Below are positions 1 to 41,575 of a stretch of 41,575 bases of DNA, piece by piece. The stretch is from a virus. The notes beneath the pieces were generated by a model. That model was not told where the DNA came from and searched no databases. It saw only the letters and a program-made list of their open reading frames with translations. Each line of letters opens with the position of its first letter. Position 1 is the stretch's first letter. The stretch lies in the IMG/VR virus record IMGVR_UViG_3300036859_000167, positions 1-41,575 of that record; one strand, 5' to 3'. Made by a program: the position numbers and the translations under genes.

Positions 1-127
1 GGCAAGGGCGCCAAGGGCGGCGACGTGATGACGAAGACCCATGCCGCCGGAGCCGCGTTCTCCTACGGTGCCCGCTATCTCCTGAAGATGATCTTCAACG
101 TCGCGGTTGGCGAGACCGATGATGACG
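1..127. repeat. Left copy of 127-bp terminal direct repeat
   Basis: Bases 1-127 are identical to 41449-41575, and the ERF reading frame continues in phase across the join. The repeat is best read as the overlap left when a circular assembly is written as a line, since 127 is a common largest k-mer in short-read assemblers. Its position inside a coding gene argues against a true terminal redundancy or cos site. The non-redundant genome is then 41,448 bp. Confidence 0.93.
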
Positions 128-354
128 GGAACAGTGCGTCTCGCGGCGGCGCGACCATCACCGAAGAGCAGATAGAAACGCTTCGGCTGGCGATCATGGA
201 AGCCGATATTCCGCTCGCCAAATTCTACAAGGTGATGAAGGTCGAGAACCTTGGCGAGTTGCCGGCCAACCGTTTCGAGGAAGCCAAAAAGCAGATCGAA
301 GAAGTTTTGGCGATGCGCGCGGCGAAACGCGCCAAGGTGGAGCAGCCGGCGTGA
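1..354 (+). CDS. erf: ERF-family single-strand annealing protein, C-terminal part
   Basis: This is the last 117 codons of the gene that begins at 41011; the reading frame enters at base 1 without a start codon. ERF proteins bind single-stranded DNA and anneal complementary strands during phage recombination and circularisation. The fragment holds the family's hallmark block, THAAGAAFSYGARYLLKMIF followed by the acidic ETDDDG stretch. The C-terminus is a charged helix rich in Lys, Arg and Ala. The stop overlaps the GTG start of the exonuclease gene (GTGA at 351-354), so the two are probably translationally coupled, as expected for an annealase/exonuclease pair. Joined across the circle the protein is 263 residues, close to the usual family size. 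Confidence 0.9.
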   Translation, partial: GKGAKGGDVMTKTHAAGAAFSYGARYLLKMIFNVAVGETDDDGNSASRGGATITEEQIETLRLAIMEADIPLAKFYKVMKVENLGELPANRFEEAKKQIEEVLAMRAAKRAKVEQPA

Positions 355-1028
355 CGCTCATCATCCACGATATGGAGCAAGGCACGCCCGAGTGGTTCGC
401 GGCGCGTGCTGGCAAGCCTACCGCGTCCGAGTTCGCGACTGTCATGGCGAAGGGCGAGGGCAAGACGCGCAAGACGTACATGCTCAAGCTTGCCGGCGAA
501 ATCCTAACCGGCGAGCCGATGGATAACTACTCCAACGCCAACATGGATCGTGGCAAGCGGCAAGAGGATGAAATCCGCGACCGCTACGCGCTACTGACCG
601 ACAGCGACCCGGTGCGTGTCGGGTTCATCGAGGACACCGACCTGAAGGCTGGCGCGTCTCCGGATGCGCTGGTCGGCAATGACGGACTGTTGGAAGTCAA
701 ATCTGCATTCGCTCACGTTCTCATCGACAAGATCATGCGCGGGACTTTCCCGGCGGAACACGTCGCCCAATGCCAGGGTGGCTTGTGGGTCGGCAAGCGC
801 GAGTGGATCGACATCGCAATCGGCTGCCCGAAGCTGCCGCCGTTCATCAAGCGCGCCTACCGCGATGAACCATACATCAAGAACATGGCCGGCGAAGTTG
901 CCCGCTTCAACGACGAGCTTGCCGAGACCGTCGAGCGCGTGCGCCGCTATGGACAGCCGGCCAGCGAAATCGTCAAGGCCGCCCTTCGCAAGTCGCTCGC
1001 CGACGAACCTCTCATCATGGCGGGTTGA
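351..1028 (+). CDS. YqaJ/lambda-type recombination exonuclease
   Basis: The predicted 225-residue protein belongs to the YqaJ/lambda exonuclease group of PD-(D/E)XK nucleases, which resect double-stranded ends to give the ssDNA used by the annealing protein. The motifs are in order: TPEWFAARAGKPTASEF near residues 12-28 (the R..G.TAS element), GASPDAL with Asp105, LLEVKS with Glu115 and Lys117 (the E-x-K core), and EHVAQCQGGLWV with Gln140/Gln142. No catalytic residue appears missing, and the length is normal. The start is GTG at 351, chosen because it forms a GTGA overlap with erf and because the TPEW motif begins only 12 residues in. It should act with ERF and NinB in the phage recombination pathway. 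Confidence 0.92.
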   Translation: MTLIIHDMEQGTPEWFAARAGKPTASEFATVMAKGEGKTRKTYMLKLAGEILTGEPMDNYSNANMDRGKRQEDEIRDRYALLTDSDPVRVGFIEDTDLKAGASPDALVGNDGLLEVKSAFAHVLIDKIMRGTFPAEHVAQCQGGLWVGKREWIDIAIGCPKLPPFIKRAYRDEPYIKNMAGEVARFNDELAETVERVRRYGQPASEIVKAALRKSLADEPLIMAG

Positions 1029-1030
1029 AA

Positions 1031-1459
1031 ATGTCTCGCGCTCTTGTCGTCATCAACACGAACGCCGACCGCCAGCGGGTATCCGCATGGGCTGCCAAAT
1101 CTCCGTGGGGAACGCGCGTCGAGTTCAAGGCGACAAAGCGCACGCTGGATCAGAACAGCCGCATGTGGGCGATGCTGACGGACATCGCGACCCAAGCCAC
1201 GCACATGGGCAAGCGGTACACGCCCGACCAGTGGAAGGTTCTTTTCATGGCCGCGTGTGGGAACGAGGTTCAGTTCCTGCCGAGCCTGGATGGGTCAACA
1301 TTCATCCCGTGGGGCCAGCGATCATCGGACCTGTCCAAACAGGAGATGACCGACCTGATTGAGTTCATGTTCGCATGGGGAGCCGAGCACGGCGTCACGT
1401 TCCATGAACCGGATGCACCCGCCCTCGCGACGCCAGAGCCGGAGCGCGAACCGGCATGA
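1031..1459 (+). CDS. ninB: NinB/Orf-family recombination mediator
   Basis: The 142-residue product matches the lambda NinB (Orf) family, which binds ssDNA and helps load the annealing protein in RecFOR-independent recombination. The family signature is clear: KRTLDQNSRMWAMLTDI near residues 38-54, then YTPDQWKVLFMAACG, FLPSLDG, and TDLIEFMFAWGAEHGV. The ATG at 1031 is preferred to an in-frame TTG at 1025. It lies 2 nt after the exonuclease stop (1026-1028). The stop overlaps the HNH start (ATGA at 1456-1459). The C-terminal tail is rich in Pro, Glu and Ala. ERF, exonuclease and NinB in a row form a complete phage recombination module. Confidence 0.88.
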   Translation: MSRALVVINTNADRQRVSAWAAKSPWGTRVEFKATKRTLDQNSRMWAMLTDIATQATHMGKRYTPDQWKVLFMAACGNEVQFLPSLDGSTFIPWGQRSSDLSKQEMTDLIEFMFAWGAEHGVTFHEPDAPALATPEPEREPA

Positions 1460-1827
1460 GAATAGAAATCGCAATGGGTCGGAGCGTGCAGGAGTGGGTT
1501 GGCGCGACGCCAGACGCCAAGCCGCCACCGAGCGTTCGTCTCCGCACCTTCGACCGCTACGACGGCTTTTGCTACCTGACCGGCCGCAAGATCAGAGCGG
1601 GCGACAAGTGGGAGCTTGAACACATCAAGAGCCTGCGCAACGGAGGCGAGAACCGTGAAAGCAATCTGGCGCCTGCGCTGGTCGATCCTCACAAGGAAAA
1701 GACGGCGCAAGAGCGGGACGAAGGCGCGAAGGCCGATCGCATTAGGAAGAAGCACTTGGGCCTGTACAGGTCACGGTCGCCGATGAACTGGCGGAAGCGC
1801 ACGGCCATCCTCCGGACACAGGAGTAG
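1456..1827 (+). CDS. HNH endonuclease domain protein
   Basis: This is a 123-residue protein with a compact HNH nuclease fold. The visible pattern is DGFCYLTGRKIRAGDKWELEHIKSLRNGG, with Cys39, Glu55-His56 as the first part of the motif, Asn70 in ESNLAP, and His79-Lys80 as the final part. Only one Cys is seen rather than a full Cys-x2-Cys zinc pair, so the fold may lack the structural zinc. It overlaps ninB by ATGA. In many siphoviruses an HNH gene sits beside the terminase and helps packaging, but here it lies in the recombination operon, so a role in recombination or in attacking competing DNA is more likely. That role is inference. Confidence 0.82.
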   Translation: MRIEIAMGRSVQEWVGATPDAKPPPSVRLRTFDRYDGFCYLTGRKIRAGDKWELEHIKSLRNGGENRESNLAPALVDPHKEKTAQERDEGAKADRIRKKHLGLYRSRSPMNWRKRTAILRTQE

Positions 1828-1829
1828 AC

Positions 1830-2141
1830 ATGGACAGCAGCGGCGGAAGGAAGTGGGCGAAGGGACCGTATCGGGTCTTTCTCGCGGACAACGGATTTCA
1901 CATAATCGGCATTGGCGACCGTAACGCCAAGGGCATCACCGATTGTGGATTTGGAGTATGGGGCGGTGGCGACGCGGAGTCTCTTGCCACCGCCAACCTC
2001 CTCGCCGCCGCTCCTGCACTTTTCGAAGCGCTGGAAGCTATCCACCGCGAACTCGTCCGGCAGGAGATCAACTTCGGCCCGCTGATTGCCGACGCTGAAG
2101 ACGCCCTCTCCCAAGCCTCTGGCAAGAGGGAAAGCCAATGA
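1830..2141 (+). CDS. Conserved-type small phage protein, unknown function
   Basis: The 103-residue product has an N-terminal beta-rich part (GPYRVFLADNGFHIIGIGD) and a C-terminal helical part starting with ESLATANLLAAAPALFEALEAI. The ANLLAAAPALxEAL helix is familiar from small early proteins of many phages, but no function is known to me. It starts 2 nt after the HNH stop and overlaps the next gene by 4 nt (ATGA at 2138-2141), so it is part of the same polycistronic transcript. No signal peptide or membrane segment is seen. Confidence 0.75.
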   Translation: MDSSGGRKWAKGPYRVFLADNGFHIIGIGDRNAKGITDCGFGVWGGGDAESLATANLLAAAPALFEALEAIHRELVRQEINFGPLIADAEDALSQASGKRESQ

Positions 2142-2392
2142 GCGGGGAGAAGGACGGGGGGCCCGCGTTCCCGCGCGGGCCGGTTGTCGCGACCGTCGGC
2201 GAGAAGTTCGTTGTTGATGCCGAATACGGCATGTCGCTCCGGGATTGGTTCGCGGGGCAGGCGCTGGCATCGCTCGCCCCGCTGGATCATTTCCCGACCA
2301 CGTATCAGAACGAGAAGCGCGATCAAATCGTTGCGCGCGCCGCATACATGTACGCCGACGCCATGCTTGCCGAAAGGTCGAAGCAATGGTGA
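2138..2392 (+). CDS. Small phage protein with GMSLRDWFAGQAL motif
   Basis: The predicted 84-residue product contains YGMSLRDWFAGQALASL, a pattern that recurs in small early phage proteins of unknown function, usually followed as here by a helix with AARAAYMYADAML. It is probably soluble. The start lies in the ATGA overlap with the gene before it, and its end overlaps the next start. I recognise the family pattern but not a biochemical role. Confidence 0.75.
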   Translation: MSGEKDGGPAFPRGPVVATVGEKFVVDAEYGMSLRDWFAGQALASLAPLDHFPTTYQNEKRDQIVARAAYMYADAMLAERSKQW

Positions 2393-2664
2393 CCAATCCC
2401 CCCGCGGCGGAAATGGTCGCGGACTGCATACCGCTGATCGACGGCTTGGACGGTAAGCCGATTATATCTCGGCGCGACGCCCTCGATATTGCGAACCGCA
2501 TCCTCACCGCCCTCGGCCTTGCGGATGGAAGCCATGTGATTGTGCCGGTCAATCCGACCGATGAAATGGTCGCTGCAGGACGCGCCGAACTAAAACATAG
2601 CCGCGCTACAGACGTCTACAGCGCCATGCTCCTCGCCGCCACCCAGGAGGCCAAGGATGCGTGA
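2386..2664 (+). CDS. Small phage protein, unknown function
   Basis: The 92-residue product begins MVTNPPAAEMVADCI. The ATG at 2386 is chosen because a purine-rich GAAAGG lies about 10 nt upstream and the start overlaps the preceding stop (2390-2392). A longer in-frame extension upstream reads as out-of-frame sequence of the previous gene. The motif NPTDEMVAAGRAEL near the middle occurs in several small phage proteins. The C-terminus, YSAMLLAATQEAK, looks helical. Function is unknown. Confidence 0.68.
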   Translation: MVTNPPAAEMVADCIPLIDGLDGKPIISRRDALDIANRILTALGLADGSHVIVPVNPTDEMVAAGRAELKHSRATDVYSAMLLAATQEAKDA

Positions 2665-2983
2665 GCTGATCGAACGGCTGGAGAAGGCGACGGGGAGCGA
2701 CGATGCGCTGAACGTCGATCTCTATGCAGAGTTTGGAGAGGGCTATCCGATAGCTCGCACGATAGCCGAGCGCCGCGTCGTTCCTGACTATACGGGCAGC
2801 ATCGACGCCGCAGTTGCTCTCGCAGAACGATTGGTCGGAGCGCGGTTCGGCGGATGGTGGGCCATTCTACACGACGGCGTTATCGAATTTGGCAAGACCT
2901 CGAAACCCTCGTCAGACCTTCCGCGGTTCATCCTGCTCGCATTGCTCCGCGCCCTCTCCGCGAAAGGCTCTCCCGATGTCTGA
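2657..2983 (+). CDS. Small phage protein, possible ABA-sandwich domain
   Basis: The 108-residue product starts MRELIERLEKATGSDDALN and contains PDYTGSIDAAVALAERL followed by a Trp-rich strand (FGGWWAILHDGVIEF). The order of a short N-terminal helix, a PxYTxSIDAAxxL element and a WW strand resembles small phage proteins annotated as 'phage ABA sandwich' domains. That assignment is by recalled pattern only. The C-terminal helix LPRFILLALLRAL would carry the last conserved segment. It overlaps both neighbours by a few bases, fitting operon translation. Confidence 0.68.
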   Translation: MRELIERLEKATGSDDALNVDLYAEFGEGYPIARTIAERRVVPDYTGSIDAAVALAERLVGARFGGWWAILHDGVIEFGKTSKPSSDLPRFILLALLRALSAKGSPDV

Positions 2984-3914
2984 CCCCACAGGACTGACGC
3001 TCGAAACGACGGACTGGGATAAACCCGAGCCGGTCACGCTCGACAAGGTTCGCGAGTGGCGAGCTGAGGCCGACAAGCTTCTGTGGGAAACGATGGAAGG
3101 CCCCTACAGCGTCATCGTCGCGCTAGCCGACTACATCCTCGCCATCCCGGCAGGAGCAGCGGAGGTGGAGGGGCTGGACGAACTCGACAAGTGGGACGCT
3201 CTGGTGTCGAAGGTGACGCAGCGCCCTTGGTCCGTGCATATACACAACGCCGAGACTTTCGGCGATGACGTGGCCCACGTAAGTGGCGCCCACGGTTGCG
3301 CCTTCCTTATGGCTCATGCCGGAGCGCAAAACATAAATCCCGGACGAGAGCACTATGTGTCGCGCAGCGAAGCTGAAAATGCTGCCACCTTCATCGTCGC
3401 CCTCGTCAACGCATACCCCCAACTCCGCGCCCTCCTTACTCGGCAAGCAGCCGAGATCGAGAGGCTGGGGAAGGAGCGGGATGAGGCGGCCGCTATGCTG
3501 CGCCAGCTTGAGCAGCCTCATTTGCCATCATGGTCCGATGAGGCAAAAGCAGATGCTATTGCCTGTGAAAAGAAACACGGCATCCGCGTCGTCTCGCAGG
3601 AGTTTTATGCGGCGGCGTTTCGCAAAGCTGGCATGGCCCTCAACGAACTCGAAGCCGCCGAGGCGGAAGCCTCCCGTCTGCGGGCGAAGGTCGAGGAGGC
3701 GGCAAAAGCGTTCGACAACATCGCTGGCGGCACTTCAAACGGCTCGTTGGCAGAGCACGCCGGGCACATCGAAGCCTACGCAAAAGCACGCGCCGCATGG
3801 CTGCGGGCCAGTCTGGACGCCTCGCACGCTGCCATAAATGCGCTTGCTGCGATTCCGCCGAGCCAGTTCGTCGCCTCTTCCCGTTCCCCGTCACCGAAGG
3901 AAGGGGACGCGTGA
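2976..3914 (+). CDS. Phage protein with central coiled coil, unknown function
   Basis: The 312-residue product has no catalytic motif I recognise. Residues 1-60 are acidic and helical. A middle segment (HIHNAETFGDDVAHVSGAHG) is followed by SRSEAENAATFIVALVNAYPQLRALL, a pattern often seen in early proteins built from Ead/Ea22-like pieces. Long helices rich in Ala, Glu and Arg then follow, including AEIERLGKERDEAAAMLRQL, which should form a coiled coil. The ATG at 2976 is inside the end of the previous gene, and the longer frame upstream is a shadow. The modular, repeat-like build is typical of Ea22-like accessory proteins, but that is only a resemblance. Confidence 0.7.
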   Translation: MSDPTGLTLETTDWDKPEPVTLDKVREWRAEADKLLWETMEGPYSVIVALADYILAIPAGAAEVEGLDELDKWDALVSKVTQRPWSVHIHNAETFGDDVAHVSGAHGCAFLMAHAGAQNINPGREHYVSRSEAENAATFIVALVNAYPQLRALLTRQAAEIERLGKERDEAAAMLRQLEQPHLPSWSDEAKADAIACEKKHGIRVVSQEFYAAAFRKAGMALNELEAAEAEASRLRAKVEEAAKAFDNIAGGTSNGSLAEHAGHIEAYAKARAAWLRASLDASHAAINALAAIPPSQFVASSRSPSPKEGDA

Positions 3915-4288
3915 TGGGGGAGCCGGTCAGGTTGCAACTCTCACGGCGCAAGGGGTTCTCGCTTCAGGCGCTGTCGATCGCTACGAACGGGCTGGCGGCG
4001 GTCAACGTGGCGCGACCGTCGATGTGGGGCAATCCGTGGCGTGCAAAGGAAGCGCAATCTGCGGGATACGCCGACGGCCAAAAAATGGCCGTCTATGCGT
4101 TTCGCTGCTGGCTTGCCGGCGACCCGGCATGGAAGACTGGCGACCCCGACGTTTCGCGGGACCTAATCCTGTGTAACACGCCCTCTCTCCACGGCAGAAA
4201 CCTCGCTTGTTGGTGCAAGCCCGGAGAGCCCTGTCACGCCGACGTTCTGCTTGAACTCGCCAACCCCACCCCCTCCGGGGACAGGTGA
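3914..4288 (+). CDS. DUF4326 domain protein
   Basis: The 124-residue product carries the marks of DUF4326: an N-terminal RPSMWGNPW element near residues 33-41, a middle segment with YAFRCWLAG, and the terminal LACWCKPGEPCHADVLLELAN block with Cys-Trp-Cys and Cys-His. The Cys and His residues suggest a metal site or redox-sensitive fold, although the biochemical role of the family is not established. The ATG at 3914 overlaps the previous stop by one base (TGATG), with GTG at 3911 as an alternative. It sits directly before the excisionase-like gene and is transcribed with it. Confidence 0.85.
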   Translation: MGEPVRLQLSRRKGFSLQALSIATNGLAAVNVARPSMWGNPWRAKEAQSAGYADGQKMAVYAFRCWLAGDPAWKTGDPDVSRDLILCNTPSLHGRNLACWCKPGEPCHADVLLELANPTPSGDR

Positions 4289-4530
4289 GAGCCGTGGGGG
4301 GAGAACAACGCGGCCTTTCGCGCCCCGATGCTGCGGCCTATTGCGGCCTGACGCCAGCGGCGTTTGACGATTGGGTCCGTCGCGGTCTCGTTCCGCCCGC
4401 TATCCCCGGAACCCACAGGTGGGATCGCAAGGCCATCGACGCCGCGCTGGACAAGGCCAGCGGGCTCCTGCCGACATCGCTTTCCGCTTACGACAAGTGG
4501 AAGGCGGGGAAGCATGCGAATGCATCTTAG
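4285..4530 (+). CDS. Excisionase-like small winged-helix protein
   Basis: The 81-residue basic protein has a MerR/Xis-like helix-turn-helix: SRPDAAAYCGLTPAAFDDWVRRGLVPPAIPGTHRWDRKAIDAAL. The pattern of HTH, then the wing sequence PAIPGTHRWD, then a helix is typical of AlpA/excisionase-type proteins. It starts with GTG at 4285, overlapping the DUF4326 stop, and its 3' end overlaps the integrase start by 17 nt (4514-4530). Position immediately upstream of int supports a role as recombination directionality factor, bending attachment-site DNA for excision. No direct sequence evidence proves excisionase activity. Confidence 0.75.
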   Translation: MRAVGGEQRGLSRPDAAAYCGLTPAAFDDWVRRGLVPPAIPGTHRWDRKAIDAALDKASGLLPTSLSAYDKWKAGKHANAS

Positions 4531-5551
4531 GGGCGTCCACCAGGTCAAGAAGCGGCTGGCGGACGGAACGGTCCAGACCTATCGCTACGCTTGGCGGGGA
4601 GGCCCACGGCTGGCTTCGGCGCCGGGCACGCCGGAGATTGTCGCCGAATACGCTGCGGCCGTCACAGCCCGCCGCCAGCGCCACACAGAGGACGTTGCCG
4701 CGCTGGTGTCTGAGTATCGCGCCAGCAGCGAATATCTGACCCGGCGGGACCGCACCCGGCGCGACTATGGCCGGTATCTGCGCATGATCGAGGAGAAGTT
4801 TGGCGACCTGCCGATTGCAGCTCTCGCGGACTCGCGCGTGCGGCAGGACTTCAAGGCTTGGCGGGACACGATGATCGCCACGCCGCGCAAGGCCGATCTG
4901 CTTTGGGCCGTGCTGTCCCGCGTCATGTCGGTCGCCAAGGACAACGGCCGGATTGCGGAGAACCCATGCCTGCGGGGCGGGAAACTCTACACCGCCGACC
5001 GAAGCGATGCGATATGGACCGAGGACATGATTGCGACGGTGCGGACCCACTTCCCGAAACACCTGCGGCACGTTTTCATCCTGGCGCTGGAAACCGGCCA
5101 ACGGCAGGGTGACGTGCTGCTTTTGCCGTGGTCCGCCTATGACGGCAACCGGATCAGAATGCGCCAGTCGAAGACGCGGCGGCGCGTGTCGATCCCGGCA
5201 ACCGCGGCGCTGAAGGCGGAGATAGCCACCATTCCGCGCCACGGCCCGATCATGCTGACCAGCACGGACAAGCGCCCTTGGACCGGAGACGGTTTCCGGG
5301 CGTCGTGGGGGCGGGCGTGCAAAGCGGCCGGGATAGAGGGGGTGACGTTTCACGACGCGCGCGGATCGGCCGTGACGCGGCTGGCGGAGGCTGGCTGCAC
5401 GTCCGCGGAAATCGCCACGATCACAGGGCACTCGCTCCGCGACGTGGAAGCGATCCTTGATGCGCACTACCTCAGCCGGACGGATGCGCTGGGGGACAGC
5501 GCCATCGCCAAGCTGGATCGGAAAGAAGCGGGAACGAAATCGGTAAAATGA
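4514..5551 (+). CDS. int: Tyrosine-recombinase integrase
   Basis: The 345-residue integrase should catalyse site-specific integration and excision between attP and the host tRNA-Lys gene. Residues 1-50 form a basic arm-binding region and residues 60-150 a SAM-like core-binding domain. The catalytic domain has the full set: Arg197 (ETGQRQGD), Lys220 (RQSKTRR), His280 and Arg283 (TFHDARGSAVT), His306 (ITGHS) and nucleophile Tyr319 (DAHYLSRTD). The ATG at 4514 is used, because the longer frame upstream is a shadow of the excisionase gene. It is the last gene of the rightward early operon and is followed within 60 nt by attP. No degradation is visible, so the phage should be able to integrate. 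Confidence 0.95.
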   Translation: MRMHLRGVHQVKKRLADGTVQTYRYAWRGGPRLASAPGTPEIVAEYAAAVTARRQRHTEDVAALVSEYRASSEYLTRRDRTRRDYGRYLRMIEEKFGDLPIAALADSRVRQDFKAWRDTMIATPRKADLLWAVLSRVMSVAKDNGRIAENPCLRGGKLYTADRSDAIWTEDMIATVRTHFPKHLRHVFILALETGQRQGDVLLLPWSAYDGNRIRMRQSKTRRRVSIPATAALKAEIATIPRHGPIMLTSTDKRPWTGDGFRASWGRACKAAGIEGVTFHDARGSAVTRLAEAGCTSAEIATITGHSLRDVEAILDAHYLSRTDALGDSAIAKLDRKEAGTKSVK

Positions 5552-5611
5552 CCTGTAAACCGACCATTACAGTGATAGTATCCGAAGGCGTCGGAACGTA
5601 GCGTTTTGTAG

Positions 5612-5657
5612 TGGTGGGTGCGACAGGGATCGAACCTGTGACCCGCTGATTAAGAGT
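5612..5657 (-). other. attP: attP core: 3' half of tRNA-Lys(CTT)
   Basis: Read on the minus strand, this stretch is the 3' part of a tRNA-Lys gene: the anticodon loop CTCTTAA with anticodon CTT, the 3' anticodon-stem strand, the variable region, an intact T-arm (CAGGTTCGATCCCTG), the acceptor 3' strand and CCA. The D-arm and 5' acceptor strand are absent, so it is not a working tRNA gene. It lies 60 nt after int, which is the classical arrangement for an attP core identical to the 3' end of the target tRNA gene. Identity with the tRNA consensus seems to break at about 5657. TGTAAT motifs occur in opposite orientation on the two sides (5566-5571 and 5668-5673), as do CTGTAA/TTACAG at 5553-5572. 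These could be arm-type integrase sites, which is inference. Confidence 0.85.
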
Positions 5658-5725
5658 CACGTTTCATTGTAATCTTTGCAGGCGCTTAGCGCACAAACTT
5701 CCCGATTCGATGAGGGTCAATATCA

Positions 5726-6259
5726 ATGCGTTACGGGCGAAATGTAAACCAGATGGGCTGGGTCTATTTCCTGTTTCTGACCAATCCCGGCGAGACCGAG
5801 GAAGAGGCCGGGACGTTCCCCGGCTACATGAAGATTGGCTTCACAACCAACCCGAACGACCGATTCTACAACCTGAAAACATCGACGCCCTTCCACTTGG
5901 AGTTGGAGGCGATGTTTCCCGGCACGGAACAGGATGAACGTGACCTGCACAAGCGACTTGCCAAACACCGCGCCCGGCGTGAGTGGTTCCGCCTGACTGA
6001 CGAACTGGACGACTTTGTGGGCGACCTACAGGACGCACAGACCATGCTGACGATGCTTCACGACGGCGAGGAAGGCTATGAGCCCACGCTGAATGAGTGC
6101 CTTGCGTTCGAGAACCCGCGTGAAGCGCTCGACGCATTCTTCCGCGGCGCCAACATGCTGGGCCTCACGCCCGCGGGGTTGGAGCACCTGTATCCGTCCC
6201 CGTCTCCGGTCATGGGAAAGGGCGAGCTTGGTCTTCCGGGGAGAGAAGGAGTAGGTTAG
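5726..6259 (+). CDS. T5orf172/Mug113 (GIY-YIG superfamily) protein
   Basis: The 177-residue protein matches the T5orf172 domain, a branch of the GIY-YIG nuclease superfamily. It has VYFLFLTNPGE (the first strand, in place of the GIY strand), FPGYMKIGFTTNPNDRFYNLKT at about 31-52 (the K-I-G strand plus an R/N-R helix), ELEAMFPGTEQDERDLHKRLAKHR with His75 and His81, and REWFRLTDEL at 85-94. The family is found alone or fused in phage and bacterial proteins and is thought to cut or bind DNA. It is the first gene past attP, so in the prophage it lies at the extreme end, a common place for accessory genes. GAGGG at 5713-5717 is a possible ribosome-binding site. The C-terminal 70 residues are unique to me. 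Confidence 0.83.
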   Translation: MRYGRNVNQMGWVYFLFLTNPGETEEEAGTFPGYMKIGFTTNPNDRFYNLKTSTPFHLELEAMFPGTEQDERDLHKRLAKHRARREWFRLTDELDDFVGDLQDAQTMLTMLHDGEEGYEPTLNECLAFENPREALDAFFRGANMLGLTPAGLEHLYPSPSPVMGKGELGLPGREGVG

Positions 6260-6261
6260 CG
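6239..6261 (+). repeat. 23-bp direct repeat carrying a ribosome-binding site (copy 1)
   Basis: A 23-bp block beginning GGGAGAGAAGGAGTAGG is repeated exactly at 6523-6545. Each copy spans the stop region of one gene and contains the AGGAG that should serve the next start codon (6263 and 6548). A shared exact translation-initiation block in front of two neighbouring small genes suggests a local duplication. Confidence 0.9.
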
Positions 6262-6262
6262 A

Positions 6263-6523
6263 ATGGAGAACACACCGATGGAAGCTGCTCAGACCAAGCC
6301 CTCAAAGGCCGCAATCGCTGCCGTCAACATTTGCTTTCTGGTCGTCATGGGCCTTGCCATATGGGGGATATGGACGGGCCTCGATGCGATGAGGGAGTGG
6401 CACCGCGCGGGCATCGTGTCCGCCAAGCAGGATTGTATCACACGCGGCGGGCTTGTCACCGAACAGTTCGGCGGCTTTGGCGGAGACTCTCAATGGCAGT
6501 GTGAGCACCCGACGAAGTTCTAG
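6263..6523 (+). CDS. Small single-pass membrane protein
   Basis: The 86-residue product has a short polar N-terminus, one strong hydrophobic segment at about residues 19-41 (IAAVNICFLVVMGLAIWGIW), and a soluble tail with two Cys residues (DCITRGG and QCEHPTKF). It is likely to be anchored in the inner membrane with the Cys-containing tail outside, where a disulfide could form. The ribosome-binding site is the AGGAG of the 23-bp repeat. Function is unknown. Position in the accessory block beside attP would fit a lysogen-expressed gene. Confidence 0.7.
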   Translation: MENTPMEAAQTKPSKAAIAAVNICFLVVMGLAIWGIWTGLDAMREWHRAGIVSAKQDCITRGGLVTEQFGGFGGDSQWQCEHPTKF

Positions 6524-6545
6524 GGAGAGAAGGAGTAGGTTAGCG
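6523..6545 (+). repeat. 23-bp direct repeat carrying a ribosome-binding site (copy 2)
   Basis: This is the second exact copy of the block at 6239-6261. It begins on the last base of the previous stop codon and ends two bases before the ATG at 6548. Confidence 0.9.
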
Positions 6546-6547
6546 GG

Positions 6548-6775
6548 ATGGCCACGCAAGAACAGATCAACGCTTGGTTCGATTGGCGCGAGCGCATGAA
6601 CCGGCGACACCGCACGATGACCTACGCCGAGTATGTCATTTGGTGCCGAGGCGGCGATTTGATTTCAGACCCGACTTGCAATAACGGCCTCGGGGGCGGC
6701 GTCACCATCACGCTTGATCCACCATCAGTGATAGGCAAGGTGGACGGTTGGGAGGAACCGCCTTCGCTCGCCTAA
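6548..6775 (+). CDS. Small protein, unknown function
   Basis: The 75-residue product begins MATQEQINAWFDWRERMNRRHRTM, a basic, aromatic helix, followed by a Gly-rich middle and a short C-terminus. The ribosome-binding site is the AGGAG of the second 23-bp repeat. No membrane segment or known motif is seen. It ends just before the minus-strand terminator, and its transcript may end in the same hairpin region. Confidence 0.6.
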   Translation: MATQEQINAWFDWRERMNRRHRTMTYAEYVIWCRGGDLISDPTCNNGLGGGVTITLDPPSVIGKVDGWEEPPSLA

Positions 6776-6779
6776 AACG

Positions 6780-6810
6780 AAAAAGGCCCAGCCACTTTCG
6801 GAGCCGGGCC
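6780..6810 (-). terminator. Intrinsic terminator of the leftward late/lysis operon
   Basis: On the minus strand the sequence folds as GGCCC-GC(7-12 nt loop)GC-GGGCC and is followed by TTTTT. It lies about 40 nt beyond the stop of the last minus-strand gene (6852), between convergent gene blocks. The plus strand has no T-run after the hairpin, so termination is mainly for leftward transcription. Confidence 0.8.
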
Positions 6811-6851
6811 AGTTATCTCCGGCGGCAAGCGACTGCATCACCAGAGCAGAA

Positions 6852-7226
6852 CTAGGAACCGCCTCCGGGAGGAATGAAGCAGTAGATGACATGCCCGTTG
6901 TGGCAGACGTACGCCTTACCCTCCCATGATGCGGTATCGCGGACGATCTTGTTGGGGGAAACCGGAGTGAAGTCGGGAGGGGCGTTCGGAGATTTCCTGC
7001 GGTCGGTCAGGTTTGTGATCCACAGGCCCTGCGCGGCGTCGTAGCGGGCGTCCGGGTCTTCGCGGCAGTCGGATACGTCGCAACAGCTTTGCGCGGGCTG
7101 GTCGGGCTGTCTGAGCCCCTTGAACCACTCCGCCCGCGTCTCCGCCCTCGCATCGAGCGTCCAGATCAGCCCCAGCGTGACCGCCAGTGCGACCAGACCG
7201 GCAAGCAGCCAATGGCGCCCGGTCAT
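6852..7226 (-). CDS. Exported Cys-rich protein
   Basis: The 124-residue protein begins MTGRHWLLAGLVALAVTLGLIWTLDARAET, a classical signal peptide or N-terminal anchor with a likely cleavage near ARA. The mature part contains EWFKGLRQP, SCCDVSDC, AYVCHNGHVIYCFIPPGGGS. The pattern of Cys-Cys, Cys and a final Cys-Phe-x-Pro-Pro motif recurs in small periplasmic proteins of Hyphomicrobiales whose function is unknown. Conserved Cys residues suggest disulfides or a bound metal. It ends the late operon and overlaps the next gene upstream by 4 nt. It could be a lysogenic-conversion protein or a lysis helper in the periplasm; neither is proven. Confidence 0.75.
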   Translation of the reverse strand: MTGRHWLLAGLVALAVTLGLIWTLDARAETRAEWFKGLRQPDQPAQSCCDVSDCREDPDARYDAAQGLWITNLTDRRKSPNAPPDFTPVSPNKIVRDTASWEGKAYVCHNGHVIYCFIPPGGGS

Positions 7227-7705
7227 GGCTTCACCTGCGGGATCGGGAACGGCCCGTAGATTTGTGGCGTCGTCCAGAACGGGTGGCAGCGATAGTCGAT
7301 GTAGCCGATGATGAGATCGGCACCACTGAAGCTCTCCGGTATCAGCGCCTCGAACCAGCCGTTCCGCATGTAGCCGGGAGGATAGGCACCGCCGAGTGGT
7401 CGTACTTCCTCATTGGTCGTGAGATTGCGCACGGTGATCGGGGCACGGGCGGAAATACCTCCTGCCTCATCGATGATGAACCACGCGATGCGCTCGATTC
7501 CGCAGGCCCGGTTCTTCCTCAGCGTCAGCCAGAAGCGGACGCCGCCCGGAACCCTCTCTACGGTCGGCTTCTGGTCGGAGAGTACCGGAAACAGGCTTGC
7601 CTCGATCTCCGGCGCCACTGCCTGGATGACATAGAGGAAGCCGACGAAGCATGCGATGACGATGAAGTTGGCGGCGAGGCGGAGCCCCCATGTGTTGCTT
7701 GTCAT
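7223..7705 (-). CDS. Membrane-anchored protein with external domain
   Basis: The 160-residue product has an N-terminal membrane segment at about 10-32 (LAANFIVIACFVGFLYVIQAV) and then a beta-rich soluble part with RNRAC..ERIAWFIID, and a late YIDYRCHPFW. It is likely to be exposed to the periplasm. ATG at 7705 is chosen because it overlaps the stop of the gene upstream (ATGA at 7702-7705). The longer frame is a shadow. I recognise no family. Position between a small TM protein and an exported Cys-rich protein suggests a membrane or envelope role. Confidence 0.72.
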   Translation of the reverse strand: MTSNTWGLRLAANFIVIACFVGFLYVIQAVAPEIEASLFPVLSDQKPTVERVPGGVRFWLTLRKNRACGIERIAWFIIDEAGGISARAPITVRNLTTNEEVRPLGGAYPPGYMRNGWFEALIPESFSGADLIIGYIDYRCHPFWTTPQIYGPFPIPQVKP

Positions 7706-7935
7706 CGGATACCTCCGCGGACCCAGAGGGCGACCAGTCCGGCAAGGCCCGTCAGAATGATGATGGTCACGGTCACGAGACCCTGACGCTTTACCGCCTC
7801 CGTGGATTGCCGCCATGAGCGGATGAACTGAAAATCACGCTGGAGCTCGGCCGGGTTGGTGGTGTCCAATCCCATGAGCTGGAGCGTCTCCATCACCGAC
7901 TGCCGGGCGACGGTGCGGACTTCCTGTTCGGTCAT
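7702..7935 (-). CDS. Small phage membrane protein near the lysis module
   Basis: The 77-residue product has an N-terminal helix (MTEQEVRTVARQSVMETLQLMGLDT), a NPAELQRDFQFIRSWRQSTEAVKRQ segment and a C-terminal membrane segment (TVTIIILTGLAGLVALWV). The arrangement Gly-x-Asp...Asn-Pro-x-Glu-x-Gln-x-Asp-Phe...Arg-x-Trp-Arg then a TM helix is common in phages of this host group, usually beside lysis or tail genes. I believe it corresponds to a DUF family (possibly DUF6127) but cannot verify it. Function is unknown. Confidence 0.75.
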   Translation of the reverse strand: MTEQEVRTVARQSVMETLQLMGLDTTNPAELQRDFQFIRSWRQSTEAVKRQGLVTVTIIILTGLAGLVALWVRGGIR

Positions 7936-8260
7936 CGCGTGCGTCCTTCTGGTCTACAAAGGGCGCATGACGTAGGCTACGCCCCGCCGCGTAGCGCGGT
8001 GGCGGGGATGGCTTCGGAGCAGGCCGGTCGAATGTCATGCGAAGTCTGTGCTTCGCGGAGAGAGGCGCTAGAACGCCTTGATCCCCCCGCTTATTGGTTT
8101 AGAATCGTCTAGCTGGCGAGCGCGTGGTGACCCGTTCCGGAACGGTAGCCCCGGAGAGAACGCCGGGCGGACGGCAGTTATGCGAGGGCTCAATGCCGGG
8201 TTGATCACCGGCCTGCTACCTCGGCTCGAAAGAGTGGCCCGTCAGGTCTCGCCAGCGACT
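7936..8260. other. 325-nt non-coding stretch rich in inverted repeats
   Basis: No convincing gene is seen on either strand. The stretch contains a 10-bp stem with a 3-nt bulge at 7982-8007 (CCCCGCCGCG/CGCGG-tgg-CGGGG), the 14-bp perfect palindrome CCGTTCCGGAACGG at 8132-8145, and GCCGG/CCGGC around 8193-8210. None is followed by a clear T-run. The region lies upstream of the minus-strand gene at 7702-7935, inside the leftward late transcript, so it may be a structured leader or an independent small RNA with its own promoter. Short open frames crossing it look like shadows. Confidence 0.5.
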
Positions 8261-8665
8261 TCACTTGAAATAGTTCAGCGCAGCGATCCCCGCCATGATG
8301 GCGGCGAGAACATATCCAAACGCGGCGCTCAATCCGGTGCCCTTGCCGCCGGTCTCCCAGCGGAATTGTTCCATCTTGGAGGTGCGGTCTGAAAGATCGA
8401 CCTTCACTTCCTTGAGCTGGGTTGCCAGCAAGGTGGAGTTGGTCAGGGTCTGCGCGCTGCGCATGTTCTCGATGATGGTTTCGTACTGGACGCGGAGGGA
8501 GGCGAGACCGTCGATGCGGCGGGTTTCGGCCTCACGCATGGCGTTCTGAAAGCGGGCCTCCGCCAAGCGCATTTCATTTTGGAACTTGCTCTCGGCGAGA
8601 ACGAGCTCCCTGACGTTAGCGGTCGGGTCGATGACCGCCCGTTCCATGCGCTGGGCTTCGGGCAT
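8261..8665 (-). CDS. Coiled-coil protein with C-terminal membrane anchor
   Basis: The 134-residue product has a long amphipathic helix (residues about 15-100) with repeated units such as ESKFQNEMRLAEARFQNAMR and ends in a membrane helix (LSAAFGYVLAAIMAGIAALNYF). A similar build, starting DPTxNVxxLV, is frequent in Hyphomicrobiales phages and prophages beside endolysin and holin genes. The tail-anchored coiled coil should be held at the inner membrane. An i-spanin usually has its TM helix at the N-terminus, so this is not a standard spanin. The role may be structural or in lysis timing. Confidence 0.77.
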   Translation of the reverse strand: MPEAQRMERAVIDPTANVRELVLAESKFQNEMRLAEARFQNAMREAETRRIDGLASLRVQYETIIENMRSAQTLTNSTLLATQLKEVKVDLSDRTSKMEQFRWETGGKGTGLSAAFGYVLAAIMAGIAALNYFK

Positions 8666-8667
8666 CG

Positions 8668-8877
8668 TTAGTCAGACCACGGCCAGCGCCACTTCCCCTG
8701 CCACGCGCCGAGAATGTAGATGAGGCCGAGCAGGACGAAGACGACCCACAGCACCGACATGATCTGGCCGGGGACATGCAGGCCCATCGCTGCGATGAAC
8801 CAGATGACGCCATAATAGGCCAGCACGACGCAAGCGACGGCCAGCAGGATGTAGAGAATGCGGACAAGGAATGACAT
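8668..8877 (-). CDS. Small two-pass membrane protein (holin-like)
   Basis: The predicted 69-residue protein has two membrane segments (VRILYILLAVACVVLAYYGVI and QIMSVLWVVFVLLGLIYILG), each with a following amphipathic or basic part, and ends in WQGKWRWPWSD. ATG at 8877 is preferred, with AAAGGA about 7 nt upstream. The longer TTG-started frame adds only a few residues. Position in the lysis module and size would suit a class II holin or an antiholin, but membrane proteins of this kind cannot be assigned by sequence alone. Confidence 0.68.
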   Translation of the reverse strand: MSFLVRILYILLAVACVVLAYYGVIWFIAAMGLHVPGQIMSVLWVVFVLLGLIYILGAWQGKWRWPWSD

Positions 8878-8916
8878 GGGGTAGTCCTTTCGCGGCAAAG
8901 GCCGCAGTTGTCCCGC

Positions 8917-9393
8917 TCAGGTTTTGTGTAGCCAGCCGAAGAGGGGAGCGAGCCCGCTCTTCAAACGGCCGTAGAACGACAACAGGACGCCAGCCACCGT
9001 GAAGAATGCAGCGATGACTTCCGTCAGCCACGCCACGCTGCTGTCTTCGATGTGGAAGCCGACACCACGAAGCAGGAGCACGCCGGCATTCATGACGATG
9101 CCGACCGAGGCGGCAGAGTTGCCGACCAAAACGCGGCTCGCGTACCACGGCTCCTGATTGGTCGCGTTGACCGCAACGGGATTCTCGGCCAGCGCCTTCG
9201 CGGCTACGATGGTGGCCGACGCTACGTCCTTCTGCGCCAGCTTGTTGCCGGGATCGGCAGCAACGGCTTCCATCGCCTTGCCGACGCCCATCTTGATGAA
9301 CTCGCCGGCTATGCCGCCGATGATCTCACCGCCGAGGAATGCAGCCGGGGTGGCCTGAGCATCCGCCTTGGCTACTGCTTTCTTGGTCGTCAT
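8917..9393 (-). CDS. Putative holin
   Basis: The predicted 158-residue protein has an Ala-rich polar N-terminus with a Gly-rich hydrophobic stretch (LGGEIIGGIAGEFI), then EPWYASRVLVGN followed by a first membrane segment (ASVGIVMNAGVLLLRGVG) and a second (WLTEVIAAFFTVAGVLLSFYGRL). The pattern 'EPWYxSRVxxGN...' leading into two TM helices and ending FYGRLK occurs in holin-like proteins of alphaproteobacterial phages. It sits directly after the amidase gene (23 nt including the start region), the usual place for a holin. It should make the membrane lesion that starts lysis or activates the anchored amidase. This is inference from topology and context. Confidence 0.65.
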   Translation of the reverse strand: MTTKKAVAKADAQATPAAFLGGEIIGGIAGEFIKMGVGKAMEAVAADPGNKLAQKDVASATIVAAKALAENPVAVNATNQEPWYASRVLVGNSAASVGIVMNAGVLLLRGVGFHIEDSSVAWLTEVIAAFFTVAGVLLSFYGRLKSGLAPLFGWLHKT

Positions 9394-10176
9394 TTATGAT
9401 GCTCCGAATGTCAGCCACAGGGCTGCGATGATGATGGCGAGAATGACGAGGGCTGCGATGAGCCCGCCCTTGCGCTTCGGCTCTGGCGGGAAGGTCAGGT
9501 CGCCGTTGTCCTCTGGGTTTCTCGTTGGAGTGAACGGCGGGCGCGCGGGAGGTGCATCCGGGATTGGGGCGGGCCGTGGCGGGGCTGGCACGTCCGGAGG
9601 AGCGGGGCGAGGCGGCGCTGGAGTCGCGGGAGCGCCGGCCATCAGCGCGGCAACCTTTTTGCGGAACGCCACCATGTCGAAACTTGGATCGGGCTTGCGA
9701 CCCTTCGGGAGGGCGTATTCCTTGTGGCCGGCGCACATGATCGGCTTGGCGCCAACGTGCTTCAGGATGGCTGCGCAGCCCCGTGCGTAGGCATCCAGTT
9801 GAACGGCGGGCCAAGGATTGTCATTCGCAAGGCCGGTATTCTCCGCCTCGATGCCGATGAAGTGCGAGTTGCCGCTGGTGACGCCCTGCCACTCGCCTCT
9901 GCCGGCGTGCCAGGCTTCTCCTGCGGCCACGATATAGAACGTGCCGTCACGGCCAAGGGCGAGCTGTGCAAGCGGCCCCGCGAGGTCCGGACGGCCCGTG
10001 GTGACGATGGCAAGGCTGGGCGCGTTGCCCTTGAGCCCGCCGGCCGTATGATGGCACAGGACGCCCAGCACCTTGCCCATGTCGCCGTGGCCACGGGTCT
10101 GCCACCCCGGTTGCTCGACAACCTTCAGGCCGGCGGCTTTGAGAACGGCCGGAAGCCACGTAAGCGAGAACGTCAT
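9394..10176 (-). CDS. N-acetylmuramoyl-L-alanine amidase endolysin, C-terminally anchored
   Basis: The 260-residue protein is an amidase_2/PGRP-type zinc amidase that cuts the bond between muramic acid and the stem peptide. Visible residues are the LCHHTAG motif (His42/His43), WHAGRG with His90, IGIEAEN, and GHKEYALPKGRKPDP with His151, Lys159 and Asp163. A Pro-rich linker follows at about 183-235. The C-terminus, GGLIAALVILAIIIAALWLTFG, is a clear membrane helix. A C-terminal TM anchor is unusual for an endolysin, since SAR-type endolysins are anchored at the N-terminus. ATG at 10176 overlaps the stop of the RlpA-like gene (ATGA at 10173-10176). The longer frame upstream is a shadow. Confidence 0.92.
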   Translation of the reverse strand: MTFSLTWLPAVLKAAGLKVVEQPGWQTRGHGDMGKVLGVLCHHTAGGLKGNAPSLAIVTTGRPDLAGPLAQLALGRDGTFYIVAAGEAWHAGRGEWQGVTSGNSHFIGIEAENTGLANDNPWPAVQLDAYARGCAAILKHVGAKPIMCAGHKEYALPKGRKPDPSFDMVAFRKKVAALMAGAPATPAPPRPAPPDVPAPPRPAPIPDAPPARPPFTPTRNPEDNGDLTFPPEPKRKGGLIAALVILAIIIAALWLTFGAS

Positions 10177-10622
10177 TTCAGCACCTCGATGGAGACGCGG
10201 ACCACGCCGCTGGAAAGCATTCCGAGACGACCGGCGATGCCCTTGGAAACGTCGATGATCCGCCCGCCCGCATAGGGGCCGCGGTCGTTGATGCGGCAGG
10301 TTGCCGACTTGCCGTTGGACAGGTTGGTGACGCGGACGACGCTGCCGAACTTCATCCTTCGATGGGCACAAGTTGCCGCGTACTGGTTGAACCGCTCACC
10401 GTTCGCGGTAAGGTGACCGTGGAAGCGCGGCCCATAGAAGGAGGCGCTTCCCTCCTGCGCCCACACCTGAGCAGCGGTCGCGACGAGGAACAGCCCCGCC
10501 AGCGATATGCACACCACCCTGCACCCCCGCCTCCACCGTCTCCGCGTCCTCGATCTGGAATCGTATCGGTCAAGATCAGGATGGCCGACGCGAGGAGGCG
10601 CCGCGGCTTTGCGGTGGGGCAT
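10173..10622 (-). CDS. RlpA-like double-psi beta-barrel cell-wall protein
   Basis: The predicted 149-residue protein has a basic N-terminus, a hydrophobic export segment (CRVVCISLAGLFLVATAAQVWAQ) and then a complete RlpA-type double-psi beta-barrel: GSASFYGPRFHGHLTANGERFNQY, TCAHRRMKFGSVVRVTNLSNGKSATCRINDRGPY, GRIIDVSKGIAGRLGM. Bacterial RlpA proteins are septal lytic transglycosylases acting on denuded glycan; the Asp in RINDRGPY lies in the active region. No lipobox Cys follows the signal, so it should be periplasmic or N-terminally anchored, not a lipoprotein. ATG at 10622 is chosen for the GGAG 5 nt upstream. Overlap with the amidase gene (ATGA) suggests co-translation and joint action on peptidoglycan. 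Confidence 0.88.
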   Translation of the reverse strand: MPHRKAAAPPRVGHPDLDRYDSRSRTRRRWRRGCRVVCISLAGLFLVATAAQVWAQEGSASFYGPRFHGHLTANGERFNQYAATCAHRRMKFGSVVRVTNLSNGKSATCRINDRGPYAGGRIIDVSKGIAGRLGMLSSGVVRVSIEVLK

Positions 10623-10715
10623 GACAACTCCGGGTGGAGGTGGTAGAAGGACTTTGCGGGGGCACATAGCAAACAAAGAAACTGCGGCGGCATCACCCTG
10701 AAAGGGGAGACGCCA

Positions 10716-10904
10716 GTGCAAGTTATGTTCATGTCCCGCAAGGGAGAGTACGCGACTGTAGAGGTTCCTGACCTGTCACCCGCTGAACTGGAGAGAGCAG
10801 CGCGATCGCTAACCGGCTACGGTTCCGATCTCTTCTGGCGTCCGGTCAAATGGCGCGACGGTGAAGGCTGGCATGATATGCCGGAAGTAACCCCACCCGA
10901 CTAA
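10716..10904 (+). CDS. Small plus-strand protein in the late region
   Basis: The 62-residue product, starting at GTG 10716 with a GGGGAGA ribosome-binding site, reads QVMFMSRKGEYATVEVPDLSPAELERAARSL and ends GWHDMPEVTPPD. It is acidic at the C-terminus and soluble. It is transcribed against the late operon, between the RlpA-like and tailspike genes, so it needs its own promoter. The 93 nt between it and the RlpA-like start would be a divergent control region. Function is unknown. The good Shine-Dalgarno site and balanced composition favour a real gene. Confidence 0.5.
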   Translation: MQVMFMSRKGEYATVEVPDLSPAELERAARSLTGYGSDLFWRPVKWRDGEGWHDMPEVTPPD

Positions 10905-10909
10905 CAGGG

Positions 10910-12067
10910 TCAGTAGGCCAGTATCTTTCCAGCACTTACCCCGGCATGCGGTGTGCCGACGCCGATCATCTGGTTGAAACGGGAGGCGACGTTGGCGTTG
11001 GCAGGGACCGCCTCAATGCCCTTGCCGAAACCCTCGAAAACATTGTCGTGCGCGTTGGCGACCGAGGCCGCATCTCCGACCCAGACCCCAGTTCCGGCGG
11101 CGTTCCCGCAGAACCTGTTCCCCGTCACAGTAGAGCTGCCTTTGCCGATCTGGAGGGCATTGTGACCAAGGGTCAGCGTCTGCCCGTTGGTGACCCGCAT
11201 GTGCAGGTCGGACGCCGACACTGCCTGACAGATGCCGTAGTCCTTCCCATTCACGAACCAGCCGTCGATGTTGATGTCGTCGGAGCCGCCGGCGATGTAC
11301 CAGCCGAAGGAATAGGGCACTGCCGCCGCAAGCACATCGTCGGCACCGTTGCCCTGCATCTCCATGTAGATGCAGTCGTTGATGAAGTAGCTGATCTGGT
11401 AGCCGATGGCGAAGTTGCCGGTGACCTTGGTCCAGTCGCGGTTGCCATGGAACTGCATCGCGTAGCCGGAGCGGCGCAGGTAGTGGTTAATGTCTGGCGT
11501 CTCGATCCGGGTTGCCGGGTTGGCGTAGACCGTGCAGAACGGCCAGAGATGGTTGTTGGCGATGATCGCCGTATCGAGCGAGCCGCGGATGTCGAAACCG
11601 TTCAGCCCGTCGCCATTGTTCTCGATCAGATGATGGCGACCGAAGCCGTTGGAATAGTACAGCTTGGCGAAGCCATAGATGCCGCAGCGGTGGAGGCGAT
11701 TGCCGTTTCCCGCGGCGGTGATGGCGGTTCCAGCAAAGGCGGCTGCATTGTTTTCCGGAGCGACCAGCCCCTTGCGCTTGATGGTTAGCCCCTCCAGCGC
11801 CGCGCCGTGCCCAAGGCTAACGGTGACGGTGGGATTGATGGTCAGGCCCGCACCTGCGAGCGGCATGTACATGAACTGCGACAGACCGGGACCAGCCGCC
11901 ACCAAACGGACATGATCCGGTACGCTCAGCGGCGAGTCGATGAGATAGCGGCCCTCCAAGAGCATGTCGCCACCGCACGGGCCAAGGCTATCGCAGGCGG
12001 CCTGGAGAGCTCCAGCGTCGTCGGTCGTCTCGTCGCCGAGAGCGCCGAAGTCCTCCGGACGAATCAT
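10910..12067 (-). CDS. Tailspike with pectate-lyase-like beta-helix
   Basis: The 385-residue protein begins MIRPEDFGALGDETTDDAGALQAACDSL, the usual entry to the pectate-lyase superfamily right-handed beta-helix (FGAxGDGxTDDTxAxQxA). A long run of short strands with repeated Asn and Gly follows (LIENNGDGLNGFDI, IIANNHLW, VTGNFAIGY, VTGNRFCGNAAGT, ANAHDNVFEGFGKGIEA), as in coiled beta-helices. Proteins of this type form trimeric tailspikes that bind and often cut surface polysaccharide. Being last in the structural series, it matches the P22 gp9 position. Catalytic residues cannot be assigned from sequence alone. It overlaps the gene upstream by 4 nt. Confidence 0.83.
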   Translation of the reverse strand: MIRPEDFGALGDETTDDAGALQAACDSLGPCGGDMLLEGRYLIDSPLSVPDHVRLVAAGPGLSQFMYMPLAGAGLTINPTVTVSLGHGAALEGLTIKRKGLVAPENNAAAFAGTAITAAGNGNRLHRCGIYGFAKLYYSNGFGRHHLIENNGDGLNGFDIRGSLDTAIIANNHLWPFCTVYANPATRIETPDINHYLRRSGYAMQFHGNRDWTKVTGNFAIGYQISYFINDCIYMEMQGNGADDVLAAAVPYSFGWYIAGGSDDINIDGWFVNGKDYGICQAVSASDLHMRVTNGQTLTLGHNALQIGKGSSTVTGNRFCGNAAGTGVWVGDAASVANAHDNVFEGFGKGIEAVPANANVASRFNQMIGVGTPHAGVSAGKILAY

Positions 12068-12411
12068 TTTTGGCGCCGGGCCACCTCAGCCACAGCAACC
12101 TTGGCCGCCGCCGCGATCTTGTCGGCGTAACCCTGCTTCACGGCGTCAGTCCACACCAACGGCGCGGTTTCCTTCAATCGCAGCAGCAGGAAATCATCCG
12201 CCGCCACCGCAGGCATCTTGAGGTCGCGCACGAGGCCGGCATTCACTGCCGCCATTTGCGCGTCGATGTCATGCCCCGGCGGAAACGACGTGCGGTGCAG
12301 GCCGCTTTGGAGAACCGTCCCGTCGTCGTCCACAACCTCTTTCGCCATCCGAAGGTTGATCGTACCGTCGCGGGTGATTTCGACTTGATCGATGACCGTG
12401 CGTTTTTCCAT
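12064..12411 (-). CDS. Small phage protein between fibre and tailspike
   Basis: The 115-residue product starts MEKRTVIDQVEITRDGTINLRMAKEVVDDDGTVL, two beta-strands with a turn, then HRTSFPPGHDIDAQMAAVNAGL, and a helical C-terminus rich in Ala and Lys. The beta-rich head followed by 'SFPPGxDIDAQM' is familiar from tail-region proteins of rhizobial phages. It could be a fibre chaperone or adaptor, which fits its position between the fibre gene (12416) and the tailspike, but this is not shown. Its stop overlaps the tailspike start (ATGA). Confidence 0.72.
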   Translation of the reverse strand: MEKRTVIDQVEITRDGTINLRMAKEVVDDDGTVLQSGLHRTSFPPGHDIDAQMAAVNAGLVRDLKMPAVAADDFLLLRLKETAPLVWTDAVKQGYADKIAAAAKVAVAEVARRQK

Positions 12412-12415
12412 TGTC

Positions 12416-13846
12416 CTAGACCCTGTAAAAGAAGTTCACGATGAAGACCGCCGTATCAGTGATGTTTGTTTCGGTCAGGGGAGAGATCGTCGTTGCGGTG
12501 GGCTGTACGAGATCGATCGAGGTGCCGGACGGCCCGATATATCCGTAGGGCGCCGCAGTCAGCGACGCGCAGTTCGCGAAATAGGCAAATTGCGCCATTC
12601 CGTACATCGTTGCATTCACGGTGAATGGCAAACCCGTCACGAGACAGGAGCCGGAGCCGGAGCCGTTACTGGAAAGCTGAACGGTGATGCCGCCGTAAAC
12701 GTAACGGCCGATCTTGGTGTATTCGGCAGTCTGCTGGACATAGGTGATGCCCGACGCCGACCCTCCGAACGACAGTGCCGGAGTGAATGTGCCCTCCTCA
12801 TAGTCATCGAGGACGTTGGCGCCGGCCGACGCGTTCTGAGAGGCCGGGAAGCCGATCTGCCCGCCCGCCAAGGTGAACACGCCCGCCGCCGTAAGGTCTG
12901 CCACGACTTGCGCAACCGTGCGGCTGGACCATGCCGACGATTTGGCCTGCATGAAGCTGTCGGTGGTGGCGGTCAGACCTGCAATGGTGGTCAAGTCGGC
13001 ATCGAGCGGCTGGCCGGTCGCGGTCGTCAGGATGGTGACGCCCTCGATCGCGGCTACGCCAGCGGAAACGCGCGTCAGCGTGGTATCGGAGGCATGGCCG
13101 AGATTGACAGCCGTGAACTGCGGACTGTCGCCGGTCCCAAGGCCAAGATTGGTCGCGGCCCCTGCCGCCGTGCTCGAGCCGGTGCCGCCGTCCGCAACGG
13201 GAACATCGGTTCCTCCGGCACGGTAAATGGCGTTTCCTTCAACGGCGATATTGCCTGCGGAGACGCGGGAGAGTGTCGTATCGCTCGCCGCCCCGAGTTC
13301 GATCGTCGCGAACTGCGGATTGCTGGCCGTGCCAAGCTCGGCGGTCATCGCCTGGGTGATGACTGGGGACGCCGTATTGAACGCCCCGGCAACCAGTTGG
13401 CCGCTGATTACATCGGTACCGTTGCTCTGGTAGACGTGGCCGGTCGTCCCGAGGGCAACCCGCTCGGCGGCTGTCGCCCCGCGCCGGATGAGGTCGCCGC
13501 GCGTCGTCAGCAGGCTTTGCAAAACAACCTGCGAGGTCATGACTTGGAGCGCTGCAGGAATGTCGCAAGAGACATCCTTGACGCCGCCGCTGAACGTGAC
13601 GATCAGGTCCGAATTGGTGCTGAGCAGGATCGTGTCACGGACCAGCGTCGTGGAGTCCGACATGTGTCCGCTGCCGATCTCCCACTCGAAGGCGTCGCGT
13701 GAGGAGACGAAGTAGTAAAAGACGTTGGACCCACCCGTACCGAAGGCCGCTGAGAAGGTGTTTTTCCCGTTCACTGCGACGAGGATCAGGTCACCAGAAC
13801 CCGTCGAGGAGCAGGTTTGGTGGACAAGATTGGCAATAGCGACCAT
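12416..13846 (-). CDS. Tail fibre protein with internal repeats
   Basis: The 476-residue protein has an N-terminal attachment-type domain (residues 1-110), a repeat-bearing shaft, and a C-terminal domain (about 340-476) that begins DDYEEGTFTPALSFGG and continues EYTKIGRYVYGGITVQL, a pattern common at the ends of phage fibres. Two copies of a unit PQF-x-x-(I/V)-x-LG-x-ASDTTL(S/T)RVSAG-x-x-A(I/V)EG lie at about 176-204 and 241-269. VADGGTGSSTAAGAATNLGLG at 217-237 is a typical fibre-shaft motif shared with the neighbouring fibre gene. The protein should be a trimeric receptor-binding or adaptor fibre. Confidence 0.8.
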   Translation of the reverse strand: MVAIANLVHQTCSSTGSGDLILVAVNGKNTFSAAFGTGGSNVFYYFVSSRDAFEWEIGSGHMSDSTTLVRDTILLSTNSDLIVTFSGGVKDVSCDIPAALQVMTSQVVLQSLLTTRGDLIRRGATAAERVALGTTGHVYQSNGTDVISGQLVAGAFNTASPVITQAMTAELGTASNPQFATIELGAASDTTLSRVSAGNIAVEGNAIYRAGGTDVPVADGGTGSSTAAGAATNLGLGTGDSPQFTAVNLGHASDTTLTRVSAGVAAIEGVTILTTATGQPLDADLTTIAGLTATTDSFMQAKSSAWSSRTVAQVVADLTAAGVFTLAGGQIGFPASQNASAGANVLDDYEEGTFTPALSFGGSASGITYVQQTAEYTKIGRYVYGGITVQLSSNGSGSGSCLVTGLPFTVNATMYGMAQFAYFANCASLTAAPYGYIGPSGTSIDLVQPTATTISPLTETNITDTAVFIVNFFYRV

Positions 13847-13853
13847 TTCAGCC

Positions 13854-14801
13854 TCAGACGGTCAGGAGTTCTTTGATAAGCATCGAGGCCAGCGTGATGC
13901 CGCCGCCTAACCGCGTGCCGCTGGCGTTACCGTTGACGTAGAGGGTGGCGGACGTGCCCCCGGCCCTCACCGCGAAGGTGATGGCGCTGGTCCCCGGTGA
14001 CGCCATGCGGTGGCGCAGCCGGAAGATCATCGAGTTGCCCTGCAGGAGCTGCCACTGAGCCGCGATGGCATCGGCCGCTGTGTCCTTGAACAGCGCGACG
14101 GCAGCATTGACGGTCGTGGAATGCGCAGCCTGGATGTAGACCTCGATCTCCAGAACCGAACTCGCCGAGACTGGCGTGAACGATCCGGTCAGGACTTGCG
14201 TCCCTTCCGAGTTCTGCGGGATGGAATCGTCGTAGGGGATTGTGCCGGAGCAGGTGACGACCGAGGCCGTCGCGTTCACCAGAACATTCTGGATGGTGAC
14301 GACGCCGAAGCCGGTGGCGAGTTGGGAGCGGGTGATGTCATCCCGGCCCGCGAGATCACCGAGCGAACCACCTACAGCGGTGATCTGCGCCTGCACGTCC
14401 GCTACATCGGAGGACAACGCATCGACTTCGGTCTGGGAAGCGGCGGCGAGGCTGGTGCGGGCGCCGGCTGCCGTTGTCGCTCCGGTTCCTCCGTTGACGA
14501 CGGCAAGCGCCCCGGAGCCGGCGGGAATCCCGCTGTCCAGATTGTCTTCGGTGTAGATCGTTGCCCCGAGGCTGTCCTTCAGGACGATCTTGTAGGAGCC
14601 GGTGGCGGTGTAGATTTTCGGGAAGCGCCCGGCACTGTCGGCCGCGATGGGTTGGCTGATTGGTGTCAGCAGCGTTGAGTCCGAATAGACGACCTGCGGG
14701 GTTGTCGTGGTCGCATCATAGAAATTGAGCGTGGCCCCGGAGATGACTTCGCCATCGGCGTCTATGGCCGTGGTTTTCGGGAGCTGGAAGATTGCTGCCA
14801 T
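13854..14801 (-). CDS. Tail fibre-like protein
   Basis: The 315-residue protein opens MAAIFQLPKTTAIDADGEVISGATLNFYDATTTTPQVVYSDSTL, an N-terminal module seen in many phage fibres (a 'GAxLxFYxxxTTTPQxVYxD' strand pair followed by AADSAGRFPKIYT). The shaft carries VNGGTGATTAAGARTSLAAAS and a short coiled coil (SQTEVDALSSDVADVQAQI). The C-terminal half is beta-rich, with a jelly-roll look (LEIEVYIQAAHSTTVNAAVALFKD). ATG at 14801 is used; a GTG at 14828 is in frame but lies inside the terminator hairpin. The start codon is only 17 nt after the T-run of that terminator. Confidence 0.78.
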   Translation of the reverse strand: MAAIFQLPKTTAIDADGEVISGATLNFYDATTTTPQVVYSDSTLLTPISQPIAADSAGRFPKIYTATGSYKIVLKDSLGATIYTEDNLDSGIPAGSGALAVVNGGTGATTAAGARTSLAAASQTEVDALSSDVADVQAQITAVGGSLGDLAGRDDITRSQLATGFGVVTIQNVLVNATASVVTCSGTIPYDDSIPQNSEGTQVLTGSFTPVSASSVLEIEVYIQAAHSTTVNAAVALFKDTAADAIAAQWQLLQGNSMIFRLRHRMASPGTSAITFAVRAGGTSATLYVNGNASGTRLGGGITLASMLIKELLTV

Positions 14802-14818
14802 GCGGCGTGTCCAAATGG

Positions 14819-14842
14819 AAAAGGCCACCCGGTGGGGCGGCC
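14819..14842 (-). terminator. Intrinsic terminator 17 nt upstream of the fibre start codon
   Basis: The minus strand reads GGCC-G-CCC-CACC-GGG-T-GGCC-TTTT, an 8-bp stem with one G-U pair and a 4-nt loop, then a T-run. It should stop leftward transcripts coming from the ejection-protein genes. The fibre start at 14801 lies only 17 nt beyond, leaving no space for a promoter. Confidence 0.72.
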
Positions 14843-14881
14843 CTTGTTGACAAACGGCGAGGCGGCTAGATTGCCGCGCTG

Positions 14882-15043
14882 ATGGAGGCGATTAACTTTT
14901 GGCTTCGGGAGAATGCCGCTCTGTTCGCGGCGTTCTTTTTATTTTGGTGTGTGTTCTTCTTGGACCGCATCACTCGCGCCGTCCGCGATATTCAGTTCAT
15001 GATGCGGAAGCATTTCAATCAGCGGCGCGACTTGGACGACTGA
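14882..15043 (+). CDS. Small plus-strand membrane protein (53 aa)
   Basis: This short gene encodes MEAINFWLRENAALFAAFFL continuing through WCVFFLDRITRAVRDIQFMM, with one strong membrane helix and a basic C-terminal tail ending RRDLDD. The hydrophobic and positively charged pattern is that of a real inner-membrane protein with its tail in the cytoplasm. No strong Shine-Dalgarno sequence precedes the ATG. TTGACA at 14847-14852 could be part of a promoter, but the best -10 (TAGATT at 14867) is too close. It is followed 2 nt later by a second membrane-protein gene, on the strand opposite to the late operon. Confidence 0.52.
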   Translation: MEAINFWLRENAALFAAFFLFWCVFFLDRITRAVRDIQFMMRKHFNQRRDLDD

Positions 15044-15045
15044 CG

Positions 15046-15336
15046 GTGAAACAGCCCCTCCGCTGGAAAGCGTTTGCCGTCCTCGCGCTAGTCATCCTCG
15101 CGGGCGGATGGTCGTTCGTATGGCGGGCATTCGTGGATTTCCTGCCCATCCAGATTGCAGCGGTCCTCGGTTATGTGGTTCTTGCCTTCTGCGCCGGCTG
15201 GCTTCTCGGCGAACGCTCAGCGCGACGCGGCAGCACGAGGGAACGGATGGACGGTGATGTCGAGGGGCTGATTGCGCCCGAGGTCGGTGAGCCGAGGAAC
15301 AGCCGCGCCCTGAGCGATCGGCGTAAGCGCCCGTAG
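15046..15336 (+). CDS. Plus-strand two-pass membrane protein
   Basis: The 96-residue product starts at GTG 15046, 2 nt after the previous stop. It has two hydrophobic helices (FAVLALVILAGGWSFVW and PIQIAAVLGYVVLAFCAGWLL) followed by a basic, then mixed soluble tail. The 3' end overlaps the convergent ejection-protein gene by 120 nt (15217-15336), so the tail region is read on both strands. Together with the 53-residue gene it forms a two-gene unit opposite to all its neighbours, as expected for a moron expressed in the lysogen, perhaps in superinfection exclusion. That role is inference from topology and context. Confidence 0.58.
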   Translation: MKQPLRWKAFAVLALVILAGGWSFVWRAFVDFLPIQIAAVLGYVVLAFCAGWLLGERSARRGSTRERMDGDVEGLIAPEVGEPRNSRALSDRRKRP

Positions 15337-16896
15337 CGTCCCAGTCTCGGCAGCCTGTGCCGCAACCCGATCCATCGGCTTTGCTTGCCCTGTTCGCATG
15401 ACAGCCAGCGCCTTGTTCGCGCTCCGCTTGCCAAGTCCCTCCGACACTTTCTTGGCTGCCAGCGTGGTAGCCGCTGCGGCTCCGGCAACTACCGGGCCTG
15501 CCGCAGCCAAAAGCCCGAGGCTGCCCGCCCCGGTCAGATAGCCGGTCGGTGCAAATTTCCCGACCTTGCGGAGCGCATTCTGGATGGGGGCACCGCGGAC
15601 CACCGAGAGGATCGCCGCCTGCTCGTCCTTTGAGAAGCGGCGGAAGGCGTTGGCGTTGTCGGCAATCGCCCGGAACTTCTGGCGGAGCGCAGTCTGGAAG
15701 CCGGCGGAGGTGTAGTTGGCGCCGACAGCATTCTTAGCCCGCTCAAACGCCTGCTCGATGATGACGCTCTTGGACTTGCGCTTCCACAGGTCGCGAGCCG
15801 CACCGAGCGTCCGCACAGCCAACTGTGCATCGCCTGCCAGTACGTCCGCCGGCTTCAGCCCGTCCATGAAATCGTCAATACCGTCCACGATTGCATGCGA
15901 CACGCGGCGCTCGTTGGCGTCCTGATCCTTGAGAACGCTGCCAGCGATCTGGCGCAACGTCTCCATGTCCTTGAGGTTGACCGGAGAGCCACGCGCCGCA
16001 GCAGCCTGTGCTTTGCGGAGAATAGCGAACGTCTCAAACGACTTCGGATGCTGTTTGGCGTTCAGATTTGCATTGCGCAACTTGACCATGATGTCATCGA
16101 CGCCCCGCACGAAGCTCTGCGGATTGATCGTAACGCCGGCTTTCTCGGCCGTGTCGTAAAGGTCGCTGGCAGCTTTGCCGAGTGCCTTACTGTCGGGCGC
16201 GTTCTTGACCGCGGTACGGACGCCCACCATCTTGCCGATTGCCTGACCAAGCACCGGAACGGCGGCACCTACGCCTGCGCCAGTGACGGCGCCGATGCCG
16301 CCCCCGACTACACGCTCGGCGAGCCCACCATCGGCACTGCCGACCCCATAGGCCGCGCCTTGGGCGCCGCCGACGGCGGCACCGCGAACCACCTTGCCGC
16401 CAAGGCTGGCACCTCGCACGGCAGCCCCACCAGGCACCAGCGCGGTAGGAATGGCCCCCGCAACCTGCCCAACGCCAAAGGCTATCGGGTGAGCCTCCTG
16501 AGCCGCTGTCTGCTGACCGCGGATGCCTTCAACGGTCTTGTTGTAGTCGCCACCGAACAGGGCCGCCACCCCGCCAGCAATCTCGTCACCGAAGCCAAGC
16601 GTTGCCATGTCGGCCGCGCCGCGGATGCCGGATTCCAGCATGGACGGATCGGTTGACGGGCGGGAGGCAAAATCCGTCTGCTGCTGCTGGACGACGCCCG
16701 GCGCCATTGCTTGCCGGTCGCCCTTCGGAGCGGCGTCCTGACCGTTCGGATCGAAGCGCGATTGAAAATCGCCCGACGACATAACGCCCTTGACCGCATC
16801 GGGGAATTTCGACGCAATGAGCCCCTTGATCTGGTCAGGCGGCATGGTGTCCGGAAAGCGGACCATCGCGCCATCGGGCATGCGCACGTCGGGCAT
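15217..16896 (-). CDS. Ejection (DNA-transfer) protein, P22 gp16 position
   Basis: The 559-residue protein starts MPDVRMPDGAMVRFPDTMPPDQIKGLIASKFP, an N-terminal module (PDGxxVxFPDxMPPxQIxxxIxxKFP) that marks many phage virion proteins. A large Ala/Gly-rich region follows (about 90-220: GAADMATLGFGDEIAGGVAALFGG, then AVRGASLGGKVVRGAAVGGAQGAAYGVG), able to insert in or cross membranes. A helical domain with basic patches comes next, then a second Ala/Gly stretch near 450-480. Ejection proteins enter the cell with the DNA and form the conduit through the envelope. Gene order makes it the counterpart of P22 gp16. Its 3' end overlaps the plus-strand membrane gene. Confidence 0.78.
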   Translation of the reverse strand: MPDVRMPDGAMVRFPDTMPPDQIKGLIASKFPDAVKGVMSSGDFQSRFDPNGQDAAPKGDRQAMAPGVVQQQQTDFASRPSTDPSMLESGIRGAADMATLGFGDEIAGGVAALFGGDYNKTVEGIRGQQTAAQEAHPIAFGVGQVAGAIPTALVPGGAAVRGASLGGKVVRGAAVGGAQGAAYGVGSADGGLAERVVGGGIGAVTGAGVGAAVPVLGQAIGKMVGVRTAVKNAPDSKALGKAASDLYDTAEKAGVTINPQSFVRGVDDIMVKLRNANLNAKQHPKSFETFAILRKAQAAAARGSPVNLKDMETLRQIAGSVLKDQDANERRVSHAIVDGIDDFMDGLKPADVLAGDAQLAVRTLGAARDLWKRKSKSVIIEQAFERAKNAVGANYTSAGFQTALRQKFRAIADNANAFRRFSKDEQAAILSVVRGAPIQNALRKVGKFAPTGYLTGAGSLGLLAAAGPVVAGAAAATTLAAKKVSEGLGKRSANKALAVMRTGQAKPMDRVAAQAAETGTLRALTPIAQGAAVPRLTDLGRNQPLDITVHPFPRAAASR

Positions 16897-17970
16897 CTAC
16901 TGCTTCCCGAAGTAGGATTGCCAATCGACGGGGCCGCCCTGCTGTGGCGGCTGGCCCTGCGGTGGGCGCGGACCACCTTGCTGCTGCGGGGCGGCCTGCT
17001 CCGCCAATGCCTGAACGTCGCGCTTCTTCTGCTCGATGAACGACTCAAGAACTGCCTTTTTCTCGGCAGGAGTCTTGTTCGGGTCGCCCAACGTAGCCCG
17101 CAGCGACTCGCCTTCCTTGACCGTAAACGCCGCGCCGAACGTGTCGCGCAAGAGCGGCAAAATCTGGTTATCAACCATCGAGATGTATTTAGTGCGGGCG
17201 ACGGCGGCGTCCGTTGGAGCCATGCCGAGTTCGGTACGAAACTGGTTAACGATCTGCCCGCCAGTTGTGTAAGTCGCCTCGTCGGCGAGTTTGTTCAGGT
17301 CGCCGACAACCTTCTCCATGCTCGGCAACTTGCTCTGCATGCTCCGGTAGGCGACCATCGCCTCGCCCTCGCCCTTGCCCTGTGCCCTTTGGCTCGCGAT
17401 GTCCTGCTGCGTCAGGAACGTGCTGCCGTTGGGCGCGTCTAGCGGATGGAACTCCCCCTGCTTGCTAGGCAACCCGTAGCCAATCGAACCATCCTGGTTT
17501 CGGTACGGCACTGGCACGCCATAGAATTTGTCATTTTGTGCGGTGGCCCCAGCCTGCGCCATCTTCTGCTGCTCCATGCCGGCCGTCCGATCCGCATTGG
17601 CCTGCGCCATCTTCTGCTGGACGGTCTGCGCCTGAGACAGCAGCACGTTCCGAGCCTGAAATGGACCCGGATCGAAGCCCTTGGCCTGCCACATCTGCCG
17701 GCCGGCTTCCCACTTCTGCGGATCGTTGGCGTCGTAGGCCCACGAAGCAGCCTGCTCGACCAGTTGCATCTGGTCCTGGTCGTTCATCTGCTTCAACTTC
17801 ATGCCGATGTCGTTTTCACCACCGGCAAAGGCGGCCGACTGAGCGCCGCGGAAATCCCCCGTCGAGGCGGCCTGCCCGATGTCGGCAAGTGTGCGCTGGC
17901 GCTGGCCAGCCTGCCCCATCTGGATGAACTGGCCGGCGTCGAAACCCCGGAGGTCAGCGAGCGTGGGCAT
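16897..17970 (-). CDS. Ejection (DNA-transfer) protein, P22 gp20 position
   Basis: The 357-residue protein is very rich in Gln, Ala and Lys with long predicted helices: GQFIQMGQAGQRQRTLADIGQ, QAQTVQQKMAQANADRTAG, and MVDNQILPLLRDTFGAAF later on. The C-terminus is a Gln/Pro/Gly tail (QQQGGPRPPQGQPPQQGG) ending WQSYFGKQ. No enzyme motif is seen. ATG at 17970 is used because it overlaps the previous stop (TGATG); a GTG four codons upstream is in frame. Position between gp7-like and gp16-like genes makes it the gp20 counterpart, a virion protein ejected with the DNA. Confidence 0.72.
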   Translation of the reverse strand: MPTLADLRGFDAGQFIQMGQAGQRQRTLADIGQAASTGDFRGAQSAAFAGGENDIGMKLKQMNDQDQMQLVEQAASWAYDANDPQKWEAGRQMWQAKGFDPGPFQARNVLLSQAQTVQQKMAQANADRTAGMEQQKMAQAGATAQNDKFYGVPVPYRNQDGSIGYGLPSKQGEFHPLDAPNGSTFLTQQDIASQRAQGKGEGEAMVAYRSMQSKLPSMEKVVGDLNKLADEATYTTGGQIVNQFRTELGMAPTDAAVARTKYISMVDNQILPLLRDTFGAAFTVKEGESLRATLGDPNKTPAEKKAVLESFIEQKKRDVQALAEQAAPQQQGGPRPPQGQPPQQGGPVDWQSYFGKQ

Positions 17971-18614
17971 CAGTAAAGCCACCCCGTGGACTGCTTGTTG
18001 TTGTTTTTTCCATAATACGAATAGAGGTCGGAAAGATTCTGGATGCCACTGGTGATCGCGTTGGCGCCCGCCACGTAAGACGAGCCCCGGTTCGCTGCGT
18101 CATTGGTGGCAAGCATGCCGAGGTTGCCGGCGGTGTTGGTGCCGGTGCTGATCATCTGGCCGGTCGCGGTCTGGCCGCCGCCCGAAATACCGCTCAGCCG
18201 GTTGTACCAGTTGCCGTATTGCTGATCCGCCATACCCTGCCCGTATGTGGTCAGGTCTTTCAGCGTCTTGCCGGAGAACAGCCTGCCGCCCGACGCCGCC
18301 GAGGTCTGCGCCTGATTGTTGCCGGTCTTGAGCGCGAAGTCGTAGCCGGGAGATGTTCGGAAGGCCGCCTCTGCCGTGGCGCGATCCACCCCGCCGGGAA
18401 GCCCGAGCGAGCCGAGCTGATAGTCCCGCGCGGTGTTGCCCGCATTGATGGATGGCTGCAACAAGCCTTGGGCATCGGTGAAGTTCTTGCGCTGCAGATC
18501 GGCGGCATAGCGCGTCGCCGCCGCGCTTTCCTCAGCCGCCCTGTTCGATGCGTCGTAGCCGAGCCACGACGATGCGATGCTGCTGAGTGCGCCGATAAGC
18601 GGAATGAAGCTCAT
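17970..18614 (-). CDS. Ejection (DNA-transfer) protein, P22 gp7-like
   Basis: The 214-residue protein has a short hydrophobic N-terminus (MSFIPLIGALSSIASSWLG), an Ala-rich helix (NRAAEESAAATRYAADLQ), then the telling block TSPGYDFALKTGNNQAQTSAASGGRLFSGKTLKDLTTYGQG and YGNWYNRLSGISGGGQTATGQ. The 'SPGYxF...G...AA..GG..SG...K.L..Y.QG' signature is widespread in podovirus internal virion and DNA-transfer proteins. The C-terminus is Asn/Ser-rich and ends in GWLY. It is the first of three ejection genes in a row, with stop and start codons overlapping. Confidence 0.82.
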   Translation of the reverse strand: MSFIPLIGALSSIASSWLGYDASNRAAEESAAATRYAADLQRKNFTDAQGLLQPSINAGNTARDYQLGSLGLPGGVDRATAEAAFRTSPGYDFALKTGNNQAQTSAASGGRLFSGKTLKDLTTYGQGMADQQYGNWYNRLSGISGGGQTATGQMISTGTNTAGNLGMLATNDAANRGSSYVAGANAITSGIQNLSDLYSYYGKNNNKQSTGWLY

Positions 18615-18617
18615 GTC

Positions 18618-19271
18618 TCAAGCCTCGATGTAAGCGCCGAAGTGGCCGGCGAAGTTCGTGCCGCCGGAGCACGAAAGCTGCTGATCGAAAGGAAACTCGG
18701 TCGGCCCGAAATACCGATAGCGAAGGACCGCAGTGCTCTGGCTCAGCGACATCGTGATCGCGTTCATCACCGGGCTGGAGCCGCCGCTGCCCTGATCCGA
18801 GATGCACAGACCGACGACGAGAAGCGGTTTGCGACCTGTCGCAGACGCAACGGTGAAGCTCGGAACTCCACCGACGAACATGCCGATAACGATGAAACTG
18901 CCGATTATCGGAGGCGGCCTGGTTCCCCCGGTCAACAGCAGGATCGCGGCCTGTGGAGCGACGCCCCCGGCCGACATGGTGACGGTGGCGTTGTCGGACG
19001 CTGCCAGCCGCTTGTAGACCAGGTTAATCGTCCCGCCACCGCCACTAAGAGAGGTGTGTCCGCCGTTCAACGCTCCAATCTGCGTCCATCCCGCCGGAAC
19101 GGGAGGGGCCGAGCCGATTGCACTAAAAGCCACGTCACCGGCCATCGCCACGATGCAGAGGTCACCCACCTCTGCGCCATAGCTGAACGGGTTAATCGCC
19201 GGAGTGCCGAGGCTGATAGGCCCGACCGCCGACTTGAACGTCAGCGGTAGTGGCGAACTGACGTAGATCAT
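18618..19271 (-). CDS. Virion-associated protein, unknown role
   Basis: The predicted 217-residue protein is beta-rich, with PPVPAGWTQIGALNGGHTS, GTINLVYKRLAASDNATVTMSAGGVAPQAAILLLTGG and GRKPLLVVGLCISD. The 'GWTxxG...Y(K)xLAASDxATVT...AxILLLTG' arrangement occurs in minor structural or fibre-associated phage proteins with a jelly-roll-like fold. ATG at 19271 overlaps the upstream stop (TGATG). The longer frame is a shadow. Position between gp10-like and ejection genes is where P22 has gp26 (tail needle) and gp14, but no coiled coil typical of a tail needle is present. Confidence 0.68.
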   Translation of the reverse strand: MIYVSSPLPLTFKSAVGPISLGTPAINPFSYGAEVGDLCIVAMAGDVAFSAIGSAPPVPAGWTQIGALNGGHTSLSGGGGTINLVYKRLAASDNATVTMSAGGVAPQAAILLLTGGTRPPPIIGSFIVIGMFVGGVPSFTVASATGRKPLLVVGLCISDQGSGGSSPVMNAITMSLSQSTAVLRYRYFGPTEFPFDQQLSCSGGTNFAGHFGAYIEA

Positions 19272-19699
19272 CAGCTCGTCCGCGTGTAGCCGATGTTGAC
19301 CGAAAGACCGATGCAGGCCGCGTTGAAGGAAATCGACAAGGCCCACGTCGAGCCGTCTCCGAACGCCGCCTCCTGCGCCAGTGTTTGCAGCGATGTGGTT
19401 GCGGAGTTGCCGGCTCCTATCGCGGCTCCATCCACCAGCACCGCCACCGTGCAGGAACCGGACTGGCACTTGGTCGAAACGCTATCGATCGTCCCGGCGA
19501 AGCCCCGGTCGATGATGATTTCCTTGGTCCCGTCCTGCGGAATCTCAACAAAGATGGGCTCGTCAAAGGTGGTGAACCCGCCGCTTGATCCAGTTCCTCC
19601 TCCGGCCTGACGGCCCAATTCTTCCAGGTAGTGATGACCGGCCGCCGTCAGTTTGCCTTGCGCGTCGAACAGACCCGCCTTTGGCATTTTCACGGTCAT
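19271..19699 (-). CDS. Virion-associated protein, unknown role
   Basis: The 142-residue product opens MTVKMPKAGLFDAQGKLTAAGHHYLEELGRQAGGG, a short helical head found in several phage virion proteins ('FDxxGxLTxxGxxYLExL'), followed by a beta-rich domain (FVEIPQDGTKEIIIDRGFAGTIDSVSTKCQSGSCTVAVLVDGAAIG). The C-terminus, GLSVNIGYTRTS, is again a strand. It overlaps the next gene by TGATG. It is likely to be a tail or connector accessory protein. A 213-nt gap without genes (19700-19912) separates it from the gp10-like gene. Confidence 0.68.
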   Translation of the reverse strand: MTVKMPKAGLFDAQGKLTAAGHHYLEELGRQAGGGTGSSGGFTTFDEPIFVEIPQDGTKEIIIDRGFAGTIDSVSTKCQSGSCTVAVLVDGAAIGAGNSATTSLQTLAQEAAFGDGSTWALSISFNAACIGLSVNIGYTRTS

Positions 19700-19912
19700 G
19701 CGGTAGAATCCGGCTTGGCAAGAGGCGGGGAAAGCAGACCCGCGAATCCATTTGCTGGTGTCAGTGAACTAGGGGTTGCGCCGACTTATCACCGGCAAAC
19801 ACCCAGCCAGCGAACGGACCTGAACAAAGTAATCGGAGCGCGCCCACCACAGCGTGTTCTTTCGCGGCTGATAACCGCGCGTTACGAGCCGGAGTAGCGC
19901 CCGGCCTTGCCA

Positions 19913-21574
19913 TTACCCCGCAACCTTCTCCGCGCGGATGTCACCCAGCGCGAACGACTTCAGCACGTTGTCGGAGATGGCGATTTCGTAGCGCCGCCCC
20001 CGGATCGTCCGGGCCGTGCCCATACGAGTAAAACAGACCCGCTTGTCCCATTGGCCCTGCCGCCCGATGGATTTGGTCCGTTCGTTCGACCAGGTATAGC
20101 CGCCGTCATCGGACCAGCGCAGCATCACTTTCGGATCGTAGCCGTTGGCGGTAGAGACGACATTCAGGCCAACCCCCGTCGCGAGGTCGATTTCCAGCGC
20201 GTCGAAAATCATCATGCCGGGGATATCCGGGAGGATGAGAGACGCCCTAATTGGCCTGCCGTTTTCGCTCAGCACATCGTCGCTGAGCTCCAGAAGCGCG
20301 CCCGATGCCTTGTCACCGACCAGCCGCTTGCCCCACGCCTTGACGTAGGGCCATGCCCGCCAGTCGTTCCGCTGGTAGCTCTTGCGCTCGTGCCAGTTGC
20401 CCGTGGCGGCGTCCAGAACCCACGTCCAGTCGTCACAGGTCAGGACAAGGAAGGTATGGCCCTTGGCAGCGTCCACATAGGCTTTGATCGTGGTCTTGTC
20501 GGTGACGGTCTCAATTGCCCGCTCAACCGAATGCGTCGAGACCCGAGCAGCGTTGTAGCCGGCGCCGCGGTAGACAATCCCGTCGTGCCCCAGCCAGTGG
20601 ACCGCGTTGTCGAAATCCACCACGCTCATCTTTGAGGCACAGCCCTTGTCGATGAAGGTGCCGCCGAGAGGCTGGAATGGAAGGTCGCCGTCTCCCGTAC
20701 CTGTCCAGATTTCCGTTGTCCTGGTGCCGAGCAGCCAGAGTTCACCGCGGCTGGCAAAGGCCCGCACAAGCCCGTCAGGGCGTGCCTCGGCCGTGGCGTA
20801 GGACAAGCCCGACGTATTGAGCGCGTCGTTGAGGTCGGACCAGTAGTGCCGCCCCGATGGCGTACCAAAATCGAAGCGGTTGTCGAGGAAGGTGACCGAG
20901 TTTGCGGGCTCAGGGAGATTGACGAAGATGATCTGGTCGTCCTCGATGCAGAACGTCGCGAGGTCGGAAACGATCACTACCTGATAGGTCGCTTCTGTCC
21001 GGGTCGCGGTGTGCGTGCCGGTCTGTGACCCGGATGTGTCGATCGCTGTTCCACCGGCAGTCGCACCGACCCGGAAAGAGTTCGGCGTGAGGCCCGCAGC
21101 AAGAACGTAATAGGTCGTGCCACTCACAAGCCCGGTAGGGAGCGTGCCATCGGTGATGAACTGCACCGGGGTTCCGGCGGAAAGCCGGTGGTTGGTCCAC
21201 GACACGACGCCGGGAGTAGCAATCGAGATCGTCACCGTATTGGACATGAACCGCTCAGGGCCACGCTCGATGATGACCGGCTTCGATCCGGCGACCGTCC
21301 CGTCAAGCGCAGTAGCAACCCCGGCATCGGTCAGCTTGAACACGCGGGAACCGTGGACCGAATAGGTCGCGTCCAGCTCCTCCACGAAGATGGCGCCGCG
21401 GGAGGAAATATCGGTGACGCTGGAGAAGACTGTTTGACCGGGGATGCTCAAGAGCGACACTTGCACCCGGTTGTCGGGACCGATCTGCTCCGGATAGCAG
21501 TTCACCAGCCGCGACTCGCCAAGGAACCTGACCGCGCCGGGATTGGAGCGGAGCGGGAACGGGATGGCAGTCAT
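19913..21574 (-). CDS. Packaged-DNA stabilisation protein, P22 gp10-like, with an inserted domain
   Basis: The 553-residue protein belongs to the P22 gp10 family of head-completion/tail-hub proteins that close the portal after packaging. Typical segments are LGESRLVNCYPEQ (18-30), VSLLSIPGQTVF, YSVHGSRVFKLTDAG, VTFLDNRFDFGTPSGRHYWSDLND (227-250), LSYATAEARPDGLVRAFASRGELWLLGTRTTEIWTGTGDGDLPFQ, FIDKGCASKMSV and WLGHDGIVYRGAGYNAARVSTHSVERAI. P22 gp10 is about 470 residues. The extra length here is explained by an inserted beta-domain at about 113-193 (TVTISIATPGVVSWTNHRLS through SGSQTGTHTATR), a module that recurs in unrelated phage tail proteins. Confidence 0.88.
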   Translation of the reverse strand: MTAIPFPLRSNPGAVRFLGESRLVNCYPEQIGPDNRVQVSLLSIPGQTVFSSVTDISSRGAIFVEELDATYSVHGSRVFKLTDAGVATALDGTVAGSKPVIIERGPERFMSNTVTISIATPGVVSWTNHRLSAGTPVQFITDGTLPTGLVSGTTYYVLAAGLTPNSFRVGATAGGTAIDTSGSQTGTHTATRTEATYQVVIVSDLATFCIEDDQIIFVNLPEPANSVTFLDNRFDFGTPSGRHYWSDLNDALNTSGLSYATAEARPDGLVRAFASRGELWLLGTRTTEIWTGTGDGDLPFQPLGGTFIDKGCASKMSVVDFDNAVHWLGHDGIVYRGAGYNAARVSTHSVERAIETVTDKTTIKAYVDAAKGHTFLVLTCDDWTWVLDAATGNWHERKSYQRNDWRAWPYVKAWGKRLVGDKASGALLELSDDVLSENGRPIRASLILPDIPGMMIFDALEIDLATGVGLNVVSTANGYDPKVMLRWSDDGGYTWSNERTKSIGRQGQWDKRVCFTRMGTARTIRGRRYEIAISDNVLKSFALGDIRAEKVAG

Positions 21575-21907
21575 CTAGAAATATTCGCCCGATACCGGGA
21601 AGCCCGTGGGCACGTCCGATGCAAGGCGCTGGAGCCGCGCACGCCCCGATGCCTCAAGGTCCGGCCGCGGGTTCACGAAGTCCGGCGCGACCCGGCCGGC
21701 GATGAAATCGGCCAATGCCTGGAATGCACGATCGTCAATCGAGTCCTGTTCCCAGAAGGTAAGATTGTCCTCTTCCATTTCCCCGAAAACATCGGCGTAG
21801 TATCTCTTGACGAAAGCCGCATCAGCATCGTCCGGAGATTCCCCCGCCGCGATCACCTTCAGCCGTTCAAGCACGCGGGTGGCGAGTTGCTGGGTGGTTT
21901 TGGTCAT
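21575..21907 (-). CDS. Head-completion protein, P22 gp4 position
   Basis: The 110-residue, all-helical protein starts MTKTTQQLATRVLERLKVIAAGESPDDADAAFVKRYYADVFGEMEED, and continues DRAFQALADFIAGRVAPDF. Length, helical build and position directly upstream of the gp10-like gene match the gp4/gp6-like connector proteins that bind under the portal. Sequence alone would not prove it. Its stop is followed at once by the gp10-like start. Confidence 0.68.
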   Translation of the reverse strand: MTKTTQQLATRVLERLKVIAAGESPDDADAAFVKRYYADVFGEMEEDNLTFWEQDSIDDRAFQALADFIAGRVAPDFVNPRPDLEASGRARLQRLASDVPTGFPVSGEYF

Positions 21908-22269
21908 CAGGCGTAGTCCACAGGCTCGATGTCGTTCAAGCCCAGCCCGGTAGGCAGGAGAATATGCTGGAGGTTGGCGCGATTGGCCTTGAGCAGGAAG
22001 CGCCCGTCCTGCGCAAATTCATCCGTGTTGAGGTTTGCGTGAGCATGGACGTGGTACTGAACCCATCCGCCGCGCGAGTTTGTCGTGTCCCACGATCCCT
22101 GCCACGAACCGCTGGTGAGCGTCAGGGAAATGGTTTCGGTGGCGAACCCGTCCCGAGCGGGATAGGTCACTTCAACCTCGGCGGAATCGGCCGTGGTTAC
22201 GGCATTGGTTTCGTCCAGAAACACGAACGAGAAGAACACCGCGTTGCCGCGAATGACGATCTTGCTCAT
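21907..22269 (-). CDS. Small beta-rich structural protein
   Basis: The 120-residue product, MSKIVIRGNAVFFSFVFLDETNAVTTADSAEVEVTYP..., reads as an Ig-like or jelly-roll beta-sandwich with alternating hydrophobic strands (FVFLDETN, AEVEVTYPARDG, WQGSWDTTNSRGGWVQYHVHAHANLN). The C-terminal RFLLKANRANLQHILLPTGLG is helical. It is likely to be a head decoration or connector accessory protein. It overlaps both neighbours by 1-4 nt. Confidence 0.68.
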   Translation of the reverse strand: MSKIVIRGNAVFFSFVFLDETNAVTTADSAEVEVTYPARDGFATETISLTLTSGSWQGSWDTTNSRGGWVQYHVHAHANLNTDEFAQDGRFLLKANRANLQHILLPTGLGLNDIEPVDYA

Positions 22270-22670
22270 GGCGGCGGGGCCGTCCCTATTGAGGCTCTGG
22301 CGCTACCGGAGCGGATAGATACCCGAGCCCGAACCGTCCGTTGTGTCGTCCGCGTTCCAGTACCGAGCACGGTGGCTACGCCGGCAGATGTGCCGACCGA
22401 CGATCTGTCGCTCGATCCGACCGCCAGAACCGTGGACGTGCCGGCGGACAGCCCCACGGCAAGGATGTCGCCGACAACAACACCAACCGCAGTAGATGTG
22501 CCCGTCGCTGTCCCGGCGCTGAGGGCATCGGAAGTACCGACCGCCGCCGCAGTGGACGTGCCCGCTGCTTGTCCCGCCCCCGAACTGGGGGCCAGGTCCT
22601 GCTCGATGCCACCGCCGATGGCGAGGCCAATGGGAGCGCCGATGCCGGTGACGATGGCATAGACGGTCAC
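22266..22670 (-). CDS. Low-complexity Ala/Gly/Thr/Ser repeat protein in the head cluster
   Basis: The 134-residue product is almost entirely Ala, Gly, Thr, Ser and Val. It is built of degenerate repeats such as GTSTAAAVGTSDALSAG, GTSTAVGVVVGDILAVG and SAGTSTVLAVGSSDRSSVG. A short hydrophobic N-terminus (MTVYAIVTGIGAPIGLAIGGG) and a basic C-terminus (RTTQRTVRARVSIRSGSARA) frame the repeats. The repeat is visible in the DNA as recurring GTGGACGTGCC-like words on the plus strand. Regular GTST spacing suggests a stacked beta or solenoid surface structure. Function is unknown. Being in the capsid-to-connector cluster, it may be virion-bound. Confidence 0.65.
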   Translation of the reverse strand: MTVYAIVTGIGAPIGLAIGGGIEQDLAPSSGAGQAAGTSTAAAVGTSDALSAGTATGTSTAVGVVVGDILAVGLSAGTSTVLAVGSSDRSSVGTSAGVATVLGTGTRTTQRTVRARVSIRSGSARASIGTAPPP

Positions 22671-22674
22671 TGGC

Positions 22675-23103
22675 CTAGTCCTCGGTGATGGTGCTGGCCG
22701 TAGTCAGGTGAGGCGTGACGCCGCTGGATATGGCGATGGTGGGAGAAATCGCCCCGCTGTAGAACAGCACCCCGGAACCGGACGACGACTTGCCGACGCC
22801 GAAATAGGTTGCGGTCTCCGACCCGCCGGTAGCCGCCGGGAAGTCGATGATGGCGGCCGGGATCACGCTGTTGCCGCTGACTGTCCATCCACCGCTGTTC
22901 CTTGCCACCGCCACCCGCGCATAGGACGTGTAGGCGCACTCGCTGGTGGTCTGATCGCCCGCCTCGCCGGGATCAGCCGTATGCAGCGAGACATACAGGC
23001 TGGTTATCGGCGAGGACGTTGCGTTGATGGCAACATTGGCGAAGGTCGTGGCGTTGAACAGAAGCTGCAGCCACGCCGTTTCGAGCGCGTTGGACTTCGA
23101 CAT
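22675..23103 (-). CDS. Phage tail-fibre-annotated small structural protein
   Basis: The 142-residue product, MSKSNALETAWLQLLFNATTFANVA..., belongs to a common phage family with the signature LYVSLHTADPGEAGDQTTSECAYTSYARVAVARNSGGW, followed by FPAAT and YFGVGKSSSGSGVLFYSGAI. Members are often annotated as tail fibre protein, but in many podoviruses they lie in the head gene cluster, as here, and are probably decoration or completion proteins. ATG at 23103 overlaps the next upstream stop. The longer frame is a shadow. Confidence 0.77.
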   Translation of the reverse strand: MSKSNALETAWLQLLFNATTFANVAINATSSPITSLYVSLHTADPGEAGDQTTSECAYTSYARVAVARNSGGWTVSGNSVIPAAIIDFPAATGGSETATYFGVGKSSSGSGVLFYSGAISPTIAISSGVTPHLTTASTITED

Positions 23104-23573
23104 CAGAATGCCGCGGTGACCGTGACACCAGACGCCAGCGGCACCCAGCGCATGAAGTGCTTGGCGGTGGTGACCGTCGTATCGGCGCCGCCGATGACCA
23201 TCTTGATGATGCCAGCCGGTACGTAGACGCCGCCGCCGGTCGAGGTCGTCGGCCCCCAGAGACCCACGCCGTTGGTCGCCGTGATGACCGGAGCGGTGGT
23301 GAGCGCGGTGAAATCGCAGTAGATCAGCGAGCCGGCAGCCAGCGACGCGACCGAGGACGACGCCCCGGTGAACGTCGTTGCCGAGCCGAGCGTGCCATCG
23401 GCGCTCCACTGCAGCGTCGCGGCTGCGGCGTCACCGTCCAGAACGATGGTCGAGATGAGGTCGGTGATGCGTATCCAGCCGCCGGCAACCGTGAATACGG
23501 TCGTGCCGTTGGTGAGAAGGGCCGCCCCGGTGGCCGTTACGCCGCTGAGGCCGTCAACGCCTGTGAGGTTCAT
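23103..23573 (-). CDS. Structural protein, unknown role
   Basis: The 156-residue product is beta-rich: MNLTGVDGLSGVTATGAALLTNGTTVFTVAGGWIRITDLISTIVLDGD, and later LIYCDFTALTTAP and GVYVPAGIIKMVIGGADTTVT. It resembles small coat-associated proteins with repeated strands. No enzyme motif or membrane segment is visible. It lies in the head cluster and overlaps the next gene by one base. Confidence 0.68.
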   Translation of the reverse strand: MNLTGVDGLSGVTATGAALLTNGTTVFTVAGGWIRITDLISTIVLDGDAAAATLQWSADGTLGSATTFTGASSSVASLAAGSLIYCDFTALTTAPVITATNGVGLWGPTTSTGGGVYVPAGIIKMVIGGADTTVTTAKHFMRWVPLASGVTVTAAF

Positions 23574-23585
23574 GGGTGTTGCTCC

Positions 23586-23993
23586 TTAGCGATCGTTGTT
23601 GGGGGCGAACGTCATGACGACGACCGCGCGGCCGGCCGACGCCGCGGTGCCGGTCTGCGCGTACTTGATGAACAGCGGGGTATCGACGGATGGCATGTAG
23701 CCAACTGCCGCCGCCGCCATCGTGGTGCCCGCCACGGTCTCATCGACATCGGCGGCCCCGAGGACAGCCGAGGCATCCGACGCCGTGCCGATGCTGAGCA
23801 CGTTGGTCGTGGCAGCGTTGAAGGCCGTCACGATCTTGATGATGCAGTTCGTGACAATGGCGCCGGCCGGCAGCGTGCCGAGCGGGACCTTGCCGGCGGT
23901 ATCGACCTGGTAGGTGTCGAAGTTGACGGCCGCGCGGAAATAGTTCTCCTGATGCGTCACGTTCTTGCGTGGCGCCACTGCGCTATTCCCCAT
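23586..23993 (-). CDS. Structural protein, unknown role
   Basis: The 135-residue product begins MGNSAVAPRKNVTHQENYFRAAVNFDTYQVDTAGKVPLGTLPAGAIV and is beta-rich. 'LPAGAIVTNCIIKIVTAFNAAT' with 'VLSIGTASDASAVLGAADVDET' resembles small capsid-associated proteins that coat the head. The start is preceded by GAGGAG at 24002-24007, and this Shine-Dalgarno directly abuts the T-run of a strong terminator. Translation should therefore depend on read-through transcripts. Confidence 0.7.
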   Translation of the reverse strand: MGNSAVAPRKNVTHQENYFRAAVNFDTYQVDTAGKVPLGTLPAGAIVTNCIIKIVTAFNAATTNVLSIGTASDASAVLGAADVDETVAGTTMAAAAVGYMPSVDTPLFIKYAQTGTAASAGRAVVVMTFAPNNDR

Positions 23994-24005
23994 CGGGGTA
24001 GCTCC

Positions 24006-24040
24006 TCAAAAAGAGAAAGGGGCGAGCCGAAGCCCGCCCC
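24006..24040 (-). terminator. Strong intrinsic terminator after the capsid gene pair
   Basis: The minus-strand RNA folds as GGGGCGGGC-UUCG-GCUCGCCCC, a 9-bp stem with one G-U pair and a stable UUCG loop, followed by TTTCTCTTTTT. It is placed between genes 24053-24526 and 23586-23993. The T-run ends 14 nt before the ATG at 23993. It is the best terminator in the window and would limit expression of genes after the capsid pair. Confidence 0.85.
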
Positions 24041-24052
24041 AAGGGCGTCCCG

Positions 24053-24526
24053 CTAGGGAACGTAGTAGTAGGCGACCATCGTGGACTGGCCGGTGCCGCC
24101 CGTGGCCGCATCGACGTTGATGACGGCCTGCAGGACGGTCTCCTTGGCGAAGGTCACCGGCCCCGCAGTGCGGAGCACGCCCTGGAACGGGATGTAGATA
24201 CCCGCGACAGGGAGATGCACCGACACGTCGCCGGTCAGGACATCGTTGTTGCCGAAGCCGTCCGGATCAGCAACGTCAGAGCCATTCGCGGCCCAGCCGA
24301 TGTCGATGTCGATTTCTTCGGTGCCGTTGGTGTCGAGATCGGTCGCCGACCAGTAGCCACCGACCACCACCGCCCCTGCCGGGACGCGGCAGTATTCGAT
24401 GATGGTAGTGGCGGCAAGGTTGGTTGCGTGGGTATAGGTGCCCCACGCGACCATGAGCGAAGCGCCCCCTACTCCCCGATAAACGGGCAGCAGGGCGGAC
24501 GCGCGGGCTGCGCTGACGGTTGCCAT
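24053..24526 (-). CDS. Structural protein directly downstream of the capsid gene
   Basis: The 157-residue product contains VYRGVGGASLMVAWGTYTHATNLAATTIIEYCRVPAGAVVVGGYW, then EEIDIDIGWAANGSDVADPDGFGNNDVLTGDVS and VHLPVAGIYIPFQGVL. 'RVPAGAVVxGG' and 'IDIGWxANG' occur in small head proteins beside capsid genes in related phages. It lies 12 nt after the capsid stop and is followed by the strong terminator, so it should be made in quantity together with the capsid protein. A decoration protein is the simplest guess. Confidence 0.7.
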   Translation of the reverse strand: MATVSAARASALLPVYRGVGGASLMVAWGTYTHATNLAATTIIEYCRVPAGAVVVGGYWSATDLDTNGTEEIDIDIGWAANGSDVADPDGFGNNDVLTGDVSVHLPVAGIYIPFQGVLRTAGPVTFAKETVLQAVINVDAATGGTGQSTMVAYYYVP

Positions 24527-24538
24527 GTTCGCTGCCTC

Positions 24539-25636
24539 CTACGCCGTGGTCGAGGAAGCGAACCAGCCGGTCAGAACGCCGTGGTCCTTGAGGTCGTCCG
24601 TATCGGCAGTGCCCGATCCGAACTGCATCTTGGCGACGCCGTAGATGGAGTCGATGGCAACGCCCTTCTTGTCGCCGTAGTCGAACTCCTGATCACGGGT
24701 CCGCCAGCGGTTGGCGTAGGCAACACCGATGGCCTGTGCCCCGCAGAGATAGACGGGGACAACGGTCGTGGTGCCGCTGGCGCCTTCGCCGGTCAGCGTG
24801 GTCGTATCGTAGAGGCCGGAAGCCTCCTTGATGATGATGCCGTCCCAGAGAAGGTCGCCGCCCTTGAACAGGCGGTTGTTTTCCATCTCCAGCATGACTT
24901 CACGCTGGGCCGCGACGATCGGCGAGCTCGTTTCCGTCTTCAGGTCGCGGAAGGCGAGCGGATGCACATAGGCGACGTAGTAGTGACGCCCATTGGCTTC
25001 CGACCGCACCGGCCGAATCTTCGGGTTGGCGATGGTCATGGCCCGAAGCTTCATCGCCGACAGGTCCGCGGCGGTGAGGATGTCATTGGAGCCGTCGAGC
25101 GCGTCCCAGATCGCCGAATGATCCGTGCCGTAGGTGCCGGACGGGTCGTAGATGCGATCGACGTTATCGACCAGCCAGGCATCGCGCTGGGCCTCGGTCG
25201 AGGTCAGGAGCGCCACCCCGTTGATCGAGGCAAGGGCCTGCTCGATCAGCTTCTCGGTGTCCTTCATCGACCAGTCCTTGAGGACTGCCCGAGCGGCTTC
25301 GCGAAGGCCGATGGCGGAATACTGCTCATCGATCTCGGCGACACGGACGCCATTGCGGCGCTTGTCCACGGTGACCGCGAACGAGCGGGTATCCATCCGC
25401 TCCTCGTTACCTTCGAGGACGTTGGAGCCGGTGATGGCGTTCTGGGTGAGCTTGTTGACGAGCGCGAAATGAACGCGGTCGCCCTTCTTCTTGGTCAGGT
25501 CTTCCTTGACCTGGATGATGGAGCTTTCGTCGGTGCCGAACTCGCCCGCATAGCGGTTTTCGGTCAGATACTCGGTGAAGAACTTGTCGTCCCACTGCTG
25601 GACCGTAAGGCCCGATGCAACAACGGAGTCAGCCAT
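24539..25636 (-). CDS. Major capsid protein (N4gp56/DUF4043-type HK97 fold)
   Basis: The 365-residue protein has the pattern of the N4-gp56/DUF4043 coat family: QQWDDKFFTEYLTENRYAGEFGTDESSIIQVKEDLTKKKGDRVHFALVNKLTQ near the N-terminus, GSNVLEGNEERMDTRSFAVTVDKRRNGVRVAEIDEQYSAIGLREAARAVLKDW, then HYYVAYVHPLAFRDLKTE and NRLFKGGDLLWDGIIIKEASGLYDTTTL. It should assemble the icosahedral shell. It lies between scaffold and decoration-type genes, as in P22 (gp8-gp5). No protease gene is present, so maturation probably follows the P22 style of scaffold exit without cleavage. Confidence 0.9.
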   Translation of the reverse strand: MADSVVASGLTVQQWDDKFFTEYLTENRYAGEFGTDESSIIQVKEDLTKKKGDRVHFALVNKLTQNAITGSNVLEGNEERMDTRSFAVTVDKRRNGVRVAEIDEQYSAIGLREAARAVLKDWSMKDTEKLIEQALASINGVALLTSTEAQRDAWLVDNVDRIYDPSGTYGTDHSAIWDALDGSNDILTAADLSAMKLRAMTIANPKIRPVRSEANGRHYYVAYVHPLAFRDLKTETSSPIVAAQREVMLEMENNRLFKGGDLLWDGIIIKEASGLYDTTTLTGEGASGTTTVVPVYLCGAQAIGVAYANRWRTRDQEFDYGDKKGVAIDSIYGVAKMQFGSGTADTDDLKDHGVLTGWFASSTTA

Positions 25637-25666
25637 TGGGGTGGCCTTTCAATCGGCCTCCAACCG

Positions 25667-26554
25667 CTATTTTTTCTGGCGGTTGAAGATGTCCTGTAAG
25701 GGGACCGGCCCACCCCAAGCGGGACCGGAACGGGTGCCAATGCCGCGAGCGTTGGCGAGATTCGACGGCAGGAGGGGCGCAGGCTTTGGAGCGGCCGGAT
25801 TGGCGGGTGGCTGTTCGCCGTTCCCCGCTTGCAACTCAGCCAGAAGCTCAGCCTTCAGACGTTCCCTGTACGCGGCCGGATCGTCTCCGATCTCGGCCTG
25901 TGCCTGCCGGCGCTTGTGCCAGCTGACCAATTCCACATATGGATTCCGCGACGCCATGATCCGCTGGTGCTCAAACTGCACGCCCGGATCGGTCTCGAAT
26001 GCCTTCTCCATCTCGGAGAAAGCGGCTGTCACGGTCTCGGCGCCGAACTTGTCCTCTGCGAACATGCGGCTGAACGCATCGCGCTGGTCCTCAAGCTGCT
26101 TCTGGAGCGGCGTCAGGGCTTCGCGAATGCCGTGCTGCATGTAAGCGCCGGGGTCTTGCCACACGTCCGGAGGGGGCGGTGGCGGTTCCCGCGGCTGAGG
26201 CGGAGCGGCCGGTTGACGCGCCATCCTTTCGAGCTGGCGTATCTCGGCACGCATGGAAGCCAGTTCGGCCTCCAGGTTCGCATTCTTGCCTTCGGCCTCC
26301 TGCCGTTTGTTCCGCTCCGCCACAACGGCGGCGACGGGGGCTTGGCGCGGGGGCGGCTCCTGTCCGGCCTGCGGCGCTTGGGGCGCTACGGGCGACGGTG
26401 CCTGCGGTGCGGGCTCAGCCTCAACTCGGGGCTTCGGCGCGAACTTGCCGTGCTCATCGCGCGGCTGTTCCGGTGCAGGCGTTTCAGGGGCAGGCGGTTG
26501 TTCCGGAGCAATATCGTTTTGCCCGGACAGAATGCTGTCCAGCGTGTTGGTCAC
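25667..26554 (-). CDS. Scaffold protein
   Basis: The 295-residue protein has a Pro/Ala/Glu-rich N-terminal half (residues 15-75), a coiled-coil core (VVAERNKRQEAEGKNANLEAELASMRAEIRQLERMA), a second Pro-rich run (PPPPPP near 125), helical EALTPLQKQLEDQRDAFSRMFAEDKFG and AAYRERLKAELLAELQAGN, and a basic tail ending FNRQKK. A basic C-terminus that binds the coat protein is typical of P22 gp8-like scaffolds. Position between portal and capsid genes supports this. Confidence 0.83.
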   Translation of the reverse strand: MTNTLDSILSGQNDIAPEQPPAPETPAPEQPRDEHGKFAPKPRVEAEPAPQAPSPVAPQAPQAGQEPPPRQAPVAAVVAERNKRQEAEGKNANLEAELASMRAEIRQLERMARQPAAPPQPREPPPPPPDVWQDPGAYMQHGIREALTPLQKQLEDQRDAFSRMFAEDKFGAETVTAAFSEMEKAFETDPGVQFEHQRIMASRNPYVELVSWHKRRQAQAEIGDDPAAYRERLKAELLAELQAGNGEQPPANPAAPKPAPLLPSNLANARGIGTRSGPAWGGPVPLQDIFNRQKK

Positions 26555-26684
26555 TTGGCTATCTCTCTATCGTGGGGAGCACGAATCGCCCGTAACCCGG
26601 CGGCGGCTGACGCCCGTGAAGTCGGCGGCACTTCCTGATTTGCGGGACAGGAAACCCGATGCGCCCGTTAAGCCCGGCGGCGGC

Positions 26685-28724
26685 CTACGCTGCTACTGGT
26701 GTCTTTGGACGGCTGGCGGCTTTCAACGCTGCCTGCTGCCGCATCTGTTCGGCCTGATGTGCGGCGAGCGCCCCGGCCGGAATGAATATCCCCGCTTCCC
26801 GCAGCGCCTGTGCCTGCGCGTCGGGCGGGAGGTCCTTGAAGTTGATCGCGACGCTTGGCGGTTTCGGGCCTTCCGGCATCGGCTGCTCAGGAACCGGCTG
26901 CGCCTCGGGCTGTACCGCCTGATGGGCCTGCGCCATGTTCTTCAGCGTCTTGGATTGCGTCTCCTCGACCTTGGCCTGCTCACCCTCCAGCGCAATCCGC
27001 TTGGCTTCCTCGGCCATCGGGTCCTGCTGATGGGCCTGATCCATCATGTCGAGAATCTTGTCCTTGTTCTTCAGGTTCGGCGCAGCCTCCAGCAGCACCC
27101 GGAACGGCAGTTCGTTGTTGCCGTCCACCTTCTTCAGCTCGACCAGCGACTGCCACTGTTCGAGCTGCGGCGTCACGTTGTCGGGCGCGTCATCGATCGT
27201 GATGTCGCAATCCAGCTCAGCAACATTGCCGACCGACGCCTTGATCTGCTGGGCCATCTGCGGGTTCTGCTGCTGGAGCATCTGGATTTGCTCCTGCGGG
27301 ACGTTGACGCCGACCCATTTCATGTTGCGTTCGTCGTCGGTGATGCGCACCCACTTCGGCCCATCCCAGAACTGGCGCACCCGATTCCAGATTGATCGGA
27401 ACACGCGCACATCGAAATGACGCAGGTTGTCGAGGAGGTCGCCCATCTCGATCATGCCGCCCTGCTGGGATGCGATCAGGGCCTTGCCCGATGCGCTCTT
27501 GTCCGGCTGGTCGCCCTGCATGGCCGCATTTGGCCCCATCAGGTCGATCTCGTTCTTTGCCTCCTGGAGCAGGCCCATCTGGGCTGTTGCTAGATCGGTT
27601 CGCGTCTCGAATTGAAACTTGTCCTTGAGAGAACCGCCGGTCGGATTGAGGATGATAACGCCATCCGGCCGGGCAGCCTCGCGGCGCAATGCCTCAAGGT
27701 CGCCTTCCCACGCTCCGCGCTCGGTGACGATCTGCGCGGTGTTCAGCAAATGCAGCGACTTCGACCGGCGCTTGTTGATCTCGTCTTGCGGGGAGATCAT
27801 CTCCCGCACAACGCCGTAGCGCTCGTTCTCCCGGTTGACATAGGCCGACTGGAAGATCAGCTCGCAATCGCTGCCGCCCTTGTCGGTCTGGTAGGGCGAC
27901 GGCCCGGCCTTCAGGATGCCGCCCTTGGTGAACTCGGCAAAGTACCACTCGTCCTCGCGCTTCACCCAGATCTGGACGATGCGAACCCGCTTCCGCTTGG
28001 TGTCCGCCCATAGCCGGAACTTCGGCTTGTCGTCGTAGGTGTCGGACTGCGTAGCCGAAGCCATCGTGGTGTCGAGGGCTTCCTTGCCCTCGGGGTACTT
28101 GGCCAAGGCATCATCGTAGTCCATCCAGATCACGACGCCCTTGTAGTTGGCGTCTTCGTAATCCGGATCGCTCGAATGGGGATCGGCGAACATCCGATCC
28201 CATGCAATGCGGCGCAGCTTGATGTCGTAGGACTGCTGCGGCGTCAGCGCCGTCGTGGCCATCGCCTGCTGCTTGTCGTACTTGGACGGTTCGACGGCTA
28301 CGGCCATGCCGCCCGCACCCTCCACCAGCATGTTGCGCCAGACCTGCGAGCGCTTGCTGTCGTAGTTCTGCTCGTCCGCGACGTAGATCAGGGCCTGCGT
28401 CGCCCCGTCCGCGTCGGCCTCGTGCATCGGGGTTCGCGGGAGAGCGCGCGGATTGACCCGCTGCTGCTTCTCCAGCCCCACCAGAAAATCTATCTTCCGC
28501 TTGATGCGGTTGATGACGACTTCCGGCTGTCCACGCTTGGCGAGGACAGCCTTTTCCGCAGCGGTCAGTTGCTTGTTGTCGTAGTAGTCGCGGTCACGTT
28601 CGGCCTGCTTGCGGGCATCAAGCGTGGCTTCCTCGGCGTCCTCGAACATGCGGCAAAGATCGCCGACACTGAGCAACGAGCCCTTGTCTGCTTCGCCGGT
28701 TTCGGAGGTCACGCCGTTTTCCAC
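26685..28724 (-). CDS. Portal protein, P22 gp1-like
   Basis: The 679-residue protein forms the ring through which DNA enters and leaves the head. It has the helical start FEDAEEATLDARKQAERDRDYYDNKQLT, then INRIKRKIDFLVGLEKQQRVNPRALPRTP, characteristic of P22-type portals, the barrel VWRNMLVEGAGGMAVAVEP, AWDRMFADPHSSDPDYEDANYKGVVIWM, and a helical crown and barrel toward the C-terminus with Gln-rich segments (QIQMLQQQNPQMAQQI). Length is close to P22 gp1 (725). The start is a GTG at 28724, 2 nt after the stop of the small membrane gene; TTG at 28730 is a possible alternative. No strong Shine-Dalgarno is seen, which fits re-initiation. Confidence 0.92.
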   Translation of the reverse strand: MENGVTSETGEADKGSLLSVGDLCRMFEDAEEATLDARKQAERDRDYYDNKQLTAAEKAVLAKRGQPEVVINRIKRKIDFLVGLEKQQRVNPRALPRTPMHEADADGATQALIYVADEQNYDSKRSQVWRNMLVEGAGGMAVAVEPSKYDKQQAMATTALTPQQSYDIKLRRIAWDRMFADPHSSDPDYEDANYKGVVIWMDYDDALAKYPEGKEALDTTMASATQSDTYDDKPKFRLWADTKRKRVRIVQIWVKREDEWYFAEFTKGGILKAGPSPYQTDKGGSDCELIFQSAYVNRENERYGVVREMISPQDEINKRRSKSLHLLNTAQIVTERGAWEGDLEALRREAARPDGVIILNPTGGSLKDKFQFETRTDLATAQMGLLQEAKNEIDLMGPNAAMQGDQPDKSASGKALIASQQGGMIEMGDLLDNLRHFDVRVFRSIWNRVRQFWDGPKWVRITDDERNMKWVGVNVPQEQIQMLQQQNPQMAQQIKASVGNVAELDCDITIDDAPDNVTPQLEQWQSLVELKKVDGNNELPFRVLLEAAPNLKNKDKILDMMDQAHQQDPMAEEAKRIALEGEQAKVEETQSKTLKNMAQAHQAVQPEAQPVPEQPMPEGPKPPSVAINFKDLPPDAQAQALREAGIFIPAGALAAHQAEQMRQQAALKAASRPKTPVAA

Positions 28725-28726
28725 GA

Positions 28727-28918
28727 TCAAACCAGTCCGTAGACAACCAAGAGCGGCAGCGCCAATTCTGCCAAACCAAAGACAATGCAAGCGATCGGCA
28801 CAGGAGTGATGCCCCAATCCTGAATATCAATTGCCTGCCAAAGCCAGAGAGCGCCGAGCACAATCAACGCTAGGCCGGCGATAATCACAAACGGAACACC
28901 GATCAGGCTGTTTTCCAA
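28727..28918 (-). CDS. Small two-pass membrane protein between terminase and portal genes
   Basis: The 63-residue product reads MENSLIGVPFVIIAGLALIV, with two hydrophobic helices (PFVIIAGLALIVLGALWLWQAI and PIACIVFGLAELALPLLVVYG). Its start lies within the end of the large terminase gene (overlap 28903-28918) and its stop is 2 nt before the portal start. A membrane protein in this place is unusual. It may be a superinfection-exclusion or late-expressed holin-like protein; no family is recognised. Confidence 0.65.
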   Translation of the reverse strand: MENSLIGVPFVIIAGLALIVLGALWLWQAIDIQDWGITPVPIACIVFGLAELALPLLVVYGLV

Positions 28919-30375
28919 TTCTCGCCCTCCGTCTGCTCGTCTCTGGTCAACCAGCGATCGACAACCGGCTTCGTCTTCGGCCGGGCCTTCTCGCCGCTCA
29001 CCATCTGGTCGAGCAATTGGCCGATCAGCCCCAGCGCATCCACCTGGTCGTCGTGCTTGCCGGCGGGGAAGGACAGCAGCTCTCGCCGCAACTCAGCCAG
29101 CCACGGCGCGTTGGCGGGCACGTACAGCCCGTTCAGCGCCATGCGGCCGCGGATGGATTGCGCCCTCACCGCCTTGTCGCCGCGTGTCGGGAACTGCTCC
29201 CGCGCAACGTAGGCTTTGCGCTCTCTCTGACGGCGCTCCAGGAACGGGCCGACGCCGGCCTTGATCTGCCCTTGCTCTTCGGCCCAGCCGAGCGGCTTGT
29301 GCTCGATGACCAGATCGCAGAACGCTTCGACCCACACGTCCGATGCGGTTTGCTTCCGCCACAGGTCGAGGAGATACATGCGGTCTTCGGGATCGATGCC
29401 GACAACCGCGTGAACCGTGTAGTCGCCGCCGTCCGCAGTCACTGCGTAATCGGAGCCGCCATAGACCCGCATCTCGGCCTTGGGCGGCTTCGTGCTGTAG
29501 GTTTTCAACCACTCGGACTTGAAGTAGTCGCCCTCTTCCGGAGCGGGCCGCTGCTGGTAGAGCGCAGACCACATCATCGGAGAGGTTTCACGCTGACGGG
29601 CGCGAAGGAACTGGCCGTAGTTGTAGCCGGTCGGATCGTCCCACAGATATTCTCCGACCTTGCGGCCGAGCTTGTCTTCCGGTTCGGCAATGGCCGGGAT
29701 CGACACGACGCGGCCCTTTACCTCGCCGCGCCTGATCTGCTCCAGTACCCTGCCGGCTACGTCCTCTTCGTGCCAGCGGGTGTTCATCAGGATGCGCTTG
29801 GCGCCAGGCTTCAGACGAGCGCTGAAGTCATCCACATACCAGTCCCAGCGCTTGCGCCTGACCGTCTCCGAATAGGCGTCCTCGCGAGAGCCGAAGAAAT
29901 CGTCCCCGAGCCCGAGATCAGCGCGGAAGCCAGAAATGCCCGTCCCGGCACCAACCCCGTAGTATTCTCCGCCAGTCGTCAGCGCCCATCGGGCAGCCGC
30001 CTGGTTGTCCGGCGACAATCTTATTCCTAGCGTCTCGGGGTCGATAGAAATGTCATTCCTGACACGCCGGCCCCACCGCTCCGCAAACTCAACTGAATGG
30101 GTCGCGAACAGGATGCTGTTCTGTGGGCGGCTCGCCAGATACCAAGGCGGGAAGAGAACCGAGACGTAGGTGGACTTGGCCGAGCCAGGCGGGGCGAACA
30201 GCAGCAGCACTTCATCGTCGGACTGCAGGAACGCTTCAATCTCTGCGATTATCAGCCGATGATGGCGGGCGGGCTCAAAGCCCTTGTACCTGCACCAGTC
30301 AGTGTACGACTTGCGGATCGTCCGGCGCTGAAGCAGCATTTGTGCTGCTTCCTGCCGCGATAGAGGCAAGTTCAT
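28903..30375 (-). CDS. terL: Terminase large subunit
   Basis: The 490-residue packaging motor has an N-terminal ATPase with Walker A APPGSAKS at 61-68, Walker B in RADLGLGDDFFGS (about 152-163), coupling motif ILMNTRWHEEDV (195-206), and a C-terminal RuvC-like nuclease with GGSDYAVTADGGDYTVHAVVGID (first Asp pair) and KHDDQVDALGLI (last Asp). It cuts concatemeric DNA and drives it through the portal using ATP. Gene order and the P22-like portal suggest headful packaging, consistent with no visible cos site. ATG at 30375 lies within the small subunit gene (77-nt overlap), and the stop overlaps the following membrane gene. Confidence 0.94.
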   Translation of the reverse strand: MNLPLSRQEAAQMLLQRRTIRKSYTDWCRYKGFEPARHHRLIIAEIEAFLQSDDEVLLLFAPPGSAKSTYVSVLFPPWYLASRPQNSILFATHSVEFAERWGRRVRNDISIDPETLGIRLSPDNQAAARWALTTGGEYYGVGAGTGISGFRADLGLGDDFFGSREDAYSETVRRKRWDWYVDDFSARLKPGAKRILMNTRWHEEDVAGRVLEQIRRGEVKGRVVSIPAIAEPEDKLGRKVGEYLWDDPTGYNYGQFLRARQRETSPMMWSALYQQRPAPEEGDYFKSEWLKTYSTKPPKAEMRVYGGSDYAVTADGGDYTVHAVVGIDPEDRMYLLDLWRKQTASDVWVEAFCDLVIEHKPLGWAEEQGQIKAGVGPFLERRQRERKAYVAREQFPTRGDKAVRAQSIRGRMALNGLYVPANAPWLAELRRELLSFPAGKHDDQVDALGLIGQLLDQMVSGEKARPKTKPVVDRWLTRDEQTEGENWKTA

Positions 30376-30601
30376 CGTCGCTCATTTCGTTGGCGCGCTT
30401 GGTTTCGATCTCGCCGGAATGCTCGACGGCAGCCAGATCGGGTAACGTCTTGCGCAATAAGCCCAAAGCGGAACTGACTTGGGTGGCGGAAAGCTCGACG
30501 TTCCCATTGATGTGATCCATCAGGCGATTGACGATCTGCGAGCTTTGAATCTTCGCTCTCGTCTCTTCGTCGTGGCGGATTTTACGGGTGCGAGCGGCCA
30601 T
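30299..30601 (-). CDS. terS: Terminase small subunit (putative)
   Basis: The 100-residue protein begins MAARTRKIRHDEETRAKIQSSQIVNRLMDHINGNVELSATQVSSALGLLRKTLPDLAAVEHSGE. The region RHDEETRxxIQxSQIVNRLxDHxxGxxELSxTQVxxALxLLRKTLPDL is common to small proteins directly upstream of terL in alphaproteobacterial phages and should recognise the packaging start. It is smaller than P22 gp3 (162). The start at 30601 is only 15 nt after the T-run of a terminator. The longer frame runs through the terminator and is rejected. Confidence 0.78.
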   Translation of the reverse strand: MAARTRKIRHDEETRAKIQSSQIVNRLMDHINGNVELSATQVSSALGLLRKTLPDLAAVEHSGEIETKRANEMSDDELASIAAGSSTNAASAPDDPQVVH

Positions 30602-30616
30602 TGGCTTTCGGGCAAC

Positions 30617-30648
30617 AAAAAACCCGGTCGCGGATTTCTCCGGCCGGG
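30617..30648 (-). terminator. Intrinsic terminator 15 nt upstream of the terS start codon
   Basis: On the minus strand the sequence folds as CCCGG...(GGA/TCC inner pairs)...CCGGG followed by TTTTTTG. It ends leftward early transcripts just before the packaging genes. Because terS starts 15 nt later there is no space for a late promoter, so late transcription must pass through this terminator. Confidence 0.78.
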
Positions 30649-30696
30649 CGACAAATCGGAACGTTACCGGAATGATGATGGTTTGCGTGACACCTG

Positions 30697-31203
30697 TCAA
30701 GCCAGCTTGAAGTGCCGCGCCATCGTGGTCAGGCATTCGCGGACGCGACGCCCGAAATAGAGCTGGGCGCGCTTGGTTGGTGCTTCTCCGCGCTTCAGCG
30801 CCATCAGCGAGCAGTCGAGCCGATCAACGAGGAAATCCCGCAGGATCGACGTTCCCTCTTGACCGAGCTTCGGCCATATCGGCATGAGGTCTTTCACGGC
30901 GCGGCGCTGTTTCTCGGTGACGATCTCGGGAACGCGGTTGCCGCCGTCTACTGGCTCCTGCGAATAGTCCGGCGAGCCCAACTTGCCGATCTCGGCATCT
31001 TCCAGGAGCCGCTGAAGGTCACGGCCGGCCTGGTACTGTGCGCCGTTGATCTGCTTGCGCTGGTGCATGCGGGCAAGCGGATCGTCCCGAAGAGAGCGCT
31101 GAGCCCTCACCCTGTCCTCATGGTAGGCGAGCGCGCCCCTGACCGTGCGGAGCTGCGGCACCAGCTCCCGCAGTGGGTTCGGCACCTCGATGGTCTGCTC
31201 CAT
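30697..31203 (-). CDS. Putative late-gene regulator (Q position), unknown family
   Basis: The 168-residue basic protein begins MEQTIEVPNPLRELVPQLRTVRGALAYHEDRVRAQRSL, continues with MHQRKQINGAQYQAGRDLQRLLEDAEIGKL and DYSQEPVDGG, and ends KRGEAPTKRAQLYFGRRVRECLTTMARHF. The order of an Arg-rich helix, then 'INxxQYxAGxxLQxLxE', then 'DGGxR', then a helix like a DNA-binding one resembles DUF6456-like proteins of alphaproteobacterial phages, which lie at the same place. ATG at 31203 has a strong GAGGAAA site. It is the last gene before the terS terminator, where lambdoid phages carry Q. An antiterminator or late activator role is inference from position. Confidence 0.68.
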   Translation of the reverse strand: MEQTIEVPNPLRELVPQLRTVRGALAYHEDRVRAQRSLRDDPLARMHQRKQINGAQYQAGRDLQRLLEDAEIGKLGSPDYSQEPVDGGNRVPEIVTEKQRRAVKDLMPIWPKLGQEGTSILRDFLVDRLDCSLMALKRGEAPTKRAQLYFGRRVRECLTTMARHFKLA

Positions 31204-31246
31204 TGTCTTTCCTCGTTTGCGGGAGGTCACTGGTGCCTGTGTGTGG

Positions 31247-31435
31247 TTAGGGAGAAGGGGGATCGGGGAGAGGCATCCAGTGGGTAAATCGGCCAAACGG
31301 TTCGGCCCGCCAGTGGTTGTGTGGCGCTCCTACCCACGATGTCAGGACGATACGGTTTTGGACCGGGGGGCCGGACACCAACAGCACGCTTGTCCCGTCC
31401 CGCGGCGCGGTTTCAATCGGTTGCCAGTCGCTCAT
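31247..31435 (-). CDS. DUF551-like small protein
   Basis: The 62-residue product MSDWQPIETAPRDGTSVLLVSG carries the start typical of DUF551-like phage proteins (WxPIETAPxDGTxVLL) and continues with strands to FTHWMPLPDPP. In these proteins the last motif 'THWMPLPxPP' is conserved, so the product is complete. The function of the family is unknown. It overlaps the gene upstream by 4 nt (ATGA). Confidence 0.83.
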   Translation of the reverse strand: MSDWQPIETAPRDGTSVLLVSGPPVQNRIVLTSWVGAPHNHWRAEPFGRFTHWMPLPDPPSP

Positions 31436-31665
31436 CCCGCCTCCTTGGGGTGGGTGGATTTGCTGGAAATGCCGCGCGATATTCCTTCGTGCTGTTCCTT
31501 GATGTAGCGCTCTCGGTCAGATTCCGGCAGCATCGCCGCAGCCTTGCGCACCTCACGGTATGCCCACATCACCACGACGAATTCCGGAGCAAACAGCCAG
31601 ACCATCAGGCAGGCCATCAACAAGAGGCCGGCAAGGGTCAGCGCCCCGCTGATGATTTCGCTCAT
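31432..31665 (-). CDS. Small single-pass membrane protein
   Basis: The 77-residue product has a hydrophobic N-terminal helix (GALTLAGLLLMACLMVWLFAPEFVVVMW) and a charged cytoplasmic-type tail (YREVRKAAAMLPESDRERYIKEQHEG). It is linked to both neighbours by ATGA overlaps. No family is recognised. Confidence 0.65.
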   Translation of the reverse strand: MSEIISGALTLAGLLLMACLMVWLFAPEFVVVMWAYREVRKAAAMLPESDRERYIKEQHEGISRGISSKSTHPKEAG

Positions 31666-31919
31666 GTCCCCTCCTTGGGGTGGGTGAGGGCTTCGCGGAC
31701 ATCCTCAGCAATTGATAGTGGCGTGTCGTATCGGTCGCGAAGAGCATCTTCCAGAAACTCCGGCTCCATCACCCTTGCGGCTATGCGGAGGGCAGCAAGC
31801 ACGGCCTCCACCTCGCCGTTGGGGATCACCACTGAGCGGCGCGGAAACACGCCCGTCCCCTCGGTGAGCTTGTCGATTGCCTTCCACAGATTGCCGAAGC
31901 TTTCCGCCGTGTATCTCAT
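31662..31919 (-). CDS. Small phage protein, unknown function
   Basis: The 85-residue product begins MRYTAESFGNLWKAIDKLTEGTGVFPRRSVVIPNGEVEAVLAALRIAARVMEP and is mostly helical and acidic. ATG at 31919 is in an ATGA overlap with the gene before. A TTG at 32078 in the same frame has a good GGAGG site and would give 138 residues, so the true start is not settled. Function is unknown. Confidence 0.55.
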   Translation of the reverse strand: MRYTAESFGNLWKAIDKLTEGTGVFPRRSVVIPNGEVEAVLAALRIAARVMEPEFLEDALRDRYDTPLSIAEDVREALTHPKEGT

Positions 31920-32215
31920 GCCGCTACTGCCTCGGTGGATGGGGGAAGCCGACTTCTCCCCATCTGGCCATAGTCCGCCCACCCGTACCCCTCCCTCCCG
32001 CATTTCGGCTCTGCGGAAGATCGTCGGGGGCATCTTTGAAACAGCGAGATAGCCTGACTGCGCGTTATCGAGCGCCAATTCGCCCTCCCCTCACTAACGG
32101 GCCGTGAGCAGCCACCTACAATCGGGGGTATGGTCGTCAGGTTGTCCCTCAGATCGATGCCAAATCCTTCGGGCGCTCGGGTGGAATAATCGCGCCGCTG
32201 TTCGGCCAGTTGCAT
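31916..32215 (-). CDS. Possible small protein of the leftward operon
   Basis: An open frame of 99 codons starts at ATG 32215 with an AGAGG Shine-Dalgarno 6-7 nt upstream and ends in an ATGA overlap with the next gene. Both signals support translation. The predicted protein (MQLAEQRRDYSTRAPEGFGIDLRD, later AISLFQRCP) has no recognised motif and its second half is poor in typical coding features. It overlaps another candidate frame by 67 nt (32149-32215). Only one of the two may be real. Confidence 0.42.
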   Translation of the reverse strand: MQLAEQRRDYSTRAPEGFGIDLRDNLTTIPPIVGGCSRPVSEGRANWRSITRSQAISLFQRCPRRSSAEPKCGREGYGWADYGQMGRSRLPPSTEAVAA

Positions 32216-32364
32216 TCACGACCTCTTTGGTCTAGATTTAGCGCCGCTCGGGTGGAACCGGCACCAAATCTTGTAGTAGCCCCTGCGAACCGGCCAAGTT
32301 CGCGGGGGTCTTGTTTTTGGGCGCTGCCCTTACCCATCGGGGGCATCGTGCGCGCGCCGTTCAT
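32149..32364 (-). CDS. Possible 71-codon protein overlapping structured RNA
   Basis: An open frame starts at ATG 32364 in an ATGA overlap with the replication gene upstream and runs to 32149. The product (MNGARTMPPMGKGSAQKQDPRELGRFAGATTRFGAGSTR...) is basic and of low hydrophobicity. The DNA in its middle is occupied by two strong hairpins (32239-32320), so the open frame may be a by-product of a structured RNA. Translation coupling is the only positive evidence. Confidence 0.35.
   Translation of the reverse strand: MNGARTMPPMGKGSAQKQDPRELGRFAGATTRFGAGSTRAALNLDQRGRECNWPNSGAIIPPERPKDLASI
32239..32320. other. Paired hairpins within the leftward operon
   Basis: Two inverted repeats follow each other. 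The first is CCCCTGCGAAC/GTTCGCGGGG around 32281-32309, an 11-bp stem with one G-U pair, followed on the plus strand by TCTTGTTTTT. The second pairs GTGCCG with CGGCGC around 32239-32264. Read on the plus strand, the first is a good terminator for rightward (antisense) transcription. Read on the minus strand, the pair precedes the AGAGG site of the gene at 31916-32215 and could act as a structured leader. Confidence 0.55.
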
Positions 32365-32687
32365 GCGTCTTCCCACCGGCCCTGGTTCAGCCACGACGCC
32401 GGGTGAAGTGTGAACCGCCCATCGTCTTTCAGGCGGTAGGTGTTCTTGTCCATCTGCGTGTCGCGATAGCGCTTCGCGGCCTCGATCAGTTCGGCGGCGT
32501 CCGCCTTGAGCTCGATCGCCACATATTGCCCGCTGTCCTTGTCGAGCGTGCGCGTGCGCAGACCACCGTTGGTGATCGCATCCCATTTCGCCTTGGCGAG
32601 CGGCTTGCCGACGCGCTTCGGATACGCCTTCCAGAACTCGTCAAAAGTTGCTGGGCGAGCGAGCGGAACGACGTTGCTGTCGGTCAT
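32361..32687 (-). CDS. Replication-associated protein (primosome C-terminal-like domain)
   Basis: The 108-residue product has the frequent phage pattern ATFDEFWKAYPKRVGKPLAKAKWDAIT, then ADAAELIEAAKRYRDTQMDKNTYRLKDDGRFTLHPASWLNQGRWED. The 'F..FW..YP.R..K..A...W' start and the 'HPASWLNQGRWED' end are characteristic of the C-terminal part of phage replication initiators (O- or DnaT-like), where the domain binds ssDNA or the helicase loader. Here it stands alone. It is linked by ATGA overlaps to both sides, in the replication part of the leftward operon. Confidence 0.78.
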   Translation of the reverse strand: MTDSNVVPLARPATFDEFWKAYPKRVGKPLAKAKWDAITNGGLRTRTLDKDSGQYVAIELKADAAELIEAAKRYRDTQMDKNTYRLKDDGRFTLHPASWLNQGRWEDA

Positions 32688-33160
32688 GTGCGCTCCTCTA
32701 TCCGCACCACGGCAAGGTCGAGGCCGACGACGTTCAGCGCTGCGATGAGAGCGCCCATGTGCGGCGTGGTCGCGTAGCGCCAGTTGTCGGCCGTGCTCTT
32801 GCTGATGCCGGCCTGTTCACACAGTTCATGCAGGAACAGCTTCCGCTTGTTGGCTTCCACCATAAGCATGCGAACGAATGGATGGGCGTGCTTGGGGAAT
32901 GGCATCCGCCCGCGCCAGTTATTCCCGCCGATCGGGCTCCGGCCTATCGTCAATTTCAGTTCCCGCGCTCGCGCCCACATCGCTTTCTTCGTGCGGCCGG
33001 GAAATTCCTTGCATAATTCTGCGGCGGTCAGACGCTCGCACAGCGAGGCGAAGCGCGCGGCGTCCTCCGGCGACCAGTACTTTCGCTTGGCTTTCGGGCG
33101 CACGGAGGCGCCGCTTGACCTCCCCGTTGTGTGCGCCGGCTGTATGCTGATTTGCTCCAT
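32684..33160 (-). CDS. Protein with two helix-turn-helix domains
   Basis: The 158-residue basic protein contains KYWSPEDAARFASLCERLTAAELCKEFPGRTKKAMWARARELKLTIG at about 27-73, a Myb/SANT-like DNA-binding unit ('W..E....L...LT...L...FPGRT..A...RA..LKL'), and a second HTH at about 93-150: HPFVRMLMVEANKRKLFLHELCEQAGISKSTADNWRYATTPHMGALIAALNVVGLDL, which resembles an XRE-type domain. It should bind DNA, perhaps at the phage origin or an early promoter. The arrangement of two different HTH units in a small phage protein is uncommon. Confidence 0.7.
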   Translation of the reverse strand: MEQISIQPAHTTGRSSGASVRPKAKRKYWSPEDAARFASLCERLTAAELCKEFPGRTKKAMWARARELKLTIGRSPIGGNNWRGRMPFPKHAHPFVRMLMVEANKRKLFLHELCEQAGISKSTADNWRYATTPHMGALIAALNVVGLDLAVVRIEERT

Positions 33161-33167
33161 TTCTATT

Positions 33168-33665
33168 CTAGTCCCCTGTCAGCGGCGCATCCGCAAGGGG
33201 CGCTGCGGAATCTGGAGTGCTCAAACGTCGCTCATTCACCGAAGTGTGAAGCGCGTTGTAAACTTGAGCCTCGGTGCAGTTCAGGCGGAGCGCTATCGCC
33301 AGAGTATCCATGTGATGCTCGGTAAACAGACGCCTGACTTCTGCCGCGAGAACCGCAGAGGCTTTTGGTTGTGCCTTCATGCCCCTCACGTTTTTCAACA
33401 ATAGGTTGACGATCGTGGTGTGATGCCGGTGCAGTACGCGGCCAGCCTTCGGGCGCGAATATCCAAGCGCATTGACGAGACGATCCGCGGCATAGGCACG
33501 GGCGCTGACCAGACGCTTTTCACGACACTTGCCGAGCAGACCGTTGCGGGTCACCCCGAAGCGCTTGCAGGCGTCGATGATCACCATGTCGGTGATGCCT
33601 GGCAGAGGCTGCCTCGGAAAGAACTTGCTGCCGGCAATGACCGGACGAGTGCCGAACTGGGTCAT
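33168..33665 (-). CDS. DnaA domain IV-like DNA-binding protein
   Basis: The 165-residue product has, at about 26-93, the pattern of the DnaA C-terminal DNA-binding domain: DMVIIDACKRFGVTRNGLLGKCREKRLVSARAYAADRLVNALGYSRPKAGRVLHRHHTTIVNLL. In DnaA the corresponding elements are I..VA..F.I....L..K.R....V..R..A..L......S...IG...GGRDHTTV; the HRHHTTI (79-85) stands for the signature that contacts the DnaA box. No ATPase domain is present. A second HTH follows near 105-145 (LRLNCTEAQVYNAL). It may bind the phage origin or compete with host DnaA. ATG at 33665 overlaps the gcrA stop (ATGA). Confidence 0.78.
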   Translation of the reverse strand: MTQFGTRPVIAGSKFFPRQPLPGITDMVIIDACKRFGVTRNGLLGKCREKRLVSARAYAADRLVNALGYSRPKAGRVLHRHHTTIVNLLLKNVRGMKAQPKASAVLAAEVRRLFTEHHMDTLAIALRLNCTEAQVYNALHTSVNERRLSTPDSAAPLADAPLTGD

Positions 33666-34174
33666 GCCACCACCTCCGGCAGATCGAAATTGCGCTTGAT
33701 CGCAAAGCCATGACTGCCAGACCGGCGTTGCGGCGCGGTGTAGACGACCCGCAAATGGAAATCGCACCACGGCTTCGCGGCGCTGGCGCACGGGTTGCCG
33801 CAGAACGTCACCGCGCGCTCCCCGTCGTCGGGATACTTGCAGGTGAAGTTACCGAGCTCCATGATCGACAGAAGCAGGCTCTCCGGCATGGGAACCTCCA
33901 CAGGTGGCTTGGGCTTGGCGACGTGGGCAGGCACGATGCGCGGCCGGCGGAAGCGTTTCGCGAGCGAGTAGTCCACGCGCGGATCGTGCTTGCGCTTCTT
34001 GGCGCGCGGCGTTCCCGGCTCTTTCCTGACGGGTAGATGCAAGCGGTGCGCCCGGCCGATAACCGCGTTCTTGGTCGCGTTGCCGATGATTTCGGCGATC
34101 TGCTTCGCCGGCATCGTGCCCCACAGTTCGGTCAGCCTGGCGTCGTCGGCCTTGCCCCATCGAAGGTTAGCCAT
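33662..34174 (-). CDS. gcrA: GcrA-family cell-cycle regulator
   Basis: The 170-residue protein has the GcrA N-terminal domain: LRWGKADDARLTELWGTMPAKQIAEIIGNATKNAVIGRAHRLHLPVR (residues 4-50), in which W...D..L..LW..M...QIA...G..T.NAVIG.AHRL.L..R is diagnostic. The basic middle is followed by the Cys-rich C-terminal part LGNFTCKYPDDGERAVTFCGNPCASAAKPWCDFHLRVVY. In Caulobacter and relatives GcrA binds sigma70 and activates promoters carrying methylated GANTC sites. A phage copy may redirect transcription or cell-cycle timing. It lies next to an adenine methyltransferase gene, which is notable. The start is ATG 34174. Confidence 0.92.
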   Translation of the reverse strand: MANLRWGKADDARLTELWGTMPAKQIAEIIGNATKNAVIGRAHRLHLPVRKEPGTPRAKKRKHDPRVDYSLAKRFRRPRIVPAHVAKPKPPVEVPMPESLLLSIMELGNFTCKYPDDGERAVTFCGNPCASAAKPWCDFHLRVVYTAPQRRSGSHGFAIKRNFDLPEVVA

Positions 34175-34352
34175 AGAACCGCACCTCCCCCGGCATCCCC
34201 CACTGGATCATCTCGACTCCGGAATAGGAGAGGTAGACGTAGACACGGGGCCTCGACTCCCGACGGATGCGAGAACGATGAACCGCGAGCAACGCGACGA
34301 GCTCGCGGGCGGCTTCACGCAAGTCCGGCAAAGGGAGGCGGAGCGCAGTCAT
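34167..34352 (-). CDS. Small protein between methyltransferase and gcrA
   Basis: The 61-residue product MTALRLPLPDLREAARELVALLAVHRSRIRRESRPRVYVYLSYSGVEM ends WGMPGEVRFYG. It is basic, helical at the N-terminus and beta-rich at the C-terminus. The start overlaps the methyltransferase stop (ATGA) and the stop overlaps the gcrA start. The fixed place between the two genes suggests a shared transcript, but function is unknown. Confidence 0.65.
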   Translation of the reverse strand: MTALRLPLPDLREAARELVALLAVHRSRIRRESRPRVYVYLSYSGVEMIQWGMPGEVRFYG

Positions 34353-34960
34353 GGCTTGCGGCCCTCCCAAAACATCGTCGGGTTTCGCGGGACGCGCGGC
34401 GTCGGTCCCCACACAAACCAGGCGTGGTCCTCTGTCCCCGTTTCGCCGTCGAGCGTCCAACTCAACCTATCGACAAGGGCGACCTTCGCCATGAAGCGGG
34501 GGTTATCGCGAAAGAGATGGCGGCGCGTTTTGCCGAAATCGAACTTCGCCGTCAGCAACAGCGCGACCAAGCCATTGCAGCGGCGGAGCGCCTGTTGCGC
34601 AAATCGCACCGCATCGTGATTGCCGCGACCGTAAGGCGGATTCGTGATGAGCGCCTGTGTAGGCTTCCACGAAACGGTTATGTTCTGGCTGGCGCGGCCG
34701 GGGAAATCTGTGTCATGATCCGGCCGCAGAAAATCAAAGAGAAAATCATGCCGGCGGTCGTACATGGCTATATCGCTAGTCACCACCTCGGCGGCTCCGG
34801 ACTCGCGAAGCACGTCCGCGATTAAGTGGTTTCCAGCGGCAGGCTCCCATACCGAAACTCCGACGACAGGAAACTGTCGCAGCAATGCCTCCGTCGCCCA
34901 CGGCTCGGTCTGGTAGAGGTCGTTTTCCTTGCGGGCATAATTCGAGGCGACGACGGTCAT
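34349..34960 (-). CDS. N6-adenine DNA methyltransferase
   Basis: The 203-residue protein has a SAM-binding motif VWEPAAGNHLIADVL at about 38-51 (motif I), SDIAMYD at 62-68 (motif II acid), and the catalytic ITNPPYGRG with NPPY at 107-110 (motif IV), the pattern of amino-methyltransferases acting on adenine N6. The size, 'EPAAGxHLIADVL' and the final DHAWFVWGPTP block are typical of phage methyltransferases without a separate large target domain. The recognition sequence cannot be read from the protein. Products should protect phage DNA or mark promoter sites. It is linked to gcrA through one small gene. Confidence 0.9.
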   Translation of the reverse strand: MTVVASNYARKENDLYQTEPWATEALLRQFPVVGVSVWEPAAGNHLIADVLRESGAAEVVTSDIAMYDRRHDFLFDFLRPDHDTDFPGRASQNITVSWKPTQALITNPPYGRGNHDAVRFAQQALRRCNGLVALLLTAKFDFGKTRRHLFRDNPRFMAKVALVDRLSWTLDGETGTEDHAWFVWGPTPRVPRNPTMFWEGRKP

Positions 34961-35019
34961 CTAGCCTCTCCCCGAGCCGTGTGGGTGATGAGCTGGGCTA
35001 TACAGCGGAGGGCGGTCAT
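34957..35019 (-). CDS. 20-codon micro-ORF linking two methyltransferase genes
   Basis: Between the m5C methyltransferase stop and the m6A methyltransferase start lies ATG...TGA of exactly 20 codons (MTALRCIAQLITHTARGEAR). It joins at both ends by ATGA overlaps (35016-35019 and 34957-34960). This looks like a relay for ribosomes from the first to the second gene. The peptide itself may have no function. The support is the exact double overlap only. Confidence 0.45.
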   Translation of the reverse strand: MTALRCIAQLITHTARGEAR

Positions 35020-36059
35020 GCTGCGACACGCTCCGCTTGGAGATGCGCAAGAATGGCGTTGCCGATTATTTTGGGGATCTTCGAGACGACGGCGTTGCCG
35101 AGGGTTCGCAATCGGTCCACCCGAGAGGGAATCCCATGAGCCACTCGACCCACGTCGGGTTCAGGGACCCACTGCCCGTTTGCTCCCGCAAGGCATCCGG
35201 CAAGCTGTCTGGTAATTTCCCCGACGCGCGGCGCGCTTTGCTCATCGAGGACATCTTCACGCCGTCGCCAGCTAGCGGCGTTGGCCACATGCCGCGAGCT
35301 TTTGCCGCCTTGCGGCTGTTGCTGCCTCCATCCAGCCCCGTCGTTCGTGGCGTCGGCCAGAGACTCTGGTTCACTGCTCGCCCGAGCTCGTTCCCGCTCG
35401 GGCCGTTGCTCTTGCCGTCCTGACTGAAGCCGTGCGGCGTGGGCCACATCGGCTCCCCCTTCGGGCCGTATCCACGGTTCGCGCAATGCGACAATTGCAG
35501 GCTGTGCATCCCCTTGGTTTCCGTCCGACCCTTCGCCATCATCGTCGCGTCGATCGATGTTGGGGTAGGCCACGATCCAGAGCCGGTCGCGTCTGTGAGG
35601 GGCGCCAACGGCGGCAGCAGGTATGCAATGCCACTCCGCATCAAACCCGAGCGTGGCCAAGTCCCCGAGAACAACGTCCAGTCCTCTAGAAAGGAGCGCT
35701 GCCACGTTTTCCACGATGACAAAACTAGGTCGTATCTCGTCAACAAGGCGGGCGTATTCCGTCCATAGGCCAGAGCGCTCGCCCTTAATTCCGGCGCCTT
35801 TTCCAGCGAAGCTAATGTCCTGACAGGGGAAGCCTCCGCAGATGACATCCACGGAAATTCCGTCTGCGGAGAGCCGTTCGGCGGTGAGTGTTCGGACATC
35901 TTCGTATTGCCTCACCGTGGGCCAGTGCTTCGCGAGCACGCGCCGGCAAAAAGGATCAATTTCGCAGAAGGCGACCGTTTCAAATCCGCCCGTGCGCTCC
36001 AACCCAAGGCTGAAGCCGCCGATGCCGCTGAACAAATCGAGCGTCTTGAGTTTCTCCAT
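35016..36059 (-). CDS. DNA (cytosine-5) methyltransferase
   Basis: The 347-residue enzyme has all main motifs: LDLFSGIGGFSLGLERTGGF (motif I, 7-26), GGFPCQDISFAG with catalytic Cys79 (motif IV, 75-86), VIVENVAALL (motif VI, 114-123), PHRRDRLWIVA (motif VIII, 154-164) and RLRTLGNAVVSKIPKIIG at the end (motifs IX-X). Residues about 165-315 form the variable target-recognition part, in which DVAHAAR, SLADATN and HVANAAS repeat the V/LA(D/N/H)A theme. It should methylate a specific cytosine in phage DNA and so protect it from host restriction. Within this variable part a second long frame is read (35066-35899). The start follows the rusA stop directly. Confidence 0.93.
   Translation of the reverse strand: MEKLKTLDLFSGIGGFSLGLERTGGFETVAFCEIDPFCRRVLAKHWPTVRQYEDVRTLTAERLSADGISVDVICGGFPCQDISFAGKGAGIKGERSGLWTEYARLVDEIRPSFVIVENVAALLSRGLDVVLGDLATLGFDAEWHCIPAAAVGAPHRRDRLWIVAYPNIDRRDDDGEGSDGNQGDAQPAIVALREPWIRPEGGADVAHAARLQSGRQEQRPERERARASSEPESLADATNDGAGWRQQQPQGGKSSRHVANAASWRRREDVLDEQSAPRVGEITRQLAGCLAGANGQWVPEPDVGRVAHGIPSRVDRLRTLGNAVVSKIPKIIGNAILAHLQAERVAA
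35066..35899 (-). CDS. Nested WPTP-repeat protein in an alternative frame of the m5C methyltransferase gene
   Basis: A 277-codon frame lies wholly inside the methyltransferase gene, on the same strand. Its product has a composition and motif order I recall from annotated phage proteins: AYGRNTPALLTRYDLVLSSWKTWQRSFLEDWTLFSGTWPRSGLMRSGIAYLLPPL at 44-98, then four WPTP motifs at about 110, 152, 181 and 205, and a terminal WVEWLMGFPLGWTDCEPSATPSSRR block. Where this frame reads WPTP, the methyltransferase frame reads VAYPN, VAHAA, LADAT and VANAA. The ATG at 35899 lacks a strong Shine-Dalgarno sequence. An internal ATG near residue 18 is possible. It may be a true overlapping gene or the remnant of a fusion read in the wrong frame. 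Confidence 0.5.
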   Translation of the reverse strand: MSEHSPPNGSPQTEFPWMSSAEASPVRTLASLEKAPELRASALAYGRNTPALLTRYDLVLSSWKTWQRSFLEDWTLFSGTWPRSGLMRSGIAYLLPPLAPLTDATGSGSWPTPTSIDATMMAKGRTETKGMHSLQLSHCANRGYGPKGEPMWPTPHGFSQDGKSNGPSGNELGRAVNQSLWPTPRTTGLDGGSNSRKAAKARGMWPTPLAGDGVKMSSMSKARRASGKLPDSLPDALREQTGSGSLNPTWVEWLMGFPLGWTDCEPSATPSSRRSPK

Positions 36060-36485
36060 CTATCCCCCTCCCTGTTCACGGAGGGGGAGGGAGAAGATGG
36101 TGACCCGACACTGATTGGTTAGTTCATCCGACCACGCGATGTGAATCTCTTCCGCCAATCGGTCGTTCTCAATGACACCGTGCGCTTGCAGGAGGTCGGA
36201 AACCCCCTTCTCGAAATTACCGAGGTCGGCTTTAGTGCCCGTGCGGCTAATCTCGATGTGGAGTCGATAGCGGCCGTGGACGCAGCCAGGATGCTGTTCG
36301 ATGAGTGCCCAGCCGGCTTCGTTGATCCATGCTTTGTAGGCGGCAGTCGTGCGCAGCGAGCCCTGCCCGTTGCCGGCCCACAGACGGTTCACGCTGATCG
36401 GCATGGGGAGGTCCAGCATCAGGGCATCGACAGCGTGACGCTTCGGAGCCGGACCCTTCAATCGTGCGGCTAGGCCGGTGCTCAC
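36060..36485 (-). CDS. rusA: RusA Holliday-junction resolvase
   Basis: The 141-residue protein matches RusA: LPMPISVNRLWAGNGQG (26-42) at the start, KAWINEAGWAL, RYRLHIEISR, KADLGNFEKGVSDLLQAHGVIENDRLAEEIHIAWSD (85-120). Asp87, Asp97 and Asp108 are the expected catalytic acids of the dimeric enzyme, which cuts four-way junctions formed in replication and recombination. The GTG at 36485 overlaps the previous stop (GTGA); a longer frame upstream is a shadow. The stop is immediately followed by the methyltransferase start (TAGATG). Confidence 0.9.
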   Translation of the reverse strand: MSTGLAARLKGPAPKRHAVDALMLDLPMPISVNRLWAGNGQGSLRTTAAYKAWINEAGWALIEQHPGCVHGRYRLHIEISRTGTKADLGNFEKGVSDLLQAHGVIENDRLAEEIHIAWSDELTNQCRVTIFSLPLREQGGG

Positions 36486-36817
36486 GCTGCGTCCCTCCCC
36501 TTCCGCACGAGAAGGCGGTATTCCCAGAGGCCCGCGCCGCGATGCCGCCGCTCTACGGTGTGAGCACCCCAACGCGGTTTGCGAAAATCTCGGAGGCGGG
36601 CTGATATGGCGCTTTCCGAATCCGCATTGTCAGCGAAGCCGAAAATGGCTGATTTGATCTGATTGAGCGAACGCCACTCGCCGTCGCGCATTACCTTGAA
36701 TACGCGGAGCCATTGCCCGGTGAGCCGCACGAAATCCCGCGGTGCTGAGTATGTCTCGCCGTCGAATGCCTTGCTCGGCGGAGGTAGGTTCGTGGCGTTG
36801 GACCAGAGGCGGCTCAT
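36482..36817 (-). CDS. Winged-helix-type phage protein
   Basis: The 111-residue basic protein contains RLTGQWLRVFKVMRDGEWRSLNQIKSAIFGFADNADSESAISARLRDFRKPRWGAHTVERRHRGAGLWEYRLLV. 'VFxVMxDGxWRSLxxI' followed by 'SExAISARLRDxRKxxxGxHxVxRRxRGxGxxEYRL' is the pattern of small phage winged-helix DNA-binding proteins. It is probably a DNA-binding protein active in replication or regulation. It overlaps the upstream membrane gene by ATGA. Confidence 0.73.
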   Translation of the reverse strand: MSRLWSNATNLPPPSKAFDGETYSAPRDFVRLTGQWLRVFKVMRDGEWRSLNQIKSAIFGFADNADSESAISARLRDFRKPRWGAHTVERRHRGAGLWEYRLLVRKGRDAA

Positions 36818-36960
36818 GCTTCGCTGTCCGCGTCGTCACCAGCAGGCAACAGCCAGCGCTCAAGGAGCGGCACCAGCACGAACAGGAACAGAAACCAGAC
36901 AACGAACGTCACGGCTGCCCCAATCGCGATAATGGCTAGCAACAGTTCAAGTCCGCTCAT
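36814..36960 (-). CDS. Small single-pass membrane protein (48 aa)
   Basis: This short gene encodes MSGLELLLAIIAIGAAVTFV and continues as VWFLFLFVLVPLLERWLL, one long membrane helix, then an acidic tail PAGDDADSEA. It overlaps the next gene by ATGA (36814-36817), and GGAAACGAG lies before its ATG. The composition is typical of a real membrane protein. Function is unknown. Confidence 0.62.
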   Translation of the reverse strand: MSGLELLLAIIAIGAAVTFVVWFLFLFVLVPLLERWLLPAGDDADSEA

Positions 36961-36990
36961 CTCGTTTCCCATCTCCTGTGTCGGTGGGGG

Positions 36991-37437
36991 TCAGAACTGG
37001 GCGAGGACGACAACCTGCATTTTCAGGTCGCGAACGCGGGCCGCTTCGAGGTAGACTGGCTTGTCCTTGTTCGCCTTCTTGTCCTCGGTCTTGAGGCGTA
37101 TTTCGTTGTGCTTCGCGAGCAGGCCGTTGATGTCCACCTCGAAGAACAATTCCTGATCCGTCAGGTCGGTGATCTTCTCGTCGCCGCGATAGAGCAGGCG
37201 GTTTTCGAGGGGCAGATTGATGTTCGGGTCAACGATGAACACCTTGACGAGACGGGTCGAGAAATCGGCCACGCGGGCCTCCTGTTGGGGTTCGTGTTGG
37301 AATAGTCTGCCGACGACTTTGTCTGCTTGCTTCGCATCCCAGCCGGCGAAATCATGCGCCGCCGTTGGCAAGCCAAACGACGCTAGGTTCAGCGCGTTGG
37401 CGTAGCTGCTTGCCGATATGGTCGGTGTTTCGAGCAT
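36991..37437 (-). CDS. Conserved-type phage protein, unknown function
   Basis: The 148-residue product contains FAGWDAKQADKVVGRLFQHEPQQEARVADFSTRLVKVFIVDPNINLPLENRLLYRGDEKITDLTDQELFFEVDINGLLAKHNEIR and ends MQVVVLAQF. No catalytic or membrane motif is seen. The ATG at 37437 has AGGAG 6 nt upstream. The operon position near the start of the replication arm suggests an early function. The long stretch without charge bias implies a compact, folded protein. Confidence 0.67.
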   Translation of the reverse strand: MLETPTISASSYANALNLASFGLPTAAHDFAGWDAKQADKVVGRLFQHEPQQEARVADFSTRLVKVFIVDPNINLPLENRLLYRGDEKITDLTDQELFFEVDINGLLAKHNEIRLKTEDKKANKDKPVYLEAARVRDLKMQVVVLAQF

Positions 37438-37446
37438 CACTTCTCC

Positions 37447-37953
37447 TCAGTCTTTGTCGGTGGCTTCAGCCACGGCGCTATTGCCAGCGCCCAGCGAGCG
37501 CGCCGCATCGAGGAGCGCAGCAACATCGTGGCGATGAAAGTCCGCGTCCGTCGAAGAAAGACGGGCGGCGATTCCTTGGTAGAGCGCAGCGAGTTCGCTT
37601 GCTTGGTCACGGGCCTTGGCCTCCTTCCGGCGGCGTTCCGCATCACGTCGCCGTAGATCATCCGCGGCGACGGCGGACCACGATCCCGCCTCGCCGTACC
37701 AGGCTGCGCGAAGCCGCCAGAACGGTGGCCGTTTCAACGCCTCCCATGCGCGTCTCTGTTGCGCCTTGATCGTCTCCCCCGGCTGAACCGGGCTTGCCGC
37801 ATGCTGGACGATCCGGCGCATTTCCAATGCTAGGGCGGTCACAACTAACTCCTTGCGATCGCTATGCGAATTGAACGACTTCTGGTCGCGCATTCCCGAC
37901 ATCTCCTCGACTACGTTGAGCGTCGAGGGAGCGGACAGGTGGTTCGCTTGCAT
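37447..37953 (-). CDS. Early phage protein, unknown function
   Basis: The 168-residue product is rich in Ala and Arg with a central segment ETIKAQQRRAWEALKRPPFWRLRAAWYGEAGSWSAVAADDLRRRDAERRRKEAK, typical of an early protein family of rhizobial phages ('GETxKAQxRRAWxALxRPxFWR...WHGEAGSWS'). An ATG at 37893 (MRDQKSF) with GAGGAG upstream may be the true start instead of 37953. It is the first gene of the leftward replication block after the 490-nt non-coding region. Confidence 0.65.
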   Translation of the reverse strand: MQANHLSAPSTLNVVEEMSGMRDQKSFNSHSDRKELVVTALALEMRRIVQHAASPVQPGETIKAQQRRAWEALKRPPFWRLRAAWYGEAGSWSAVAADDLRRRDAERRRKEAKARDQASELAALYQGIAARLSSTDADFHRHDVAALLDAARSLGAGNSAVAEATDKD

Positions 37954-38443
37954 CGCGCACCCGGCAGGGCTTGGCGGTCACAGCCGAGGCGCGAGAAATT
38001 GGGGATGGCGAAGAATGTGCAGACACAAACATCAGGGCTTTCAGCCGATCGGCGAAGCCGCGCTGATGGTGGTCGCGAGATTGAGCCGGCCGGGCGCCGC
38101 GAGGGCGGGCTGGGAGCTGCACCCGGCCGGTCATGCGGGCGTGGTCAGGCCCCGCCGCATGCATGAATGAATTCCCCCATCGGACTCCGGGCGGGAGGGC
38201 AACCATCGCCCGATGGGGGGTCTCGGCGCTTCCCGCGAGAGATGCGCCAAGGGGAATTGAGAAACCCGGTCGCCGCCGCGCCGGGCTGAGAGAGGGTCGG
38301 GCGGAAACGTGCCCCCGTGCCGTCCGACCCTCGGAATTTTGTGAGGCGGTTAACCCTATCGCCCGCGATGGCAGGGGATGGCGGAAACGTGAATATTGCC
38401 CGGCTGACAAGTGTTGGTAGTATCGGTTCGGGAGGGTTGAGAC
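37954..38443. other. 490-nt non-coding region with stacked inverted repeats
   Basis: No convincing gene is seen. Three inverted repeats follow in order: CCCCCATCGG/CCGATGGGGG at 38174-38183 and 38210-38219; CCCGG/CCGGG around 38264-38286; and GAGGGTCGG/CCGACCCTC at 38292-38300 and 38324-38332, followed on the plus strand by GGAATTTTG. The 12-bp word GGCGGAAACGTG occurs at 38300-38311 and 38380-38391. The stretch lies between the leftward operon and the plus-strand gene at 38444. It could encode a structured small RNA, contain an origin, or carry regulator sites. Confidence 0.5.
38396..38423 (+). promoter_or_regulatory. Candidate promoter of the plus-strand gene at 38444
   Basis: TTGCCC at 38396-38401 and TAGTAT at 38418-38423 are separated by 16 nt and lie 21 nt upstream of the ATG, with GGAGGG as ribosome-binding site at 38431-38436. 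The arrangement is a plausible sigma70-type promoter. Confidence 0.45.
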
Positions 38444-38734
38444 ATGCCGAGGAAAGAAACGGCAAGCGAGCCCGAGATGCTCGCGGGGGATGTCTGCCCC
38501 GAGTTCCACGCTGACTTTGCCAAGCTGGACGTGATGGCCGGCGGCGTGAAAATCTGGGCCTACAGCGATCAGCACGACCCAGTTGCCGACACGACCAGCC
38601 GCATACGGGCGGTCATTCTGGCTTTGCCGATCCCGGCCTTCGATATGTTCCTGGCGGATTGCTTGCGAATAAGAGCGAAGCTCCTGCACATGAACGGCGA
38701 CAGCGAGCCCCGGACCTTGCGTTCCCTTGAGTAG
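38444..38734 (+). CDS. Plus-strand protein next to the immunity region
   Basis: The 96-residue product MPRKETASEPEMLAGDVCPEFHADFAKLDVMAGGVKIWAYSDQHDPVADTTSRIRAVILALPIPAFDMFLADCLRIRAKLLHM has no domain I recognise. It ends 5 nt before the convergent stop of the Cro-like gene, and the leftward promoter reads antisense through it. GGAGGG precedes the start. It could be a gene of the lysogenic state or a regulator of the leftward arm; position is the only hint. Confidence 0.62.
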   Translation: MPRKETASEPEMLAGDVCPEFHADFAKLDVMAGGVKIWAYSDQHDPVADTTSRIRAVILALPIPAFDMFLADCLRIRAKLLHMNGDSEPRTLRSLE

Positions 38735-38739
38735 CGCCG

Positions 38740-38949
38740 TCATGCGGCAGCCGTTTGCTTGGGGGAGGGGTAGGCGTCTGGCGGAACCTTCCCCTTGGAT
38801 ATGCGGGCGATCTTGTTCGCCAGTTCCCAAGACGGACGGGCCTTGCCGTGCCTCAGTTTTGTAATGGTCGAACGTTCACGGCCGACCGCTTCGGCGAGCT
38901 GCCGGTCGGTCATCTTTTCGGCGAGCATGAACGTTTCCAGCGGGGTCAT
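38740..38949 (-). CDS. Cro-like XRE-family repressor
   Basis: The 69-residue protein contains a full helix-turn-helix: LETFMLAEKMTDRQLAEAVGRERSTITKLRHGKARPSWELANKIARIS, with the recognition helix RSTITKLRHG. Size, position and orientation (divergent from the larger repressor, first gene of the leftward arm) suit a Cro-type protein that shuts off the repressor promoter when the phage goes lytic. Its own promoter holds the 15-bp operator. Confidence 0.84.
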   Translation of the reverse strand: MTPLETFMLAEKMTDRQLAEAVGRERSTITKLRHGKARPSWELANKIARISKGKVPPDAYPSPKQTAAA

Positions 38950-38959
38950 GTCGGCTAAA

Positions 38960-39014
38960 GTGGATCACATCCACGTGGATGTCAAGCACGATGTGGATGT
39001 GAGGACGTGGATTC
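38960..39014. promoter_or_regulatory. Left operator region between the divergent XRE genes
   Basis: GTGGATCACATCCAC at 38960-38974 overlaps the 16-bp perfect palindrome ACATCCACGTGGATGT at 38967-38982. GTGGATGTGA recurs at 38993-39002 and GTGGAT at 39007-39012. On the minus strand a consensus TTGACA (plus 38980-38985) lies upstream of the operator, placing the operator between -35 and -10 of the Cro-like gene promoter. A GATTC (GANTC class) lies at 39010-39014. Confidence 0.8.
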
Positions 39015-39041
39015 AAGTTCACAGGGGTCGAAGATGCCCGC

Positions 39042-39377
39042 ATGCCAGCTCGCCCCCATCATCGCCGCCGACTCCGACGCCACTACCTGAAGGAATGGCG
39101 GGAGTATCGCGGGCTCAGCCAGGAACAGGGGGCGGAGCGGCTGGGCCTATCCCGGACGCAACTTTCCAAGATAGAGAACCTGAAAAGCCCGTATTCCCAA
39201 GCACTTCTGGAAGCTGCAGCGGATGCCTACCAATGTGAGCCCGCCGACCTGATAATGCGCAATCCGGCGGTTCAAGGCGCGCCGTGGTCGATCTATGAAA
39301 GCCTGAAAAAGGCCCCTGAACCGACCCAGCGGCAGATACAGACGATCATAGAAACCCTACTGAAAACAGGCTCTTAG
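39042..39377 (+). CDS. CI-like XRE-family repressor
   Basis: The 111-residue protein has a basic N-terminus and a classical HTH: YLKEWREYRGLSQEQGAERLGLSRTQLSKIENLKSPYSQALLEAAADAYQCEPADLI. The recognition helix is SRTQLSKIEN. The C-terminal part (SLKKAPEPTQRQIQTIIETL) is a short helix, probably for dimerisation. There is no LexA-type protease domain, so RecA-driven cleavage is not expected and induction must use another route. Operators flank the gene on both sides (38960-39012 and 39420-39434). Confidence 0.83.
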   Translation: MPARPHHRRRLRRHYLKEWREYRGLSQEQGAERLGLSRTQLSKIENLKSPYSQALLEAAADAYQCEPADLIMRNPAVQGAPWSIYESLKKAPEPTQRQIQTIIETLLKTGS

Positions 39378-39408
39378 AAAAAATGCGTTCATAGCATCCA
39401 CTTTTCTA

Positions 39409-39437
39409 TTGCCTTTTGTGTGGATGTGATCCACATT
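39409..39437 (+). promoter_or_regulatory. Rightward early promoter with embedded operator
   Basis: TTGCCT at 39409-39414 and CACATT at 39432-39437 are 17 nt apart and enclose GTGGATGTGATCCAC at 39420-39434, which is the reverse complement of the left operator at 38960-38974. The operator therefore has the same orientation relative to both promoters. An ATCCAC half-site lies at 39396-39401. The repressor should block RNA polymerase directly at this promoter. Confidence 0.75.
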
Positions 39438-39465
39438 GCTCCCATAGCCACACGGGAGCCGCGTC

Positions 39466-39672
39466 ATGCCCTTCAAGCACCAGACCGAGAGCTACCGGAC
39501 CCGCAAGGGCATCCGGTACGAGTGCGACGGCGACATCATCAACGAGGCCGATGGCGACCTGAAGCGTCAGGCGATCATGCGGGTCGCAGCCCTTCGCAAG
39601 TCTGGCCTGCGGGCATTCTTCGCGCGGCAGGACGGCGGCTGGTACCGCGTGTTTCGGGCGGAGGTCCGCTGA
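39466..39672 (+). CDS. First gene of the rightward early operon
   Basis: The 68-residue product MPFKHQTESYRTRKGIRYECDGDIINEADGDLKRQAIMRVAALRKSGLRAFFARQDGGWYRVF is small, charged and soluble, with GGGAG at the right distance upstream. It is the first gene after the operator-bearing promoter, where lambdoid phages often carry early regulators or host-takeover proteins. No motif is recognised. Confidence 0.7.
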   Translation: MPFKHQTESYRTRKGIRYECDGDIINEADGDLKRQAIMRVAALRKSGLRAFFARQDGGWYRVFRAEVR

Positions 39673-39673
39673 C

Positions 39674-39982
39674 ATGGATACCCTCACCCAGCGGGACACC
39701 GCTTCTCTCGTGATTTCCGGATGGCAGTCCGACTGGCTCGGCGACCGCATGGCGGCACAGGCCCGCGAAATGCTGCCGGCACGGCATCCGGTCCAGTTGA
39801 ACCCCGGCAACCCGGTCTACCTGCTCGAATACGTCCACGGCGTGCTGATCACCAGCGGTGGACCCTACTGGAACGCCGATGTCGCCAAGCAGGCTTCCGA
39901 TGTCGGGAAGTGGATCGAACTTCCGGATGGCGCTGGTTGGAGAAGCGAGGACGGACGCACTCTTATTCAGGCGGATGCGTGA
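39674..39982 (+). CDS. Early phage protein, unknown function
   Basis: The 102-residue product MDTLTQRDTASLVISGWQSDWLGDRMAAQAREMLPARHPVQLNPGNPVYLLEYVHGVLITSGGPYW has no known motif. It starts 2 nt after the previous stop, overlaps the next start by TGATG, and is probably soluble. Confidence 0.68.
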   Translation: MDTLTQRDTASLVISGWQSDWLGDRMAAQAREMLPARHPVQLNPGNPVYLLEYVHGVLITSGGPYWNADVAKQASDVGKWIELPDGAGWRSEDGRTLIQADA

Positions 39983-40314
39983 TGGGTGAGCGCAAAGAAC
40001 TCGGCAGCATCAAGAAAGCCGACTTTGGTTGGGGTGGCTATCAGGACGCAATGCTCGGTTTTTCGTTCGAGCTTGGCGGACAGTCATGGGGCGTTAGCGA
40101 CTTCAAGGGCGCATGGGGCATCGAGCGCACAGACCGGGCCCAGTGGACCGAAGCTGATCGTATCGGAGAACTCGGCAACGCCTCGCTGTTCGTGCGCGAG
40201 CTACTGACCAAGGCGAAGAAGCAGCGCGTCGCTCAACTGGTTGGCGTCCCGATCGAGGTCACGTTTGAGAGCAACACGCTCAAGAGTTGGCGCGTGTTGG
40301 AGGAGGTTCTGTGA
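39982..40314 (+). CDS. Early phage protein, conserved-type
   Basis: The 110-residue product has ADFGWGGYQDAMLGFSFELGGQSWGVSDFKGAW near the N-terminus and GVPIEVTFESNTLKSWRVLEEVL at the end. The order 'GGYQDAxxGxxFxLGGxxWGVxDFxGxW' and 'PIEVTFExNxLKSWRVLxEV' is a recurrent early phage family of unknown function. It starts in TGATG overlap and ends in GTGA overlap. Confidence 0.77.
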   Translation: MGERKELGSIKKADFGWGGYQDAMLGFSFELGGQSWGVSDFKGAWGIERTDRAQWTEADRIGELGNASLFVRELLTKAKKQRVAQLVGVPIEVTFESNTLKSWRVLEEVL

Positions 40315-40541
40315 ATATCCCCCTCCGCAAGACCACCGCCGCCCCGACAGCCGCCGAACTGGACGTTCTGCAACTTTACGAAACCATCGCGCTTGTCGCC
40401 AACGACCTGACCGCCGCAGCGGATTCCATCTACGCCGCTCACCTGATGCACGCTCGCCCGACTGAGAATGTGCTTGCCACCGCCCGTTCAGCCGCAGAGC
40501 GGGCAATCGCTGCCATAGACGCATGCGGGGGGAGGCGGTGA
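40311..40541 (+). CDS. Small helical phage protein
   Basis: The 76-residue product starts at GTG 40311 in a GTGA overlap: NIPLRKTTAAPTAAELDVLQLYETIALVANDLTAAADSIYAAHL. It is almost wholly helical and ends in ERAIAAIDACGGRR. No function is recognised. Confidence 0.62.
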   Translation: MNIPLRKTTAAPTAAELDVLQLYETIALVANDLTAAADSIYAAHLMHARPTENVLATARSAAERAIAAIDACGGRR

Positions 40542-40966
40542 TGTGCGAGAAGGTCAGTCCATTCGTTCCCGGCGCTCGTGTCGCAATCGCTTCGACCAAT
40601 GGCTGGTATCGCCCCCGCTACGCCGAAGCTTTTGTCGAGAAGGCCCATAAGAGCGGGCGCTTCACTCTCAAGGGCAGTTCGCAACAGTGGCGTCCCCACG
40701 AGCCGCAAGGTGATTATCGCAAGACCTGGGAGGCCACGCAGACGGGTGATGGCTGGTCGCGCCAGAGTTTGAAGATTTGGGACGCAAGCACCGACGCCGA
40801 GATAAGCGCCGCAATCGCCGAAGAGAAGCGCGAAATGCGCGTCCAAGCCATCGTCAAGCGGCTGGATAGGCGCGACGCCGCCCAACACATCACCGAAGCC
40901 GCGCTCGATCAAATCGAGGCAGCGCTGTTCGTCCCCTCCCCCACCCCGAATAGCGAGGAGTCCTAG
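40541..40966 (+). CDS. Early phage protein, unknown function
   Basis: The 141-residue product MCEKVSPFVPGARVAIASTNGWYRPRYAEAFVEKAHKSGRFTLKGSSQQWRPHEPQ begins with an SH3-like strand set ('PGARVAIxSxxGW...VxKxxKSGRFTLxG') and ends with helical parts (AAIAEEKREMRVQAIVKRLD). The start at 40541 follows GGAGG by 6 nt and overlaps the previous stop (TGATG). It lies before erf and is likely to be soluble. Function is unknown. Confidence 0.72.
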   Translation: MCEKVSPFVPGARVAIASTNGWYRPRYAEAFVEKAHKSGRFTLKGSSQQWRPHEPQGDYRKTWEATQTGDGWSRQSLKIWDASTDAEISAAIAEEKREMRVQAIVKRLDRRDAAQHITEAALDQIEAALFVPSPTPNSEES

Positions 40967-41010
40967 CCGTGTCCCAACAGGAAGTGACGCTGGCGGAACG
41001 GAGGAACAGC

Positions 41011-41575
41011 ATGAACGCGCAACCGAAGCAGGAAGTCATTCCGGCCACTGCCCAACAGGCGCCGGCAGTGAGCGCCGATCTCGCCTTTGTCCAGATGGTG
41101 GAGCGCCTTGCGCTCGCCGACAACGTGGACGTGGACAAGCTCGACCGCATGCTGGCGATGAAGGAGCGCGTGGACGCCAGGATGGCCGAGAACGCCTTCA
41201 ACGCGGCGATGGCCGAGGCGCAGAAGGAAATGCGGGCAGTCGCGCCAGATCGCGACAACTCGCAGACCCGGAGCAGGTATGCCACCTACGCCGCGCTGGA
41301 TCACGCCCTGCGGCCGACCTACACGAAGCACGGCTTCGCCCTCAGCTTCGATACTGGCGACGCGCCCGCTGCGGATGTCGTCCGCGTGCTCTGCTACGTC
41401 ACCAATGCCGGCTTCAAACGCACTTACAAGGTGGACATGCCGGCGGACGGCAAGGGCGCCAAGGGCGGCGACGTGATGACGAAGACCCATGCCGCCGGAG
41501 CCGCGTTCTCCTACGGTGCCCGCTATCTCCTGAAGATGATCTTCAACGTCGCGGTTGGCGAGACCGATGATGACG
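41011..41575 (+). CDS. erf: ERF-family single-strand annealing protein, N-terminal part
   Basis: The gene runs off the window end and continues at base 1. ATG at 41011 has GGAGG about 7 nt upstream. GTG at 40969 is in frame, but its upstream signal is weaker. Residues 22-75 form two helices, and the ERF core begins QKEMRAVAPDRDNSQTRSRY, ATYAALDHALRPTYTKHGFALSF (91-113), followed by a strand LCYVTNAGFKRTYKVDMP and the Gly-rich turn leading to the C-terminal half. The protein works with the downstream exonuclease and NinB. The same 127 bases appear at both window ends, so the last 42 codons here are counted twice. Confidence 0.92.
   Translation, partial: MNAQPKQEVIPATAQQAPAVSADLAFVQMVERLALADNVDVDKLDRMLAMKERVDARMAENAFNAAMAEAQKEMRAVAPDRDNSQTRSRYATYAALDHALRPTYTKHGFALSFDTGDAPAADVVRVLCYVTNAGFKRTYKVDMPADGKGAKGGDVMTKTHAAGAAFSYGARYLLKMIFNVAVGETDDD
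41449..41575. repeat. Right copy of 127-bp terminal direct repeat
   Basis: This is identical to bases 1-127. Removing one copy joins the two halves of the ERF gene in frame and gives a 41,448-bp circle. Confidence 0.93.

Follow-up and report, generated by a model that had tools for sequence, protein, structure and literature searches.

A gene nested in phage m5C DNA methyltransferase genes probably encodes the TRD and motif IX half of a two-polypeptide enzyme

Lee et al. reportedly described in 1995 that the gene for the small polypeptide of the DNA methyltransferase M.EcoHK31I lies within the gene for the large one, in another reading frame. M.EcoHK31I (YGGCCR) and M.AquI (CYCGRG) are m5C DNA methyltransferases (MTases) that consist of two polypeptides (PMC3404938; also PMC3439449). 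In M.EcoHK31I, motifs I–VIII and X are on the large polypeptide and motif IX is on the small one; the published motif assignment placed the predicted target-recognition domain (TRD) in the large polypeptide (PMC3404938). M.AquI is split after motif VIII, and its second polypeptide comprises TRD sequence and motif IX (PMC3404938).

The window, i.e., the whole stretch of 41,575 nt of the virus record IMGVR_UViG_3300036859_000167 that we analyzed, harbors an m5C MTase gene at positions 36059 to 35016 of the minus strand, on which all window features given below are located. The product of this outer gene, a large polypeptide of 347 aa (alpha), matched PF00145 (E 6.5e-43), TIGR00675 (5.6e-36), and phrog_363 (4.1e-82). 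The PF00145 match was confined to aa 5–167, which correspond to motifs I–VIII, and the TIGR00675 match to aa 7–167 (TIGR00675 2–162). The translation and alignment A3 revealed motif IV with the catalytic Cys79 (GGFPCQDIS, 35811–35837), which is invariant or nearly so, motif VIII (GAPHRRDRLWIVA, 35568–35603), which is the last part of alpha that is matched by PF00145, and motif X (LGNAVVSKIPKIIGNAI, 35040–35102), which is also under codon constraint and whose start overlaps with the last codons of the nested frame. AlphaFold predicted the core of alpha with a pLDDT >90 and the motif X helix (aa 327–346) with confidence, while aa 181–316 were predicted to be disordered. Foldseek aligned the alpha model to M.HhaI with an E-value of 1.9e-16, over 171 columns only. 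The initial annotation of this DNA had considered the motifs of the outer gene to be intact. Motifs I–VIII and X are present, but no TRD or motif IX was recognizable in the frame of alpha by PF00145, TIGR00675, the alignment, or AlphaFold. By its TIGR00675 and PF00145 coverage, alpha of the window does not have the single-chain layout of the dcm/HhaI type, in which motifs I–X and the TRD are in one frame. Split alphas covered only about 2–190 and 280–329 of TIGR00675, whereas single-chain MTases of the same genomes covered 1–329.

Wholly within the alpha gene, on the same strand and in the +1 frame, an ATG-initiated open reading frame (35899 to 35066) encodes a polypeptide of 277 aa (beta). 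We confirmed what had been stated initially about this frame, its coordinates as well as the WPTP motifs at residues 110, 152, 181, and 205, where the alpha frame reads VAYPN, VAHAA, LADAT, and VANAA. Beta has a conserved N-terminal block (SSWKT...FSGTWPRSGLMRSG, 35630–35719), which overlaps with the part of the alpha core that precedes motif VIII and contains the nearly invariant residues T65, P82, G85, and G90. This block is followed by a variable, TRD-like region with the four WPTP motifs (35165–35572) and by a putative motif IX (LNPTWVEWLMGFPLGWTD or, in short, LNPTWVEWLMGFPLGW; 35111–35164), in which N247, V251, E252, M255, and G256 are invariant. Beta of the window matched phrog_1008 ('DNA methyltransferase') with 1e-27, and all 105 aligned nested betas matched both phrog_1008 and phrog_26627. 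The two frames probably encode two halves of one enzyme, a point that the initial annotation had missed.

The motif layout of the window locus resembles that of M.EcoHK31I, since alpha has motifs I–VIII and X and the smaller beta in the overlapping frame has motif IX. It differs from M.EcoHK31I in the position of the TRD, which in the window appears to be in the small nested polypeptide (aa 181–316 of alpha being predicted as disordered and the constraint being in the beta frame) and in the literature is in the large polypeptide. Another difference is that the window gene is a phage gene without an identified restriction partner. The layout of M.AquI is shared by beta homologues of mycobacteriophages. 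The second polypeptide of M.AquI also contains motif X, together with just half of the variable region, whereas beta of the window ends at 35066, is fully nested, and leaves motif X in alpha. Genomes with a separate WPTP protein, for which the initial annotation had suggested searching, do exist: mycobacteriophages as well as Gordonia and Arthrobacter phages encode the beta homologue in a downstream gene of its own with a partial overlap. The product of this gene carries a motif IX-like sequence and then motif X (such as GNGVVPQQA) in one chain, as in an M.AquI-like split.

We collected 241 related loci from IMG/VR and GTDB genomes, covering phages and many bacterial phyla. Beta and alpha overlapped in the identical +1 phase in 235 of these loci, and beta was fully nested in 209 of the 241. 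To remove selection bias, a second set of 80 loci was retrieved with the N-terminus of the MTase (alpha) alone. A motif IX-like end was present in the +1 frame in 75 of the 80 loci; our initial regular expression for motif IX had missed 22 of the 80, most of which have divergent motif IX-like ends, as seen when the frames were read. The frame was free of stops from alpha codon 75 to the motif IX-like end in 71 of the 75. Frequent stops in homologues, which had been named at the outset as the sign of a by-product, were therefore not found in a set that was chosen without using the nested frame. By tblastn with beta, the same nested frame was detected in MTase genes of Microcystis, Synechococcus, Acinetobacter, Paenibacillus, Salmonella, and Klebsiella phages, and a consensus-like beta query matched 701 phage records.

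Some loci deviated from this layout. Three apparent same-frame fusions (L086, L195, and L236) and one apparently separated locus (L239) were rejected, as each proved to be a copy of the nested layout that was frameshifted or broken; the three were not single-chain fusions. At L308, the motif IX sequence (WAEGFMGFPIGW) is in the alpha frame and not in the +1 frame, which may represent either a copy with a frameshift or a rare fusion. The beta open frames near the start of the match are only 9–37 aa long at L105, L138, and L207, a hint of stops in beta or of a recoded stop. Five identical nested MTase regions (L189–L193), some of them about 46–47 kb apart, are present in one chromosome record of an uncultured Roseovarius (OX638333.1) and may be repeated prophages or an assembly artefact.

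We compared the divergence at the three codon positions of alpha. In the phase of the overlap, the third codon position of alpha coincides with the second of beta, and the first of alpha with the wobble base of beta. For alpha positions 1, 2, and 3, the divergence among 46 pairs of homologues was 0.121, 0.074, and 0.424 before beta and 0.137, 0.062, and 0.239 where beta overlaps with the catalytic core. From motif VIII to the stop of beta, i.e., in the TRD overlap, it was 0.288, 0.106, and 0.105, and after beta it was 0.054, 0.056, and 0.389. Thus, the most variable base is the alpha wobble base outside of the overlap and the beta wobble base between motif VIII and the end of beta. These numbers are descriptive, as the pairs share sequences and kinship was left outside the calculation. 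The ratio of divergence at position 3 to that at position 1 (a3/a1) was 0.37–0.51 in the variable region of beta, and past the beta stop the constraint was back on the alpha frame (a3/a1 of 3.1–7.2). A finer profile of 451 pairs showed that the beta signal builds up from about alpha codon 55–100, that both frames are constrained at alpha codons 100–170, where the N-terminal block of beta is located, and that the constraint is reversed in the TRD with a ratio of about 0.5. The same trend was seen in the set found by alpha, although it was weaker (a3/a1 of 3.4, 0.9, and 3.4). Constraint in the MTase frame alone, the other sign of a by-product named initially, was consequently not observed. The reversal indicates that beta is a protein-coding gene and that, after motif VIII, constraint acts mainly on the beta product and not on that of the MTase frame. 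We concluded from these codon patterns that beta is a real gene under protein-level constraint and not a by-product. The initial annotation had offered either a true overlapping gene or a target-recognition region derived from a frameshifted cassette; each of these was right in part, as the gene is conserved and constrained and the TRD segment appears to be read from the nested frame.

A Shine-Dalgarno-like GGTGAGG (35910–35916) is located about 10 nt upstream of the ATG of beta in the window (35899–35897). Across the loci, Shine-Dalgarno-like stretches in front of in-frame ATGs at alpha codons 38–75 were more frequent than in synonymous shuffles, with 33% versus 11% for stretches of at least 5 nt and 17.4% versus 3.8% for stretches of at least 6 nt. 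Since 22% of the loci have no ATG in this interval, other start codons or positions must serve there. The constraint on beta begins near the same interval, and together with the enrichment of Shine-Dalgarno-like stretches this favors an independent initiation of beta over frameshifting. By programmed ribosomal frameshifting downstream of motif VIII, ribosomes entering the nested frame would make one fused chain with motifs I–VIII, TRD, and motif IX. The order of the parts, I–VIII in alpha, TRD and IX in beta, and X in alpha, would fit such a frameshifted single chain, and methyltransferases are among the genes that are known to contain frameshifts (PMC10885494). However, a second and opposite shift would be needed to reach motif X, constraint on the nested frame begins well before motif VIII, and in mycobacteriophages the homologues have been annotated as two separate genes, of which beta has its own motif X. 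The enrichment of ATG and Shine-Dalgarno-like stretches at codons 38–75 also argues against frameshifting, although as an average effect it is compatible with a shift in some members. Overall, we regard frameshifting as very unlikely.

Searches of Pfam, NCBIfam, and PDB sequences with beta gave no meaningful match, and AlphaFold predicted beta alone with low confidence (pLDDT 57). These results would also fit a genuine overlapping gene of unrelated function, e.g., a regulator or an anti-restriction protein. Such a function would leave alpha without a TRD and motif IX of its own, and it would not account for the motif IX-like sequence of beta, which is followed by motif X in the AquI-type homologues, or for a variable WPTP region that is exchanged like a TRD; we consider it highly improbable. 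The beta sequence LNPxWVEWLMGFPxGW is similar to motif IX in enzymes of the single-chain type (e.g., LTPKECQKLQGFPDWF). When nested betas were compared directly to single-chain MTases by hhalign, the match was short and weak and comprised motif IX only. The comparison to AquI-type betas resulted in a probability of 99.9 and an E-value of 3.6e-33. As the direct profile match is weak, the stronger link of beta to motif IX is the transitive one via the AquI-type homologues. The TRD segments were mostly just 4–54% identical between relatives with alpha cores that were 80–94% identical in DNA. This is the pattern expected for exchanged recognition modules. The number of WPTP-like motifs per variable region was mostly 2–4. 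We suggest that the WPTP region varies and is exchanged in the manner of a TRD and that beta is most likely the target-finding part of the enzyme. These phage m5C MTases would then seem to lack a TRD because the TRD half is the nested beta frame.

The length of the open frame was compared to synonymous-codon shuffles of the MTase. The +1 run of the window has 281 codons versus a mean of 175 in the shuffles (p = 0.013), and p was ≤0.05 for the +1 frame in 207 of the 235 homologous loci, compared to 8 for the +2 control frame. Eleven single-chain MTases showed no overall +1 excess, with a median of 74 observed versus 76 expected and p ≤ 0.05 in two of them. That the frame is open merely through the GC-rich codons and the conserved motifs of the MTase, without any protein being made from it, has a nearly negligible probability. 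In its favor, high-GC members including the window are only moderately above the shuffles (several with p > 0.1). Against it, the beta frame is also open where the GC content of the alpha gene is 42–50%, the excess over the control frame is seen in most loci, the constraint in the TRD shifts to the nested frame, and beta homologues exist as separate downstream genes.

We therefore return to the reading of alpha and beta as two halves of one m5C DNA methyltransferase of the M.EcoHK31I kind, with beta comprising the TRD and motif IX, which on the sequence data we consider very probable. According to this model, alpha would bind AdoMet and provide the catalytic Cys79 (motifs I–VIII) and the C-terminal motif X helix. 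Translation of beta would begin independently at the ATG at 35899, downstream of the Shine-Dalgarno-like GGTGAGG, and beta would supply the TRD and motif IX. Binding of beta to alpha would result in an active MTase that reads a specific target sequence and marks the DNA of the phage itself there. The role of the enzyme would be self-modification for protection of the phage, most likely against host restriction, because the phage gene is located beside a RusA-like resolvase gene and another methyltransferase-like gene. The arrangement may go back to a single-chain ancestor whose gene changed frame twice, once behind motif VIII and once ahead of motif X. Each polypeptide would have kept its ancestral parts and gained overprinted ones after these changes. 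A further proposition, which we judge to be evenly balanced, is that the TRD consists of a variable number (mostly 2–4) of WPTP modules, that throughout phages the specificity half is in an alternative frame of the catalytic half, and that the TRD of M.EcoHK31I was wrongly assigned to the large polypeptide. If this is true, any exchange of recognition cassettes must leave both frames open.

GcrA proteins are cell-cycle regulators that are known from alphaproteobacteria and act together with DNA methylation. A GcrA homologue (33665–34174; PF07750, E 1.7e-21) is encoded close to the two methyltransferase genes of the window and suggests an alphaproteobacterial host. The second methyltransferase-like protein (34352–34960; phrog_799, 6.5e-42) has an NPPYG motif and is encoded directly downstream of the m5C pair. 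A phage protein of 207 aa (33171–33791) showed a weak match to the DnaA C-terminal HTH (PF08299, 7.5e-6), which was below the cut-off.

The kind of enzyme is already known from M.EcoHK31I, while the breadth of the nested arrangement, the constraint on both frames, and the location of the TRD in beta appear to be new. Our literature search found no paper on a widespread nested arrangement or on dual-frame constraint. The nested layout is widespread in phages, far beyond what its literature suggests, and is mostly absent from genome annotation. For four prophage loci of E. coli, the alpha gene is the only one of the two in RefSeq (L393, 3411–4439; L394, 2667–3701; L395, 3420–4322; L396, 2683–3735), though a beta frame of 244–311 codons is present. 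In the PHROGs v4 entries phrog_1008 and phrog_26627, as displayed, there is no mention of the overlap or of the protein being only the TRD and motif IX half. The same nested gene is annotated in Paenibacillus phage Shelly (gp56, 'g55 internal gene'), where the function goes no further than 'internal gene', and in Escherichia phage fTaEco03 (TE3_033) as 'putative Mte8-like protein'. Cloning or prediction of specificity from alpha alone is expected to yield an inactive or unreadable enzyme. By its codon-level evidence, the pair demonstrates a real, enzymatic case of a long and conserved gene overlap on the same strand in dsDNA phages, and it represents a natural system for the evolution of two frames under the exchange of recognition modules.
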